From: Bacteroidota bacterium
GTDB taxonomy: Bacteria > Bacteroidota > Bacteroidia > UBA8524
Direction of reading: 5' to 3'
Assembly (NCBI GenBank): GCA_016124735.1
Contig: WGMZ01000033.1
Coordinates: 1 to 64,000 of the forward strand
DNA length: 64,000 nt
A program made the translations under genes and the position numbers. Position 1 is the first letter of the stretch, and the number at the start of each line of letters is the position of its first letter. Below the pieces are notes generated by a model, which worked only from the letters and a program-made list of their open reading frames with translations, was not told where the DNA came from and did not search any database. Of this stretch, positions 1-64,000 are shown one piece after another.

Positions 1-78
1 ATGATCAACTAACTCGAAATACTTCTTTAATCCCTCAGGTAATACCAGATCCAGTAATATGTGTAATGACTCGTGCAT
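1..78 (-). CDS. Transposase N-terminal region, ISAon1-like (partial)
   Basis: The first 26 codons of a minus-strand reading frame that runs off the left edge. It starts at the ATG read from 78 and contains LPEGLKKYFELVDH. This resembles the N-terminal region of ISAon1-type transposases of Bacteroidota, which carry an ILPEGLLEYFE-like stretch; that match is from memory of the family. Only a weak AGGG lies upstream of the start. No terminal inverted repeat could be identified between this start and the tRNA terminator. With so few residues the call could be wrong. Confidence 0.45.
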   Translation of the reverse strand, partial: MHESLHILLDLVLPEGLKKYFELVDH

Positions 79-142
79 AGAATTTATCCCTGCAAAAATC
101 ACCTTTTATTAATCAACCCCACAGGTTTCGTACTTGATCCAT

Positions 143-180
143 AAAAAAGCCTCTCCGAATTATATCGAAGAGGCTTTTTG
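143..180 (-). terminator. Rho-independent terminator after tRNA-Lys
   Basis: The arms GCCTCT (149-154) and AGAGGC (169-174) pair. An inner CGA/TCG extension sits behind a one-base mismatch. On the minus strand the hairpin is followed by six T residues (143-148). It lies directly 3' of the tRNA gene, so it most likely ends that transcript. Confidence 0.8.
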
Positions 181-253
181 TGATCCCTCTGGGGCTCGAA
201 CCCAGGACCCCATCCTTAAAAGGGATGTGCTCTACCAACTGAGCTAAGGAATC
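181..253 (-). tRNA. tRNA-Lys (UUU)
   Basis: A full cloverleaf can be folded by hand on the minus strand. The acceptor stem is GATTCCT/AGGGATC with one G-T pair. The D arm is GCTC-AGTTGGTA-GAGC. The anticodon stem CATCC/GGATG encloses loop CTTTTAA, giving anticodon TTT. The T arm is CTGGG-TTCGAGC-CCCAG and the discriminator base is A. The gene is 73 nt. The 3' CCA is not encoded, so it must be added by the CCA-adding enzyme. Confidence 0.95.
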
Positions 254-334
254 ATTTCCCGTAAAGGGACTGCAAAGGTAAGCGGAGAGAGGAATTATGC
301 AAATACCGGGAATAAAAAAATTTAAAAAATTTCT

Positions 335-1447
335 CTAGTCTTTGATTTTCAATCGATACGTAACATGCTTTTTCCAGGGCTTTGCACCAATGCCCTCCAG
401 CAAGCGCAGCATGCGCGGGTTGAAGTCACCAATCCAGCTCAACTCCATCTCCTTCATGTGCGGGTAATTCCGGGTCGCCTCAAAAACCTTCCAGATCATC
501 CCCGTTTCCAGTCCCTTGTTCTGATGCTCGGGTACCACCCCGAAAACAATGGCCCGCATGCGTTGCACCGGCTGAGTCTTGAGCTGATAAAGCAGCGCCA
601 GCTTTTGCAGGATGCCAAACCTGCCTCTGAACTTCCGGAGCATCGGATTGATGTCGCGGATGCTTACAAAGAAACCCGCCGGCTCGTTGTCTACATAGGC
701 CAGGGAAATCAGATCGTCTTTTACCAGAGGCTTCATCTGCTTCATCATCTTTAAAATCTCCGGCTCCTGAACGGGGTTGAAATGATCGTGCCCCTGCCAT
801 GCGCAGTTGTAGATGCTGCTAAAGTCGCGGGACATCTGTATCAGGTTGCGCGAGTTGAATGAACGGAATGAATAGCCTTCCTTGCTCGTTACTTTTTGAG
901 CGATGGGTCCCAGACGTTCATGGTTAAAATAATCAGCCTGTATCATGGCCGTCTTCTGCTCAAAATCCTGCTCCCAGCCAAAATCCTCGAATAGTCGCTG
1001 GTAATAGGGCAGATGATAATTGTCCTGATAGGCCGGAGCTCCAAACCCTTCGACCAGCAAACCCCAGTATGCGTCGCGCTGTCCGAAATTGATGGGACCC
1101 ACAATTTCGATAAACCCTTGTTGTTTCAACCAGGAGGTAGCCGTAACAAATAGCAAATCGGCCACTTCCTCGTCATCTACCGACTCAAAAAAACCAATGC
1201 CGGCTTCCCGCCATTCTGCCTTGTGCTGGTAAAATGCGGCGATGCGGCCCAGGACCCTTCCCTGCTCCTGCACAATCCAGCGTTTGGCTTTGCCGTGTTG
1301 AAATGCAGGATTTTTTTCTGCATCAAAAATTTTCCGGATATCGGAATGAGGCGGACAAACCCAGTTCGAATCCTTACTGTACAAAGCATGGGGTAGGTTG
1401 AGAAATTGCTTTTCCGTGGCTTTATCCTTAACTTCAATTGCTTCCAT
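335..1447 (-). CDS. GNAT-like N-acetyltransferase family protein
   Basis: A 370-residue protein with an ATG start. The C-terminal half has a GNAT-like acetyl-CoA binding signature (VVPEHQNKGLETG), followed by a conserved end that includes WIGDFNPRMLRLLEG. It resembles the uncharacterised YghO-type group of long acetyltransferase-like proteins, whose substrate is unknown. It stands alone: the tRNA lies downstream and a divergent redoxin gene lies 58 bases upstream. No signal peptide or membrane segment is visible, so it is probably cytoplasmic. The superfamily call is fairly safe; activity is not shown. Confidence 0.7.
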   Translation of the reverse strand: MEAIEVKDKATEKQFLNLPHALYSKDSNWVCPPHSDIRKIFDAEKNPAFQHGKAKRWIVQEQGRVLGRIAAFYQHKAEWREAGIGFFESVDDEEVADLLFVTATSWLKQQGFIEIVGPINFGQRDAYWGLLVEGFGAPAYQDNYHLPYYQRLFEDFGWEQDFEQKTAMIQADYFNHERLGPIAQKVTSKEGYSFRSFNSRNLIQMSRDFSSIYNCAWQGHDHFNPVQEPEILKMMKQMKPLVKDDLISLAYVDNEPAGFFVSIRDINPMLRKFRGRFGILQKLALLYQLKTQPVQRMRAIVFGVVPEHQNKGLETGMIWKVFEATRNYPHMKEMELSWIGDFNPRMLRLLEGIGAKPWKKHVTYRLKIKD

Positions 1448-1505
1448 TTGTTCCGTACAAAGGTGATATTCGCGGAGTCAATTTAGCAACTTAAAATAGA
1501 CCATC

Positions 1506-2042
1506 ATGGAAATCGGAGATAAATTTATCGAGTTCAACCTCAAAGGAGCTGACGGCAAAGTGCACAACGTGTACGAATATGCTGACAAATACGCCCTGTG
1601 CATTGTGTTTACCTGCAATAGCTGCGACTACTCGAAATCTTATGGCCAGCGTCTGATCAAACTGCTCAACAAATACGAGCACGATAGTTTTGGTATCATC
1701 GGTATCAACTCGAATGACGCGGCTCAGAGTCCGGAAGATTCTTTTGAAGAGATGAAGCGCATTTCGGCGAAGCTTGGTTTGGAAACCATGAATTTTATGT
1801 ACCTCCACGACGAAGACCAAAGCATAGCCAAGGCCTATGGGGCTGCCACCAATCCGGAAGTATTCCTCTTCAACTCCAAACGCGAATTGGTGTACCACGG
1901 TGCCATCGACGACAACTGGCAAAATGCCACTCTGGTTACCCGGGTATATCTGGAAGATGCCATTGAATACTGCCTCGACGGACTCGAAGTGGATTTCCCG
2001 GAAGTGAAAGCGGAAGGCTGTCCGATAATATGGAAGAAATAG
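1506..2042 (+). CDS. Thioredoxin-fold redoxin (AhpC/TSA, PRX-like)
   Basis: A 178-residue single-domain thioredoxin-fold protein. C37-N-S-C40 sits where the redox CxxC is expected, after the strand ALCIVF. A TNPEVFLF segment supplies the cis-proline loop. A further cysteine in EGCPIIWKK near the end is typical of the PRX-like1 group. No signal peptide is seen, so it probably acts in the cytoplasm as a thiol reductase or peroxiredoxin. Its substrate cannot be read from sequence. It starts 58 bases from the divergent GNAT gene and ends 42 bases before argS, so it may share a transcript with argS. Confidence 0.85.
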   Translation: MEIGDKFIEFNLKGADGKVHNVYEYADKYALCIVFTCNSCDYSKSYGQRLIKLLNKYEHDSFGIIGINSNDAAQSPEDSFEEMKRISAKLGLETMNFMYLHDEDQSIAKAYGAATNPEVFLFNSKRELVYHGAIDDNWQNATLVTRVYLEDAIEYCLDGLEVDFPEVKAEGCPIIWKK

Positions 2043-2084
2043 GTCGCTTCTTTTTTCGCTTTTCCGCATTTTTGCAGAGCGAAA

Positions 2085-3857
2085 ATGAAAATTGAAATCC
2101 ATCTCAAAGAGCAATTGCAACTTGCTTTCCGTGAACTATATCAGGAAGAAATAGAATCTCCGAAACTGGATAAAACCCGTCCGGAATTTGAAGGCGACTA
2201 TACCCTGGTGGTCTTTCCTTACCTGCGTCAATCCAAAACTGGTCCCGAGCAAACAGCCCAAAACCTGGGAAACTGGATACTAAACCATTCCGACTGGGTT
2301 TCTGATTTCAATGTAATCAAAGGCTTTCTCAATCTGGTGATCGCCGATAGCTATTGGACAGATTTCGCCAACGAATACCTGACAGACGCGTCTCAGATAA
2401 CACATACCGCAGACGGAAAAGATACGCGTATCATGGTGGAATATTCTTCGCCTAACACGAACAAGCCGCTTCATCTTGGACATATTCGGAATAACTTATT
2501 GGGATATTCTGTCTCCAAAATTTTGGAGCATAACGGATACGAAGTAATCAAAGCCAACCTGATCAACGATCGGGGAATCCATATCTGCAAGAGCATGCTT
2601 GCCTGGATGAAATTCGGCGCGGGCGAAACCCCTGAGAGTTCCGGTCTCAAAGGTGATCATCTGGTAGGTAAATACTATGTTGCCTTCGATAAAGCCTATA
2701 AGCAGGAAATCGATGATTTAGTCGCTTCCGGAAAGAATAAGGAAGAGGCAGAAAAACAAGCCCCACTCTTGTTGGAAGCCCAGGAAATGCTCCGTAAATG
2801 GGAAGCTAAAGATCCGGAAACCATTCGCGTTTGGGAGATGATGAATGGCTGGGTTTACGCCGGTTTCGAGCAAACATACCGGCGCATGGGTGTTTCTTTC
2901 GATCAGTTCTATTATGAATCCAATACCTATCTGCTGGGAAAAGACATCGTCAACGAGGGCCTGGAAAAAGGGATACTCTATCAAAAAGAAGATGGATCGG
3001 TATGGATTGACCTGACCTCCGAAAAGCTGGACCAAAAACTCCTGCTACGTTCCGATGGAACATCCGTGTATATGACTCAGGATCTGGGGACCGCCGATTT
3101 GAAGTTTCAGGAATACCAAATGCCACGAAGCATTTATGTGGTAGGAAATGAACAGGATTACCATTTCAAGGTGCTTTTTTCTATTCTGAATAAGCTGGAA
3201 AGACCCTATGCCGAAGGACTTTATCATTTGAGTTATGGAATGGTAGACTTGCCCAGCGGCAAGATGAAATCCCGAGAAGGCACCGTGGTAGATGCAGATG
3301 ATTTGATGGATGAAATGCATCAAACAGCCGATACTATTACGCGTGAACTGGGCAAGATTGAAGGCCTGAGTGAGGAAGAACTCTACTCATTATTTGAAAA
3401 GATTGGTATGGGTGCACTCAAGTATTTCCTTCTCAAAGTGGATCCGGGCAAAAGAATTCTCTTCGACCCGAAAGAATCCATCGACTTTCAGGGAAATACC
3501 GGTCCGTTTTTACAGTACACTTTTGCCCGTATCAATTCCCTGCAAAGCAATGCAGGAGATTGGTCATTTGGCTCATACACCGGAGCCTTAGAAGCACAGG
3601 AAAAAGATTTGATTCGCTACCTGCATGATTTACCCGGAACCATTCGTGCGGCAGGAAAAAATTACAGTCCTGCATTGATTGCCAACTATGTTTACGACCT
3701 GGTAAAAAGCTACAACCGTTTCTATCATGATCTTCCTGTGTTGAAGGAAGAAAATGCGGAAAAACGCAACTTGCGATTGATGCTGAGCAAAGCCACTGCC
3801 GAAGCCATTTCCGCCTGTTTCGCCATGTTGGGAATTCCCGAGGTAGAGAAAATGTAA
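2085..3857 (+). CDS. argS: Arginyl-tRNA synthetase
   Basis: A 590-residue class I synthetase that charges tRNA-Arg with arginine using ATP. The N-terminal Arg-tRNA additional domain spans about residues 1-85. The HIGH-type motif HLGH is at 130-133, inside SPNTNKPLHLGH. The KMSKS-type motif appears as KMKS at 393-396. The C-terminal DALR anticodon-binding domain is alpha-helical and ends in MLGIPEVEKM. Length is normal for the family. The ATG start lies just after GAGCGAAA. No convincing terminator is seen before the next gene. Confidence 0.97.
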   Translation: MKIEIHLKEQLQLAFRELYQEEIESPKLDKTRPEFEGDYTLVVFPYLRQSKTGPEQTAQNLGNWILNHSDWVSDFNVIKGFLNLVIADSYWTDFANEYLTDASQITHTADGKDTRIMVEYSSPNTNKPLHLGHIRNNLLGYSVSKILEHNGYEVIKANLINDRGIHICKSMLAWMKFGAGETPESSGLKGDHLVGKYYVAFDKAYKQEIDDLVASGKNKEEAEKQAPLLLEAQEMLRKWEAKDPETIRVWEMMNGWVYAGFEQTYRRMGVSFDQFYYESNTYLLGKDIVNEGLEKGILYQKEDGSVWIDLTSEKLDQKLLLRSDGTSVYMTQDLGTADLKFQEYQMPRSIYVVGNEQDYHFKVLFSILNKLERPYAEGLYHLSYGMVDLPSGKMKSREGTVVDADDLMDEMHQTADTITRELGKIEGLSEEELYSLFEKIGMGALKYFLLKVDPGKRILFDPKESIDFQGNTGPFLQYTFARINSLQSNAGDWSFGSYTGALEAQEKDLIRYLHDLPGTIRAAGKNYSPALIANYVYDLVKSYNRFYHDLPVLKEENAEKRNLRLMLSKATAEAISACFAMLGIPEVEKM

Positions 3858-3971
3858 AGATGGGCAAGTAACTATTGCTTTTCCAATTGCGTATGAATTG
3901 GGTACTCACCCCTATAACACATGCGTAGATTTTCGTCTAAATTTATTCTTCATCTTGCAGCATTTTAGTGG

Positions 3972-4817
3972 ATGACTTTATCTTTTCAACCATTGAAACC
4001 TGTGAAACACTTACGATACCTCTTCTGGATAATTGCCTGTATTATTCTTTTTGGGAATTCTTCCTGTCAGCAAAGATATCGCCATGTAAAAAAAGTGCAT
4101 ATCGGACAGCAAATGGCCGATCGCAAGGCGAATCAATTGAATAAAACGGATGAACAAGAGCCAAATCACTCCGTGGCTTTCACAGATGAATCTCTAACGG
4201 ATCTTGAGTCCACATCCCTGACAATTGATACAATTAACATTGGTATTCAGACAAGCGCAAAGAACATAAACACAAAATCCTCTCCAATAAAAATTGAACC
4301 GGAACCTTTCGTCTCTTTCCAGGATTCCAGTAAAAAAAGTGAAACGCCTGCCCAGGGAAAGCACCCGGGTTTTTGGCAAAACGACAATGTCTACACGGTT
4401 GCACTTTTCATTCTTATATTACTGGGAATTGGGTTAGTCTTGAATGCTGTAATTGGCACCATTCTGATTTTATATATCGTACCCTCTTACTCCTATTCGG
4501 TAATGCCAGTTATTGGTTACTTGTTATTGGCTGTTCTTGTAAAAATCCCAATCAAGCATTTCATTGGGTATTTTATCGGTAAAAAAAGACTCAAGAAAGA
4601 CTTCCCCCGGAAAAATAATTTTGATCTTACTTTTTTCATCGCATCCATAATAGCTGCTCTTTTGGGAATTTTTGGTTTTGTTCTACCTCAGGTGTTTGCT
4701 TACCCATTCGCCGTTCCCGCCATAATGTTTCTTTTGGCTCTAGTATTTATTGCCGCAGTTGTCTTCTGCATACTCTATGTGATCAAGTGGAGAAAAATGA
4801 AGCTTAAAAAATCTTGA
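3972..4817 (+). CDS. Membrane protein with lipoprotein-like N-terminus (unknown function)
   Basis: A 281-residue protein with no recognised family. The N-terminus (residues 1-34) has a basic stretch, a hydrophobic run and a cysteine in GNSSCQQ, which could be a lipoprotein cleavage site or a simple signal anchor. A polar, Ser/Thr/Lys-rich linker of about 100 residues follows. The C-terminal half holds about four hydrophobic segments and ends in [15 protein letters not shown] broken paralogue of this C-terminal half lies just downstream (4995-5201), so the gene was probably once duplicated around a sirtuin gene. Function is unknown. Confidence 0.6.
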
Positions 4818-4827
4818 AACGTTTATC

Positions 4828-4992
4828 ATGCGAAAAAAACTTGTTGGTTTAAGCGGTGCCGGAATGAGTGCGGAAAGCGGACTAAAAACCTTTCGCGATG
4901 CAGATGAATTATGGGAAGGCCACGATGTATATGAGGTGGCCAGTCCGCATCTGATGCTGGATAAGGAGATTAGCCACTTCATTCCAGGCGTT
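4828..4992 (+). pseudogene. Sirtuin (Sir2/CobB) 5' remnant
   Basis: The ATG at 4828 opens a sirtuin N-terminus with the NAD-binding signature [15 protein letters not shown], then [13 protein letters not shown]. This is characteristic of class III NAD-dependent deacylases (CobB). Homology fades after about 55 residues, near DKEISHF. The frame then runs on without meaning to a stop at 5100. The rest of the Rossmann fold, the catalytic HG motif and the zinc cysteines are all missing. A functional deacylase is impossible. The remnant begins 10 bases after the preceding membrane gene. Confidence 0.75.
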
Positions 4993-4994
4993 AA

Positions 4995-5201
4995 GCCAGG
5001 ATCAGTAAGGAACTGCACAAAAAACCAACCCTTGATTATGTCCTCTGTTTTTCAGCCGCGTTCTTTTTGTTATCTGTTTTCGTGTATACCGAAATATTGA
5101 CTTCGATATATATGTTATCAGACGTTCCATTTTTCTCAGCAATTCCACTCCTGATCCTGTTAATCTTTTGCCTTCAGTATGCGATTAATTGGAGAAAATA
5201 G
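4995..5201 (+). pseudogene. 3' remnant of a paralogue of the 3972-4817 membrane protein
   Basis: After the TAA at 4992-4994, another frame reads [17 protein letters not shown], then two hydrophobic segments, then FCLQYAINWRK and a TAG at 5199-5201. This matches the C-terminal part of the upstream gene: [17 protein letters not shown] corresponds to [17 protein letters not shown], and [11 protein letters not shown] to FCLQYAINWRK. DNA similarity is also visible near the ends (TATGnGATnAAnTGGAGAAAA). Only a late ATG (5112) is available, so it is best read as a broken paralogue. The piece adjoins the sirtuin remnant. Confidence 0.6.
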
Positions 5202-5213
5202 ATCTTGCACTAA

Positions 5214-8419
<3,206 letters not shown>

Positions 8420-8451
8420 AATCAAGAAAGTCCTTCGTACTTCCTGCTTCC

Positions 8452-8910
8452 CTACCGATTCTTATAATTCTTCTCATACAAAGCAATCCAGTCTTGCGCT
8501 GTCATCTTTCTGCTTAGTTCTGCGATGAGCTCATAGGGGATTTGGTCCATCTTCTTCAAACGCACGCAGCTCTTGCCCATATCCAGCTTGCCCTTTACCC
8601 GCTTTCCATATTCTTCCACAAACCAATTCAGGAGTTGTGGATCGGCATACATGCCCATGTGGTAAAAGCCGATAAAGTTCTTTTGTGAGGCAATGCTTAT
8701 AAAAGGCAAAGGCAATTTGGGGTCGCAGTGGTAGCCGGGAGGATAAACAGAATGCGGCACCACATAGCCAATCATGCCATAGCTCATGGTTTCTTCGAAG
8801 CCGTCAGGTAAATTTTCGAGAATAGCGGCTCTCAGTTTTTCCATCGGCTCTTTGCGGTCCTCTGGAATTTGAGCCATGTATTGGTCGGGAGTTTGTGCTT
8901 GGTATTGCAT
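8452..8910 (-). CDS. DUF1801 domain protein
   Basis: A 152-residue protein of the DUF1801 family. Typical features are the opening YMAQIPEDRKEPMEKLR, then GFEETMSYGMIGYVVP, then KNFIGFYHMGMYAD. Relatives include the Bacillus frataxin-like iron-binding proteins and many uncharacterised cytoplasmic proteins, so function here is unknown. It is convergent with ligA with only 32 bases between stops, and no terminator is seen there. Confidence 0.8.
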   Translation of the reverse strand: MQYQAQTPDQYMAQIPEDRKEPMEKLRAAILENLPDGFEETMSYGMIGYVVPHSVYPPGYHCDPKLPLPFISIASQKNFIGFYHMGMYADPQLLNWFVEEYGKRVKGKLDMGKSCVRLKKMDQIPYELIAELSRKMTAQDWIALYEKNYKNR

Positions 8911-9156
8911 GGGATCGGTTTAACAGGAACAAAATAAAACAACCACCACCTTTATTCCTCCATGGAATCTTCATCTATGTATCCATCCGTGGTATTATAT
9001 CCATGCAGTGTCTTCCCTTCTTTTGTTTCAATTTGAATCTCGTAAAGCAGATGAATTGTCTCCATATTTTTCCATCCCAATATCTCCACCTCACAAAGTC
9101 ACAATATCTCAACGTCTTTGTGCTCCTGTACTCTGTACTTGTCTACTCTATTTTAT

Positions 9157-9164
9157 ACCTTTGT
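9157..9164 (+). promoter_or_regulatory. Possible Bacteroidota -7 box (TACCTTTG)
   Basis: TACCTTTG fits the TAnnTTTG -7 consensus exactly and lies just before the first plausible start codons of the DUF6913 gene. A TTG lies only about 14 bases upstream, less than the usual 19-20, so the -33 half is weak. If real, transcription would start close to the GTG/TTG codons. Confidence 0.35.
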
Positions 9165-9699
9165 GCTCTTGAAGAAATTCTTTGCCAAACGAGCCATCCG
9201 GCAGGCTGCCAAAGCGAGCAGCAAGCGTGAACGTAAAATTCGTTCAATCGGACCCGGCGTTAAAGTGGGAATTCTCTTCAATGCCGAGGACGCCTCAAGG
9301 CGACAATTAATTGAAAAATTCCGGGAAGAGCTTATGAAAGAAGGAGCTCTGGTCACTGCGCTGGGGTATTTTAGCAGCAAAGAGTTTCCCGAAAAACTGG
9401 TGTTCAAACCGGGTTTCGATTATTTGAAAAAAGCGGATTTCGATTGGAAAGGCTTGAGCAATGGGTCGGTAACGGATAAACTGAATGCTAGTGCATTGGA
9501 TATCCTGATTGTGATCGATTCGCAAGAAGACCTGCCCCTGCTTTATCTGGCTGCCAAAAGCAATGCGGGTTACCGTATTGGAGCTTACAACGAATCCAAT
9601 ACCGCTTGCTTTGATTTTATGTTCGACCTGGGCACAAACAACACGAATGAAAACCTGGTAAAGCAATGTTTGCATTACCTGAAACACTTGAAGCAATGA
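9163..9699 (+). CDS. DUF6913 family protein
   Basis: A short alpha/beta protein of about 178 residues, similar to the DUF6913 proteins of Bacteroidota. The basic N-terminus (LLKKFFAKRAIRQAAKASSKRERK) is followed by strands and helices with conserved DILIVIDSQEDLPLLYLAAKS and GYRIGAYNE. The start is uncertain: GTG 9163, TTG 9169 or an upstream TTG at 9118. I prefer 9163, because the residues before it do not look like this family. The stop overlaps the dapA start (ATGA), suggesting coupled translation. Function is unknown. Confidence 0.65.
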   Translation: MLLKKFFAKRAIRQAAKASSKRERKIRSIGPGVKVGILFNAEDASRRQLIEKFREELMKEGALVTALGYFSSKEFPEKLVFKPGFDYLKKADFDWKGLSNGSVTDKLNASALDILIVIDSQEDLPLLYLAAKSNAGYRIGAYNESNTACFDFMFDLGTNNTNENLVKQCLHYLKHLKQ

Positions 9700-10571
9700 T
9701 AAATTTGTATGGAACCGGAGTAGCCATGGTTACTCCTTTTGAGGCCGATGGAAGCGTAGATTATGCCGCGTTGAGAATGTTAACCCGTCATCTGGTAGAC
9801 AACAAGATTGAGTACCTGGTGGTGATGGGAACCACCGGCGAAAGTGCTACGCTGAGCAGCGACGAGAAGCGCAAAATCTTTGATACGGTTCTGGATGAAA
9901 ACAAGGGTGCAATTCCAGTGATAGCCGGAATGGGTGGTAACAATACCGCTGAGCTTCTAAACGGATTCAAACAATTCAATTTTGATGGTATTTCTGCTAT
10001 ACTTTCAGTAAGTCCATACTACAACAAACCGAATCAGGCCGGCATCAGTGCACATTATACCGCCCTGGCAGATGCTTCTCCTCTTCCGGTTATTCTGTAC
10101 AATGTGCCGGGAAGAACTGGTTCCAACATGACCGCCGAAACAACTTTGGCCCTTGCCGAACATAAAAATATCGTGGCCATGAAAGAAGCCAGCGGCAATA
10201 TGGAACAATGCATGGAAATTCTGCGCCATCGCCCGAATGATTTCTATGTTTTGTCGGGAGATGATGCCCTTACCTTGCCATTGCTTAGCATGGGGATGGA
10301 TGGTGTAATATCGGTTATAGCCAATGCTTACCCACGCAATTTCTCAGAATTGGTGCGCATGGCCTTGGGCGGTAACTTCAAGGCAGCCCGCGAACTCCAT
10401 TATGGTTTGCTTGGAATGATGAACGAAATTTTTGCCGATGGAAGTCCGGGAGGCATCAAAGAAATCCTGAATCATCTTGGTATCTGCGGCACTCATGTTC
10501 GTCTGCCTCTGATGAATGTGAACCCAAGCGTTCGTGCTAAACTGATTGCACTGGCGAAGAGTTATAGTTAG
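9696..10571 (+). CDS. dapA: 4-hydroxy-tetrahydrodipicolinate synthase
   Basis: A 291-residue class I aldolase-type enzyme. It condenses pyruvate with aspartate semialdehyde at the first committed step of lysine and diaminopimelate synthesis. Visible motifs are GTTGES (45-50), YYNKP, Y135-NVPGRT, the Schiff-base lysine K163 in MKEASGN, and SGDD. I chose the ATG at 9696, where MINLYGTGVAMVTPF begins, over an upstream ATG at 9666 inside the previous gene. It overlaps the DUF6913 stop by ATGA. Confidence 0.96.
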   Translation: MINLYGTGVAMVTPFEADGSVDYAALRMLTRHLVDNKIEYLVVMGTTGESATLSSDEKRKIFDTVLDENKGAIPVIAGMGGNNTAELLNGFKQFNFDGISAILSVSPYYNKPNQAGISAHYTALADASPLPVILYNVPGRTGSNMTAETTLALAEHKNIVAMKEASGNMEQCMEILRHRPNDFYVLSGDDALTLPLLSMGMDGVISVIANAYPRNFSELVRMALGGNFKAARELHYGLLGMMNEIFADGSPGGIKEILNHLGICGTHVRLPLMNVNPSVRAKLIALAKSYS

Positions 10572-10622
10572 GGAGGCTGGCAAAAGAGTTCAGATTTCAG
10601 TGTTAAGATTCTGAATAGAAAC

Positions 10623-10650
10623 AAAAAGCCGTTCCGGACCTCCGGGCCGG
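10623..10650 (-). terminator. Possible terminator after the recN-rhomboid genes
   Basis: On the minus strand a GC-rich imperfect hairpin (GCC-CGG-AGGT-CCG, then a small bulge, then GGC) is followed by TTTTTG. It lies about 35 bases past the rhomboid stop. The stem is interrupted, so support is moderate. Confidence 0.4.
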
Positions 10651-10684
10651 GAGACAAAAAATAGTTGACCGGACTAAGAGCCCA

Positions 10685-11746
10685 TTACGGCCTCAGAAAG
10701 ACCTCTTTCTCCAAATACTCGATGCCTGCTTTCTTTTCCTGGTAAAGGGGATACAGAAAAGTTCCGTCGTGACGAAGAAAATCGATCACAAGTTGGTATC
10801 GTTTCTTATTCAATCGGCAATACAATTCTATCTGCTGCATTTTAACCAGCAAAGGTTCGGGCATATCCGGGTTTTGGTATTTAACGGCTGTATCAATCGC
10901 CGACTGCCAATGTTGAATCCCGTCCCTAAAAGCATTGCTATCTTCTCCATGAAGCCAGGCCAAATCGGCCTCTGCTTTTTCCAGGCGCAAAACGTTTCGC
11001 ACCTTTTGAAAATCGGCGAGTGGATTGCTCAAACCTTTTCCAAGCACCACTACAGACATAAAAGCCAGGAAGGATAAAAAGCCCAAAGCCCCGCGAATTG
11101 GCAAGGCAATGCCAGGATTCGATTTGATAAAGCCGAATGCCACTCCTGTCAAAATGCCCGCCAGCATGCCACCGATATGGGCTGCATGATCAATTTGTGT
11201 ATTGAAGAATCCATACACTGTTTGAAGAATAAACAGGACAAAAAGCAGGAATACATGGGGTACCAAATCCTTGAAATAAGAAGACTGTGTAAACAATAAG
11301 ATGAGGCATGCACCGAAAAGAGCATATACCATGGCAGAAGCCCCAACACTCAGCAGATAGGGATACCAGAAAAAGGAGACGCTATTGCCACAAAGCCCTC
11401 CGAAAAGCATCAGGAGACCAATATTTTTCCAGCCCAGCAATGGCTCCAAAACACGCCCCAATATCCAAAGAACAAATACATTCACTACCAGATGGAATAT
11501 TCCGCGATGGATAAACAGTGCCGTAAACAATCTCCATAGTTGTCCGTCGATCACCGCACTTCTTTGATTGGCACCCCAATCAAACAACGCGATTGGATCC
11601 GGACTGAGCGCATTGACTCCATCAAAAGTCATCCAGAAAAAAATCAGGATTTCTACGATAGCCACCAAAGGTACCAGCCAAAAATCTGTTCCCGGAATAA
11701 GGTCCAGATGCAATTTCTTTTGTTCTGGTCTGAGCTGCTTTTCCAT
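10685..11746 (-). CDS. Rhomboid family intramembrane serine protease
   Basis: A 353-residue polytopic protease that cuts transmembrane helices. About six membrane segments occupy the first 240 residues. The WR motif is in QLWRLFTALFIH. The catalytic serine is S137, in GASA instead of the usual GASG. The catalytic histidine is H190 in DHAAHIGGMLAG. The last 110 residues form a soluble helical tail. Its start overlaps the recN stop by one base (TAATG), so it is probably the last gene of the bamD-recN transcript. The serine-histidine pair is intact, so activity is likely. Confidence 0.9.
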   Translation of the reverse strand: MEKQLRPEQKKLHLDLIPGTDFWLVPLVAIVEILIFFWMTFDGVNALSPDPIALFDWGANQRSAVIDGQLWRLFTALFIHRGIFHLVVNVFVLWILGRVLEPLLGWKNIGLLMLFGGLCGNSVSFFWYPYLLSVGASAMVYALFGACLILLFTQSSYFKDLVPHVFLLFVLFILQTVYGFFNTQIDHAAHIGGMLAGILTGVAFGFIKSNPGIALPIRGALGFLSFLAFMSVVVLGKGLSNPLADFQKVRNVLRLEKAEADLAWLHGEDSNAFRDGIQHWQSAIDTAVKYQNPDMPEPLLVKMQQIELYCRLNKKRYQLVIDFLRHDGTFLYPLYQEKKAGIEYLEKEVFLRP

Positions 11747-13401
11747 TAAGATGCCATCAATTCGCGTGCATTCGCAAGTGCAGATTCCGACATCCTGTCC
11801 CCACTCAACATCCGGGCTACCTCTCTCACCCTTTCTTCTTCATTCAGTTCTTTCATATAGGTTTGACTCGTGCCATCCTGAATTTCTTTATACACTTGAA
11901 AATGTACATCTCCCAGTGCGGCTATTTGCGGCAAATGCGTGATGCTTATAACCTGGAGTCCCTTGGCCATTTCTTTCATTCTCTTGCCCACCTTTGCAGC
12001 TACCTCTCCGGATATTCCGGTATCAATCTCATCAAAAATTAAGGTAGGCAAAGACTTCGACACGGCCAGTATAGATTTAAAACAAAGCATGAGCCGGGAA
12101 AGTTCACCACCGGAAGCCACTTTATTTACCGCCTGCATAGGCATGCCGGGATTGGATGAGAAATAAATTCGTATTTCATCGGGTCCTTCCTCTCCGGGAT
12201 GTTCAAGTGCTTCCATCTGAATGTCTATCTGGGCATGAGGCATTCCAACTTCGGCCAGTAGCTCCTCCAATTTACCCTGAAGAACAGGAATGGCTTGCTC
12301 GCGGGTATTCCTTAATTCCTTCGAGGCAACCTCCAAAGCATTCCGCGCCAAACTAACACTGGCCATCAGTTTTTCCTTTTCCTCTTCTAAATTTTCAACC
12401 CGGGCAATTTTATCTTCCAGCTCAAACTGCTTCTGCAACAAGCCTTCAGAGCCAGAACAGCCATGCTTCTTTTGAAGGGAATACACCATGCTAATGCGTT
12501 GTTCTACCTGTTCCAACCTCGCATCATCCGCCTGGGTATTGTCTGCTATTTTTTCAAGTTCAGCCGCAATATCATCCAATTCAATCTGCAATGAATTCAA
12601 TCGCGAGGCAAGAGATGAGAACCGGTCTTCATGTGCCGCCTGTTGCTTTAGCAAATGCGAGACCGCTACAAGTATAGAATGCGCAGAACCTTCCTGATTG
12701 CGTATGCCTTCGGCCCCCTCAAAAGCAGCTTTTGCAATTTCAGCCGCATAGGCCAGGCGTCGCTGTTCCGCTTCCAGTTCCACTTCCTCTCCAGCTTTTA
12801 AATTAGCCTCTTGCAATTCTTTAAGTTGAAAAGAATGAAAATCATATTCTGCCTTCCAGCTTGCCTCCTGTTCCGTTAGCTGTATTAACTCTTTTTGAAG
12901 TCGTCGGTTCTCAGAAAGTGCCGTTCGGTACGCATGCAGGCTGACCTGGTTCCCGGCAAAGCTGTCCAGCAACTGAACTTGATAATGTTTGTCTTTGAGC
13001 GACAGGGTTTCATGCTGGGTATGAATATCAATTAGCGACTCACCAAGCTCGCGTAGCTGCTGTAATGTAACCGGTGTATCGTTGATAAATGCACGGGATT
13101 TTCCCTGAACGGATATTTCCCGGCGGATGACGCAGACTGGCTCATAATCCAATTCATTATTCTCGAAAAAGCTTTCCAGATGATATTCGGAAACGAGAAA
13201 CTCCGCTTCAACCACACACTTGCTCTCGTGCCCTTCTACCACATTACTTTCCGCACGCTCTCCAAGTACGAGTCCAAGTGCACCAAGCAAAATAGACTTC
13301 CCCGCTCCGGTTTCTCCGGTAATGATAAGAAGTCCCTTATCCATTTCCAGATTGAGGTCACGGATTAAGGCATAGTTTTTTACTCGGAGTGATTGCAGCA
13401 C
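11746..13401 (-). CDS. recN: DNA repair protein RecN
   Basis: A 551-residue SMC-like ATPase for double-strand break repair. Walker A is GETGAGKS at 29-36. A long coiled coil occupies the middle. The ABC signature lies in SGGELSRLMLCFKSIL and Walker B in PTLIFDEIDTGISGEVA, followed by a conserved ITHLPQIAALGD. Length is normal. The start is GTG at 13401, giving MLQSLRVKNYALI, which fits the family. It is followed without a gap by the rhomboid gene. Confidence 0.97.
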   Translation of the reverse strand: MLQSLRVKNYALIRDLNLEMDKGLLIITGETGAGKSILLGALGLVLGERAESNVVEGHESKCVVEAEFLVSEYHLESFFENNELDYEPVCVIRREISVQGKSRAFINDTPVTLQQLRELGESLIDIHTQHETLSLKDKHYQVQLLDSFAGNQVSLHAYRTALSENRRLQKELIQLTEQEASWKAEYDFHSFQLKELQEANLKAGEEVELEAEQRRLAYAAEIAKAAFEGAEGIRNQEGSAHSILVAVSHLLKQQAAHEDRFSSLASRLNSLQIELDDIAAELEKIADNTQADDARLEQVEQRISMVYSLQKKHGCSGSEGLLQKQFELEDKIARVENLEEEKEKLMASVSLARNALEVASKELRNTREQAIPVLQGKLEELLAEVGMPHAQIDIQMEALEHPGEEGPDEIRIYFSSNPGMPMQAVNKVASGGELSRLMLCFKSILAVSKSLPTLIFDEIDTGISGEVAAKVGKRMKEMAKGLQVISITHLPQIAALGDVHFQVYKEIQDGTSQTYMKELNEEERVREVARMLSGDRMSESALANARELMAS

Positions 13402-13440
13402 AGTCCAAAAATAACGGATGAGAAGGAAAGGAAATACAGT

Positions 13441-14340
13441 TTACCGGCTTTTTATTTGAAGCCACTTGGTGGCGTTGGCCGGATCAATCTGCGTGAGCAT
13501 CTCAACGATTTTATTCTTATCAGTGGCCAGTGCGGTAGAATAGATGGACACAATCTCATTCACTTTGGAATTGAAGAAAACACGCATCCACATGGAGTTG
13601 GTTTGCACCTTGGCTACTTTCTGAATATCCTTCAGCGCCACAGTTATTTCATTCCGACCGGTTTCCAAATTTTTTGACATGACATCCAAACCTTTGTGGT
13701 GGTATATGTACATGGCTTTTCGCATGTCTTTAAAACGGTCGCTTGTCAAGTCGTCAATTAAGAAGTAACGGTTCTTATTGCTCGATCCGTCCTGAGAACT
13801 CCAACCAGGCTGTCCCGCACTCTGCGCAGCAATCAACACATTGTTGGCCCGACTGAAATAAGGGTCTCCACCCATAGGTGAATAGGTATCCATGCACATG
13901 CCCATCACAATTTCCAGATAGAAACCCAAGATTGAAGTCAGGTTATCATTAAACGTTTGGTCATTGAAATTCATCAACTGGAAATTCTGGTAGGTAAACT
14001 TCACGTCGTTGTCTTCATGATTTAGCAATACTGTACTGTAGGTACTTCCATAAACCGGTCTGGAGGCATTGATAATGAGCGAAGCTCCGAAAGAATTGAC
14101 ATTATCATAGCTGGTAATATTCATTACCATATTAAGATTGATTCGCTCATTGGCGTTGATCTTGAAATCCGCCCACTTTTTGTTATTGATGAACTCGTTC
14201 AGCGACTGCTCCAGGTTGGAAAATATCTGAAGGTTTCTGGCATTCACCTGCGTATGGTTAACCGAAATCTTGGCATTAAAATCCTGTGCCCCGGCAGCTA
14301 TGGTTAAGAAAACGAGTATCAGGAGTATCGCGTTACGCAT
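13441..14340 (-). CDS. porD: DUF4835 family protein, PorD-type (type IX secretion associated)
   Basis: A 299-residue secreted protein. The signal peptide ends near TIAAGAQD. The mature part matches DUF4835, a family confined to Bacteroidota and linked to type IX secretion as PorD. Landmarks are INASRPVYGSTY, MCMDTYSPMGGDPYF and GQPGWSSQDGSSNKNRYFLIDDLTSDRFKDMR (cited as a region, conserved in the family). Its start overlaps the coaBC stop by 8 bases. Placement between coaBC and recN is a common Bacteroidota gene order. Family membership is firm; the exact T9SS role is from the literature, not from this sequence. Confidence 0.8.
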   Translation of the reverse strand: MRNAILLILVFLTIAAGAQDFNAKISVNHTQVNARNLQIFSNLEQSLNEFINNKKWADFKINANERINLNMVMNITSYDNVNSFGASLIINASRPVYGSTYSTVLLNHEDNDVKFTYQNFQLMNFNDQTFNDNLTSILGFYLEIVMGMCMDTYSPMGGDPYFSRANNVLIAAQSAGQPGWSSQDGSSNKNRYFLIDDLTSDRFKDMRKAMYIYHHKGLDVMSKNLETGRNEITVALKDIQKVAKVQTNSMWMRVFFNSKVNEIVSIYSTALATDKNKIVEMLTQIDPANATKWLQIKSR

Positions 14341-15535
14341 GGGTCAATTCAATAATTTTTTCGACAATATCTTTGGCTACTTCCGCTTTGTCCTTTAACG
14401 GAAACGAGGTGGTTTTATTTTTCTTGTCGATGATCGTGATTTTATTCATATCACTGCTAAATCCAGCTCCCGGATCATTCATGCTATTCAGTACAATAAA
14501 ATCCAGATTTTTCGTCTTGAGTTTTTCTTTTGCATTCTTGAGCTCATTTTCAGTTTCCAGGGCAAATCCCACCAATACCTGATTTTTGGGTTTATCGGCT
14601 CCAAGAGTTTTTAGTACGTCCGTGGTTTTCGTCAGCTTTAAGAGAAAAAGCATGTCTTTCTTCTTAATTTTTTGCTGAGCAATATTCTCAGGACGGTAAT
14701 CTGCCACTGCTGCCGACATCACCACGATATCCTGATCTTTATGAACATCCAAACATGCATTGAGCATGTCTTCAGCTGATACAATATTGACCCGGGTTAT
14801 GCCTGCATTGTGTGTCTTCAAATGCGTCGGACCGGAAACCAGCGTTACTTCTGCCCCTTGTTCGGCAAGTGCCTCGGCAATGGAAAAGCCCATTTTGCCG
14901 CTGGAATAATTTCCGATAAAACGAACCGGGTCCAGATTTTCATACGTTGGACCGGCGGTTACCAATGCCTTTTTCCCATTCAGGCGCAAAGAATAGGCAA
15001 AATGTTCTCTTAGCTTCTCGAGTATTTCTTCCGGTTCAGCCAATCGGCCCTGGCCTTCCAGACCACTCGCCAATTCTCCGGTACCCGGATCAATAATATA
15101 ATTGCCGAAACTTTCAAGCCGACGAATATTCCTTTGTGTGGCATCGTGCTGCCACATATCCAGGTCCATCGCCGGGGCCAGCCAAACCGGACAACGGGCA
15201 GAGAGATAACATGCACTTAAAAGATTATCGCTTATTCCATTGGCGAGTTTACCAAGGGTATTTCCAGAAGCGGGAGCAATAAGAAAGAGATCGGCCCAAA
15301 GGCCTAATTCAACATGATTGTTCCAGGTGCTGTCGCTCGCGGTATAAAAATCGCTCAGCACTGGATTTTTGGAAAGAGTTGCCAGAGTAAGGGGGGTAAT
15401 AAAGTTTTTCGCCGCGGGGGTCATCACCACGCGTACTTCAGCCCCATCTTTTACCAGCAAACGAATAAGAAGAGCTGTTTTATAAGCAGCAATGCTACCG
15501 CTTACACCCAGCAATATCTTCTTATTTCTCAGCAT
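14333..15535 (-). CDS. coaBC: Bifunctional CoaBC (phosphopantothenoylcysteine synthetase/decarboxylase)
   Basis: A 400-residue fusion enzyme for two steps of coenzyme A synthesis. It couples phosphopantothenate to cysteine (CoaB) and then decarboxylates the product with FMN (CoaC). The N-terminal CoaC flavoprotein domain has GVSGSIAAYK, NHVELGLWADLFLIAPASGN and a PAMDLDMW stretch. The CoaB domain begins near GKKALVTAGPTYENLDPVRF and includes NYSSGKMG. It overlaps the omega gene by 14 bases and the PorD-type gene by 8, a compact, probably coupled arrangement. Confidence 0.96.
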   Translation of the reverse strand: MLRNKKILLGVSGSIAAYKTALLIRLLVKDGAEVRVVMTPAAKNFITPLTLATLSKNPVLSDFYTASDSTWNNHVELGLWADLFLIAPASGNTLGKLANGISDNLLSACYLSARCPVWLAPAMDLDMWQHDATQRNIRRLESFGNYIIDPGTGELASGLEGQGRLAEPEEILEKLREHFAYSLRLNGKKALVTAGPTYENLDPVRFIGNYSSGKMGFSIAEALAEQGAEVTLVSGPTHLKTHNAGITRVNIVSAEDMLNACLDVHKDQDIVVMSAAVADYRPENIAQQKIKKKDMLFLLKLTKTTDVLKTLGADKPKNQVLVGFALETENELKNAKEKLKTKNLDFIVLNSMNDPGAGFSSDMNKITIIDKKNKTTSFPLKDKAEVAKDIVEKIIELTHA

Positions 15536-15863
15536 CCTCTTTTGATGGATTTCTGAAATAAACCTTTCCTTCCAGGAATTCCTCTGTTGCGATCAACGTT
15601 GGTTTTGGGAGTCTTTCATAGTAAGAGGCAATCTCAATTTGCTCTCTGTTTTCGAACACTTCCTCAAGATTGTCTGTATCAGTCGCAAACTCAGCCAATT
15701 TCGCATGCAACTCTTCTTTCATTTGCACACTGATTTGATTTGCACGTTTGGCGATAATCGCGAGACTCTCGTATAGGTTATGCGTCCCATTTTCCAATTT
15801 TGGAAGATCTCTCGGAATGGTTGTATCCGGGATGTTCTGTGAGTTATTTATAATATTAGCCAT
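15522..15863 (-). CDS. rpoZ: RNA polymerase omega/Rpb6-like subunit
   Basis: A 113-residue protein matching the Bacteroidota form of the omega subunit. Omega helps fold and stabilise the beta' subunit. The core NLYESLAIIAKRANQISVQMKEEL corresponds to the conserved omega helices. A C-terminal extension contains the YYERLPKPTLIATEEFLEGK region seen in this phylum's homologues. It sits 13 bases after bamD and overlaps coaBC by 14 bases. Divergence from proteobacterial omega keeps confidence below certainty. Confidence 0.82.
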   Translation of the reverse strand: MANIINNSQNIPDTTIPRDLPKLENGTHNLYESLAIIAKRANQISVQMKEELHAKLAEFATDTDNLEEVFENREQIEIASYYERLPKPTLIATEEFLEGKVYFRNPSKEDAEK

Positions 15864-15876
15864 GGTGTATTTCTTC

Positions 15877-16959
15877 TTATTTTAATGCTTTTTCTGCTTT
15901 GGTTTTGTACTTCACCACTTTCTTGGTGTAGCTATGTTTATTTCCGTATTGTTCAAGGAATAAGTTCGCTTCGTCAATTGCCTGGCGGTAATAATCAGGA
16001 TTCTCATTTTTCCGGCCTGCCTTATACCAGGCCTTCACCACCAAATATTGCAACTGGTCCTGGTTTTCTACTCCGTTGCCCGTTTGTTGTTTCTTGAATA
16101 CATTGGCCGCCTCCACATACTTTTCATTGAACATTTTGGTGTATCCAGCCTGCAGCGCCATATTATTCAGAGCACTCACCGAACGGCTGTAATAGTAAAG
16201 TGCCTGCTTATGGTATTCATTGCTCTGACCAAAAGTTCTAACAAACTCCTGGTAGCGGGTTTTTACCTCATACATACGTGCCGCCTTTTTGGAATCCACG
16301 CTGTTTAACGCCATCATATACTGGCATTTGATAAGGGTCATCTCAATTTCATCCTTATTTTCCAGTTCAGGATAATCTTTGATGGTATTGGAAAATGCCA
16401 GGATAGCCGCCTGGTAGTCTTCCATCTTCATGTAAAGCCGACCCGACTCCAAAGATTTTTTTCTCAATCTACTCCGTAGCTCATCCATGTATTTATTGCA
16501 TTCCGGAATATGCTCCGACATGGGATAAACATTGATGAACAACTGGAGATTATCCATGGCCAAACGGGTTACGGATGGATCCAGGTAATAAGGATACGTA
16601 TCCAAATAATCGCAGTAAACATGCATGAAAAGGGCTTCTTCAGAGTTTTTGCTGTTCGGAAACGACTCGTAAAAATTTTTAAAATGGTAGCTTGCCATAA
16701 TGAGCTCGTTATTTCCATACTTGCAATAAGCATAGCGAAAATAAACGTCCTCAAAACGGGGATCCCCTTTAAATGACACCAGCAATTCGTCCAGAAGCAT
16801 GCCGGCTTTGTAGTAATCTTTCTTCTTGTAGTAGTCGATTGCAGCCGTGTACTTCTTCTCCATATCATTGCTTTTCAACAATTTGCTATAAGAGTCGCAA
16901 GCGCTGAAACCCAACGTTATAAGAAGCAGAAACGAAAAGAAGGCAATTCTACTGCGCAT
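15877..16959 (-). CDS. bamD: Outer membrane assembly lipoprotein BamD
   Basis: A 360-residue lipoprotein of the outer-membrane beta-barrel assembly machine. The chosen ATG (16959) gives MRSRIAFFSFLLL followed by lipobox GFSAC; an earlier in-frame start at 17013 would put 18 odd residues before the signal. TPR-like helical repeats follow (AAIDYYKKKDYYKAG, ASYHFKNFYESFPNSKNSEEA, AILAFSNTIKDYPELENKDE). TATTTTTG, a -7-like box, lies about 10 bases before the start, but no proper -33 element was found. First gene of the run that ends with the rhomboid. Confidence 0.93.
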   Translation of the reverse strand: MRSRIAFFSFLLLITLGFSACDSYSKLLKSNDMEKKYTAAIDYYKKKDYYKAGMLLDELLVSFKGDPRFEDVYFRYAYCKYGNNELIMASYHFKNFYESFPNSKNSEEALFMHVYCDYLDTYPYYLDPSVTRLAMDNLQLFINVYPMSEHIPECNKYMDELRSRLRKKSLESGRLYMKMEDYQAAILAFSNTIKDYPELENKDEIEMTLIKCQYMMALNSVDSKKAARMYEVKTRYQEFVRTFGQSNEYHKQALYYYSRSVSALNNMALQAGYTKMFNEKYVEAANVFKKQQTGNGVENQDQLQYLVVKAWYKAGRKNENPDYYRQAIDEANLFLEQYGNKHSYTKKVVKYKTKAEKALK

Positions 16960-17196
16960 TAGCCCGCAAAAATACATTTTAATTTCCTGAAATACATGAA
17001 TAATCAAGGGCAATCACAGCCCTTTAAGGTGTAACGAAAAAATGCCTTCCAGTGTTACATTATCGAATGAGGGTCATAATCTGGTTTAATTTCTGTCAAA
17101 GCCCTATTCAATCTACATTGTTTATAATTAAACATGATACATATTAGCTAATTTGTCTCCATAGTATGTTTACTTTGCGGCAAAGATTAAATAAAT

Positions 17197-18441
17197 ATGG
17201 ATCTTTTCGATAAACTACCAACCCGTCCGGGTCCGTTAGGCATGCATGCCGACGATGCACACGGATATTACATGTTTCCGAAATTAGAAGGAGAAATTTC
17301 TAATCGGATGAATTTCCGTGGCAAAAAGAAACTCATTTGGAGTTTGAACAATTACCTCGGTTTGGCTAATCACCCCGAAGTACGCAAAGCAGATGCAGAA
17401 GGTGCCAGAGAATATGGTCTTGCCCTTCCAATGGGAGCACGCATGATGTCTGGCAACAGCGACCTGCATGAGAAACTCGAAGCTCAGCTGGCTGAATTCG
17501 TAGGTAAAGAGGATGCCGTGCTGGTGAACTATGGTTACCAGGGAATGCTATCTGCAATCGACTGCCTGGTGGATCGCCACGATGTGATTGTATACGACGC
17601 CGAGTCGCATGCGTGCATTGTCGACGGAGTTCGGCTGCATATGGGCAAACGTTTTGTGTATGCCCACAACGACATCAATAACCTGGAAACCCAGTTGAAA
17701 CGTGCCACTAAAATGGCCGAAGAAACTGGAGGTGCAATCCTTGTCATTACCGAAGGAGTATTTGGAATGTCCGGTGCTGAAGGAAACCTGAAGGACATAG
17801 TATCACTTAAAAAGAAATACAATTTCCGCCTCTTTGTGGATGATGCACATGGTTTTGGAACCATGGGTGCCACCGGAGCCGGAACCCACGAGCAACAAGG
17901 TGTAATGGATGAGGTAGATATCTACTTCGGCACATTCGCAAAATCCATGGCCATGATTGGAGGTTTTATCGCTTCCAACAAAATGGTTACCAAGCACCTT
18001 CGTTACAATATGCGTTCTCAAATTTTTGCTAAATCCCTGCCTATGCCTTTGGTAGTAGGTGCATTGAAGCGATTGGAATTACTGAAAACGCAACCTCAAC
18101 TAAAAGAAAATCTCTGGAAGATTGTGAAAGGACTGCAGAACGGTTTGCGGAATGCCGGATTTAATATCGGCGTGACCACAACTCCCGTTACTCCGGTTAT
18201 CTTGAATGGGACCATTCCGGAAGCCACAGCCCTCACTCAGGATCTTCGGGAGAACTACGATATATTCTGTTCTATTGTTGTTTACCCGGTGGTGCCAAAA
18301 GGCATTATCCTTTTGCGTCTGATTCCAACTGCGGTTCATACCATGGAAGATGTGGAAGAAACGATTCACGCCTTCACAACCGTCAAGTCGAAACTCGATA
18401 ATGGTGAATACAAAGTAGAAAGTATCGTAGCCATGCATTAA
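17197..18441 (+). CDS. PLP-dependent alpha-oxoamine synthase, serine palmitoyltransferase-like
   Basis: A 414-residue fold-type I PLP enzyme of the alpha-oxoamine synthase family. Members condense an amino acid with an acyl thioester. Landmarks are NNYLGLANHPEV, MMSGNSDLHEKLE, VDDAHGFGTMG and the Schiff-base lysine K249 in GTFAKSMAMIGG. Close relatives in Flavobacteriia and Sphingobacteriia are candidates for making sphingoid bases (serine) or capnine/sulfonolipid bases (cysteate). KBL or BioF activity is less likely, because there is no threonine dehydrogenase or biotin gene nearby. It is divergent from bamD across a 237-base spacer. Confidence 0.82.
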   Translation: MDLFDKLPTRPGPLGMHADDAHGYYMFPKLEGEISNRMNFRGKKKLIWSLNNYLGLANHPEVRKADAEGAREYGLALPMGARMMSGNSDLHEKLEAQLAEFVGKEDAVLVNYGYQGMLSAIDCLVDRHDVIVYDAESHACIVDGVRLHMGKRFVYAHNDINNLETQLKRATKMAEETGGAILVITEGVFGMSGAEGNLKDIVSLKKKYNFRLFVDDAHGFGTMGATGAGTHEQQGVMDEVDIYFGTFAKSMAMIGGFIASNKMVTKHLRYNMRSQIFAKSLPMPLVVGALKRLELLKTQPQLKENLWKIVKGLQNGLRNAGFNIGVTTTPVTPVILNGTIPEATALTQDLRENYDIFCSIVVYPVVPKGIILLRLIPTAVHTMEDVEETIHAFTTVKSKLDNGEYKVESIVAMH

Positions 18442-18445
18442 GGCT

Positions 18446-19348
18446 ATGAAACATATCCTCCGACGTCTGTTTCGGGAGAATTTCTCCTACTCAGCGAAGG
18501 AAAGAAAAGGGATGCTGGTTCTGGCCGGCATCCTTTTTTGTTTACTGGGTGTTCGGATCAGCCTTCCTCTTCTCTTCCCTCCAGAACCCATCCATGTGGA
18601 ACAAAAGCAGTACGAGCAATTTGTCCAACGAATAGAGGAAAAAAAGCAAAGCCCCTCCCAAAAGAGCACAAAGGAGAAGCGCCACTATTTTCCTTTCGAT
18701 CCGAATGCAATTGATTCCATCTCCATTCTCGAATTGGGATTTAGTCCTAAACAAGCTTCTGCCTGGTTAAACTATCGCCAGGCCGGGGCTCATTTTCACC
18801 GTAAGGAGGATCTGAAAAAGCTATTCATTGTAGATGATACCAGATACCTGGATTTGGAACCCTGGATACGAATAAAGCATAGCTCCAGGAACGAATCATC
18901 TTCATACGATACCACGCAGAAGGCAGAATATAACCAGCCCATCAGCAAAATCTCCATCAACTCAGCCGATTCTTTGGCATTGGTGCATATTCGGGGTATC
19001 GGCCCATACACTGCACAGAAAGTATTGCGCTACCGCTCCTGGCTGGGAGGATATGTCGATACCTCCCAATTCCGGGAAATCAGAAATATTAGGGAAGCAC
19101 AAATTGCAGTGCTTAAACAGAGCACTTTCATTGATTCATCCTATTTAGAAAAGATCGAAATTAACAGCGCGGATGAGGCACGACTTCAGAGCCACCCCTA
19201 TATCCGTTTCAAAGCAGCAATATTGGTGGCATACCGCAAGCAACATGGTCCATATCAGTCCCCGGAAGATCTACTAAATAGCAGAGCCCTTCAACCTGAG
19301 ATAATCAGAAAGCTCCTGCCTTATCTTCTGTTTGAGGACAATAATTAA
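18446..19348 (+). CDS. Membrane-anchored helix-hairpin-helix (ComEA-like) protein
   Basis: A 300-residue protein starting 4 bases after the previous gene. One N-terminal membrane helix (about residues 23-45, GMLVLAGILFCLLG...) is followed by a charged linker. Repeated helix-hairpin-helix units then occur: PFDPNAIDSISILELGFSPKQA, ISINSADSLALVHIRGIGPYTAQKVLRYR and IEINSADEARLQSHPYIRFKAAILVAYR. These units usually bind DNA without sequence specificity, so a surface DNA-binding or competence role is possible. Typical ComEA is shorter, with a single HhH pair. The cellular role in Bacteroidota is unproven. Confidence 0.85.
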   Translation: MKHILRRLFRENFSYSAKERKGMLVLAGILFCLLGVRISLPLLFPPEPIHVEQKQYEQFVQRIEEKKQSPSQKSTKEKRHYFPFDPNAIDSISILELGFSPKQASAWLNYRQAGAHFHRKEDLKKLFIVDDTRYLDLEPWIRIKHSSRNESSSYDTTQKAEYNQPISKISINSADSLALVHIRGIGPYTAQKVLRYRSWLGGYVDTSQFREIRNIREAQIAVLKQSTFIDSSYLEKIEINSADEARLQSHPYIRFKAAILVAYRKQHGPYQSPEDLLNSRALQPEIIRKLLPYLLFEDNN

Positions 19349-19465
19349 TATTGCATGAGTATCCGGCCAATTGCCTTTTACCAACTACCAAGTAATGAAG
19401 CCTTTGGCTTCAGCCATCAAGCCATTTAGTGGTATATTATCGGAGACTCATGATAATTAATATTG
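19341..19465. repeat. Two copies of ATAATTAATATTG
   Basis: The 13-mer occurs at 19341-19353 (over the stop codon of the helix-hairpin-helix gene) and again at 19453-19465. The spacer before the next gene (19349-19662) is AT-rich and otherwise shows no gene or clear promoter. The repeat may be chance in AT-rich DNA. Confidence 0.3.
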
Positions 19466-19662
19466 TTTAAATAATTAATTAATTTAAATTCGAATAACAT
19501 CCTATTCTGATGACTCCCAATGCATTAGAGAAGTACTTTATGCGGATTTTTTAATAAAGTATTTCTTCATGTTCCCTAGGATTCGATGTATAAATATTGT
19601 TTCATTTCATCGGAGCGAAAAGCTAAAGCGAACTCGTTTAGATGAGCTTTTTGTACATGCTT

Positions 19663-22071
19663 ATGAACTTCTTAAAAAAATCGATGGTAAGTATTGCAGC
19701 AATACTTGCTACGGGTGTTGCCATTGCCCAGGCGCCAACCATTCAATGGGAAAAAGCGCTGGGAGGATCGGGAGATGACTACGCCCAATCCATTCAGCAA
19801 ACTTCTGATGGCGGCTATATTGTGGCCGGCTACACAAACTCTTCCGATGGGGACGTGACCAATTTGGCAGGCAATTATGACATGTGGGTGGTGAAACTGA
19901 ATAGTTCTGGAACTGTTCAATGGAAGAAAACCATTGGCACCAACAATCGGGAAGAAGCCAATTATATTCTGGAGACAAGTAATGGCGGCTATATCCTAGT
20001 AGGTTTTGTTCAATATTTGTCTGGTAATAACAACCAGGATATTTTGGTCGTGAACCTCACTAGCTCCGGGAACATTGCCTGGCAACAAACATATGGAGGG
20101 ACCAGCAGTGAAGAAGCATATGATGTGAAAGAGGTTTCGGGGGGATATATTGTGGTGGGAGGAAGTTGGTCAAACGACGGAGATTTAACCAGTAACAACG
20201 GACAGGGAGATTTCTGGGTACTACGGATAAACACAAGCGGAGGCATTATATGGCAGAAGAACTATGGTGGTAGTGGCATCGAATGGGCCAGCAGTGTATG
20301 TCAATCATCAAATGGCAATCTCTTAGTGGCTGGATTATCCAATTCGAACGATGGAGATGTGAGCGGCAACCATGGTGACTATGACTCCTGGCTTATAAAT
20401 ATTAACGAAAATACAGGCGCATTAATTTGGGAAAAATCCTATGGTGGAACATCTTACGATGCCGCTTATTCGATCATACCCTGCTCTGATGGAAATACTA
20501 TTTTTACAGGAAGCACGAATTCTAACGATGGCGATATCGGCTCAAATCATGGACTTTCTGACCTCTGGGTTTTAAAACTGGACCCGAGTAATGGAACTAT
20601 TCTCTGGAATAAAACATTCGGGGGATCCTTTATGGAAGGAGGCTATTCTATAGCAAAGACTTCAGATAATGGTTATTTTATTTCCGGTCTTACTAATTCA
20701 AGCAATGGAGATATCTCAGGACACCTTGGCAATAATGATTATTGGGTTCTGAGATTAGACATTGCCGGAAATCTGCTATGGCAAAAATGCCTTGGCGGAA
20801 GTAATCTTAATGGAGGAACAGGAGATGATGACGCATATTCTGGCCAGCAAACTTCGGATGGCGGTTATATTGTTGCCGGGCGTGCCGCATCTACGAACGG
20901 AGACATCACTGGAAGCCACGGAGGTGCCAGCGATTACTGGGTCGTGAAATTGATGGCCGACTCAATTCCCGGATGTATTACCTGGGATTTATTGAGCGAC
21001 AGTTCCGTTAGTTCGATTAGCGGAGACATTAGCGGCCTGCCGGAAACGATAGGGCCTGGCTCGAATCCAAGTATTTCTTTATTCGATTATACGATAAACG
21101 GCCAACGCCTGTATACGGGCTTTTCCGGTTGGATTGCCGGGAATGCTGACCTGAACCGCCATGCTGAATTTAAATTGACACCAAATTCGGGTACGAGCTT
21201 TACTATCAACAGCATTTCCTTTGAATACCGTGACAGTCCAACCCCAACCGATTACAATATCATCGGTTTTCAAGTGGTATATTCTACCGGAGGTTCCTGG
21301 ACAACCATTGGCAGCGGGACATACAGAGGTACGATTGTTCAAACTTTTAGCTACAATCAGCCAATTTCCGTTCCCAGCGGCGCCACTTTTTCTTTGAGAA
21401 TCTTGCCTTATGGGCTCCAAAATGGACAGTCAGGAGTGCCAACCATGGCCACCCACAGGAATGTTAAAATCTGCGGGATGAGCGTAGGTGGAGGCTGTAT
21501 CGGTACTCCTCTTACTTTTACCCTTCCAGCCTATATAAGCAATGAAAGTGGTCCCATTCATCTTGGAGCTACCCCAAATTCCGGATTATTCAGCGGCCCA
21601 GGTGTTCAAAACGCGATACTGTATCCAAATTTGTGTGGCTTGGGAACCAAAACAATAAAATACATTTATACCAATGCAGGTGGATGTACCGATTCCATTG
21701 AAGCAAGTACCATTGTATACGATACAACAGGAACACCTTGTTCTACCTACGACACCATCACCGTAGAAGATACACTCCGTATAGATGTACACCTGACAAG
21801 TAATCCCAATCAAACAGGAATAAATACCCTGAAAGTGTATCCCAACCCCGCCAGAGATCATCTGATTATAGACAACGGCGATTATGCACAAATGCCCGGA
21901 TACAGCATTAAAATAACAAATATCCTTGGACAGGAAGTATTTAATCAGGCAATTACTCAGCAGCAGATGAACATCAACATCAATAACTGGACGGGTACCG
22001 GGACATATATTTTAATGGTTCTCGATGCGCAACAAAACGTGGTCGAAACCAGGCATATCGTAATTTATTAA
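19663..22071 (+). CDS. Secreted seven-repeat beta-propeller protein with T9SS sorting domain
   Basis: About 802 residues. A signal peptide (MNFLKKSMVSIAAILATGVAIAQA) is followed by seven tandem units of about 57 residues. Each runs from W-x-K-x-x-GG through DGGYIVAG and DGD to DYWVxKL, consistent with a seven-bladed propeller. A central region (about 440-690) looks like carbohydrate- or adhesion-type beta domains. The end is a type A T9SS sorting domain (LKVYPNPARDHLII ... GTGTYILMVLDAQ). It is probably exported by the T9SS and held at the surface or released. ATG 19642, 19657 and 19684 are alternative starts. Confidence 0.8.
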   Translation: MNFLKKSMVSIAAILATGVAIAQAPTIQWEKALGGSGDDYAQSIQQTSDGGYIVAGYTNSSDGDVTNLAGNYDMWVVKLNSSGTVQWKKTIGTNNREEANYILETSNGGYILVGFVQYLSGNNNQDILVVNLTSSGNIAWQQTYGGTSSEEAYDVKEVSGGYIVVGGSWSNDGDLTSNNGQGDFWVLRINTSGGIIWQKNYGGSGIEWASSVCQSSNGNLLVAGLSNSNDGDVSGNHGDYDSWLININENTGALIWEKSYGGTSYDAAYSIIPCSDGNTIFTGSTNSNDGDIGSNHGLSDLWVLKLDPSNGTILWNKTFGGSFMEGGYSIAKTSDNGYFISGLTNSSNGDISGHLGNNDYWVLRLDIAGNLLWQKCLGGSNLNGGTGDDDAYSGQQTSDGGYIVAGRAASTNGDITGSHGGASDYWVVKLMADSIPGCITWDLLSDSSVSSISGDISGLPETIGPGSNPSISLFDYTINGQRLYTGFSGWIAGNADLNRHAEFKLTPNSGTSFTINSISFEYRDSPTPTDYNIIGFQVVYSTGGSWTTIGSGTYRGTIVQTFSYNQPISVPSGATFSLRILPYGLQNGQSGVPTMATHRNVKICGMSVGGGCIGTPLTFTLPAYISNESGPIHLGATPNSGLFSGPGVQNAILYPNLCGLGTKTIKYIYTNAGGCTDSIEASTIVYDTTGTPCSTYDTITVEDTLRIDVHLTSNPNQTGINTLKVYPNPARDHLIIDNGDYAQMPGYSIKITNILGQEVFNQAITQQQMNININNWTGTGTYILMVLDAQQNVVETRHIVIY

Positions 22072-22095
22072 CGGATGCTTCTCAGAAAAATTCAT

Positions 22096-22124
22096 AAAAA
22101 AACCCCGGCACTTTCGTGTCGGGG
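22096..22124 (-). terminator. Terminator of the ribosomal protein cluster
   Basis: A 9-bp stem (CCCCGGCAC/GTGTCGGGG with one G-T pair) and TTTC loop spans 22103-22124. On the minus strand it is followed by seven T residues (22096-22102). It lies 25 bases past the rplQ stop. On the plus strand there is no T run, so it does not obviously serve the propeller gene. Confidence 0.9.
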
Positions 22125-22148
22125 CAATATTCTATAAGCCAGAGAATA

Positions 22149-22766
22149 TTAGTCCTTTTTCTCTTCTTCAGAAGTCTCTTCAGTGCTTTCAGCAGCAGGA
22201 GTTTCATCCACTTCCGCTTTAACCTCTTCTATTACTTCCGTTTCTGCTACAGGAGTTTCAACCTTTACTTCTTCAACCACTTCAGCTTCAGCTACAGGAG
22301 CTGTTTCTTTGGTTTCAGTTTTCGCTTTAACAGTTCCAGCGCCACGACGGCTTCTGCGTGTTTTGGTAGCACCGGCTTTCTTTTCGGCTTGTGCGGCCAG
22401 CATCATTTCATTGTAATCCACCAATTCAATGATGGCCATTTCGGCATTGTCGCCATAACGGTTAACCAATTTAAGGATGCGGGTATAGCCACCAGGACGA
22501 TTCGCTACTTTTTCCGCTACTTCACCAAACAAAGTGTTAACAGCATCCTTATTTCCAAGGTAGCTGAAAACCACACGACGGTTATGCGTTGTGTTTTCTT
22601 TTGATTTAGTAATCAGCGGCTCCACATATTTTCTCAGCTCTTTTGCTTTTGCAAGAGTAGTGGTGATTCTCTTGTGAAGAATCAGCGAAGTGGCCATATT
22701 GGAAAGAAGTGCTTTTCTGTGTGAAGAGGTTCTTCCTAGGTGATTGAATTTCTTACCGTGTCTCAT
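22149..22766 (-). CDS. rplQ: Ribosomal protein bL17 with acidic C-terminal extension
   Basis: A 205-residue L17 of the large subunit. The conserved domain covers residues 1 to about 117 ([21 protein letters not shown]... [19 protein letters not shown]). A basic stretch ([14 protein letters not shown]) follows, then a low-complexity tail of about 55 residues rich in Glu, Val, Thr and Ala. E. coli L17 has 127 residues, so the tail is a large addition. It is the last gene of the cluster, directly before the terminator. Confidence 0.95.
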
Positions 22767-22790
22767 TTTATTTTAAATCCTAATACCTTC

Positions 22791-23783
22791 TTATTCTTCG
22801 TCTAAATTGTATTTAGAAACGTCCATTCCGAAGGTCAAACCTTTTTCGCGAACCAACTCTTCCAGTTCGGTTAAAGATTTCTTACCAAAGTTTCTGAATT
22901 TCAACAAATCGGCAATGTCATAGCTTACCAACTCGCCAAGTGTTTTAATTTCTGCGGCTTTCAAGCAATTGTATGCGCGAACGGAAAGATCCAAATCTGC
23001 CAAAGAAGTTTTGAGCAATTTGCGCATATGCAGCATGTTCTCATCTACTTCTGCAGGAGCAGATTTCACCTGGTTGTCCAGGGTAATCTTCTCGTCAGAG
23101 AACAACATGAAGTGCTGAATCAAAATACGAGCAGCTTCTTTCAATGCGTCTTCCGGATGGATAGAACCATCTGTTCCCACTTCAAGAAGAAGTTTTTCGT
23201 AGTCGGTCTTTTGCTCCACACGGTAGTTCTCCACCGTATATTTCACATTTTTAATTGGTGTATAGATTGAGTCGATTGGAATCACACCAATTGCTGCGTC
23301 TTTCACCTTGTTCTCTTCTGCAGGAACATATCCTCTTCCCTTATTGATCGTCAATTCGATTTCGAAATTGACAAATGGCTCCATGTTACAGATCACCAAA
23401 TCAGGGTTAAGAACTTCAAAAGCAGCAGTGAAACGAGAAATATCGCCAGCAGTAAACTGCTCTCTTCCTTTGATGGAAACAAAGATTTTTTCGTTATCCG
23501 CTACTTCTCCTACTTTCTTGAAGCGAACCTGCTTGAGGTTAAGAACGATCTCAACCACATCTTCTACTACCCCTTTAATGGTAGAGAATTCATGCTCCAC
23601 TTCAGGAATTTTGATGGAAGTGATGGCATAGCCCTCCAGAGAAGAAAGTAAAATTCTTCTGAGTGCATTACCAATAGTTACCCCATAACCTTTTTCCAGG
23701 GGACGGAACTCAAACTGACCAAAGAAGTCAGTTTCTTTATGCATGATTACCTTATCGGGTTTCTGAAAAGCAAGTATTGCCAT
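22791..23783 (-). CDS. rpoA: RNA polymerase subunit alpha
   Basis: A 330-residue alpha subunit. The N-terminal dimerisation domain has [22 protein letters not shown]. The C-terminal domain, joined by a short linker, has [16 protein letters not shown] and [14 protein letters not shown], which bind UP-element DNA and activators. I chose the ATG at 23783 ([12 protein letters not shown]); the longer open frame up to 23882 extends into rpsD and lacks homology. It lies between rpsD and rplQ, as in the classic alpha operon. Confidence 0.98.
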
Positions 23784-23808
23784 GGATATAATCGGATTAA
23801 GGAGTGGA

Positions 23809-24414
23809 TTATTTAGAGTACAATTCGACGATGAGTTGTTCCTTGATGTTCTCAGGAATCTGGTCTCTTTCAGGGTAGCCAACGAAGGTTCCTTTCAATT
23901 CAGAAGGATTCCAGTCGAGCCAGTTAAAACGTTTGTGATTTCCGGTAACAGAATCAGAAATAACTTCCAGAGACTTTGATTTCTCACGAACTTCAATCAC
24001 GTCACCAGGACGCAATTCAAAAGAAGGAATATTCACTACGGTTCCGTTTACCACAATGTGGCGGTGGCTTACCAACTGACGCGCAGCGTCGCGAGTTGGA
24101 GCAATACCTAAACGGAATACGGTGTTGTCCAAACGGGATTCCAAAAGACGGAGCAGGTTTTCACCGGTAACACCGGTCTTACGCGCTGCTTTTTTAAATG
24201 CATTACGGAATTGTTTTTCCAACACACCGTAGGTGTATTTTGCCTTTTGTTTTTCAGACAACTGAATAGAGTATTCAGATTGTTTTTTTCTTCTCCGAGA
24301 TTGTCCGTGTTGACCTGGAGAGTAGTTCTTTTTATCGAGCGCCTTATCAGGTCCAAAGATTGGTTCTCTGAATCTACGTGCAATTTTCGATTTGGGGCCA
24401 GTATATCTTGCCAT
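23809..24414 (-). CDS. rpsD: Ribosomal protein uS4
   Basis: A 201-residue primary rRNA-binding protein of the small subunit. It begins [21 protein letters not shown] and contains the S4 RNA-binding domain ([31 protein letters not shown]). In E. coli, S4 represses the alpha operon; whether it does so here cannot be told. It lies between rpsK and rpoA. Confidence 0.98.
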
Positions 24415-24434
24415 TTCTTCTTTTTCTGAATAAC

Positions 24435-24824
24435 TTAAATTCTTCTTCTTTTAGATGGTCTGCAACCATTGTGTGGCAATGGAGTAATATCTTTAATAGA
24501 CATTACTTCGATTCCTACACTTTGCAAGTTACGGATAGCGGACTCACGTCCTGATCCAGGACCTTTCACAAATACGTCCACTTTTCTCAAGCCCAGATCG
24601 TAAGCAACCTTACCACAATCCTGAGCTGCCGTTTGTGCGGCATATGGAGTATTTTTCTTGGATCCTCTAAATCCCATTTTACCAGCAGATGACCATGAAA
24701 TAACCTGTCCGCTTGAATTGGTAAGGGAGATAATAATGTTATTAAAAGTTGCCTGAATGTGTGCCTGTCCTTGGGACTCCACATTCACCACTCTTTTTTT
24801 GCTCGTTTTCTTTGCGTTAGCCAT
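24435..24824 (-). CDS. rpsK: Ribosomal protein uS11
   Basis: A 129-residue protein of the small-subunit platform. Conserved segments are [30 protein letters not shown] and the C-terminal [15 protein letters not shown]. It lies between rpsM and rpsD. The basic N-terminus is slightly longer than in E. coli. Confidence 0.98.
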
Positions 24825-24837
24825 GTATCAATTCAGA

Positions 24838-25215
24838 TTATTTCGTAGCCTTTTTCTTACCTGCTACTGTTTTTCTCTTTCCTTTACGAGTACGCGCATT
24901 GGTACGTGTACGTTGTCCGCGAACAGGAAGACCTCTTCTGTGTCTTAATCCACGGTAACATCCAATATCAAGAAGACGTTTGATATTCAGCTGAGTTTCA
25001 GAACGCAACTCTCCTTCAACAGAAACATTGTCTGTGATGAAATTACGAATCGCACCTTGCTCATCGTCGTTCCAATCCTGAACTTTCTTATCGTGGTCAA
25101 TGCCACATGCCGTCAAAATGCGGGCAGCAGTCGAATGTCCTACACCATAAATATAGGTGAGTCCAATCACGCCACGTTTGTTTTTCGGTAAATCAATACC
25201 AGCAATCCTTGCCAT
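24838..25215 (-). CDS. rpsM: Ribosomal protein uS13
   Basis: A 125-residue small-subunit head protein that contacts the large subunit and P-site tRNA. It begins [15 protein letters not shown] and includes [14 protein letters not shown] and [28 protein letters not shown]. The lysine-rich tail is normal for the family. Confidence 0.98.
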
Positions 25216-25224
25216 AATTATCTC

Positions 25225-25341
25225 TTAACCTTGTCTTTGTTTAAATTTAGGATTCTTCTTGTTGATCACGTACAACTTGCCATTGCGACGAACAATTTTG
25301 CAGTCGGCAGATCTCTTTTTAATGGATGGTCTAACTTTCAT
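25225..25341 (-). CDS. rpmJ: Ribosomal protein bL36 (cysteine-poor form)
   Basis: A 38-residue protein found by reading the 134-base gap between rpsM and infA. It begins [19 protein letters not shown] and ends in NPKFKQRQG. Only one cysteine (C14) remains of the CCCH set that binds zinc in the C+ form. This is therefore the zinc-independent C- type, common in Bacteroidota. Confidence 0.95.
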
Positions 25342-25349
25342 CGCCTCGA

Positions 25350-25568
25350 TTATTTATATCGGTATGTAATTCGTCCTCTGCTCAAATCATAAGGTGACAT
25401 CTCTACCGCAACACGATCGCCAGGTAAGATTTTAATGTAGTGCATTCTCATTTTTCCTGAGATCGTTGCGATGATCTCGTGACCATTTTCGAGTACTACC
25501 CGAAACATGGCGTTCGAAAGCGCCTCTGTAATCGTACCGTCTTGCTTAATGCTGGGTTGTTTTGCCAC
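25350..25568 (-). CDS. infA: Translation initiation factor IF-1
   Basis: A 72-residue S1/OB-fold protein that binds the A site of the 30S subunit during initiation. Conserved parts are [30 protein letters not shown]-like [18 protein letters not shown] and the end [13 protein letters not shown]. The start codon is GTG. It lies between secY and rpmJ; no methionine aminopeptidase gene separates it from secY. Confidence 0.98.
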
Positions 25569-25628
25569 GCGTTATTTCTTTTGATTTTTGGGGATGCGAA
25601 ATTACTATTTTAGTTTTTTATTAACAAA

Positions 25629-26981
25629 TTATATTGCTGCACCAGATCCGGCCGGTACACGTCCTTTAATTTTTGCTCCTCCTTGAAGAAGTCCGTCGTA
25701 TTGTCTCATCAACAAATGACTTTCTATCTGCTGCAGAGTATCCAGAACAACGCCTACCATAATCAACAGAGAAGTACCTCCGTAGAATTGAGCAAACTGA
25801 TTGTTGATTCCAAACACCATTGCGATAGAAGGAATAATGGCAACCAATGCCAGGAAGAAGGATCCTGGAAGGGTAATTCTTGAAAGAATATTATCAATGA
25901 ATTCTGCAGTTTGCTTTCCTGGTTTAACACCCGGTACAAATCCACCATTTCGTTTCAACTCTTCAGCAATCTGATTCGGAGAATAAGTAATCGCCGTATA
26001 GAAATAGGTAAAGAGAATAATCAGAATGGCAGTAGTCAGTGTATATGCCAGAGAGGTGGGATCCATAAAACTTTGGACGATACCCGCCGCATTCCCACCA
26101 CTATCCGGGAGGAATTGTCCGATAGTACCCGGAATAAAAAGCAGGGCCTGCGCAAAGATAATTGGCATTACACCGGCAGCATTTACTTTCATGGGGAGGT
26201 AACTTCTGGCTCCGCTTGTCATTCTGTTACCCACCACACGTTTCGCGTACTGAACCGGGATTTTTCTGGTACCCTGTACCAAAGCAATCACGGCTAAAAT
26301 CACAGCCAACCAGGCCACAAGTTCCAAAAGGAAAGCAACCAAACCGCCACCTGCATCATTCAATCGGGAATCCAATTCGGCCGCCAAGCCATAAGGGAGA
26401 CGGGCCACAATTCCCACCATGATGATCAATGAAATACCATTACCCAAACCTTTATCGGTGATACGCTCACCCAACCACATACAGAACATGGTTCCGGCAA
26501 CCAAAATAATCACCGCACTCATCATGAAACCAAATCCATCATTCATAATGGCAGCTCCAGACTCATTCCGAAGATTGATGATATATCCGATGCCCTGAAC
26601 AAAGGTGATTAATATGGTCAGTACGCGCGTGATTTGATTCATTTTACGACGACCATCCTCTCCTTCTTTCTGCATTTTCTGGAAGGCAGGCACAGCCACT
26701 GTTAATAACTGAATCACAATCGAGGCAGAGATATAAGGCATAATTCCCAAGGCAAAAATGGAAGCCCTTGAAAAGGCTCCACCTGCAAACATGTTAATCA
26801 GTCCGAATATTCCCTGGTTTCCCTGATTTTGGAGTTGACCAAGCATGTCCGTATCAATACCGGGCAGAACCACGAAAGTTCCCAAACGGTAGATAAGAAG
26901 CAGCATCACCGTATTAATAATACGGGTTTTGAGGTCCTCAATCTTCCAGATATTTCTAAGGGTTTGGATCAGTTTTTTCAT
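25629..26981 (-). CDS. secY: Preprotein translocase subunit SecY
   Basis: A 450-residue inner-membrane channel protein with about ten transmembrane segments. Family landmarks are RLGTFVVLPGID, the plug region with GGAFSRASIFALGIMPYISASI, and RIPVQY-like KIPVQYAKRVVG in the cytoplasmic loop. It exports unfolded proteins with SecA and SecE. It starts one base after the rplO stop. Confidence 0.98.
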   Translation of the reverse strand: MKKLIQTLRNIWKIEDLKTRIINTVMLLLIYRLGTFVVLPGIDTDMLGQLQNQGNQGIFGLINMFAGGAFSRASIFALGIMPYISASIVIQLLTVAVPAFQKMQKEGEDGRRKMNQITRVLTILITFVQGIGYIINLRNESGAAIMNDGFGFMMSAVIILVAGTMFCMWLGERITDKGLGNGISLIIMVGIVARLPYGLAAELDSRLNDAGGGLVAFLLELVAWLAVILAVIALVQGTRKIPVQYAKRVVGNRMTSGARSYLPMKVNAAGVMPIIFAQALLFIPGTIGQFLPDSGGNAAGIVQSFMDPTSLAYTLTTAILIILFTYFYTAITYSPNQIAEELKRNGGFVPGVKPGKQTAEFIDNILSRITLPGSFFLALVAIIPSIAMVFGINNQFAQFYGGTSLLIMVGVVLDTLQQIESHLLMRQYDGLLQGGAKIKGRVPAGSGAAI

Positions 26982-26982
26982 T

Positions 26983-27429
26983 TTAGATGGTTTCGGCGGT
27001 TCCTCCTGCTTTTTCGATCGCTTCTTTCGCAGTTGCTGTGAATGCGTGAACTTTTACAGAAATTTTAGATTTCAATTCTCCACGGCCCAGAATTTTTACC
27101 TTATCGGATTTTTTAATCACCTTGTTGGCATGCAAAGTATCGATGTCAACAGTTTCCATCTTATAGGTATCTATCAGTTCCTGAAGTTTATCCAGATTGA
27201 TTCCAACATATTCTACTCGGAATGGGTTTTTAAATCCTCCTTTAGGCACACGACGTTGAAGTGGCATTTGCCCCCCTTCAAAACCAGCCTTTGCAGAATA
27301 TCCTGATCTGGATTGAGCTCCTTTGTGACCGCGGGTGGATGTTCCACCACGACCAGAACCCGTACCCCGACCAACGCGTTTATTTTTCTTAACAGAACCT
27401 TTTGCAGGTTTCAGATTACTCAGATTCAT
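26983..27429 (-). CDS. rplO: Ribosomal protein uL15
   Basis: A 148-residue large-subunit protein. It has the glycine/arginine-rich N-terminal extension GRGTGSGRGGTSTRGHKGAQSRSG and the PLQRRVPKGGFKNPF segment. It is followed directly by secY, as in the spc operon. Confidence 0.98.
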   Translation of the reverse strand: MNLSNLKPAKGSVKKNKRVGRGTGSGRGGTSTRGHKGAQSRSGYSAKAGFEGGQMPLQRRVPKGGFKNPFRVEYVGINLDKLQELIDTYKMETVDIDTLHANKVIKKSDKVKILGRGELKSKISVKVHAFTATAKEAIEKAGGTAETI

Positions 27430-27431
27430 GA

Positions 27432-27611
27432 TTAGATGTTTTCTACTTTAACCAGGTGACTTACTTTGCCAATCATACCTAAAATTTGAGGAGTGGCTTC
27501 GTGCTCCACGGTATGATTGATCTTCTTCAAGCCCAACGCTTCGATTGTGGCCTTCTGCTTTTTAGAACGGTCAATCGTGCTTTTAATCTGTGTTACTTTA
27601 ACTTTCGCCAT
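27432..27611 (-). CDS. rpmD: Ribosomal protein uL30
   Basis: A 59-residue protein beginning [20 protein letters not shown], with [13 protein letters not shown] and the end [15 protein letters not shown]. The start at 27611 fits the family; an earlier ATG at 27623 would overlap rpsE. It lies in the spc-type order rpsE, rpmD, rplO. Confidence 0.96.
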
Positions 27612-27615
27612 CACC

Positions 27616-28134
27616 TTATCCATTAAAAACTTTGCTCAAATTAACTCCTCTGTGCTCGGCTACAGTGTAGGCATCGCGCATGCTAACCAAGGCATCGATG
27701 GTTGCTTTTACCACGTTATGTGGATTAGAAGAACCTTTTGATTTCGCCAATACGTCATGCACTCCGGCTGATTCCAAAACCGCACGCATCGCACCACCGG
27801 CAATAACTCCGGTACCATGTGAAGCTGGTTTCAGGAATACACGTCCGCCACCATATTTACCGTATTGCTCGTGTGGCACAGTACCGTTGATAATCGGAAC
27901 TTTGATAAGGTTTTTCTTTGCGTCTTCGATCCCTTTAGAAATGGCATCAATTACTTCACCGGCTTTACCCAATCCGTAACCTACGATTCCATTTCCATCT
28001 CCTACCACCACAATGGCTGAGAAGCTGAAGGTACGACCACCTTTGGTAACTTTCGCTACTCTCTGTATTCCAACCACGCGCTCTTTGAGCTCGAGGTCGC
28101 TTTGTTTTACTCTTTTTACGTTTGCAGTTGCCAT
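27616..28134 (-). CDS. rpsE: Ribosomal protein uS5
   Basis: A 172-residue small-subunit protein involved in decoding accuracy. It has the dsRBD-like N-terminal domain ([25 protein letters not shown]) and the C-terminal domain with [19 protein letters not shown] and [13 protein letters not shown]. Residues at positions linked to spectinomycin resistance look ordinary. Confidence 0.98.
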
Positions 28135-28144
28135 TGTACTTCGC

Positions 28145-28501
28145 TTAGAAAATTAATCCTCCTTCTCTTGCACCATCGGCAAGTTGTTTCACACGACCAT
28201 GGTACAAGTACCCGTTCCGGTCAAAAATTACGGTGGTGATTCCGGATGCAAGCGCTTTGGCTGCTAATTCCTGTCCCACTTTGAAGGATTTATCGGTTTT
28301 AGTTCCTTCTGATTTCTCGATCGCATCGATGCGGCTTGAGGCAGATGCAAGAGTGCGACCTGTTGTATCATCGATCAACTGGGCATAGATCTGCTTGTTA
28401 CTGCGGAAAACGCTTAAACGTGGACAAGTTGCTGTACCGCTAACTTTTCCCCTAACTCTTGCCTTGATCTTTTTTCTTTTAAATGTTTTATTTCTAATCA
28501 T
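28145..28501 (-). CDS. rplR: Ribosomal protein uL18
   Basis: A 118-residue 5S rRNA-binding protein. Landmarks are RPRLSVFRS-like [20 protein letters not shown] and the C-terminal [23 protein letters not shown]. It lies between rplF and rpsE. Confidence 0.98.
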
Positions 28502-28507
28502 GGCCTA

Positions 28508-29065
28508 TTACTTTTTACCAGCAGATTTACCCGCTTTTCTTCTAAATTGTTCACCTACGAAACGAATACCTTTTCCTTTGTACGGCTCAGGTTTTCTGAG
28601 GGATCTGATTTTTGCCGCAACCTGACCGATTAATTGTTTATCGGCACTCTCCAAGGTAATCTTTGGGTTTTTACCTTTTACTGTTTCAGTTGCAATGGAA
28701 ACTTCTTTCGGGATTTCCATCAGGATTCCATGAGAGTATCCAAGACTCAGATCAAGAATTTGTCCTTGATTGGACGCTTTAAAACCTACACCAACCAATT
28801 CTTGTTCTAGTTTATACCCTTGACTTACACCAACAACCATATTGCTCAATAAAGAGCGGTACAGACCGTGCATGGCTTTATGACGCTTCTGCTCGGTTGG
28901 GCGTTCGAGGGTTAATACACCCTCTTCAATAGTTATTTTAAGATCGCTATCGACCTTTTGCTCCAGGGTTCCTTTCGGTCCTTTTACGCTTACCACATTA
29001 TTCTCTCCAACAGTGATTTCCACACCTGAAGGGATATTAATCGGGGCTTTTCCTACTCTTGACAT
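28508..29065 (-). CDS. rplF: Ribosomal protein uL6
   Basis: A 185-residue large-subunit protein with two similar domains. It begins MSRVGKAPINIPSGVEI and has the C-terminal signature PEPYKGKGIRFVGEQFRRKAGKSAGKK (region near residues 158-185). It lies between rpsH and rplR. Confidence 0.98.
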   Translation of the reverse strand: MSRVGKAPINIPSGVEITVGENNVVSVKGPKGTLEQKVDSDLKITIEEGVLTLERPTEQKRHKAMHGLYRSLLSNMVVGVSQGYKLEQELVGVGFKASNQGQILDLSLGYSHGILMEIPKEVSIATETVKGKNPKITLESADKQLIGQVAAKIRSLRKPEPYKGKGIRFVGEQFRRKAGKSAGKK

Positions 29066-29083
29066 CTTTCTTCCTCCTATCGA

Positions 29084-29482
29084 TTAATAAACATAACACA
29101 ATACTTCGCCGCCCACATTCTGCTGACGTGCTTCTTTATCGCTCATTACTCCTTTCGAAGTAGATACAATTGCGATACCCATGCCATTAATTACTCGCGG
29201 CAGGGTTGAAGAACTGGAATATTGACGGAGACCCGGACGGGAAACTCTTCTTAAGGAACGAATGGCAGGAGTTTTAGATACCGGATGATATTTCAGGGCA
29301 ATTTTAATAACACCCTGAGGACCTGCCTGGTCGTCGAATTTGTAGCTATGGATATAGCCTTTTTCAAAAAGCACCTTTGTCATGGCCTTTTTGATGTTGG
29401 AAGCAGGCACTTCCACAATGCGATGATTCGCTTTAATCGCGTTTCTCAATCGTGTGAGAAAATCAGCAATTGGATCAGTCAT
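29084..29482 (-). CDS. rpsH: Ribosomal protein uS8
   Basis: A 132-residue rRNA-binding protein. It begins MTDPIADFLTRLRNAIKANH and ends with GIAIVSTSKGVMSDKEARQQNVGGEVLCYVY, the standard C-terminal motif. A 51-base AT-rich gap separates it from rpsN upstream, the longest spacer in this part of the cluster. In E. coli S8 represses the spc operon; no matching hairpin was identified here. Confidence 0.98.
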   Translation of the reverse strand: MTDPIADFLTRLRNAIKANHRIVEVPASNIKKAMTKVLFEKGYIHSYKFDDQAGPQGVIKIALKYHPVSKTPAIRSLRRVSRPGLRQYSSSSTLPRVINGMGIAIVSTSKGVMSDKEARQQNVGGEVLCYVY

Positions 29483-29533
29483 TTGTCTAACTTTTAATTA
29501 ATTTTTTAATAATTCAAATCGATATCCAACAGA

Positions 29534-29803
29534 TTACCAGCTTGATTTGGTCACTCCCGGGATTTTCCCATCGGAAGCCATCTGTCTGAACATATTACGG
29601 CAGATTCCGAACTGGCGGATATATCCGCGAGGACGGCCGGTAATTTTACATCTGTTTCTTAATCTTACCGGAGAGGCGTTTCTTGGAAGCTTTTGAAGAC
29701 CTTCGTAGTCTCCGTCAGCTTTCAATTGGGCTCTCTTCTCAGCATAATGGGCAACGAGTTTTTCTCTTTTACGTTGCCGAGCTTTCATTGATTCTTTAGC
29801 CAT
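29534..29803 (-). CDS. rpsN: Ribosomal protein uS14
   Basis: An 89-residue long-form S14. It lacks the CxxC zinc pairs of the short form. Conserved parts are [45 protein letters not shown] and the end [11 protein letters not shown]. The gene begins 2 bases after the rplE stop. Confidence 0.98.
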
Positions 29804-29805
29804 GC

Positions 29806-30363
29806 TTATTTATTGTCTTGTGATTGAAACGGCATACCAAATAATTTCAGGAGCTCGAGGCATTCCACGTCATTTTTGGCGGAAGTCACAAAGGTAATAT
29901 CCATACCGGTAATACGAGGAACTTTGTCGATGTTAATCTCCGGGAAAATGATTTGTTCGGTAACACCCATGGTATAGTTACCACGTCCGTCAAATCCCTT
30001 CACCTTCAATCCCTGAAAATCGCGAACACGAGGAAGGGAAATAGAGATCAAGCGATCCAGAAATTCATACATGCGGTCGTGACGAAGTGTTACGCGGGCT
30101 CCGATCGGCATTTCTTCACGAAGTTTGAAGTTCGAGATTGCCTTACGAGATTTAGTAGGAACGGCCTGTTGACCTGCAATGTTTGTCATTTCTGCCACGG
30201 CATTGTCTACCAATTTTTTATCCGCTGTAGCTGCACCAACACCCTGGTTCAAACAAATTTTCTCCAGACGTGGCACTTCCATCACGTTATTGTAGTTGAA
30301 TTTATCCATCAAAGCCTTTTTGATGGAGTTTTCATATTCTTCTCTTAGTCTTGCCTTAATCAT
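29806..30363 (-). CDS. rplE: Ribosomal protein uL5
   Basis: A 185-residue 5S rRNA-associated protein at the A-site finger/P-tRNA contact. Landmarks are [33 protein letters not shown] and [10 protein letters not shown]. Its start overlaps the rplX stop (ATGA). Confidence 0.98.
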
Positions 30364-30671
30364 TTGATTACCTCCCCTGACTTTTTAGAAACACGGCTCA
30401 TTTCTCCTTCTACCCGTTCTCTTTTGATGCGTGTAGGGTTTCCTTTGCCATCAACCAGCATCAGGTTAGAAACATGAATGGGTGCTTCTTTTTCGATAAT
30501 ACCTCCGTTCGGGTTCTGAGCATTTGGTTTGGTATGGCGTTTTACCAGGTTCAAACCTTCCACTTTTGCTCTGTTTTCTTTTGGGCTAACAGATAATACA
30601 CGTCCTTCTTTGCCTTTGAATTCGCCGGCAATGACTTTTACCTTATCTCCCTTTTTTATGTGCAACTTCAC
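30360..30671 (-). CDS. rplX: Ribosomal protein uL24
   Basis: A 103-residue large-subunit assembly protein with a KOW motif ([21 protein letters not shown]). The open frame extends upstream into rplN without an ATG. The start chosen is GTG at 30671, giving [13 protein letters not shown], which matches where the family begins. It lies 23 bases after the rplN stop, preceded by AAAGAG. The end overlaps rplE by ATGA. Confidence 0.93.
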
Positions 30672-30694
30672 CTCTTTAAAATTATCGTCTGTTA

Positions 30695-31063
30695 TTACAA
30701 TACTTCCGGAGCCAATGAAACAATTTTCATGAATTGTCTTTCGCGCAATTCTCTGGCTACGGGTCCGAAAATACGGGTTGCTCTTGGCTCGTCGTTGGCG
30801 TTCAGCAACACACAAGAATTGTCGTCAAAACGGATATAGGATCCATCTTGTCTTCTCACTTCTTTCTTGGTGCGAACTACAACAGCTTTGGCAACGGCTC
30901 CCTTTTTTACACCTCCTGAAGGCATTGCGTCTTTAACAGTCACAACAATTTTATCTCCTACAGATGCATAGCGTTTACCAGAACCACCGAGAACACGGAT
31001 GCATAGAACTTCTTTTGCTCCGCTGTTATCAGCTACTTTAAGTCTTGTTTCCTGCTGTACCAT
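30695..31063 (-). CDS. rplN: Ribosomal protein uL14
   Basis: A 122-residue large-subunit interface protein. It begins [19 protein letters not shown], with [13 protein letters not shown] and the end [19 protein letters not shown]. This is a canonical length and sequence for the family. It starts 12 bases after rpsQ. Confidence 0.98.
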
Positions 31064-31075
31064 TGTTCTCTTTCC

Positions 31076-31330
31076 TTATTTAGCTCTTTCAATAATTTCC
31101 ACCAATCTCCATCTTTTGCTCTTGCTTAAAGGACGTGTTTCCATCAATTTAACAATGTCATTGATATTGCACTCGTTCTTCTCGTCATGAGCATAGAACT
31201 TGGAGGTTTTTTTAACGAATTTCGGATACTTGTTGTGCTTCATCTTACGCTCAACGGTCACCACGATGGATTTATCCATCTTATTGCTGACAACTTTTCC
31301 GATGATTTCTTTTCTGACGTTTCTTTCCAT
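31076..31330 (-). CDS. rpsQ: Ribosomal protein uS17
   Basis: An 84-residue OB-fold rRNA-binding protein ([22 protein letters not shown] ... [17 protein letters not shown]). I chose the ATG at 31330 (MERNVRKEI); a TTG at 31339 would overlap the rpmC stop. It lies between rpmC and rplN, as expected. Confidence 0.97.
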
Positions 31331-31335
31331 GTTAC

Positions 31336-31527
31336 TCAAGCGTTCTTCCGCGCATTTAATTCCGTGAGGTAACGCGCAATAACCTTACGAGAAGCATTGA
31401 GCTTCATTGGGTTTTCCAGAGGCGACACCGCATGGTTGAATTTCATTTTTGTGTAGAGAGCTCTTTCCTCTCTCAGCTTTTCAACGATTTCTTCCGTGGT
31501 CAAGCCTTTAATTTCCTTGTATTCCAT
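31336..31527 (-). CDS. rpmC: Ribosomal protein uL29
   Basis: A 63-residue two-helix protein near the exit tunnel. It begins [20 protein letters not shown] and ends with [20 protein letters not shown]. It starts one base after the rplP stop. Confidence 0.97.
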
Positions 31528-31528
31528 C

Positions 31529-31951
31529 TTACTCTTCTACGTAATCGTGTTTTACAACAAATTTGGTTGCCACAGGCAGCTTTTGTGCAGCCAGGCGAAG
31601 TGCTTCCTTGGCAATATCCAAAGGAACTCCTTCTGCCTCGAACATGATGGTTCCTGGCTTTACAGAAGCTACCCAATACTCAGGAGCACCTTTACCCTTA
31701 CCCATCCTTACCTCGAGGGGCTTTTTAGTGATTGGTTTGTCTGGAAATATCCGGATCCAAACCTTTCCTTCCCTCTTCATGTAACGAGTCAATGCAATAC
31801 GCGCTGCTTCGATTTGGCGAGAGGTTATAAAAGACGGCTCAAGAGACTTTAGTCCAAATGTACCAAAGCTAATCTCGTGTCCGCGGGAAGCAATACCTTT
31901 GATTCTACCCTTTTGCTGCTTCCTGAATTTTGTTCTTCTTGGCTGTAACAT
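31529..31951 (-). CDS. rplP: Ribosomal protein uL16
   Basis: A 140-residue protein that shapes the A-site tRNA pocket. It begins [16 protein letters not shown] and has [29 protein letters not shown] and [13 protein letters not shown]. Normal length, between rpsC and rpmC. Confidence 0.98.
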
Positions 31952-31965
31952 CGCTCAAAAATTTC

Positions 31966-32706
31966 TTATTTATCGTTTCTTCTCTTTCTTCTTCTTCCAC
32001 GGTCTGCACCGCCGGCTCCGCCGCCACTATTCCGTGGTCCTCTTTCGTCTTTTGCACCAAAGTTTGGAGACAAGTCGCGCTTGCCGTAAACCTCGCCTTT
32101 GCAAATCCATACTTTCACACCAATCTTACCGTATACGGTCAGTGCCTCAACGATGGCGTAATCGATATCAGAACGCAAAGTATGCAATGGAGTTCTGCCC
32201 TCTTTGTATGTTTCGCTACGCGCCATTTCAGCCCCATTCAAACGTCCGGAAATCATAATCTTAATTCCGGCAGCGCCCATACGCATGGTTGCAGCAATGG
32301 AGCTCTTTATTGCGCGTTTGTAAGAAACACGAGCTTCCAGCTGGCTGGCAATTGACTCACCTACCAGGCGTGCATCCAACTCAGGTCTTTTAATTTCAAA
32401 GATGTTGATCTGAACTTCTTTTTTTGTCAGTTTCTTGATCTCTTCTTTGATCTTATCTACTTCAGATCCTTGCTTACCGATAACGATACCAGGACGGGAA
32501 GTGTGAATGGTGAGAATAATTCTCTTCAGTGTACGCTCGATAACGATACGTGCTACGCCACCTTTCGGGATACGTGCATTGATGTATCTTCTGATTCTAT
32601 CGTCTTCCACCAGTTTCTCAGCGAAATTTTTTCCGCCGTACCAGTTGGAATCCCAACCTCTGATGATACCAAGCCTTAAGCCAATCGGATTTACTTTCTG
32701 TCCCAT
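31966..32706 (-). CDS. rpsC: Ribosomal protein uS3
   Basis: A 246-residue mRNA-entry protein. It begins [20 protein letters not shown]. The KH domain includes [20 protein letters not shown]. The C-terminal domain includes [19 protein letters not shown] and KVWICKGE. A final Gly/Arg-rich stretch ([21 protein letters not shown]) is a basic extension. Confidence 0.98.
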
Positions 32707-32707
32707 A

Positions 32708-33070
32708 TTATTCGTTATTCGAAGCTTCTTTGCTGTCTACTACAATCGTTACGTGGTTAGATCTCTTACGGATCCGGTATGCTCTACCCTGAGGAGCCGG
32801 GCTGATACGTTTCAGCATGCGTCCGCCGTCAACAAAAACGGTTTTCACAAACAGTTCGTTTTCTTCCGCACGCATTCCCTCGTTCTTTTGTTCCCAGTTG
32901 GCAATGGCAGAACGGAGAAGCTTTTCAACATAACCGGCATACATCTGCTTCTGATTGAATTTGAGCATGCTCATGGCAATGTCCACCCGCTTTCCTCTAA
33001 TCTGATCGGCCACCAAGCGCATTTTTCTTGGCGACAATGGGCAATTTTTCAGTTTCGCTACTGCTTCCAT
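32708..33070 (-). CDS. rplV: Ribosomal protein uL22
   Basis: A 120-residue protein lining the peptide exit tunnel. Landmarks are [30 protein letters not shown] and [23 protein letters not shown]. One base separates it from rpsC. Confidence 0.98.
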
Positions 33071-33080
33071 CTTCTATCTA

Positions 33081-33341
33081 TTACTTAGTTGGGTGAGACT
33101 TAAATGTTCTTGTAGGAGCGAATTCGCCCAACTTATGGCCTACCATGTTTTCGGTTACATACACCGGGATAAACTTGTTCCCGTTGTGCACAGCGAATGT
33201 GTGTCCAACAAAATCAGGAGAAATCATGGAACGTCTGCTCCAGGTTTTAATCACTGATTTCTTACCGGAATCGTTCATCACTGAAACTTTTTGTTCCAGT
33301 TTGATGTCAATGAATGGGCCTTTTTTTAATGATCTTGCCAT
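33081..33341 (-). CDS. rpsS: Ribosomal protein uS19
   Basis: An 86-residue small-subunit head protein. It begins [19 protein letters not shown] and has the signature [22 protein letters not shown] and the end [14 protein letters not shown]. It starts 3 bases after the rplB stop. Confidence 0.98.
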
Positions 33342-33344
33342 ACC

Positions 33345-34169
33345 TTATTTTTTCCTTCTTTCCAGGATGTACTTATTGGATGCTTTTTTCTTATGACGGG
33401 TTTTCGCTCCTTTCGCCAATTTACCTGTGCGTGATCTTGGGTGACCACCTGAAGAGCGACCTTCCCCACCACCCATCGGGTGATCTACAGGGTTCATAGC
33501 CACACCACGGTTACGTGGTCTTCTACCCAACCAACGGCTGCGACCGGCTTTACCGGAAACTTCCAGGTTGTGCTCAGAGTTCGACAACTGACCCATGGTA
33601 GCCATGCAGCTAGCCAGAATCATGCGTGTTTCGCCAGAAGGCATCTTTACTACGGCGAAACGACCGTCGCGGTTTAACAATTGGGCATAACTACCTGCAC
33701 TGCGGCAGATTTTAGCGCCCTGACCGGGATTTAATTCGATATTGTGGATTTCAGAACCCAGTGGAATTTCCGCCAGGGTCATTGCATTTCCCACTGCTGG
33801 CACCACGTTGCTACCTGCAACTACTGTCATTCCAACTTCCAGTCCTTTTGGAGCCAGGATATAACGTTTGTCACCGTCGGCATAATACAGGAGTGCGATG
33901 AAAGCCGTACGGTTTGGATCGTATTCGATTGATTTAACGGTAGCCGGAACCTGATGTTTGTTCCGTTTGAAATCAATAACACGGTATTTCTTCTTGTGTC
34001 CTCCTCCGAGGTAACGCATGGTCATCTTACCTGAGTTATTCCGTCCACCCGATTTTTTCATCGGAGCAAGAAGGCTTTTCTCTGGTGTTGATGCCGTGAT
34101 CTCGTTAAAGGTATTCGCTACCTTGAAACGAGTGCCCGGAGTCATTGGTCTTAATCTCTTTACTGCCAT
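33345..34169 (-). CDS. rplB: Ribosomal protein uL2
   Basis: A 274-residue protein next to the peptidyl transferase centre. It begins [15 protein letters not shown] and has [22 protein letters not shown]. The highly conserved region [23 protein letters not shown] includes the functionally important histidine. Lysine-rich C-terminus. Confidence 0.98.
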
Positions 34170-34173
34170 CTCA

Positions 34174-34464
34174 TTAAATATTTTCGAAGAAGTCGATCTG
34201 ACCGCTCTTCAATGTCACAATTGCTTTCTTATAGATCGGATTACGACCGCTTACAAAACCAGCAGTTTTACTGTACTTCTGCTTGGCTTTCGCCGCCATT
34301 ACCATAGTATTGATGGTAGCGACTTCCACGCCATATACTTTTTCGATCTCTGCTTTGATTTCGGATTTGCTGGCATTTCTGTCAACTACAAATCCGAATC
34401 TTCCCAACTTATCGGAAGCAGTGGTTTGTTTTTCTGTAATCAGGGGTTTCTTTAGAACGCTCAT
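34174..34464 (-). CDS. rplW: Ribosomal protein uL23
   Basis: A 96-residue tunnel-exit protein that docks trigger factor and SRP. It begins [19 protein letters not shown], with [22 protein letters not shown]. It is followed by rplB after 4 bases. Confidence 0.97.
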
Positions 34465-34465
34465 C

Positions 34466-35095
34466 TTATTTGCTTAAAAGGTCCTGAATGATTTTAACTG
34501 AATTCTCAGACAACACCAGGTTACCGGCGTTAAGTATCTGATAGGTATTCAATTCATTGGCTACCATTACACCAGACTTAGGAAGGTTTCTTCCGGAAAG
34601 GTAAATGTTAGGCTTCTGCTCTGAAGTTACCATCAAAGTTTTTGCAGCACCCAAATTAAGGTTGTTCAAAATTGTCATGAATTCTTTTGTTTTTGGCGCA
34701 GCCAGGTCAAAATCTTCCACAACTGTTACTTCGTTGTTTTTGAGTTTGTAAGCCAATGCTGAAATACGGGCCACCTGCTTTAATTTCTTGTTCAGTTTAA
34801 AGCCATAGTTACGTGGCTGTGGACCGTGTGCACGCCCCCCACCCTTAAACAAAGGCGATTTCATAGAACCGGCACGTGCCCCACCTGTACCCTTTTGTCT
34901 TTTCAACTTCTTAGTGGTACGGGCCACATCTGCACGAGCTTTCGCTGCATGCGTACCTTGTCTTTGGTTTGCAAGGTATTGCTTCACGTCAAGGTAAATG
35001 GCATGATCATTAGGTTCCACGCCAAACACATCATCTGAGAAAGAAATCTTTCTGCCAGTTTCTGCGCCTTGTATATTTAAAACGTTCAGTTCCAT
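34466..35095 (-). CDS. rplD: Ribosomal protein uL4
   Basis: A 209-residue protein whose loop lines the exit tunnel (KLKRQKGTGGARAGSMKSPLFKGGGRAHGP region, about residues 60-90). The start at 35095 (MELNVLNIQGAETG) fits the family and leaves one base to rplC. In E. coli, L4 represses the S10 operon. No matching leader structure was identified here. Confidence 0.98.
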   Translation of the reverse strand: MELNVLNIQGAETGRKISFSDDVFGVEPNDHAIYLDVKQYLANQRQGTHAAKARADVARTTKKLKRQKGTGGARAGSMKSPLFKGGGRAHGPQPRNYGFKLNKKLKQVARISALAYKLKNNEVTVVEDFDLAAPKTKEFMTILNNLNLGAAKTLMVTSEQKPNIYLSGRNLPKSGVMVANELNTYQILNAGNLVLSENSVKIIQDLLSK

Positions 35096-35096
35096 T

Positions 35097-35726
35097 TTAT
35101 TTCTCCACAATTACATAAGAACCTTTCGCACCAGGTACGGCTCCTTTCAAAACAAGGAGGTTCTTATCAGTTATCACTTTCATCACAACCAGGTTGGTTT
35201 TCTTCACACGGGAACCACCGGTTCTTCCCGCCATGCGCATTCCTTTGAATACGCGGGAAGGCCAGGAAGACGCACCAATAGAACCAGGTGCTCTCAGCCT
35301 GTTATGCTGACCGTGTGTTTGCATACCCACACCGCTAAATCCGTGTCTTTTTACAACACCCTGGAATCCCTTACCTTTTGAAGTACCTACTACGTCTACA
35401 TATTCACCTTCCACGAAGATGTCTACATTAATTTCATCCCCTACCTTCAAATCATGCTCAAGATCTGCACGGAAGTTTCGGATTTCAGTAACCATTGCTT
35501 TCGGAGTGCTGTTGCTTTTCGCATAGTGACCTCTTTCTGCTTTATTGGTATTCTTTTCTTTTTTATCGTCGTATGCAATCTGGATGGCATTGTATCCTTC
35601 CTTCTCGCCGTTTTTCAATTGTGTGATGACACAAGGACCTGCCTCAATAACGGTACAGGCCACATTTTTACCCTCTGGAGTAAAGATGCTGGTCATTCCG
35701 ACCTTTTTTCCTATGATACCTAACAT
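35097..35726 (-). CDS. rplC: Ribosomal protein uL3
   Basis: A 209-residue protein reaching into the peptidyl transferase region. It begins [19 protein letters not shown]. The signature [19 protein letters not shown] and the glutamine-methylation region [19 protein letters not shown] are present. Confidence 0.98.
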
Positions 35727-35733
35727 GTCCCTA

Positions 35734-36042
35734 CTAAACTTTAATTTCTACGTCAACGCCACTTGGCAACTCCAGTTTCATCAAGGCATCTACTGTTTTT
35801 GAAGTAGAGCTGTAGATGTCAAGAAGTCTTTTGTAAGAACAGATTTGAAACTGTTCTCTGGCCTTCTTGTTTACGTGAGGAGATCTCAACACTGTAAAGA
35901 TCTTCTTCTCTGTCGGGAGCGGGATTGGACCGCTGATCACAGCGCCCGTGGCCTTCACCGTCTTAACGATTTTCTCGGCAGATTTATCTACCAGATTGTA
36001 ATCGTAAGATTTTAATTTAATCCTAATTTTCTGACTAACCAT
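35734..36042 (-). CDS. rpsJ: Ribosomal protein uS10
   Basis: A 102-residue small-subunit head protein that also serves as NusE in transcription antitermination. Landmarks are [51 protein letters not shown] and [10 protein letters not shown]. It lies 5 bases after fusA, so str and S10 gene sets are joined. Confidence 0.98.
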
Positions 36043-36047
36043 TGTTG

Positions 36048-38153
36048 TTATGCGTTAACAGCTTTTCCTTTAATGTTCGCTAATACTTCGTCTGCGAGGT
36101 TCTTTGGAACTTCCGCGTAATGAGAAAATTCCATCGTTGATGTCGCACGACCAGAAGTGATGGTACGCAATGCGGTAACATATCCAAACATCTCTGCCAA
36201 AGGCACTTTGGCTTTAATTACCTGGGCATTTCCGCGGGTATCCATACCTTCCATTTGTCCTCTACGTTTGTTGAGGTCACCCATTACATCCCCCATGTTT
36301 TCGTCTGGAGTGATTACCTCTACCTTCATAATCGGTTCGAGGAGAATAGGTTTAGATTTTCTTGCAGCTTCCTTGAAACCAAGTTTTGCGGCCAATTCGA
36401 AAGAGAGTGAATCCGAATCCACCGCGTGGAAGGAACCGTCAAACAAACGCACTTTCATGCTGTCCATTTTAAATCCGGCCAAAACACCATTGTCCATGGA
36501 AGCTTTGAATCCTTTTTCTACGGAAGGAATAAATTCACGAGGAATTGAACCTCCAACAATTTGATTTACAAACTGAAGGCCGGCATGTCCTTCATCTGCA
36601 GGGCTAAGTTCAAACTGGATATCGGCAAATTTACCTTTACCACCAGTTTGTTTTTTGTATGTCTCACGGTGAATTGTAGAGCCGGTGATTGCTTCCTTGT
36701 AAGCAACCTGTGGCGCACCCTGATTACATTCTACTTTAAATTCACGTTTCAAACGATCGAGGATGATATCGAGGTGAAGCTCACCCATACCCTGAACAAT
36801 CGTTTGTCCGGTCTCTTCATCGGTGAAGGCGCGGAACGTTGGATCCTCTTCTGTAAGTTTGGCCAAGGCCATACCAAGTTTATCCACGTCGGCCTGGGTT
36901 TTAGGCTCAATAGCCAAACCGATTACCGGTTCCGGGAAAATCATGGACTCAAGAACGATTGGGTTCTTTTCGTCGCAAAGGGTATCCCCTGTTTTGATGT
37001 CTTTAAATCCAACCGCTGCACCGATATCACCAGCACCAAGCGACTCAATCGCATTTTGTTTGTTCGCGTGCATTTGGAAAAGGCGAGAAATACGCTCTTT
37101 GTTTCCACTGCGGGTATTCAATACATAGGATCCTGAGTTCAGGATTCCTGAATAAGCCCGGAGGAATGCCAAACGACCTACGTAAGGATCTGTTGCAATT
37201 TTAAAAGCAAGAGCTGCAAATGGCTCTTTGTAATCTGGCTTACGAATTACTTCCACACCTGTATCAGGGTGGGTTCCTTTGATGTTTTCGCGATCCATTG
37301 GACTAGGCATGATTTCCATTACCAAATCCAACATGGTTTGAACTCCTTTATTTTTGAAAGAAGAACCACATACCATCGGAGTAATTTTCAAATCGATGGT
37401 TGCAGCGCGTAAAGCGTCCAAAATTTCACGTTCGGTGATAGAATCCGGATCCTCGAAATATTTTTCCATCAGGGTATCGTCGTATTCTGAAACCGTTTCG
37501 AGCAATTTTTCTCTCCACTCTTTTGCTTCTTCCAACATATCATCCGGAATGGCAACCTCTTCGAAAGTCATTCCTTTTGTTTCTTCGTCCCATACAATAC
37601 CACGGAAGTTGATCAAATCCACTACTCCCTTGAAGGTATCTTCTGCTCCTATCGGCAATTGAAGCGGAATGGCGTTGCCACCCAACATTTCATTTACCTG
37701 CTTGCAAACTGCCAGGAAGTCGGAACCCTGACGGTCCATTTTATTTACAAATCCGATACGGGCTACACCGTAATTATCAGCCAAACGCCAGTTTGTTTCT
37801 GATTGAGGTTCTACCCCATCTACAGCCGAGAAAAGGAAAACCAATCCATCGAGTACACGCAGGGAGCGGTTCACCTCAACGGTAAAATCCACGTGACCCG
37901 GAGTATCAATGATGTTTACATGATATTGGTTGTCACGGTAGTTCCAAAACACAGTGGTGGCAGCGGAAGTAATGGTAATACCACGTTCCTGCTCCTGAGC
38001 CATCCAGTCCATGGTTGCAGCACCGTCGTGTACCTCACCGATTTTATGGTTCACACCTGCGTAGTACAGGATACGCTCAGTGGTGGTGGTTTTACCGGCA
38101 TCGATGTGGGCTGCGATACCAATGTTACGTGTATATCTAAGATCTCTACTCAT
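36048..38153 (-). CDS. fusA: Elongation factor G
   Basis: A 701-residue translocation GTPase. The P loop is AHIDAGKTT, the switch II region [12 protein letters not shown] and the G4 motif NKMD. Domains II to V follow, with domain IV starting near QVAYKEAIT. It moves tRNA and mRNA through the ribosome after peptide bond formation. It lies between rpsG and rpsJ. The elongation factor Tu gene is not in this cluster. Confidence 0.98.
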
Positions 38154-38177
38154 TTTGTTTGTATGGAACTTCTTGTA

Positions 38178-38645
38178 TTAAACTCTGAAATGTGAGAAGG
38201 CTTTGTTTGCCTCAGCCATCCTGTGTGTATCTTCTTTCTTCTTCACGGCAGCACCCTCACCTTTTGAAGCAGCAACGATTTCCGCTGCCAATTTCTCAGG
38301 GTAAGACTTCTCGTTACGTCTTCTGGAATAGTCAATCAACCACTTCATTCCAACAGCGATTCTGCGCTCTGCAGGAACCTCAATTGGGATTTGGAAGGTA
38401 GCACCTCCCACACGACGCGCTTTAACCTCCACAGTAGGCATGATATTGTTCAATGCTTTTTTCCAAACATCGATACCACGCTCCTGAGTCTTGCTTTCTA
38501 CAATGTCGACTGCCTGATAGAAAATACGGAATGCAACCGTCTTCTTTCCGTCGTACATCATATTATTAACAAACCGGGTTACCAACGTGTCGTTGAAACG
38601 TGGGTCCGGGGTTAAAAGTCTCTTTTTAGCTTTCGTCTTTCTCAT
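38178..38645 (-). CDS. rpsG: Ribosomal protein uS7
   Basis: A 155-residue protein that nucleates the small-subunit head. It begins MRKTKAKKRLLTPDPRFND and has FVNNMMYDGKKTVAFRI, the signature VGGATFQIPIEVPAERR and WLIDYSRRRNEKS. It lies 15 bases after rpsL. Confidence 0.98.
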   Translation of the reverse strand: MRKTKAKKRLLTPDPRFNDTLVTRFVNNMMYDGKKTVAFRIFYQAVDIVESKTQERGIDVWKKALNNIMPTVEVKARRVGGATFQIPIEVPAERRIAVGMKWLIDYSRRRNEKSYPEKLAAEIVAASKGEGAAVKKKEDTHRMAEANKAFSHFRV

Positions 38646-38660
38646 CTTAGCTATTCCTTA

Positions 38661-39059
38661 TTATTTCTTCTTAGCTGCTTCCTGTCCAGCTTTCGGACGC
38701 TTCGCACCGTATTTGGATCTTCTTTGTCTTCTTCCTTCAACACCCGCGGTATCCAATGCACCACGAACGATATGATAACGCACACCTGGCAAGTCTTTTA
38801 CTCTTCCACCACGAACCAGCACAATACTGTGTTCCTGCAGGTTATGACCTTCACCCGGGATATACGCGTTGATCTCTTTTCCGTTAGTCAAACGAACACG
38901 AGCAACTTTACGCATCGCGGAGTTTGGTTTCTTTGGAGTAGTGGTATACACACGTGTACATACTCCTCTTCTTTGCGGGCATGAGTTCAACGCCGGAGAT
39001 TTACTCTTATCAACAAGCGAATTGCGCCCTTTCCTTACTAATTGCTGTATGGTTGGCAT
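38661..39059 (-). CDS. rpsL: Ribosomal protein uS12
   Basis: A 132-residue decoding-centre protein. It begins [20 protein letters not shown] and has [24 protein letters not shown] and [23 protein letters not shown]. Lysine is present at both positions where streptomycin-resistance changes usually occur (TPKKPNS and RVKDLPG), so the allele looks wild type. It is the first gene of the cluster, with a clear promoter upstream. Confidence 0.98.
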
Positions 39060-39093
39060 ATTTTTCCTGTAACTTCCTAAATTTTAAGGACGG

Positions 39094-39124
39094 CAAAGGT
39101 ACGTGTAATTTCAATAAAACCAAA
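39094..39124 (-). promoter_or_regulatory. Bacteroidota-type promoter of the rpsL-rplQ cluster
   Basis: On the minus strand TTTG (39124-39121) and TACCTTTG (39101-39094) are separated by exactly 19 bases. This fits the TTTG-N19-TAnnTTTG pattern of the Bacteroidota primary sigma factor. It ends 35 bases before the rpsL start, leaving an AT-rich leader. Confidence 0.85.
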
Positions 39125-39221
39125 CAGGTGTAAGAAATATTTTAAGGTAGAGGATGACGCGAATAATGAGGAGAAGGGAATACACTTCCGCTTGGTCATG
39201 CCGCTGCCTGAGCAGCTATAT

Positions 39222-39250
39222 AACAAAATTCCCGGACCATGGTCCGGGAA
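39222..39250 (-). terminator. Palindromic terminator after topA
   Basis: TTCCCGGACCATGGTCCGGGAA (39229-39250) is a perfect 22-base palindrome that can fold as a hairpin. On the minus strand it is followed by TTTTGTT. It lies about 105 bases past the topA stop. The flanking stretch 39125-39353 shows no gene. A second small stem, GCTGC-CTGA-GCAGC, lies close by. Confidence 0.65.
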
Positions 39251-39353
39251 ATGAAAAATTCAGGCAGAAAGTACATAAAAGAAACATTCCGATTCCGGTT
39301 GGCAAACTTTTTAAGGCATCCCTTCGAATGCACTCTAAAACCCAGCCTCTGCA

Positions 39354-41681
39354 TCAGGATTTTTTTCTTCCACGACGCTTCGGAGCTGTCGCTGCTTTTT
39401 CCATCATCTCCGTAGCCTCTTCAAAAGTGATAGAAGCAGCATCCTCGTGACGATTCTTTGGGATCTTGAAGTTGTCCCTGCCTTTCTTTAGATAAGGTCC
39501 CCAGCGCCCGTTTAAAACCTGCAATTCGGCATCCTCATCAAAAACCTTGATCAGCTTTTCTGCGTCAGCCTTTCTTTTGGCCAAAATAATTTCAATGGCT
39601 CGCGACTCATCTACCTGAAAAGGATCATCTTCTTTCGGGATACTGTAAAAAGCCTTCTGGTGTTGCACATAAGGACCAAAGCGACCAATATTCACCTTCA
39701 TCTCAGCCCCTTCGAATTCTCCTATGACACGGGGAAGTTTGAAAAGTTCCATGGCCTCATCAAATGTGATGGTTTCCATGCTCTGTCCTGCGCGCAGGCT
39801 GGCATATCGCGGCTTCTCCTCATCATCAGGTGTGCCTATTTGTACATAGGGGCCGAACCTACCCATGCGAACACTGAGTGGCTTGCCGGAGGACGGGTCC
39901 GTGCCCAGTTGCCTTTCGCCAGTTACACGGGCCGCCTCATCGATCGTCTGATCCACAGTTTTATGAAACGGACCATAAAACTTACCAAGCATATCGGTCC
40001 AGCTTTTCAACCCATCGGCAATTTCATCAAATTGCTTTTCGACATTGGCAGTAAAGCCATAGTCCATAATATTATCGAAATGCTCCACGAGGAAATCATT
40101 CACCAAACCGCCGATGTCAGTCGGGAAAAGTTTGGATTTCTCTGCTCCGGTCAGCTCTGTCATTTCTTCCCGTTTCACCATTTGCCCGTCGAACTTCAGC
40201 TCGATGTATTTTCGCTCTCTGCCCTGACGGTCTTCTTTCACCACATATCCCCTCTTTTGAATGGTAGAAATAGTTGGCGCGTAGGTAGAAGGTCTTCCAA
40301 TGCCCAGCTCCTCCAGCTTCTTCACCAGAGATGCTTCCGTATACCGTGGAGAAGGCCGGGTGAATTTCTCCGTTGCTGAAACATGATCGAGTTGTAAAAG
40401 ATCGCCAGATTTAACATTTGGCAGCAATCCATCCTCGTTCTCTTCCGATTCTTCATCGTTGCCCTCGAGGTATACTTTTAAAAATCCTTCGAACTTGATT
40501 ACTTCACCACTAGCATGAAACTCCAGTGCGGAATTCTTTCCGTCCATCCCAATATGGATGATTGTTTTTTCCAATTGGGCATCGCTCATCTGCGAAGCAA
40601 TGGCTCTTTTCCAGATGAGATCATACAGCCTTCTTTCGTTGTTATCTCCTGAAATGCTGTGCTTGTTAAAGTAAGTCGGACGAATTGCTTCGTGCGCTTC
40701 CTGAGCACTTGCCGTTTTGGTAGTATATTTTCTTGTTTTAGAAAACTCAGCCCCGTAGGCCTTGTTGATTTCTTCCTGTGCCGCTGCCAAGGCAAGATCC
40801 GATAAATTGACACTATCGGTACGCATATAAGTGATATGACCGGCCTCATAAAGCTTTTGTGCAACCGACATGGTTTGCGCAACAGAAAAACTCAGTTTCC
40901 TGCTGGCTTCCTGTTGAAGAGTTGAAGTGGTAAAAGGAGCTGCCGGAGTTCTTTTTGCCGGCTTGGTTTCCACCTGCTTCACTTTGAATTGAGTTCCCTT
41001 GCAGCCTTCTAGAAAAGCTTCGGCTTCCGATTCTGTCTTAAAGCGCTGCGGCAATTCCGCTTTGAAATGCTTGTTTGAATCCTGGTCATGAAAGATGGCT
41101 ACAACCCGAAAGCTGGAATCGGAATTGAATTCCTGGATCTCTCTTTCTCTTTCCACTATCAGCCGGACCGCTACCGATTGCACCCGACCGGCAGATAATG
41201 ATGGTTTGACCTTTTTCCAGAGCACCGGAGACAATTCAAAACCAACGATACGGTCCAGAATTCTTCTCGCCTGCTGCGCATTCACCAAATCCTGATTGAT
41301 GCTTCGGGGTGTTTCAATAGCCTTTAAAATAGCCGGTTTTGTAATTTCGTGAAAAACGATACGCTTGGTTCGATCCTTATCCAGTTTAAGAACCTCAGAA
41401 AGGTGCCACGAGATGGCTTCTCCTTCCCGATCCTCGTCCGATGCCAACCAAACCGTTTCCGCCGATTTTGCCAGTTTTTTCAATTCTGCCACCACCTGCT
41501 TCTTATCGTCAGGAACTTCGTATATCGGTTGGAACCCTTTTTCAATGTCTACACCATTATGCTCCTTCGCCAAGTCGCGGATATGACCATAACAGGATTT
41601 AACGGTATAATCACTACCCAGAAAACCCTCTATTGTCTTAGCCTTAGCCGGAGACTCCACTATCACCAGATTCTTTGCCAT
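39354..41681 (-). CDS. topA: DNA topoisomerase I
   Basis: A 775-residue type IA topoisomerase that relaxes negative supercoils. The Toprim domain begins LVIVESPAKAKTIEGFLG and includes the DEDREGE metal site (92-98). The active-site tyrosine is Y285 in GHITYMRTDS. After the core, the C-terminus carries repeats with GRFGPYVQ (twice) and GRWGPYLKKG, instead of cysteine zinc fingers. It ends in a basic tail, PKRRGRKKS. It is monocistronic-looking, with a terminator downstream. Confidence 0.97.
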   Translation of the reverse strand: MAKNLVIVESPAKAKTIEGFLGSDYTVKSCYGHIRDLAKEHNGVDIEKGFQPIYEVPDDKKQVVAELKKLAKSAETVWLASDEDREGEAISWHLSEVLKLDKDRTKRIVFHEITKPAILKAIETPRSINQDLVNAQQARRILDRIVGFELSPVLWKKVKPSLSAGRVQSVAVRLIVEREREIQEFNSDSSFRVVAIFHDQDSNKHFKAELPQRFKTESEAEAFLEGCKGTQFKVKQVETKPAKRTPAAPFTTSTLQQEASRKLSFSVAQTMSVAQKLYEAGHITYMRTDSVNLSDLALAAAQEEINKAYGAEFSKTRKYTTKTASAQEAHEAIRPTYFNKHSISGDNNERRLYDLIWKRAIASQMSDAQLEKTIIHIGMDGKNSALEFHASGEVIKFEGFLKVYLEGNDEESEENEDGLLPNVKSGDLLQLDHVSATEKFTRPSPRYTEASLVKKLEELGIGRPSTYAPTISTIQKRGYVVKEDRQGRERKYIELKFDGQMVKREEMTELTGAEKSKLFPTDIGGLVNDFLVEHFDNIMDYGFTANVEKQFDEIADGLKSWTDMLGKFYGPFHKTVDQTIDEAARVTGERQLGTDPSSGKPLSVRMGRFGPYVQIGTPDDEEKPRYASLRAGQSMETITFDEAMELFKLPRVIGEFEGAEMKVNIGRFGPYVQHQKAFYSIPKEDDPFQVDESRAIEIILAKRKADAEKLIKVFDEDAELQVLNGRWGPYLKKGRDNFKIPKNRHEDAASITFEEATEMMEKAATAPKRRGRKKS

Positions 41682-41692
41682 GTCTCTATTTT

Positions 41693-41743
41693 AAAACAAC
41701 AATTGCCGGCAAATAAAAGATTTAATCCTTTAATTCCGGCAAT
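41693..41743 (-). terminator. Possible hairpin between the M43 protease and topA
   Basis: Perfect 8-base arms ATTGCCGG (41702-41709) and CCGGCAAT (41736-41743) enclose a 26-base loop with a further weak AAAAG/CTTT pairing. On the minus strand TGTTGTTTT follows. It could end the protease transcript or form part of the topA leader. Confidence 0.4.
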
Positions 41744-41768
41744 CGTTTGGTCTAAACCGTGTAAAGAA

Positions 41769-43865
41769 TTAGTGGGTCACCACCAATTTATTCACCATTC
41801 TAACTCCATTCAAAGTCGTAGTTATCATATAGATACCTGCAGGTAAATCGGCCGTTTTTAATGGAAGTTCATGAAATCCTGCTTCCAACTGACCTTCAAA
41901 ACCGACGGTCTGCAATTTTCCACTTGCATCGTACACCTGCACAGTGCAATTTCCCGCATCGTAAGTTTCCAGTGAAAGCGTGCTTTCATTGTTGGCCGGG
42001 TTCGGATATAGTTTAGCCGTGGATTCATTGAAAGGTTTCTGTACCGAACTCAATGAGCCTACATTGATATTATCCAGGTAAATATTTCCTCCCTGATCGC
42101 TGTAAGCATCAAAACGAAGGATCAGGTTTCTTTTCCCTACATAATTTTTAAGATTTACTGAGTAGGTGGACCATTGATTCGAAGTCGGAACAAAATTGGT
42201 CTGCCCAACCGTTCCGGTGTTCATTTGCGAACCCGCACGTTGATAAATGAGTACCCAGGTGACTCCACAATCGGTGGAAGTATAAACCCGAAGACGATCG
42301 ATGGATGTGCTGGTCAGTTGGGCATATGCCAGATCAAATGTCAATACAGGATCTGAGATGGCAATCATATCCAAAGGCTCAATTCTCAGCTGCGGATTGC
42401 TGTGTAAAGGTGTTGTAGATGAGATTTGAACCCGGGCACTGATATTTCCTCTGGAAGCGGCGCCTTCATATCTTTCCCAGGAAACCAATCCGTCGGCAAT
42501 ATTTTCCCAACCCAATGGCGGGAAGTTATCAAATTCAAAATTTTCCTGCAAAGGTGCTCCGGATGGACTGATGTTCGGGAAAACCTGGATCAGGGAATCC
42601 CGGACAATGCTGGAGCTGCCATTCGCATTGCTCACCTCCAGCTTCACATTGTGCAATCCGGCAGATGCAAAAGACACACTTGGATTTTGGGCAATGGAAG
42701 TGGCTGGAGTTCCTCCCTCAAACGTCCATTTATAGGTGTTCAACGCAGGGTCGGAATTGTAGGAAAGGTCTTTCAGTGTTACAGGTTGATTTTCGCAAAC
42801 AAAAATGCGCTGCGATGAGAGGTCGGCAATTGGCTTGCAGGTAGAAGTGTTCAAATCAATACCCGTTGCCGAAGCATTGGATGCGCTAACAATCACCGAA
42901 CGGTAGGCGGAAATCATAGACTGCATTTTTCCTTTTTGCCCGTTGGTAAACATATTCATGCATGTACCATTGGAGTAATCCATATAGTTCTCCACTTGAT
43001 CGGGCAAGTCCGGGTTATCGTTATTACAGGTATTTGCTCCGAGAGGACATCCGGAGGATGCGCTCTTTACCGGAGGGGTATCCTGAATTTGCTCGGCCAA
43101 TCCCTGGCCAAAGCAACCACCCTGAAAGGTATGGAACAATCCGAACCAGTGTCCTATTTCGTGGGTAGCCGTTCTTCCTGCGCTATTAGTGCTCAAAGCC
43201 GTTCCAATGGAACCGACATAGTCTGCCCTTACGACCACCCCATCGGTCGTTGGTTTAGAAGGACGATCCCATGGAAATTGAGCGTAACCTAACGTGATAA
43301 CGCCCGGATCATTAAGCGAATTTTTAATCGATTTCACTACCCAAATGTTCAGGTATTTGTCGCTGGGCCAATAGCTTACCGCTTTGACATCATCGCGAGC
43401 ATTAACAGTTAAGGGCGAATAAACACGGACAATTCCTTCCGTGCAATTGCCATTGGGATCGCGTTTTGCAAGGACAAATTCAATCTCGCAATCGGCCGCT
43501 ACACTTTGAAAGATTGAACGGGTATTGGAGGCATCGGCATTCATACGTCTGAAGTCTTCGTTTAGAATACGAATCTGGTCTTCAATCTGCTCTTTGGAAA
43601 TGTTTTCGTCTCCGTATTGGTGAATCACGTGAAACACAACCGGAATGCGATAAACCGTTTGCTTTTTGGATTGAGCAGGATTGCTCTGGCTCGTCTTCCA
43701 AACTTCCATCGCCTGGTTTGCTCTCTTGATAGAAGCCGGATCCTGCTTTGCCAGCTCTTCAAAATAATGCTCGTCATTAAGGCATTGTGCCTCGGCTTTT
43801 GGAGCTGAGAGTGTGATAGCTGCCACGCCAAGTACAGCCAATGCACTAATATGTATTCTTTTCAT
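41769..43865 (-). CDS. Secreted M43-type metalloprotease with PKD and T9SS domains
   Basis: A 698-residue secreted protease. The signal peptide ends near APKAEAQ. The pappalysin-like (M43) zinc site is H235-EIGH-WFGLF-H245, fitting HExxHxxGxxH. Cysteines in the catalytic domain suggest disulfides. A PKD-like domain follows (ALNTYKWTFEGGTPATSIAQ), then a jelly-roll adhesion domain with NIYLDNINV. The type A T9SS sorting domain is last (KLYPNPANNESTLSL ... DLPAGIYMITTTLNG). Probably extracellular or cell-surface. Confidence 0.92.
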   Translation of the reverse strand: MKRIHISALAVLGVAAITLSAPKAEAQCLNDEHYFEELAKQDPASIKRANQAMEVWKTSQSNPAQSKKQTVYRIPVVFHVIHQYGDENISKEQIEDQIRILNEDFRRMNADASNTRSIFQSVAADCEIEFVLAKRDPNGNCTEGIVRVYSPLTVNARDDVKAVSYWPSDKYLNIWVVKSIKNSLNDPGVITLGYAQFPWDRPSKPTTDGVVVRADYVGSIGTALSTNSAGRTATHEIGHWFGLFHTFQGGCFGQGLAEQIQDTPPVKSASSGCPLGANTCNNDNPDLPDQVENYMDYSNGTCMNMFTNGQKGKMQSMISAYRSVIVSASNASATGIDLNTSTCKPIADLSSQRIFVCENQPVTLKDLSYNSDPALNTYKWTFEGGTPATSIAQNPSVSFASAGLHNVKLEVSNANGSSSIVRDSLIQVFPNISPSGAPLQENFEFDNFPPLGWENIADGLVSWERYEGAASRGNISARVQISSTTPLHSNPQLRIEPLDMIAISDPVLTFDLAYAQLTSTSIDRLRVYTSTDCGVTWVLIYQRAGSQMNTGTVGQTNFVPTSNQWSTYSVNLKNYVGKRNLILRFDAYSDQGGNIYLDNINVGSLSSVQKPFNESTAKLYPNPANNESTLSLETYDAGNCTVQVYDASGKLQTVGFEGQLEAGFHELPLKTADLPAGIYMITTTLNGVRMVNKLVVTH

Positions 43866-43896
43866 TTCAATGTTGATGCGCCAAAGCGCGGTTAAT

Positions 43897-45198
43897 CTAT
43901 AAGCTTTCTGAGTTTAATTTTCCTTCCATTCTCGCCACCGCACAGCACACCGCAGCATCGCCGGTAACATTCACCGCTGTTCTGCACATATCCAAAATTC
44001 GGTCCACTCCCAGAATCAATGCGATTCCTTCAATTGGAACATTCACGCTGTTCAAAACGATAACGAGCATCACCACGCCAGCGCCAGGAACTCCTGCAGA
44101 GCCTACCGAACTCAATAAAGCTGTTAATATGATGGTCAATTGTTCCACAAAACTCAAATCCATCTTAAAGACTTGAGCAATAAATACAGCAGCGATTGCC
44201 TGGTAACATGACGTACCATCCATATTGATTGTTGCACCGAGAGGTAAAACAAATCCGGTAATTTCTTCATCTACTCCCAACTCTTCTTCGCAGTTCTCCA
44301 TGTTTACCGGTAAAGTAGCATTGGAGGAGCTGGTAGAAAAGGCCAATAATTGCACAGGACGCATTTTTTTCATGAATTCCCATGGGTTCATTTTTGCCAC
44401 AAAGCGAATCAGTCCCAGGTAGGTAATAAACAGATGAATAAGCAGCGCGGCCACAACAGTAATCGAATAAATGCCCAATGCATGCAACAATCCAAAGATA
44501 CGTGAAGGGTCGTCGTTAGCCAATTCTACAATGACCTTGGATAAAAGTGCAAAAACCCCCAATGGCGCCATCAGCATGATGAGGTCTACTATTTTCATGA
44601 CCACTTCATTGGCGCTTGAAAATACGGAAATCAACGGAGCCGATTTTTCATTCGGAATCAGGGTAATGGCAATACCAAGGACCACAGCAAAAATGACAAT
44701 CTGCAGCATGTTTTTATTTTCACGGGAAGCATCAATAATATTTTCCGGGAAGAGATCCATCAAAGGCTGAAGAACCGGACGGTCTTTCACCTTTTGTGCT
44801 TCTTCCGTTTTTTGCTGCATCTGCTCCTGATTGCTTTTCATCAGCATATCGCGGGTATCTTCCGAAAGCCTGTTGCCCGGTTTAATAATGTTTACAAGAA
44901 GGAGCCCAATGGTAATAGCAATCACCGTAGTCCCCATGAATATACCTATTGTTTTGCCTCCGATACGGCCCAGCTTCCCGATATCATTCAAGCTGGCAAC
45001 TCCGGTAACCAAAGAGGTGAGAATCATTGGAATAGCAATCAGTTTAAGCAGGTTCATGAATATCTTTCCGAATGGATGGATATAATCATTGCTGAACGCG
45101 GTCCAGGACGAACCCATATTCACCGCCAGAACACCCCAGCCCAGGCCGAGTATCATTCCCAATAATATCTTTATATGTAAGGGTAATTTTCGTTTCAT
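43897..45198 (-). CDS. Dicarboxylate/amino acid:cation symporter (DAACS)
   Basis: A 433-residue transporter with about eight membrane helices and two re-entrant loops. The substrate-site signatures are SSSNATLPVNMENCEE (HP1 region) and GATINMDGTS (the NMDGT motif). Family members import glutamate, aspartate or C4-dicarboxylates with Na+ or H+. The ATG at 45198 overlaps the aroC stop (ATGA), so it is probably translated with aroC. Substrate is not resolved. Confidence 0.93.
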   Translation of the reverse strand: MKRKLPLHIKILLGMILGLGWGVLAVNMGSSWTAFSNDYIHPFGKIFMNLLKLIAIPMILTSLVTGVASLNDIGKLGRIGGKTIGIFMGTTVIAITIGLLLVNIIKPGNRLSEDTRDMLMKSNQEQMQQKTEEAQKVKDRPVLQPLMDLFPENIIDASRENKNMLQIVIFAVVLGIAITLIPNEKSAPLISVFSSANEVVMKIVDLIMLMAPLGVFALLSKVIVELANDDPSRIFGLLHALGIYSITVVAALLIHLFITYLGLIRFVAKMNPWEFMKKMRPVQLLAFSTSSSNATLPVNMENCEEELGVDEEITGFVLPLGATINMDGTSCYQAIAAVFIAQVFKMDLSFVEQLTIILTALLSSVGSAGVPGAGVVMLVIVLNSVNVPIEGIALILGVDRILDMCRTAVNVTGDAAVCCAVARMEGKLNSESL

Positions 45199-46268
45199 TT
45201 TCTGCTTTGTTGAATGAACCACAAATCACACAGGACCAATGCACACATGGATTCTACAATGGGGACGGCACGTGGCACCACACATGGGTCGTGACGGCCT
45301 TTTGCAGAGAGTAGCAACGCATCACCCGATTGGTTCACTGTATCTTGTTCTTTGCCAATTGTTGAAACGGGCTTAAATGCGACCCGAAATAGCAAGGGCA
45401 TTCCATTGCTGATTCCTCCCAACACTCCTCCTGCATGATTGCTTTTGGTGGAAATGCCCGAAGCATCGGAAATAAACGAGTCGTTTACTTCACTGCCTTT
45501 CCGGCCGACTATTGAGAAGCCATCTCCCATTTCAAAACCTTTCACTGCATTGATACTAAACATAGCCTGAGACAGCATGGCAGGAAGCTTGCTGAATTGC
45601 GGTTCCCCCAGTCCGGCAGGTACACCATCCACCCGGCATTGAATTACTCCTCCGAGGCTGTCACCTGCCTCTTTCACTTCGAGAATGGCTGCTTCCATCT
45701 TCTCTGCCATCTGAATATCGGGACATCGTACCACATTTTGGTCAATAGACCCACGGGAAAAAGGACCAGAGACTTTGGATTCAATCTCTCCTACCTGACT
45801 TACCCAGGCAGTAATTTCAATGCCCTGTGCTCTCAAAATCTGCTCGGCAATGGCTCCGGCACATACCCACGGTGCCATGGTTCTGGCTGAACTTCTTCCT
45901 CCCCCTCTATGGTCTCTGAACCCAAATTTTTCCTGATAGGTAAAATCGGCATGACCAGGTCTGTACAGATCTTTTAAGGCGTCATAATCTTCGCTTCTGA
46001 CATCTTTGTTGGGGATGACAAATGCCAATGGAGCGCCGGTGGTTTTCCCTTCAAATAGTCCGGAAATAAATTGGGGGATGTCCGTTTCGTTTCGCTCCGT
46101 ACTTACCGTGGATTGCCCGGGTCTTCTCCGATCCATCTGTATTTGGATGGACGCAATATCTAATTCCATTCCCGCAGGGACGCCATCAAGAACTCCTCCA
46201 ACAGAGGGGCCATGACTTTCTCCAAAAGTGGTAAGCCGGAATAATTTTCCGAAACTGTTTGCCGACAT
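45195..46268 (-). CDS. aroC: Chorismate synthase
   Basis: A 357-residue FMN-dependent lyase that makes chorismate from EPSP, the last step of the shikimate pathway. Signatures are FGESHGPSVGGVLDGVPAG near the N-terminus, GGGRSSARTMAPWVCAGAIA and SNHAGGVLGGISNGMP. I chose the ATG at 46268 (MSANSFG); two further codons upstream are possible. It lies 25 bases after aroA and overlaps the symporter start. Confidence 0.97.
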   Translation of the reverse strand: MSANSFGKLFRLTTFGESHGPSVGGVLDGVPAGMELDIASIQIQMDRRRPGQSTVSTERNETDIPQFISGLFEGKTTGAPLAFVIPNKDVRSEDYDALKDLYRPGHADFTYQEKFGFRDHRGGGRSSARTMAPWVCAGAIAEQILRAQGIEITAWVSQVGEIESKVSGPFSRGSIDQNVVRCPDIQMAEKMEAAILEVKEAGDSLGGVIQCRVDGVPAGLGEPQFSKLPAMLSQAMFSINAVKGFEMGDGFSIVGRKGSEVNDSFISDASGISTKSNHAGGVLGGISNGMPLLFRVAFKPVSTIGKEQDTVNQSGDALLLSAKGRHDPCVVPRAVPIVESMCALVLCDLWFIQQSRK

Positions 46269-46293
46269 GCGGCGCAAAGGTATTGAAATTGAA

Positions 46294-47538
46294 TTATTGA
46301 CTGAGTACCTCTATTCCAAGCTTTTTTATTTCTATCCAAAAATCGGGAAAGGACTTATTTACTTCGTCTTTGTCATCCAATTCAACCGCAGATTCTTTCA
46401 TCGCCAACAGAGAAAAAGCCATGACCATTCGGTGGTCGCCGGCGGTATCCAGAACTTGTTTTTGCAGATGACATTTTCCCCTTTGCTTCCAACAGGCCTC
46501 CTGCTTTTCCCATACAGCTCCTGCATTCTCAATCATCCTTCCCAACACCGCGTCTCTTGCCGATTCTTTCGCCGCCAGAGACTCCAAGCCGTACCAATCC
46601 ACTGCTCGTCCCTCCATCAAATAATAGGCAAGCAGAGGCGGAGTCAGATCCGGATACGATTCAAGGTTCAGACTCAACGGATTTAAATTCCATTCCGGCT
46701 TTTTCCATTGAATCCGAAGCCCCTCAACAGTCTCATAAGCATGAATGCCTTCATAGCGAAAAATGCGTTCTACGAATGCATCCCCCTGAATGGAGTGGAT
46801 CTTCAAACCAGGAAAAGTAAGTGTTCCTGATTTCCTTTGCGCCTGCGCCGCAAAAAAGAAAGCGGCGGCGCTCCAATCGGCTTCCACCTCGAAATGACCT
46901 TTTGCTTGAACGCCCGGCAATACCCTGATCCCATCATCTTTTATTGAAAAGCGAACTCCCACACGACTCAATGTTTTTAACGTCATCTCGACATAAGGCC
47001 AGGATGCCTGTGCATCGTGAATACGAAGATGTACCCCTTTGTCTGTAAAAGGAGCAATAAGAAGAAGCGCTGAAGCAAACTGAGAACTTTCCTTCATGGA
47101 AACACTCCATTCTGAAGCATCGATTTTACCACCCTGAATCAACCAGGGCCCTGAATTTCCTGTTCCCTGAGCTTTTATATCAGCCCCTGCATCCCGCAGA
47201 CTCCTTACCAAATCCAGCATGGGTCGTTTCATCAGACGGGCAGTACCTCTCAGAAGAAACTGACCCGGAAGCAATGCGCAAACTGCCATCAGAAAACGAA
47301 GAGGCGTGCCTCCATCGAGACAATCAAGTTCCACTACTCTGTTCAAATTTCTTCTTTTGATTTGCTGCAAACAGCCCAACAATATCCGGCTATCCCGGGC
47401 TGTTGAAAGATTCGTTATTTCAAATGCATCCGATGATAAAAATTGCAATACCGCCAGGCGATTGCTTTCACTTTTGGAGCCGGGAAGTGCTATCGTCCAA
47501 TCCCCATCATTTGGCGTATACTTTACCTGAACTGCCAT
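46294..47538 (-). CDS. aroA: 3-phosphoshikimate 1-carboxyvinyltransferase (EPSP synthase)
   Basis: A 414-residue enzyme that joins PEP to shikimate 3-phosphate, the step before aroC. Motifs are LPGSKSESNRL, GGTPLRFLMA, DWSAAAFFFA, KESARDAVLGRM and GDHRMVMAFSLLA. The LPGSKSESNR and GTPLRF forms differ from the usual GTAxR, placing it outside the classic glyphosate-sensitive wording; no resistance claim is made. The ATG overlaps the TonB receptor stop by one base (TGATG). Confidence 0.95.
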   Translation of the reverse strand: MAVQVKYTPNDGDWTIALPGSKSESNRLAVLQFLSSDAFEITNLSTARDSRILLGCLQQIKRRNLNRVVELDCLDGGTPLRFLMAVCALLPGQFLLRGTARLMKRPMLDLVRSLRDAGADIKAQGTGNSGPWLIQGGKIDASEWSVSMKESSQFASALLLIAPFTDKGVHLRIHDAQASWPYVEMTLKTLSRVGVRFSIKDDGIRVLPGVQAKGHFEVEADWSAAAFFFAAQAQRKSGTLTFPGLKIHSIQGDAFVERIFRYEGIHAYETVEGLRIQWKKPEWNLNPLSLNLESYPDLTPPLLAYYLMEGRAVDWYGLESLAAKESARDAVLGRMIENAGAVWEKQEACWKQRGKCHLQKQVLDTAGDHRMVMAFSLLAMKESAVELDDKDEVNKSFPDFWIEIKKLGIEVLSQ

Positions 47539-49823
47539 CAATACTTGTAACTAATCTGAATGTACATATTTCTAGGTGCCGCCATATTGCAGGGGCGGGT
47601 GAGAATTGCCGCATTGAACACATTATTGATGGCCATGCTGATTTTCCAATCCGAATTAACCTTATAGAATAAACGTATATCCACCGTATGATTTCCTTTT
47701 CTGGTGGCAGCCATAGACTCGGCTACTCCTCCGACAAACAGGCTGATTGGAGGAGATTGAAAGGCATTGTCGATGGCTTCGTACTGACTGGCATAACGGT
47801 ATGAAATACCTGCACCCAGTCGGGTGTTTTCCCACTGAACATCCATCTTAAACAAATGGCGGTTGCGGTATTTTAAAATCTTACCGGTGGTATCGGAGCT
47901 TGTGCTCTTGTAGGTAAAGGGTATGCCCTGCGGATTGGCGTAAACATAATCAGGGTCCAGATTTACCGGGTCTGAATAAGTATAGCCTCCAAAAAATTTA
48001 AGATGATGCTGCTTGAATTTCCATTCACCGCTTAAAGTCACTTCAAAGCCCTGGATCAGTGAGGGACCAATGTTCACCGACTTAAAACCAAGCCCGAACA
48101 AAGGATCATTGAATGTTCCCCATTGGGCAAAAGTAAATTCCATCATGTTTTGGAAATACATTCGGTATGCGGCCAAATCAAGTACCATGCGCCAGGCACC
48201 TTTCCGAAAACCCTGTCTGATCCCAAGCTCCGCGCTATATCCTGATTCCGATTTTAAATCAGAATTTGGATAGATGGTTACCGGTCCCGCGCTGGTGCGT
48301 ATATACGATTCCGAGACCACTGGAAAGCGGTACCCTTGTCCGAATGAGGCACGCAACCAGGTGGCTTTTGCAAGCCTGTAATTTGCGCCGGCCTTTGCAA
48401 CCGGTTTGCCTTCTTTGTATTGTTCCAGGCGATAATGTTCGTAGCGGACACCCGCAGACAGGCTCCATCTTCCTTTTTTATAGTCTGCCTGTATGTAAGC
48501 GGCTTGATTTTGCTGGGTTCGGATGCCCTGAAACATGCTCGCATTTGATTCTCCGTACATGTTCACCAATCCAAGGTTAATCAGCAAGCCCTGCTTTTGC
48601 CAAAGCTTCCATTTCATCCTGTATTCGGTGTAGATGGATTGTGTTTTATTGCTCTGGTTCGGCTGGCCTTTGACTTCACCAATTGCATTCACCACATTGA
48701 ACCACCTGTTCTGAATAAAATGATCGGCATTTTTTCCATGGTATTGAAGGTAGGGATCCAGATTGATGCGCTGAGAAGTATTCAGTCCGTATAGTGAATC
48801 CAAACTGGTATATGCCATTTTATAGCTCTCCCAAAGCAGAAAGCTACCCGTTCTGCCATAGAGCAGATTTCCATTCACACCATAGGACCATTTCTTATCT
48901 TTTGAAAAAAAGCGTGTTTTCCCGCTGACGCGTAGCCGTTTGTCCTGATCCCCCATCCGGTATCCTTCATCTATCAATCCATTTATGGAGAAGACATACT
49001 GATATCGATCATTGCCCTTTCCATATAAAACATGACCGCCACTTTTTGTCAGAAAAGTTTCTGACGCCGGTTTCCATTTCCAGGACGCATTGGGCGGACG
49101 ATCATATACCCCGGCATAGAGTGAGGCCGAAACAATTTCTTTGTTTCCGGGCCAGTCTGTTCGGATATTGATGACTCCATTCAATGCAGATGAGCCATAG
49201 AGCACAGAGGAAGATCCCTTTATGACTTCCACCTGTTTTACATTTTCGATTGGGAAATAAGACCAAAGAGCCTGACCTGTACCTGCAGCCAGCATGGGCA
49301 TATCATCTACCAAAACATTGACCCTGCTACCTGTTCCGTAACTCCATCCACTGCCGGAACGGATATTTGCTTGTCCGTCGGTGCTGGTCAAACCCGGAAC
49401 CTGGTTCAAGGCACTTTGAATATTGGTGGTTATTTTATTTTGAATCAGGTAAGGCTGAATGGTGGATATCGACACGGTGGTTTGCGATTCCTTTTCTCCC
49501 TGCTTTCCAGCACTCACCACCACTGGATCTAAAAATTGAGATGTTTCACGTAAATAAATCTGAAACGTCCGGCTATTTCCTATTGCTACTTTTTTCGCTT
49601 CGTAGCCAATATAGCTCAGATGAAAAAAGTGAGTAGTATCCGGAACCAGCAAAACGAAATGGCCCCGTTCATCAGTGCTTGTTCCAAAATTTCCTGCATA
49701 TACGGATACTCCGGGCAATTCCTCCTTAGTCAGGGAATCGCGGACTGTACCCGAAAGGGACATTTCCTGTGCTTCACAAAAAAATGAAAAGCTACCCAGC
49801 ATCCATGTAATGAGTCTCCTCAA
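47538..49823 (-). CDS. TonB-dependent outer membrane receptor
   Basis: A 761-residue receptor. After the signal peptide comes a CarboxypepD_reg-like domain (LSGTVRDSLTKEELPGVSVYAG). The plug domain includes VPGLTSTDGQANIRSGSGWSYG and VEVIKGSSSVLYGSSALNGVINIRT. A beta-barrel ends in a C-terminal aromatic residue (QISYKY). No SusD partner lies nearby, so glycan uptake is less likely; iron, heme or cofactor uptake is possible. The best start is TTG 49823, giving a signal with RR; ATG 49802 would shorten it. It is placed directly before aroA. Confidence 0.93.
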   Translation of the reverse strand: MRRLITWMLGSFSFFCEAQEMSLSGTVRDSLTKEELPGVSVYAGNFGTSTDERGHFVLLVPDTTHFFHLSYIGYEAKKVAIGNSRTFQIYLRETSQFLDPVVVSAGKQGEKESQTTVSISTIQPYLIQNKITTNIQSALNQVPGLTSTDGQANIRSGSGWSYGTGSRVNVLVDDMPMLAAGTGQALWSYFPIENVKQVEVIKGSSSVLYGSSALNGVINIRTDWPGNKEIVSASLYAGVYDRPPNASWKWKPASETFLTKSGGHVLYGKGNDRYQYVFSINGLIDEGYRMGDQDKRLRVSGKTRFFSKDKKWSYGVNGNLLYGRTGSFLLWESYKMAYTSLDSLYGLNTSQRINLDPYLQYHGKNADHFIQNRWFNVVNAIGEVKGQPNQSNKTQSIYTEYRMKWKLWQKQGLLINLGLVNMYGESNASMFQGIRTQQNQAAYIQADYKKGRWSLSAGVRYEHYRLEQYKEGKPVAKAGANYRLAKATWLRASFGQGYRFPVVSESYIRTSAGPVTIYPNSDLKSESGYSAELGIRQGFRKGAWRMVLDLAAYRMYFQNMMEFTFAQWGTFNDPLFGLGFKSVNIGPSLIQGFEVTLSGEWKFKQHHLKFFGGYTYSDPVNLDPDYVYANPQGIPFTYKSTSSDTTGKILKYRNRHLFKMDVQWENTRLGAGISYRYASQYEAIDNAFQSPPISLFVGGVAESMAATRKGNHTVDIRLFYKVNSDWKISMAINNVFNAAILTRPCNMAAPRNMYIQISYKY

Positions 49824-49858
49824 AATAGTTGAACTTTGGAATGCAATATACTTGCTCT

Positions 49859-50581
49859 ATGAAAAAAATATTACTTGCGCTCATCATCCTTGGCTTTCAA
49901 ATGAGCCTTGCTGCTCAATCTTGCACCCCAGACAGTACTATTACTGCGCCGGGCACCTATCCCAAACATCTTCCCGACGGGATAGCGGGAACCCATTACC
50001 AGCAAACGGTGCAATTCCGGATTGCATCAGACACACAGGTAACATTTAGTGGATCCACGGTTACAGCCCACATCGATTCCATCAAGGTTCTGGATGTATT
50101 CGGACTTCCAGGTGGGATTTCCTATTCGTGCACACCGGCTTCCTGTGCCTTGCCAGGTGGAAAAACTTCCTGTGGACTTATATATGGCGATATTGATGCG
50201 AATGCTTCAGGTACCTATCCTTTTACCATCCCAATCAGAATCTATGTGCATATTGGGGGAACCTTTCCCTATCAGCAACCCGACACCTTATACAATATCT
50301 CGATGAATGTGAATGCTGCTGCCGGAATCGATGAGATGGTACAGCATGAATTACTGGTATATCCGAATCCAGCCACCAGTGACCTGAATGTAGCACTAAC
50401 ATTCCACGCCGGTCAGGCAGAGATTGAGGTCTTTGACAGACAAGGAAAGCGGCTAAACCTGGAAAGCCACTATGAAAACAATATTATACATCTGAACACC
50501 TCTGATCTCCCGGCAGGGATTTATATGGGACAGGTGCAACATGGATCCGAAACGTACCGATTCCGCTTTGTCAGGAACTGA
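49859..50581 (+). CDS. Small secreted protein with T9SS sorting domain
   Basis: A 240-residue protein. The signal peptide is MKKILLALIILGFQMSLAAQ. The mature part has six cysteines (including SCTPASCALPGGKTSC) and no recognised enzyme domain. The end is a type A T9SS sorting domain (LLVYPNPATSDLNV ... DLPAGIYMGQVQHG). The ATG at 49859 is chosen because the signal peptide starts there. Its 3' end overlaps the convergent aroB 3' end by 11 bases. It interrupts an otherwise minus-strand run of shikimate genes. Confidence 0.8.
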   Translation: MKKILLALIILGFQMSLAAQSCTPDSTITAPGTYPKHLPDGIAGTHYQQTVQFRIASDTQVTFSGSTVTAHIDSIKVLDVFGLPGGISYSCTPASCALPGGKTSCGLIYGDIDANASGTYPFTIPIRIYVHIGGTFPYQQPDTLYNISMNVNAAAGIDEMVQHELLVYPNPATSDLNVALTFHAGQAEIEVFDRQGKRLNLESHYENNIIHLNTSDLPAGIYMGQVQHGSETYRFRFVRN

Positions 50582-51599
50582 GATAAATATTCAGGGCTTC
50601 CTGAAATTCGGGGAAATGAATCCGAATGTCGTAAATGGCTTGTCCGATTGAAGTCAGCAAGGTGCAGTTGACCTGTCCCGATTTATTTTTTTTATCGCCC
50701 AGTACAAAAGACCAAATCTCGGGAGCTTCATTTGCTTGAACCGGTGCTTTGGGATAGAGTTTTGTAATGGTTTCACGCACCTGCAAAATATCTTCGTGGG
50801 TAAGTCCGGTTTTTGCGGAGATGATCGCTTCCATATACATACCCGCAGCTACCGCCTCCCCATGAAGGAAATCGCGTCCATTTTCCAAACAGTAGGACTC
50901 AATAGCATGGCCAATGGTATGGCCGAAATTCAACCATTTCCTTTTCCCTTTTTCGTGGGGATCTTCCCCCACAATGGAATGTTTCAACTCGACCGATTTT
51001 TCAATCTGCAATTTTAAACGACGCTTATTTACTTCTTTGAGCTCGGACCAATAGGCAGCATCCGAAATCAAACCATGCTTGAGCATTTCAGCATAACCTG
51101 CCATAAACTGACGCTCTGGCAGCGTATCCAACAGCTTCGGCTGAATGAAAACCATGGCCGGTTCAACATAGAGTCCGATGAAGTTTTTGTAATCGCGGTA
51201 ATCTATCCCATTCTTTCCGCCCACAGAAGCGTCGACCATGGCCAAAAGACTCGTTGGAGCCTGGATACAATCGATTCCTCTTTTGTACGTCGCGGCACAA
51301 AACCCTCCCATATCACCAATTACTCCGCCGCCGAGATTTATCAGAACAGAATGTCGATCGGCCTTGGCTCGGAAGAGAGCATCCCAAATGCGGGTACAGG
51401 TATCCAGGTTTTTGTTCGTTTCTCCGGATTCAATCTGTATCAGGTGCATTTCCAAATCCCCCAAGTGCGGGAGGCAATACTTTGCAGTATTTTCATCTAC
51501 CAAAACAAAAATGGCAGAATAATTTTTTGACTCCAGGTAGTTTCTCAGGTAGTTTAAAGCCTGGTCGCTCACTACCACATGTTCTCCAATTAAATGCAT
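50571..51599 (-). CDS. aroB: 3-dehydroquinate synthase
   Basis: A 342-residue NAD- and metal-dependent cyclase for the second shikimate step. Landmarks are NLGGGVIGDMGGFCAATYKRGI, PTSLLAMVDASVGGKNGID, the metal ligands in LNFGHTIGHAIE, and HGEAVAAGM. Its start overlaps the aldo/keto reductase stop by one base (TAATG). aroA and aroC lie 3 kb further on in the same direction. Confidence 0.97.
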   Translation of the reverse strand: MHLIGEHVVVSDQALNYLRNYLESKNYSAIFVLVDENTAKYCLPHLGDLEMHLIQIESGETNKNLDTCTRIWDALFRAKADRHSVLINLGGGVIGDMGGFCAATYKRGIDCIQAPTSLLAMVDASVGGKNGIDYRDYKNFIGLYVEPAMVFIQPKLLDTLPERQFMAGYAEMLKHGLISDAAYWSELKEVNKRRLKLQIEKSVELKHSIVGEDPHEKGKRKWLNFGHTIGHAIESYCLENGRDFLHGEAVAAGMYMEAIISAKTGLTHEDILQVRETITKLYPKAPVQANEAPEIWSFVLGDKKNKSGQVNCTLLTSIGQAIYDIRIHFPEFQEALNIYLSS

Positions 51600-52609
51600 T
51601 AATATCCTCTTTTCACTATCCCATATCCCACTCTTGCCCCGCTGTATTGATCCACCGGTGCATTATTCAGAATATTTTCAATCCTGTCCATCAATTCTTC
51701 GTCCAAAACAATGCCGCTTGCCTCGCAATTTTGCTCCACCTGTTCCGGACTGGTCGCTCCCATAATTACAGATGTAAGAGGTTTCTTATGTAATATCCAT
51801 GCCAGTGCAAGCGTTCCCATGCCTATGCCTAAATCTGAGGCGACCAGTTTTAGTTCATCCTGTTGCTTAAAATATTCTTCGGTCATTCGTTTTGTGGGGA
51901 AGAAATTGCCCGCAGTCGGATGGTTCATTCTTCCCTTCTCCGGCGAATGCTCCCGACTGTACTTTCCTGTGAGCAGACCCTGCGCTAAAGGGGAATAAAC
52001 AACCAAACCCAGGCCTTCTGCATGACAGACGTCCATTACATCCACTTCCAACGAGCGGTTCAACATATTATATATAGGTTGATTGCTTACCGGTTTTCTC
52101 CATCCATTTTTTTCGCAAATGCGAATAGCCTGTAAAATTTGCACCGCAGTCCATTGACTCACTCCCCAATGCAGAATATATCCCCTTTCCACAAGGTTAT
52201 GCATGGCATAGCATGTTTCTTCCAATGGGGTATCTAAATCGTATCGGTGGCATTGGTATAAATCAATATAATCTGTGCGAAGGCGCTGCAAGGAAGTCTC
52301 ACAAGCTGAGCGGATATGCCGTAAACTCAAGCCCTGGTTCATCCAATGATCGCTCATTGGTCCGAACACTTTGGTGCCGATTATCACCTGATCTCTTGGA
52401 ATCAATTTCAAATACTCACCCAGGGTCTTTTCCGCCTCTCCACGGTTGTACATGTCGGCGGTATCAAAGAAATTAATTCCAAGCTCAATGGCTTTATCAA
52501 AGCAGGCAATGGCAGTATCGCGTTCCACATGTGTACCAAAGGTGAGCCAGGTACCCATACTTACTTCCGAAATGCGCAGCCCCGTGTTTCCTAATTGACG
52601 GTATTGCAT
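51599..52609 (-). CDS. Aldo/keto reductase (Kv-beta/YghZ-like)
   Basis: A 336-residue TIM-barrel NADPH oxidoreductase. The catalytic tetrad is D49, Y54, K80 and H121 (FFDTADMYNRGEAE, IIGTK, LYQCHRYD). The cofactor region is near VYSPLAQGLLTGKYSR and GATSPEQVEQN. The order and length match the voltage-gated K+ channel beta-subunit/YghZ branch. Substrate is unknown. It is translationally linked to aroB (TAATG) and divergent from mtgA. Confidence 0.93.
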   Translation of the reverse strand: MQYRQLGNTGLRISEVSMGTWLTFGTHVERDTAIACFDKAIELGINFFDTADMYNRGEAEKTLGEYLKLIPRDQVIIGTKVFGPMSDHWMNQGLSLRHIRSACETSLQRLRTDYIDLYQCHRYDLDTPLEETCYAMHNLVERGYILHWGVSQWTAVQILQAIRICEKNGWRKPVSNQPIYNMLNRSLEVDVMDVCHAEGLGLVVYSPLAQGLLTGKYSREHSPEKGRMNHPTAGNFFPTKRMTEEYFKQQDELKLVASDLGIGMGTLALAWILHKKPLTSVIMGATSPEQVEQNCEASGIVLDEELMDRIENILNNAPVDQYSGARVGYGIVKRGY

Positions 52610-52656
52610 AGATGAGGTTTTCTGTTGTTGATTTGCAGTTAGCCAAATTTAAAGAA

Positions 52657-53382
52657 ATGAGAGGCAAAAGACCTACAGCATGGAAGCATTGGACTGAAGT
52701 ATTTCTTCGAGTCTTGCTGCTCTTGTTTCAAAGCGCATTGTTTTTTGTCATTCTTTATCGTGTGGCGCCGGTTCCAATCACGCCGCTGATGCTGATGCGC
52801 GGTTTACCGATTGAAAAGGATTGGGTTCCATTCGACCAAATCAATAAGAACATGGTAATCGCGGTGATTACCGCAGAAGATCCCAAGTTCAACCGGCACT
52901 TGGGATTCGATTTTGAAGCCATTCAGGAGTCGATTGAAAAATCAATCAGCAAAGGAAGAAAACCCAAAGGGCGAAGCACCATTTCCCAGCAAACCACCAA
53001 AAATATATTCTTTGGAACACAGAGAAGCTGGATCAGAAAAGGATTGGAAGTTCCAATGACAGTTTGTGTGGAGACCTTTTGGACCAAAAAAAGAATCATG
53101 GAAGTTTATTTGAATATTATTGAGATGGGCGATCATATCTATGGAATTGAAGCTGCGTCTCAGCATTATTTTAAAAAACCAGCCGTCAAATTGAATAAAT
53201 CAGAAGCCGTCTCCATCGCTGTTTGTCTTCCAAATCCCCGGCAAAGGAACCCAACAAAACTGGATACCAAGCTTTTAAAAATGAAAGCAACTATTATGCG
53301 TTGGATGATTGGATTCGAACCGGTTCCGGATTGGTGGTGGACGAATCCAACAAAAATTAAAACAAAAAACTCAGCTAAGTAA
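52657..53382 (+). CDS. mtgA: Monofunctional peptidoglycan glycosyltransferase MtgA
   Basis: A 241-residue membrane-anchored GT51 enzyme that polymerises lipid II glycan chains. One N-terminal helix (VFLRVLLLLFQSALFFVILY) is followed by the GT51 motifs: ITAEDPKFNRHLGFD with the catalytic glutamate, GRSTISQQTTKNIFF, and MEVYLNIIEMGDHIYGIEAAS. There is no transpeptidase domain. I prefer the ATG at 52657; an ATG at 52612 would leave only 2 bases to the divergent reductase start. Confidence 0.93.
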   Translation: MRGKRPTAWKHWTEVFLRVLLLLFQSALFFVILYRVAPVPITPLMLMRGLPIEKDWVPFDQINKNMVIAVITAEDPKFNRHLGFDFEAIQESIEKSISKGRKPKGRSTISQQTTKNIFFGTQRSWIRKGLEVPMTVCVETFWTKKRIMEVYLNIIEMGDHIYGIEAASQHYFKKPAVKLNKSEAVSIAVCLPNPRQRNPTKLDTKLLKMKATIMRWMIGFEPVPDWWWTNPTKIKTKNSAK

Positions 53383-53402
53383 CATTTCTGAGAGGGAGTC
53401 CC

Positions 53403-53432
53403 TTGCATAGGAACTCTTGCCGAATATATTTG
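53403..53432 (+). promoter_or_regulatory. Promoter of the DUF3857 gene pair
   Basis: TTG (53403-53405) and TATATTTG (53425-53432) are separated by 19 bases, matching the Bacteroidota -33/-7 pattern. The start codon follows 16 bases after the -7 box, giving a very short leader. Confidence 0.75.
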
Positions 53433-53448
53433 TAGGACAAGTATTCCT

Positions 53449-55443
53449 ATGAATCCCTATTTATACCTTCGAACGCTTCCCAATGTAAAGCGTCTGATAT
53501 TGAAATTTTATTCAACAGTTTTATTATTTTCCACTATTCAGGTGGCCCAGGCCCAGCCTCAATATGATTTTCAGTCTTTAAAAGCTGCACATGAAGGCGA
53601 AAACGCCGTGATTGTTAAAAATGATCGCCTGATGCATATCGGGGTTGCGAAAGGAGAATTATCTATTCAGAGCACTCAGACTCTTGGATTCACGATCCTT
53701 GAAGAAAATGCCAGAATCTCCAGCGAACACGAAGTGAGTTATTCCCCGGGGTTTTATACCATTTCCGATATTTCTGCTGCCTCTTATGTATTGCAGAGCA
53801 ATGGAAAGTATAAAAAGATCAAGGTGAAAAATTTTGAAGACTATTCGGATTACTCGGGCTATGTCTTCTACGATGATACCCGGCATAAAAAATTTTATTT
53901 TCCCAGCCTGAAGGCCGGTACCTATGCGGAGGAAACACATACCTACGATTATGCGCGCCCTCAATTTTTAGGCGGTCATTATTTTCAGCCTGGGTCCTGG
54001 GCTGTTCTAGATAGTAAGTTAACTGTAGAAGTTGAAGATGGCGTCGAAATAGCCTGGAGTCAATTTGGCGATAAAAGTTTGGTCAATTTTACCCAAACCA
54101 CGGAAAAAGGGAAAACCATTTATCAATGGGAACTTAAAGATGCGCCGGCCAGAAAATACTTTAATGATGCGCCAAACTCGCGCTACTATATTCCTCATAT
54201 CTATATTCGGATTAAGTCGTATAGCGTCAAAGGTCAATCTATTCCGGTATTGGGCGATTTAAACGATCTCTATCGTTTCAACTACAGTTTTATTAAAGAC
54301 GTAAACGACCATGCACCTTCGGCAGACATTCAGAATGTGGTAGACAGCTTGAAAAGAGTGAACAGTAATACCGACTCCATGATCCAAAACATCTTTTATT
54401 GGGTCCAAAGCAATATTAAATACATTGCGATTGAAGATGGATTGGGCGGATATGTTCCTCGGCAGGCCAATGATATCTTCACCAACAGATATGGCGACTG
54501 TAAGGATAAAACGAGTATCATTACATGTATGCTGAATGCTGCAAATATTCCTTCGCATATGGTATGGATAGGTTCACGTGACATTCCTTATCGCTACGAA
54601 GATTTGCCAACCCCATCGGTCGACAACCACATGATAGCGGCAGTTTTCCGCCATGGGCGTTGGATATTTCTGGATGGAACAGCCGGCTATTATCAATATG
54701 GCTACCCAACTAATTTTATTCAGGGCAAAGAAGGACTCGTAGCCATTGATCCGGACTCGTTTTCCCTGGTGCAGGTTCCGGTTATCCCGGCATCAGAAAA
54801 CCTTTATTCCGACACCATGAATTTGTGGATTGAAAATGGAATGCTGAAGGCTAAGGGACATGTGCAAGTCAACAAAATGCAAAAATTCAGAATCACTGAA
54901 TCTTTGATGAACATGAAGGATGAAGACCGCACCAAAAGGCTGGAAGACCTGAACCGGAAAGGAAACAATAAATGTAAGATTGATAAGATGGATGTACACA
55001 ATCTGGAAGAACGAAATGAGCCTTTGAAAATTGATTACACCATGCATATTCCAGACTATGTGAAAGATATCGACAATAACCTGTACATCAATATGTGGTT
55101 ATCAAAATCCTACCTCGATGAAAAGATAGACACCAGCCAACGAGGAAATATTCCAAAAGAGATAAACTATACCTACACCGATCTGGAATATTATGTATTG
55201 GACATCCCCGAAGGCTACAGGTTAAAACCCTCCAGCTTACCTGAAAATGTAGAGTATCATTCGGGCAAGGTGAATGTGTCCTATTCTTACAAACACGAAA
55301 ACAATAAAGTGTATTTTCAGTATCAAATTGCCATTGACACGCTGCTTATCACACCCGATCAATTTAAAGATTATAACGAGGCCATCGACATTTTGTTAAA
55401 GGCATACAACCAAGTCATTGTATTAGAAAAAGTAAAACCATAA
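53449..55443 (+). CDS. DUF3857/transglutaminase-like secreted protein
   Basis: A 664-residue protein. A signal-like N-terminus ends at VAQAQPQ. It has an N-terminal DUF3857 beta domain (about 50-270) and a transglutaminase-like domain with a full Cys-His-Asp triad: C351 in RYGDCKDKTS, H394 in VDNHMIAA, D409 in WIFLDGTAG. A C-terminal DUF3858-like beta region follows. It is probably exported to the periplasm, where related folds act as cysteine peptidases or transglutaminases; the real substrate is unknown. The next gene starts 3 bases downstream. Confidence 0.85.
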   Translation: MNPYLYLRTLPNVKRLILKFYSTVLLFSTIQVAQAQPQYDFQSLKAAHEGENAVIVKNDRLMHIGVAKGELSIQSTQTLGFTILEENARISSEHEVSYSPGFYTISDISAASYVLQSNGKYKKIKVKNFEDYSDYSGYVFYDDTRHKKFYFPSLKAGTYAEETHTYDYARPQFLGGHYFQPGSWAVLDSKLTVEVEDGVEIAWSQFGDKSLVNFTQTTEKGKTIYQWELKDAPARKYFNDAPNSRYYIPHIYIRIKSYSVKGQSIPVLGDLNDLYRFNYSFIKDVNDHAPSADIQNVVDSLKRVNSNTDSMIQNIFYWVQSNIKYIAIEDGLGGYVPRQANDIFTNRYGDCKDKTSIITCMLNAANIPSHMVWIGSRDIPYRYEDLPTPSVDNHMIAAVFRHGRWIFLDGTAGYYQYGYPTNFIQGKEGLVAIDPDSFSLVQVPVIPASENLYSDTMNLWIENGMLKAKGHVQVNKMQKFRITESLMNMKDEDRTKRLEDLNRKGNNKCKIDKMDVHNLEERNEPLKIDYTMHIPDYVKDIDNNLYINMWLSKSYLDEKIDTSQRGNIPKEINYTYTDLEYYVLDIPEGYRLKPSSLPENVEYHSGKVNVSYSYKHENNKVYFQYQIAIDTLLITPDQFKDYNEAIDILLKAYNQVIVLEKVKP

Positions 55444-55446
55444 CCC

Positions 55447-57414
55447 ATGAATAGAATTTACCTGATCCTGCTCTTCCTATTGGGCGCAACGACAATGAGT
55501 CAGGCGCAGCTTGACGACTTTTCCGCAAGAGATTACACTGTTCTCTCAGCTGTTCCGGAAGTCAAACTCGATTCAACTGAAGCCAAAAAAGACCTCATCT
55601 TTATTTTCGACCGCATCTATGTGGAATACGTCATTCGTCCGGAGAAAGACGAATTTTTCCGCTGGCAGGTTAACCATAGTCTGAAATATGTAAATGACGA
55701 CAATGCAATCGAGGACAACAATAAACTTTATATCCCATTGTATGCAGTCAAATCGATTGAGAATCTGATTGTACGTGTTTACAAAGATGGAAACCTCATC
55801 TCTGAATCTTACGAAGATGAGCTAAAGACCGTGGAGCTGGAGAAAACAGAAATGAAGTTACTGGCATTGAAAGGGGTTGAAAAGGGCTGTTTGATCGAGA
55901 CACTGATGCTGAAAAAATTGCCTTTTGAATTCAACGATTTCGAATACCTGCAAGATGAAGCACCCCGGAGAAATGCCGAATTCCGCTTATATGTTCCGAA
56001 AGATTTTCGCTTTAAAGTACATTCCTACAATGGATTAGAGAAATACAAATCAGAGATAGGAAGCTACCGGCGCATATACTATATCAATCAAAAAGATGTT
56101 CCCGGCCTGCAAGATGAAAAATATACTTTTCAGACTGCCAATCGGATGCGGGTTAATTATACCCTCCATGAACGTGTAGACGACGGGCATATATTCTCAA
56201 AATACGAAGACATGGGCAATACCTTCTATGATGGAATTATGAAGGATTATGCCAAAGGAAGGAAGGTCTTCAAGAAAATTTCCAAAGGAGCTAAATTTGA
56301 AGAAAACGACAAGACCATTGAAAAGGTATACAAATTAGATCATTGGATTAAGTCCAATGTCCTCAGTTTTCCCGGAATTAAATCGCAGGCAAAGCTCAAA
56401 TCTGTTTTGAAGCAGCATTTTGGTTCTCAACGCGATGTGCTTAAACTGTACATGTATAGCTTCTTCCAAATGGGCATCGACTATGAAATCGTGCTGACTT
56501 GCGACAAGACCAAGCGTCGTTTTGACCCTGAATTCGATTCCTGGGATTATATCACCGATGTGTTATTTTATTTTCCGAAAGAAGAGATATTTCTTGATCC
56601 GCTGAATATGTTCTCCCGTCTGGGAAGAATCAATTCTGACTTTTTGGGCGAAGGAGCCTTGTTCTGCACTCCTCTTGAGTACAGTGGTAAAAATGAAGTG
56701 AATACGAAAATCAGGGAAATCCATAAAAATCCGGTTGAAGAAAGCACCGATATTCATACGGTAACGGTCAAGCTTACTCCAGATATGTTGTCATGCGAGA
56801 TCGATTACCAACGAAGCATGAAAGGTTATGCCGACATGACATTGCGCTCGGCATACTTCACTTCCGATAAAGAAGACCGCAAGGATTTTATTGAAGAGTT
56901 TGTTAAAGGTGAGGCCACTGAATCGGAAGTAGAAATAACCGATGTGAAAAATTTTAATTTGAGCGACCAAAAGGAATACAATAATCCATTCGAAGTAGAT
57001 GCCAAACTTAAAACTTCCTATTATGTAGAAAGTGCCGGAGATAAAATACTGCTTAAAGTTGGAGAATTAATTGGTGCCCAATCTGAAATGTACAGCGAGG
57101 AACCTCGCCAGCAGCCAATCAATTTGTCTTATGCTCACAAGTATGTTCGCAACATTACAATTGAAATCCCGGAAGGATATCAGGCAAAAGGCCTGGAGAA
57201 ACTGAATATCAATCATCAATATAAGAATGCCGCTGGTGAATATTCCATGGGTTTCGTATCCAGTTATAAGTATGAAGGAAACAAAATCATCATCACCTGC
57301 GAAGAATACTACAGCGATTTAAACTACCCGATCATGCAGTATGAAGAGTTTGCCAAGGTAATTAATGCCGCTGCCGACTTCAATAAAATTTCCATTTTGA
57401 TTGAGAAGAAGTAA
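55447..57414 (+). CDS. DUF3857 protein with degenerate transglutaminase domain
   Basis: A 655-residue paralogue of the preceding protein, with signal peptide MNRIYLILLFLLGATTMSQAQ. The domain order is the same, but the catalytic stretch GDCKD is replaced by GSQRD, with Q328 at the cysteine position. No clear histidine equivalent is visible, and only an FLDP aspartate remains. It therefore cannot be a cysteine enzyme of the usual type. It starts 3 bases after its partner and ends before a terminator, so the two form an operon. A binding or regulatory role beside the active partner is inferred. Confidence 0.8.
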   Translation: MNRIYLILLFLLGATTMSQAQLDDFSARDYTVLSAVPEVKLDSTEAKKDLIFIFDRIYVEYVIRPEKDEFFRWQVNHSLKYVNDDNAIEDNNKLYIPLYAVKSIENLIVRVYKDGNLISESYEDELKTVELEKTEMKLLALKGVEKGCLIETLMLKKLPFEFNDFEYLQDEAPRRNAEFRLYVPKDFRFKVHSYNGLEKYKSEIGSYRRIYYINQKDVPGLQDEKYTFQTANRMRVNYTLHERVDDGHIFSKYEDMGNTFYDGIMKDYAKGRKVFKKISKGAKFEENDKTIEKVYKLDHWIKSNVLSFPGIKSQAKLKSVLKQHFGSQRDVLKLYMYSFFQMGIDYEIVLTCDKTKRRFDPEFDSWDYITDVLFYFPKEEIFLDPLNMFSRLGRINSDFLGEGALFCTPLEYSGKNEVNTKIREIHKNPVEESTDIHTVTVKLTPDMLSCEIDYQRSMKGYADMTLRSAYFTSDKEDRKDFIEEFVKGEATESEVEITDVKNFNLSDQKEYNNPFEVDAKLKTSYYVESAGDKILLKVGELIGAQSEMYSEEPRQQPINLSYAHKYVRNITIEIPEGYQAKGLEKLNINHQYKNAAGEYSMGFVSSYKYEGNKIIITCEEYYSDLNYPIMQYEEFAKVINAAADFNKISILIEKK

Positions 57415-57467
57415 TTCAAGCAATTACGCCCTGAATCGATGATGCGATTCAAAGGACATATCATAAC

Positions 57468-57502
57468 AAAAGCCACTTGGTTTAGCCGGAGTGGCTTTTT
57501 TT
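57468..57502 (+). terminator. Terminator after the DUF3857 pair (probably bidirectional)
   Basis: AAAAGCCACT (57468-57477) pairs with AGTGGCTTTT (57490-57499), and the T run continues to 57502. The minus strand also has four T residues after the stem, so it may end the convergent methyltransferase transcript as well. A smaller hairpin GAATCG-ATGATG-CGATTC lies at 57433-57450. Confidence 0.85.
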
Positions 57503-57511
57503 ATCCCCTTC

Positions 57512-58267
57512 TCAAATTCGACCTACCCTCAATATGACCGGAAATCGGAAGCTCTGATATTCCTGTTCACCCCATATCATCTGAAATGATCTTGCCAACT
57601 CTGGCAATGGGTCTGTTCCTGTTGCAATCTGGAATTTCTTTAAGGCAGACCAGCTGCTAAAAAACCCGATCAACTCCTCCAGATTCCAGCTCCGTTCAAT
57701 GGAAAAAGCAGGTGTCTCCATTTGCTCAAATGGGAATGGAATGGTTCTGTAGCCGGCGTCAATATATTTTCTTTCGGGGTCCCAATACGGACCCAATAAT
57801 CGGGAATAAAATACTTCTATCACTTCACCTAAATGCCCATCCAGATATGCATTGCCTGAATTAGCTTCTATCAATCCATACCCCATCAATGCCAATAATG
57901 CCATTGGTTTGGCCGTTCGTTTTACTTCATGATAAAATCCATCAAAATCAAACCAATGCACTGCCTGGGCGACTGTGATCAAATCAAATGAGATTGCCGG
58001 AAAATCAACATTTTCCGCGGGTTGTTTGGAATAGGAGATATTCTTCAATTCAACCGCATGGTCCAGCTGGTTTTGACTAATATCTGTGGCTTTTACCTCT
58101 CTGAATTTTTCTGCCAGTCTTTTGGCTACCTGTCCGCTTCCCGTTCCGCAATCCCAGGCCAGTTCAAATTCGTTGACCTGTTGAAATAACCAGGAATATA
58201 ATTCATCCGGATAATCAGGACGGTACAAGGAATATTCCTTTGCGGAAGCGGAGAACAGGTCTTTCAT
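57512..58267 (-). CDS. Class I SAM-dependent methyltransferase
   Basis: A 251-residue protein with a Rossmann-like methyltransferase fold. Motif I is WDCGTGSGQVAKRLAEKF, followed by KATDISQNQLDHA and FDLITVAQAVHWFDFDGFYHEVKR. It resembles the trans-aconitate/ubiquinone-type methyltransferase_11 group. The substrate cannot be inferred. Its start overlaps the DinB gene stop (ATGA). Confidence 0.88.
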   Translation of the reverse strand: MKDLFSASAKEYSLYRPDYPDELYSWLFQQVNEFELAWDCGTGSGQVAKRLAEKFREVKATDISQNQLDHAVELKNISYSKQPAENVDFPAISFDLITVAQAVHWFDFDGFYHEVKRTAKPMALLALMGYGLIEANSGNAYLDGHLGEVIEVFYSRLLGPYWDPERKYIDAGYRTIPFPFEQMETPAFSIERSWNLEELIGFFSSWSALKKFQIATGTDPLPELARSFQMIWGEQEYQSFRFPVILRVGRI

Positions 58268-58722
58268 GACTTGAAACGTTTATACAGAATATAATCTGTA
58301 GCTGGCGGCACCATTCCCTGCTGCCTGATATCAGAAATCAATTGTCCGCGATGATGGGTATGGTGATTTGCCACCTGAAAGAGCACATCGCGCAACGAAT
58401 TCTCAAAATGATCCCCTTTTAAATTGGTATATGTCAATACCTCGTTCAAATCGCTTTTATCCAGAATATTCAAAGTGTTTTGGAGATTGACATTATCCAA
58501 CTCTTTGATTCGCAAATAAGAATGTACTTCATCAATGGTTCCGGTGGGCTCTTTCTGAATCCGCGCATTCCAAACTCTGTGGGCATTGATGCAATGAGAA
58601 AATAGCTTTGGAGTGCGTTCACTGAGCCGGTCTTCATGTTCGATAAAGAAATCAGCAAGCAGTTGATTGAAATGGTGCTGATATTGAAAAATTTCTTTGA
58701 AAAAAGTATTGAGTTGAGTCAT
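58264..58722 (-). CDS. DinB family protein
   Basis: A 152-residue four-helix protein of the DinB/YfiT metal-binding superfamily. The three expected histidines occur in QYQHHFNQLL, INAHRVWNAR and ANHHTHHRGQLIS. Members act as thiol-dependent transferases or stress proteins of unknown substrate. The ATG at 58722 was chosen over an upstream TTG. It is coupled to the methyltransferase by an ATGA overlap. Confidence 0.88.
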   Translation of the reverse strand: MTQLNTFFKEIFQYQHHFNQLLADFFIEHEDRLSERTPKLFSHCINAHRVWNARIQKEPTGTIDEVHSYLRIKELDNVNLQNTLNILDKSDLNEVLTYTNLKGDHFENSLRDVLFQVANHHTHHRGQLISDIRQQGMVPPATDYILYKRFKS

Positions 58723-58764
58723 GATGAACAAAGCTATTGAAAAAGTCCGCAGATCAGACCGTAT

Positions 58765-60051
58765 TTAATGCATGGGTGCCATCAATTCAGAAGGGAAAGC
58801 TTTCCAATCCCAATTCTTCTCTCCAGGGTAGCAGGGTGAAACGGAAAAACTCATCTTCAGGGTGTATGCCGCGCATATGATCAGCGTTCCCATCATGAAC
58901 AGACGAAGAACGTTTCTCTTTTCCATTATATACTGAATCAGAAAAGCCAGTCCCATGGAGAACAGGGAATAGTACTCCACAAAGCTTCGCGCTCCAAATG
59001 CACAACCGAACCACCAGGCCCACCAGGACGCGAATAAAAATGATAATCCCAGAAAGATGGTCCAGATTACCCGCCCATTCAAGTCTTTGTTTTTATGCAT
59101 CATCCAGGCACCAATCAGCATGAAGAAGACCAATGGTGTGTATAGAAAAAGACCATTGTATGGACTGAACCAGACTGCGAGTATTTTTGGATGAAGGAAA
59201 TCAAAGCCTTCTTCTCCATAGCTGTACTTAATCCAATGCCCTGAAGCATATTTCCAATAGACCAATTGAGGAAGTATCAGGAGAGCGACTCCCAGAAAAA
59301 CAAATAGTCCATTCTTGAAGCGGAACAAGCGCTTCCATCTTTGTTTGAAAGAATCGGCATCAAGGTCCAAGAAGAAGAAGACCAATGGGAAAACTATATT
59401 GAGCTGTCTGATGGCAATCATCCATCCGATCATCATCCCCAAAAGAAAAAAATGCATCTTCTTCTCTGATTTAAGATACTCTGTCTTTCTCAAAAACCAG
59501 AGATAAACTGTGAACAAGGCAAATGAATAAACATGCGACATTCCCGTTTCCTGAACCCCGTAGTACAGTACATTGGTTCCCAGCCCAATCAAAACGAGTG
59601 TCCATATTGACACGTTTCTTCGGTATGTATAGCGCAGAAAACGGTAGAGAAAAATCAAACCTATTAACAGGTAAATGGGTGCTGCAAGGCTAATCATCCT
59701 GTTTTGAATCACAGAAAATCCCGGGTAGTTTTCGTCCTTCGGTTCCAGGCCTTTTCCAATCAGGTAAAAGGGAGAGTAGGCCAGGGCCGTACCATAGGTG
59801 TATTTGGTCAGGATTTTACCTTCCGTTGTGGCCTCGAAACCATATCCACTTAAACGAAGCAGCGCTGTATCCTTGAAATTCCTTGCATTCCAATCGTATT
59901 CGAATGCGCTGAGATAAATCTGGTAACCCGCTTTATCGCTGAATATTTCACTCTGGTAATTAAAGCGACCGGATCTGGAATGTCTGTTCTGAGCCAGGAA
60001 AATCAGAACGATTCCCAGCAAGCCCCAAACGATGAGTGATCGCCATTTCAT
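58765..60051 (-). CDS. Polytopic membrane protein, possibly a GT-C glycosyltransferase
   Basis: A 428-residue protein with about ten hydrophobic helices. A first periplasmic loop contains DKAGYQIYLSAF and KYTYGTALAYSPFYLIG, similar in layout to the first loop of GT39/PMT-type glycosyltransferases, where an acidic residue is catalytic. No firm family match is seen. It lies 5 bases after rmlA in the same direction, consistent with a role in envelope glycan assembly. Enzyme activity is inferred only. Confidence 0.55.
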   Translation of the reverse strand: MKWRSLIVWGLLGIVLIFLAQNRHSRSGRFNYQSEIFSDKAGYQIYLSAFEYDWNARNFKDTALLRLSGYGFEATTEGKILTKYTYGTALAYSPFYLIGKGLEPKDENYPGFSVIQNRMISLAAPIYLLIGLIFLYRFLRYTYRRNVSIWTLVLIGLGTNVLYYGVQETGMSHVYSFALFTVYLWFLRKTEYLKSEKKMHFFLLGMMIGWMIAIRQLNIVFPLVFFFLDLDADSFKQRWKRLFRFKNGLFVFLGVALLILPQLVYWKYASGHWIKYSYGEEGFDFLHPKILAVWFSPYNGLFLYTPLVFFMLIGAWMMHKNKDLNGRVIWTIFLGLSFLFASWWAWWFGCAFGARSFVEYYSLFSMGLAFLIQYIMEKRNVLRLFMMGTLIICAAYTLKMSFSVSPCYPGEKNWDWKAFPSELMAPMH

Positions 60052-60056
60052 TGGAT

Positions 60057-60917
60057 TTACTTCACCAATTTTTCCAGATAAACGCCATAGCCGCTCTTTT
60101 TCAGTGGTTCTGCCAGGGCCAATAATTGTTTTTCGTTAATAAAGCCCATACGGTATGCCACTTCCTCAATGCATCCTATCTTTAATCCCTGCCGTTCTTC
60201 GATCACCTGCACGAATTGTCCGGCTTGCATCAGAGAGGCATGAGTACCCGTATCCAGCCAGGCAGTCCCTCTGTTCATTACTCCAACATGCAGTTGTCCA
60301 CGCTTCAGAAATTCTTTATTCACATCGGTAATCTCATATTCTCCGCGAGCCGAAGGTTTGAGGTTTTTAGCTATTTCAATAACGGAGTTGTCGTAGAAAT
60401 ATAGTCCTGGAACGGCATAAGATGATTTTGGATTGGCAGGTTTCTCTTCAATGCTTAACACATTGCCCTGGGCGTCAAAGTCTACCACTCCGTATCGTTC
60501 AGGATCACTTACATGGTAAGCGAAAACCACACCACCAGTGGGGTCGGTTTTTTCCTGTAGCAGGCGAGCCAGTCCGCTCCCATAAAAAATATTATCACCC
60601 AGTATCAGAGCCACTTTATCTGAGCCGATAAACTTTTCGCCGATAACAAATGCCTGAGCCAGTCCATTGGGCACAGCCTGTTCAGCATAGGTAAATTCGC
60701 AGCCGAGGTTTTTACCATCTCCAAGCAGGCGCTCAAAATGTGGAAGATCATGCGGAGTCGAAATGATTAATATCTCCCGGATACCTGCCATCATCAAAAC
60801 CGATAGAGGGTAATAGATCATCGGTTTATCGTAAACCGGCATAAGCTGTTTGCTCATAGCCAATGTAAGTGGATGGAGACGGGTGCCGGAACCGCCGGCC
60901 AGAATGATGCCTTTCAT
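60057..60917 (-). CDS. rmlA: Glucose-1-phosphate thymidylyltransferase
   Basis: A 286-residue nucleotidyltransferase that makes dTDP-glucose, the first step to dTDP-L-rhamnose and related sugars. Motifs are [48 protein letters not shown] and the EEKP site [15 protein letters not shown]. Length is normal. rmlB lies 550 bases upstream in the same direction; rmlC and rmlD are not in the window. Confidence 0.96.
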
Positions 60918-61072
60918 TTATTTTTGGTTGTCGGAATTGAGTTCAAGTATACGTTATTTAGTGAAGAGTTGCTGAAGCCGTGAGGTAAGGAGATTGATGA
61001 ATTTCAGTCAAATTCATTAATACCAATAAAATATATACCCCCCATTTCCATGAATTTTCAATATGCCTTTGA
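60918..61072. other. Intergenic stretch without a gene
   Basis: AT-rich sequence between the rmlA start and a degraded gene. A TATACTTG, one mismatch from the -7 consensus, lies upstream of rmlA, with no good -33 partner. Nothing else was recognised. The remainder of the rmlA-rmlB gap is the pseudogene listed next. Confidence 0.5.
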
Positions 61073-61439
61073 TCAACATCACATCGAGAATTAAAAGTTT
61101 ATCAAAAGTCAATGGAATTGAGCAGAGAGATTTTTCATGAAACGAAAAATGTCCATCAGAAGAAAAATACTCTTGATTTGATCAGATACGAAGGTTATCC
61201 CGATCAGTTATTGCTCATATCACAGAAGCCTGGAGAAAAAGGAGATGTGAAAATCTTGAATTGCAAAACTTTCCGATGCCGATAGTGAGGCGGGAGAAAC
61301 GCAAATATGGCTTGAATTCAGTAATAAATGCGGCCATCTTAATTTGGAGAAGTATTACTACCTGAAAGGTCAATAGGAAGAATTAATTGGAACGATAATC
61401 AGCATGATCAACACGAGTTCTAAATGGAAACTACCTTAA
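61073..61439 (+). pseudogene. Degraded four-helix-bundle protein (S23/IVP-like)
   Basis: Three reading frames carry successive pieces of one family. The first (from about 61082) is HRELKVYQKSMELSREIFHETKN. The second (from about 61207) is VIAHITEAWRKRRCENL. The third (from about 61266) is AKLSDADSEAGETQIWLEFSNKCGHLNLEKYYYL. This ends at an in-frame TAG after KGQ, and then continues EELIGTIISMINTSSKWKLP to a TAA at 61437. The order matches intact four-helix-bundle proteins related to the 23S rRNA intervening-sequence protein. Two frameshifts and a nonsense codon leave no working gene. The spans given are pieced together by eye. Confidence 0.7.
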
Positions 61440-61468
61440 ATCTCATCTTCATCTCCTCATTACATCAT

Positions 61469-62518
61469 CTACTGATAATGCTCCCTATAATACTCCTGGT
61501 ATGCACCACTTGTAACCTCATCCATCCATTCTTTATTGGCCAGATACCAATCGATGGTTTGGTCGATGCCTTCCTCGAATTGCAGGGAGGGTTCCCATCC
61601 CAATTCTTTCATGATTTTGTTGGCATCGATGGCATAACGTAAATCGTGACCGGCTCGATCTGTGACATACGTAATCAATTTCTGAGAAGTACCTTCCGGA
61701 CGTCCCAATTTTTTATCCATGATAGCGCATACCAGATGAACAATGTCGATGTTCTTCCATTCATTGAATCCACCAATATTGTACGTTTCTCCATCTGCAC
61801 CTTTATGGAAGACATCGTCGATTGCACGGGCATGATCGACTACAAACAGCCAATCGCGGATGTTTTCTCCTTTCCCATAAACCGGCAGGGCCTTGTTGTT
61901 CAGTATATTATTTATCACCAACGGAATCAGCTTTTCTGGGAACTGATTCGGACCATAATTATTGGAACAGTTGCTAATAACAACCGGAAGCCCATAGGTA
62001 TTGCGATATGCCCTTACAAAATGATCAGAAGAAGCCTTGGATGCACTGTAAGGTGATTGCGGATCGTAAGGCGTTGTCTCGAGAAAGAATCCGCCATCAT
62101 CCAATGAGCCATATACTTCGTCGGTGGATACATGGTAGAAGCGTTTCCCTTCCATCTGTTCCCTCCAAACCGTTTTGGCTGCGTTGAGCAGGTTCACTGT
62201 ACCTATGACATTCGTCTCCACAAATGCCATGGGATTGCTGATTGAACGGTCGACATGGGATTCCGCAGCCAGGTGAATTACACTATCAATTTTATTTTCC
62301 TGCATGATATTGAGCATGGCTTCCCCATCTCTGATATCTGCTTTTATAAATTGATAATTCCGGGCAGATTCAATGTCTTCCAGATTACGCAAGTTTCCCG
62401 CGTAAGTCAGTGCGTCGAGATTGTAAATGGTATAATCGGGATACCGCTCCACAAAACGCCGCACCACATGGGAGCCGATAAAACCGGCTCCACCTGTGAT
62501 CAGCACATTTCTTTTCAT
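61469..62518 (-). CDS. rmlB: dTDP-glucose 4,6-dehydratase
   Basis: A 349-residue extended short-chain dehydrogenase that turns dTDP-glucose into the 4-keto-6-deoxy sugar. The NAD-binding GGAGFIGSHVVRRF is at the N-terminus. The active-site region has HVSTDEVYGSL, and the YxxxK pair lies in SPYSASKASSDHFVRAY. EERYPDY-type start and NCSNNYGPNQFPEKLIP are characteristic. Its start overlaps the FKBP stop by one base (TAATG). Confidence 0.97.
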   Translation of the reverse strand: MKRNVLITGGAGFIGSHVVRRFVERYPDYTIYNLDALTYAGNLRNLEDIESARNYQFIKADIRDGEAMLNIMQENKIDSVIHLAAESHVDRSISNPMAFVETNVIGTVNLLNAAKTVWREQMEGKRFYHVSTDEVYGSLDDGGFFLETTPYDPQSPYSASKASSDHFVRAYRNTYGLPVVISNCSNNYGPNQFPEKLIPLVINNILNNKALPVYGKGENIRDWLFVVDHARAIDDVFHKGADGETYNIGGFNEWKNIDIVHLVCAIMDKKLGRPEGTSQKLITYVTDRAGHDLRYAIDANKIMKELGWEPSLQFEEGIDQTIDWYLANKEWMDEVTSGAYQEYYREHYQ

Positions 62519-63366
62519 TAACGAGTAGCTGAGATCAGTTCTACGTCGAATATGAGGGTTGCACCCGGAGGGATAACTCCACCAGCTCCACGGTCGCCAT
62601 AACCCAATTTAGCCGGCACGATCAAACGCATTTTATCGCCAACCTGCATCAAACGGATCCCTTCATCCCATCCCGGAATAACTTGTCCTGTGCCCAAAAC
62701 AAATTTGAAAGGCTCTCCTCTTGGAATGCTTGAATCGATCACTTTTCCATCTTCCAGGTAGAGGGTATAATCTACTTCAACATTCATGTTGGCATAGGCC
62801 TGATCGCCGTCTTCGTTTTTCTCCACAACGATATATTGCAATCCCGAAGGGGTTTGCTCGATTTTCTTTCCTTCCGTGTCAAAAGGAACCGGACTTTTCA
62901 CTTCTTTGACATTTTCAAGTTTCACTTCAAAATGAAGGGTTGAATTAGGCGGGATTGTTCCCATATCGCGGTCGCCATAGCCAATTGTCGGAGGGATAAT
63001 CAAGGTGGCAGAATCGCCTACCCGCATCATTGCAATGCCTTCGTCCCATCCTTTAATAACATATCCTTGTCCCAAAGGGAAAGAGATCGGCTCTCCTCTT
63101 TTGAAGGAATTATCGAATTCAGTTCCATCTTCCAGGGTTCCGGCATAGTGAACTGCCACTAAGTCGCCTGCTTTTGCTTGTTGTCCTTCACCACGGGAAT
63201 GAAAAATTACTTTCAATCCAGACTCGGTGGTAATTGTATCTGATACTGTCATATTTTCTTTTTCTTCATCACCCGTTTTCGCGGGGCTGTTGTTGGAACA
63301 GGCAATGATTGTCATTGCTGAAAATGCGGCCAAGATCAGTCCGCTTTTGAAATAATTTGTTTTCAT
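62518..63366 (-). CDS. Lipoprotein with two FKBP-type prolyl isomerase domains
   Basis: A 282-residue protein. The N-terminal lipoprotein signal ends in TIIACSNN. Two FKBP domains follow in tandem: one with VHYAGTLEDGTEFDNSF and IKGWDEGIAMMRVGD, the other with VDYTLYLEDGKVIDSS and IPGWDEGIRLMQVGDK. Each ends in a strand of PPxATLxFxVEL type. It probably folds exported proteins in the periplasm. It lies 2 bases downstream of the DHH phosphoesterase gene and overlaps rmlB. Confidence 0.93.
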   Translation of the reverse strand: MKTNYFKSGLILAAFSAMTIIACSNNSPAKTGDEEKENMTVSDTITTESGLKVIFHSRGEGQQAKAGDLVAVHYAGTLEDGTEFDNSFKRGEPISFPLGQGYVIKGWDEGIAMMRVGDSATLIIPPTIGYGDRDMGTIPPNSTLHFEVKLENVKEVKSPVPFDTEGKKIEQTPSGLQYIVVEKNEDGDQAYANMNVEVDYTLYLEDGKVIDSSIPRGEPFKFVLGTGQVIPGWDEGIRLMQVGDKMRLIVPAKLGYGDRGAGGVIPPGATLIFDVELISATR

Positions 63367-63368
63367 AT

Positions 63369-64000
63369 TTAATCGTCCGCAAGATACTTTTTATAATTTG
63401 GAAGAATGTGCTTAAATCGCTCAACAGCTTCCTTCAACGTTTCGGTAGATTGACCGCCTGCCGCGTTGAAATGCCCCCCTCCGGAAAAATTATCCCGGGA
63501 GAATTCATTGCAGGGAAACTTACCAGAGCCGCGGAAAGATATTTTAATCAGTTTCGTCCGATCAATAAAAAGTGCCGAAAATTCGATTCCGCGAATACTC
63601 AATCCGTAATTGACCAATCCTTCTGTGTCTCCGGTTTGGATTTTGTATTCCTGCAATTCTTCGCGGGTCACGGACATAACTGCTGTTTTAAGTTCCGGAA
63701 TAATTTCGAGGTTATTGGCGAGGCAATGACCAATAAAACGCAATCGATCGTAGGAGAAATTGTCAAATACTTTTTGATGGATAAAGGAGTTTTGGGCTCC
63801 CCTTTCAATTAATTCGGCTACTGTGCGATGGGTATGCGGGGTCACCGTGTCGAAACGAAATGATCCTGTATCTGTCATGATTCCGGTATACAGACAAGTA
63901 GCCATATCCGCGTCAATTGCTTCCGCTCCTTTCCACATCACAATCACTTCTTCCACCAGTTGAGCAGTCGAAGTGGTTTGGGTCGTCCAATAGCGGTACT
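63369..64000 (-). CDS. DHH phosphoesterase, NrnA-like (C-terminal part)
   Basis: The 3' end of a gene that continues past the right edge; the frame is open to the last base. The visible 210 residues include STAQLVEEVIVMW and DADMATCLYTGIMTDTGSFRFDTVTPHTH of the DHH domain. The DHHA1 domain ends with the signature FSGGGHFNAAGG. This pattern fits NrnA, which degrades nanoRNA and dephosphorylates pAp. The N-terminal DHH motif is outside the window, so exact subfamily is unproven. Confidence 0.88.
   Translation of the reverse strand, partial: YRYWTTQTTSTAQLVEEVIVMWKGAEAIDADMATCLYTGIMTDTGSFRFDTVTPHTHRTVAELIERGAQNSFIHQKVFDNFSYDRLRFIGHCLANNLEIIPELKTAVMSVTREELQEYKIQTGDTEGLVNYGLSIRGIEFSALFIDRTKLIKISFRGSGKFPCNEFSRDNFSGGGHFNAAGGQSTETLKEAVERFKHILPNYKKYLADD

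Follow-up and report, generated by a model that had tools for sequence, protein, structure and literature searches.

Genes and features of the locus

Genes A and B lie side by side in the window, which is the whole 64,000-nt stretch of Bacteroidota DNA analysed here (contig WGMZ01000033.1), and the coordinates of the genes and of the associated features are collected in Table 1. The gene upstream of A is that of an MtgA-like transglycosylase and stops 66 nt before it, and a promoter-like element sits between these two genes in the window. The motif of this element, which we take to be the Bacteroidota-type promoter motif, has four matches in the window where 1.07 are expected, and at least four were obtained in 3 of 100 shuffles, so that the match upstream of A is suggestive only. 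The hairpin after B has a folding energy of -18.2 kcal/mol (z -5.5), a stability equalled in 0 of 200 shuffles, and may also serve the convergent gene at 57512-58267. A generic scan of the window for sigma-70 promoters and terminators gave matches at chance level overall.

Table 1. Coordinates of genes A and B, their active-site codons and flanking elements in the window
Feature	Position	Strand	Remark
Promoter-like element, TTG-N19-TAnnTTTG	53403..53432	+	Motif match; not evidence of function alone
Gene A: exported, DUF3857 + transglutaminase-like core + DUF3858-like, triad intact	53449..55443	+	664 aa
A Cys351 codon, GDCKD motif	54499..54501	+	Alignment
A His394 codon, DNHMI motif	54628..54630	+	Alignment
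A Asp409 codon	54673..54675	+	Alignment
Gene B: exported homologue of A, same architecture, without catalytic Cys and His	55447..57414	+	655 aa
B Gln328 codon, column of the catalytic Cys	56428..56430	+	Alignment
B Asp371 codon, column of the catalytic His	56557..56559	+	Alignment
B C-terminal signature KVGxLIGPQxEMYQExxR (window: KVGELIGAQSEMYSEEPR)	57055..57108	+	One of the most conserved segments in the dead family
B C-terminal signature NAAADFNK	57364..57387	+	Dead-family conservation
Terminator-like hairpin and T-run 3' of B	about 57468..57502	+	Folding against shuffles

The Pfam profiles find in A a DUF3857 domain (E 2.2e-16; 60.8 bits, gathering cut-off 24.6) and a Transglut_core domain (E 2.9e-8; 34.4 bits, over its cut-off of 23), and the DUF3858 match of 26.0 bits lies under its cut-off of 27. 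B reaches 18.8 bits with DUF3857, under the same cut-off of 24.6, and has no Transglut_core match in the Pfam scan; NCBIfam gave no useful match for either protein. Direct BLASTP between the two aligns the C-terminal region alone (E 7e-5), and the alignment of their profiles extends over 624 columns (probability 99.9, E 3e-36). The single-chain predicted models have pLDDT values of 92.9 for A and 93.4 for B, and both have the structure 3kd4 as their best PDB match, which in the case of B covers residues 46-654. A and B are full-length homologues of one predicted fold. The view of an earlier sequence-only reading, that the locus holds an active and an inactive DUF3857 paralogue, is thus borne out by two intact open reading frames, 3 nt apart and homologous over the 624 profile columns.

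The same reading had assigned the Cys-His-Asp triad to the first protein and a Gln in place of Cys, with no His, to the second, and the alignment agrees in each respect: the columns of C351, H394 and D409 in A are occupied by Q328, D371 and D384 in B, so that the Asp of the third position is kept. The three residues of A are invariant across 70 aligned rows; 69 of these come from the best 80 of 578 loci, from which 11 were left out as truncated, frameshifted or without B, and the search that gave these 69 favours Cys. With its triad within Transglut_core, A can be placed in the transglutaminase-like superfamily as a putative enzyme. B has the fold and domain order of that superfamily, as judged from the predicted model and the profile alignment, and is classed as a non-catalytic homologue rather than as a transglutaminase-like enzyme because the triad is missing. 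Among the matches listed, its N-terminal domain also resembles the N-domains of M1 aminopeptidases and Ost1 (Z about 10-12 over 150-170 residues), a likeness that reflects a shared beta fold only and was rejected as a functional hint.

Co-inheritance and age of the dead lineage

The distribution of the pair was followed in 80 named loci, the best 80 of 578 relatives, which were chosen on A alone. The search patterns include GDCK, and therefore the Cys of A was selected for in these loci and its His and Asp and all features of B were not. B lies directly downstream of A on the same strand in 76 of the 80, three of which (L126, L157 and L189) have a B that is cut or broken and a triad that cannot be read, and Cys occurs at the triad position in none of the 73 readable B sequences. 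The gap between the genes is at most 30 nt in 61 of the 76 loci and the genes overlap in 23, a number that is perhaps too high since starts were set mechanically at the first possible start codon; short or overlapping gaps suggest coupled synthesis. As to the four loci without an adjacent B, three of their genomes carry B on another contig, and in one of these (L129) the contig ends 10 nt past A, so that its B may really adjoin. The fourth genome, that of L174 (2.4 Mb, completeness not established), is the sole case among the best 80 of 578 where no B was found.

Loci chosen without regard to the active site were also read. Thirty tandem loci (L051-L080), picked by eye among the matches listed as two DUF3857 matches about 2 kb apart, each combine one active member with one or more dead ones. 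A set of 30 single-match loci (L081-L110) was picked by eye among the matches listed in the same manner, and some of L051-L110 apparently share contigs with named loci, which makes the samples overlap. At the level of whole genomes, type I A and type I B occur in the same 15 genomes of a class sample of 99 and in the same 10 of a phylum sample of 198, which together give 22 different genomes with the pair; the bit-score cut-offs (A at least 545, B at least 325) were placed at gaps in the score lists after viewing them. Below the cut-off for A, the highest scores are 500 and 431 bits (G016 and G092), from proteins that the tree places in subfamily C6. In the 99-genome sample the pair spans 11 families of the class, and it also occurs in another class of the phylum; in three genomes (G047, G241 and G287) both genes are present on different contigs. 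The sequence-only reading had named two findings that would refute it, activity of B from another site and lack of co-inheritance; as to the second, the pair was co-inherited in 15 of 15 and 10 of 10 genomes, which is nearly without exception. One genome, G135, has a dead member of subfamily II for which the active one was not found in a search that used no active profile of this subfamily. A first scan of the collection with B as the sole query found no relatives.

The dead lineage is old and falls into its own supported groups, both in a tree of 127 rows, from which L049 was left out, and in a further tree, in which the active and dead lineages branch in mirror image. The dead proteins of subfamily III sit on the active rather than the dead side of this further tree, making a second loss of catalysis possible. 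In the two unsaturated pairs the dN/dS of B is like that of A (0.067 and 0.055; 0.26 and 0.33), and by these substitution ratios B is under purifying selection. Co-inheritance that extends to different contigs, together with the old lineage and purifying selection, points to an obligate partnership and not to a decayed copy. The same three lines of evidence support the suggestion, made from the window sequence, that a secreted enzyme is accompanied by a dead twin as partner. The evolutionary distances of A and B correlate with r 0.92 over 70 pairs, a value obtained without a species-tree control, and controlling for gene T, which is linked to both, lowers it to 0.54 over 44 loci. Because correlation extends to each of the three linked genes and drops to 0.54 under this control, the mirror-tree result is not decisive as evidence of contact.

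T encodes a protein with TPR repeats and an extended series of MORN_2 repeats and lies directly upstream of A in 47 of the 71 loci (best 80 of 578) with more than 3 kb of upstream sequence. When the flanking genes of these 80 loci were clustered, T alone was frequent among the 25 largest clusters (48 loci; the next cluster has 8). In the window the position upstream of A is held by the transglycosylase gene instead, and in genome G000 T was not found at full length (the T profile gave a best E of 7.4e-21, and MORN_2 one weak match). Further conserved partners were sought in subfamilies II, III and C6, where none occurs beyond 2-3 loci each.

Possible roles of the dead partner

A and B probably belong together as subunits, one an enzyme and the other a pseudoenzyme, acting in the cell envelope, a location to which the signal peptides point. 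After export, A would use Cys351, His394 and Asp409 to act on an amide bond in an envelope protein, by cleavage or by transfer. B would be an ancient paralogue which has kept the multi-domain fold and lost catalysis; most likely it is bound to A, probably in a heterodimer, and through the conserved C-terminal region, residues 521-650, B may supply substrate binding, positioning or stability. T, encoded in the same operon in many relatives, is likely a scaffold or a substrate of the pair, and the lineage of the window would work without it. The sequence-only reading had offered a partner, an inhibitor or a scaffold as roles for B, and we favour a structural subunit over the other two.

It is unlikely, though worth weighing first, that B has an activity or a ligand of its own and that the two proteins serve one pathway without contact. 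B does have a separate set of invariant residues, which includes N92, R110, E151, Q545, E620, Y622 and N640. However, no column of conserved Cys is present in the 73 readable rows (best 80 of 578 loci) and no new triad is evident within one domain of B, and the close spacing or overlap of the genes, which suggests coupled synthesis, also argues against independent action.

In another scheme, which we regard as improbable, B is a dedicated inhibitor, a zymogen-like cap or an immunity protein whose dead core fills the cleft of A and keeps the enzyme off until it is needed. The retention of the full A fold in B agrees with this, and obligate co-inheritance and close gene spacing fit it as well as they fit a subunit. 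The pattern of conservation does not: with regions drawn by the analyst from the Pfam matches, A is most conserved in its transglutaminase-like core (2.88 bits), whereas in B the C-terminal region (2.39 bits) exceeds the transglutaminase-like core (2.06 bits) around the pseudo-active site. The former catalytic columns of B are also loosely constrained: the Cys position holds 12 different residues, the His position 8 and the Asp position 9 (73 rows; best 80 of 578 loci). The gene order of subfamily II, in which the dead gene comes first in 7 of 11 loci and the active one in 4, and in which three loci have two dead genes, fits a subunit equally.

There is a slim chance that A acts on a non-protein amide such as peptidoglycan-linked peptides, making the pair a wall-processing complex. 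Other transglutaminase-like enzymes act on cell-wall isopeptide bonds, and the transglycosylase gene that ends just before A in the window would suit such a function, but the promoter-like element splits that gene from A and, among the 25 largest flanking-gene clusters of the 80 loci, T is the only frequent neighbour. The idea that B is a decaying duplicate of A retained through chance linkage is hardly credible despite the lost catalytic residues, and recent decay was rejected, given the old dead lineage with its own supported groups, the low dN/dS, the identical genome sets and the retention of both genes even on different contigs.

If A and B are indeed subunits of one pair, a broader proposal may be put forward tentatively, to which we give somewhat less than even weight: Bacteroidota would possess an undescribed envelope machine in the form of an obligate active/dead transglutaminase-like heterodimer, which arose once before the subfamilies split, persists as a pair in three or more subfamilies (I, C6, II and perhaps III), and is accompanied in many lineages by a TPR/MORN_2-repeat protein as the target of its cross-linking or processing.

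Relation to known proteins

The closest known structure, 3kd4, is BDI_1141 of Parabacteroides distasonis, which has been in the PDB since 2009 as a DUF3857/DUF3858 'putative protease'. It matches the model of A with a Foldseek E of 7.7e-30 and that of B with 4.3e-23 (Z 18.9, rmsd 4.2 over 474 residues), and its identity to the window proteins is 11-14%. Its GTPLE aligns with the GDCKD of A, so that 3kd4 also has no Cys, and it groups with the dead proteins of subfamily III, which are shorter (E 4.7e-52 against the one of L054). As a member of the dead family without Cys, it is likely a non-catalytic subunit despite its label. Within the open-licence PMC literature, 3kd4 appears in one relevant paper, just as a profile-search match (PMC4866520), and DUF3857 is mentioned in one, as a neighbour of lolA (PMC6341742). 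No description of an A-B pair was found in the open-licence PMC literature.

Pairs of this kind are known in other folds. PMC12731061 describes M16B pairs, including the alpha and beta subunits of mitochondrial processing peptidase, TTHA1264/TTHA1265 and SPH2681/SPH2682; the M16B processing peptidase is a homologous pair with one subunit lacking the metal site and is active as a heterodimer, and TTHA1264 is inactive alone in solution and forms an active heterodimer with TTHA1265, the product of the neighbouring gene. Like A and B, these are homologous active and dead partners, encoded by neighbouring genes in the case of TTHA1264/TTHA1265 as described there. The M16B fold is that of a zinc metalloprotease, unrelated to the transglutaminase-like fold, and the complex of A and B is a proposed one. 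Of the properties by which enzyme-pseudoenzyme pairs are recognised, A and B have a homologous dead partner, a neighbouring gene and co-inheritance, and a physical complex with an activity that depends on the dead subunit would be predicted for them. A transglutaminase-like pair appears to be undescribed in the literature searched, and two domains of unknown function thereby become a system of two subunits that is open to testing, for which T is a candidate third member.

Within the transglutaminase-like superfamily, A shares Transglut_core with its Cys-His-Asp with LapG, vasohibins and arylamine N-acetyltransferases and, unlike them, carries DUF3857 and DUF3858-like domains. We know of no obligate dead twin for these three. 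Fusions of A and B were sought among long DUF3857 proteins as contact evidence, and this line was dropped, as the four that were read (L191-L194) carry no dead domain; the 1355-aa open frame of L101 reaches its length only by taking in upstream sequence at the edge of its locus (cf. L195). L191-L194 are from the same phylum and have the same catalytic part with the Cys motif as A, in the form of a single active domain of the family that lies in the C-terminal half. Unlike A-B, each is one chain of about 1250-1270 aa without an adjacent dead homologue, and the catalytic core can thus work alone in other settings. The one scanned against Pfam, L191, has TPR repeats with DUF3857 and Transglut_core, so that its catalytic part is fused to the kind of repeat found in the operon partner T.

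The gene pair and its predicted shared fold

Gene A, which encodes a catalytically intact transglutaminase-like protein, is separated by 3 nt from gene B, which encodes a homologue without the catalytic Cys and His. A promoter-like match to the Bacteroidota-type motif begins at 53403, upstream of A, and B is followed by a stable hairpin plus T-run. Pfam searches place the DUF3857 and Transglut_core matches of A above the cut-offs and its DUF3858 match slightly under; B has weak matches to DUF3857 and DUF3858 and none to Transglut_core. Aligning 128 ORFs of the family puts Cys351, His394 and Asp409 of A in the catalytic columns, and Gln328, Asp371 and Asp384 of B in the same ones. The sequence-only reading, that the first protein keeps a Cys-His-Asp triad and the second has Gln for Cys and lacks the His, is thus borne out. 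Both N-termini have a hydrophobic stretch typical of a signal peptide, and a simple pattern test finds a signal-peptide-like start in 68/70 A rows and 70/70 B rows, with a lipobox-like motif in 0/70 and 4/70, respectively.

Coordinates of the gene pair and of another gene in the window
Feature	Position	Strand	Description
Gene A	53449-55443	+	intact, 664 aa
Gene B	55447-57414	+	intact, 655 aa
Sorting-domain protein	49829-50581	+	250 aa, Por_Secre_tail

A and B are full-length homologues, B being without the catalytic residues. Their direct BLASTP match is weak (E 7e-5) and confined to the C-terminal part, while profiles built from 70 A and 70 B sequences give an alignment of 624 columns (E 3e-36). 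Single-chain models of both were predicted with high confidence (mean pLDDT 93.4 for A and 92.9 for B) and share 3kd4 as their best solved match, to which the B model aligns with Z 18.9 and rmsd 4.2 over 474 residues. 3kd4 is itself near a dead protein of another subfamily (E 4.7e-52 against that of locus L054) and reads GTPLE at the position of GDCKD in A. The open-licence papers searched yielded no mention of DUF3858 and a passing mention of DUF3857 in a single paper.

Pairing and co-inheritance

DUF3857 matches occur in 122/295 genomes of the class. From the matches listed, 30 tandem loci (two matches ~2 kb apart) and 30 'single' loci (one listed match each) were chosen by eye. Each of the 30 tandem loci has a single triad-bearing member (the triad being Cys-His-Asp or Cys-His-Glu) alongside one or two that lack it, and 26/30 'single' loci likewise hold one active and one or two dead members. 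The remaining four are dead only (L089, L105) or active only (L091, L104), and the genomes of the latter two, G241 and G287, carry a full B on a separate contig. No A was seen adjoining the B of L089, whose genome (G200) has a second DUF3857 match with a position absent from the matches listed.

A second sample consists of 80 named loci taken by similarity to A (best 80 of 578), many of them from MAGs, and includes Hymenobacter, Niastella, Flavobacterium, Aquimarina, Mucilaginibacter, Marinifilum, Carboxylicivirga and Fluviicola; the samples overlap and their counts are uncorrected for kinship. A has the triad in 80/80, with a search pattern that favours Cys, and B lies directly 3' on the same strand in 76/80. 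The A-B gap has a median of 5.5 nt, is at most 30 nt in 61/76 and is an overlap in 23/76, ORF starts being assigned mechanically. Of the four loci without a downstream B, three are in genomes with a full B on another contig, and none was found in the genome of L174. Among 73 readable B proteins the triad columns hold Cys in 0, His in 5 (L117, L120, L127, L143, L179) and Asp in 8 (L144, L148, L152, L155, L156, L167, L175, L181), so that Cys is the only triad position lost in every one. Bacteroidota-type pairs also occur in records titled Bifidobacterium breve (L111) and Klebsiella pneumoniae (L133) MAGs, which are most likely mislabelled or contaminated bins.

Conservation of the pair in Bacteroidota, a check proposed with the sequence-only reading, is confirmed by whole genomes at least 90% complete. 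The genomes carrying A and those carrying B of the window's subfamily are identical sets, 15/99 in the class and 10/198 in the phylum, with 22 different pair-bearing genomes in the combined samples (Fisher p < 1e-16, genomes treated as independent of kinship). The 15 genomes of the class sample span 11 families; in G397, from another class, the two genes are adjacent, and in G047, G241 and G287 both are retained on different contigs. Co-inheritance of A and B is near-obligate. C6, the second subfamily in the window's genome, has its active member (343-500 bits) and dead partner (59-70 bits) in the same five of 99 genomes, a post hoc pattern with weaker scores.

Age and constraint of the dead lineage

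A FastTree of 127 rows has a branch of support 1.0 that separates 61/65 dead proteins from all other rows. In a quick IQ-TREE of 66 selected rows, with the catalytic columns left out, the active and dead proteins of subfamilies I (that of the window), C6, II and III form eight groups, each on one side of a branch (support of only 87 for active I). Dead I groups with dead C6 (100) and active I with active C6 (99). A branch with support of 96 divides the 29 dead members of I, C6 and II from the rest, which comprises all active proteins and the four dead members of III. The simplest reading of these trees is that duplication and catalytic loss would predate the I/C6/II split, the pairs then diversifying jointly; subfamily III may represent a second loss of catalysis. 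In the 11 loci of subfamily II, the dead gene is first in seven and second in four, and at three (L058, L060, L069) two dead genes and an active one stand side by side, so the tie within the pair is more than frozen gene order.

Purifying selection acts on both proteins. The dN/dS of B is low and resembles that of A in the two unsaturated pairs, 0.067 vs 0.055 for L061/L067 and 0.26 vs 0.33 for L117/L120, these being the usable two of nine pairs (dS infinite or >2 in the other seven). The transglutaminase core is the most conserved region of A (2.88 bits per residue); that of B is the C-terminal region 521-650 (2.39 vs 2.06 bits per residue in its transglutaminase-like core), with the signatures KVGxLIGPQxEMYQE and NAAADFNK. 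The window's genome has a second tandem set (L047, G000:C6:88000-102000, at 2623-11976 of the locus) in the order active, dead, active, dead, with an in-frame TAG that cuts off the last ~98 residues of the second active copy.

Gene T and a proposed mechanism

In many relatives A is preceded by gene T, whose product, mostly ~1090 aa, combines a TPR region at the N-terminus with a long MORN_2 array (four proteins scanned). T precedes A on the same strand in 48/80 named loci (best 80 of 578), or 47/71 of those with >3 kb of upstream sequence, and ends at most 30 nt from the A start or overlaps it in 44/48. In the 99-genome sample, T at full length (at least 700 bits) is present in 13/15 genomes with A and B and in two without the pair (G041, G080); the profile search found none in the window's genome or G068. 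The loci concerned, L224 (G041:C34) and L225 (G080:C6), come from two genomes of one family and have full T without A or B of the subfamily; either the pair was lost there or T has an independent role. Since T is absent from some pair genomes and present without the pair in two, it is a frequent but dispensable associate and the core is A and B. A second link of TPR repeats to the A-type enzyme is L191, a long single chain in which a Pfam scan finds TPR repeats fused to DUF3857 and Transglut_core. L191, L192, L193 and L194 are single chains of ~1250-1270 aa with the active core in the C-terminal half, and no dead homologue adjoins them in these four loci.

That B is A's obligate functional partner is very probable; a stable A-B heterodimer is somewhat favoured. 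The two proteins would bind each other, A acting on an amide bond in an envelope protein and B contributing binding or stability, and T could be a substrate or a scaffold. M16B protease pairs offer the nearest working analogy. Mitochondrial processing peptidase combines a catalytic subunit with a homologue that has no catalytic role yet is essential, and bacterial TTHA1264, alone in solution an inactive monomer, pairs with the protein encoded by the adjoining gene TTHA1265 to give an active heterodimer (PMC12731061).

Elsewhere in the window, the Por_Secre_tail sorting domain of the 250-aa protein suggests a type IX secretion system.
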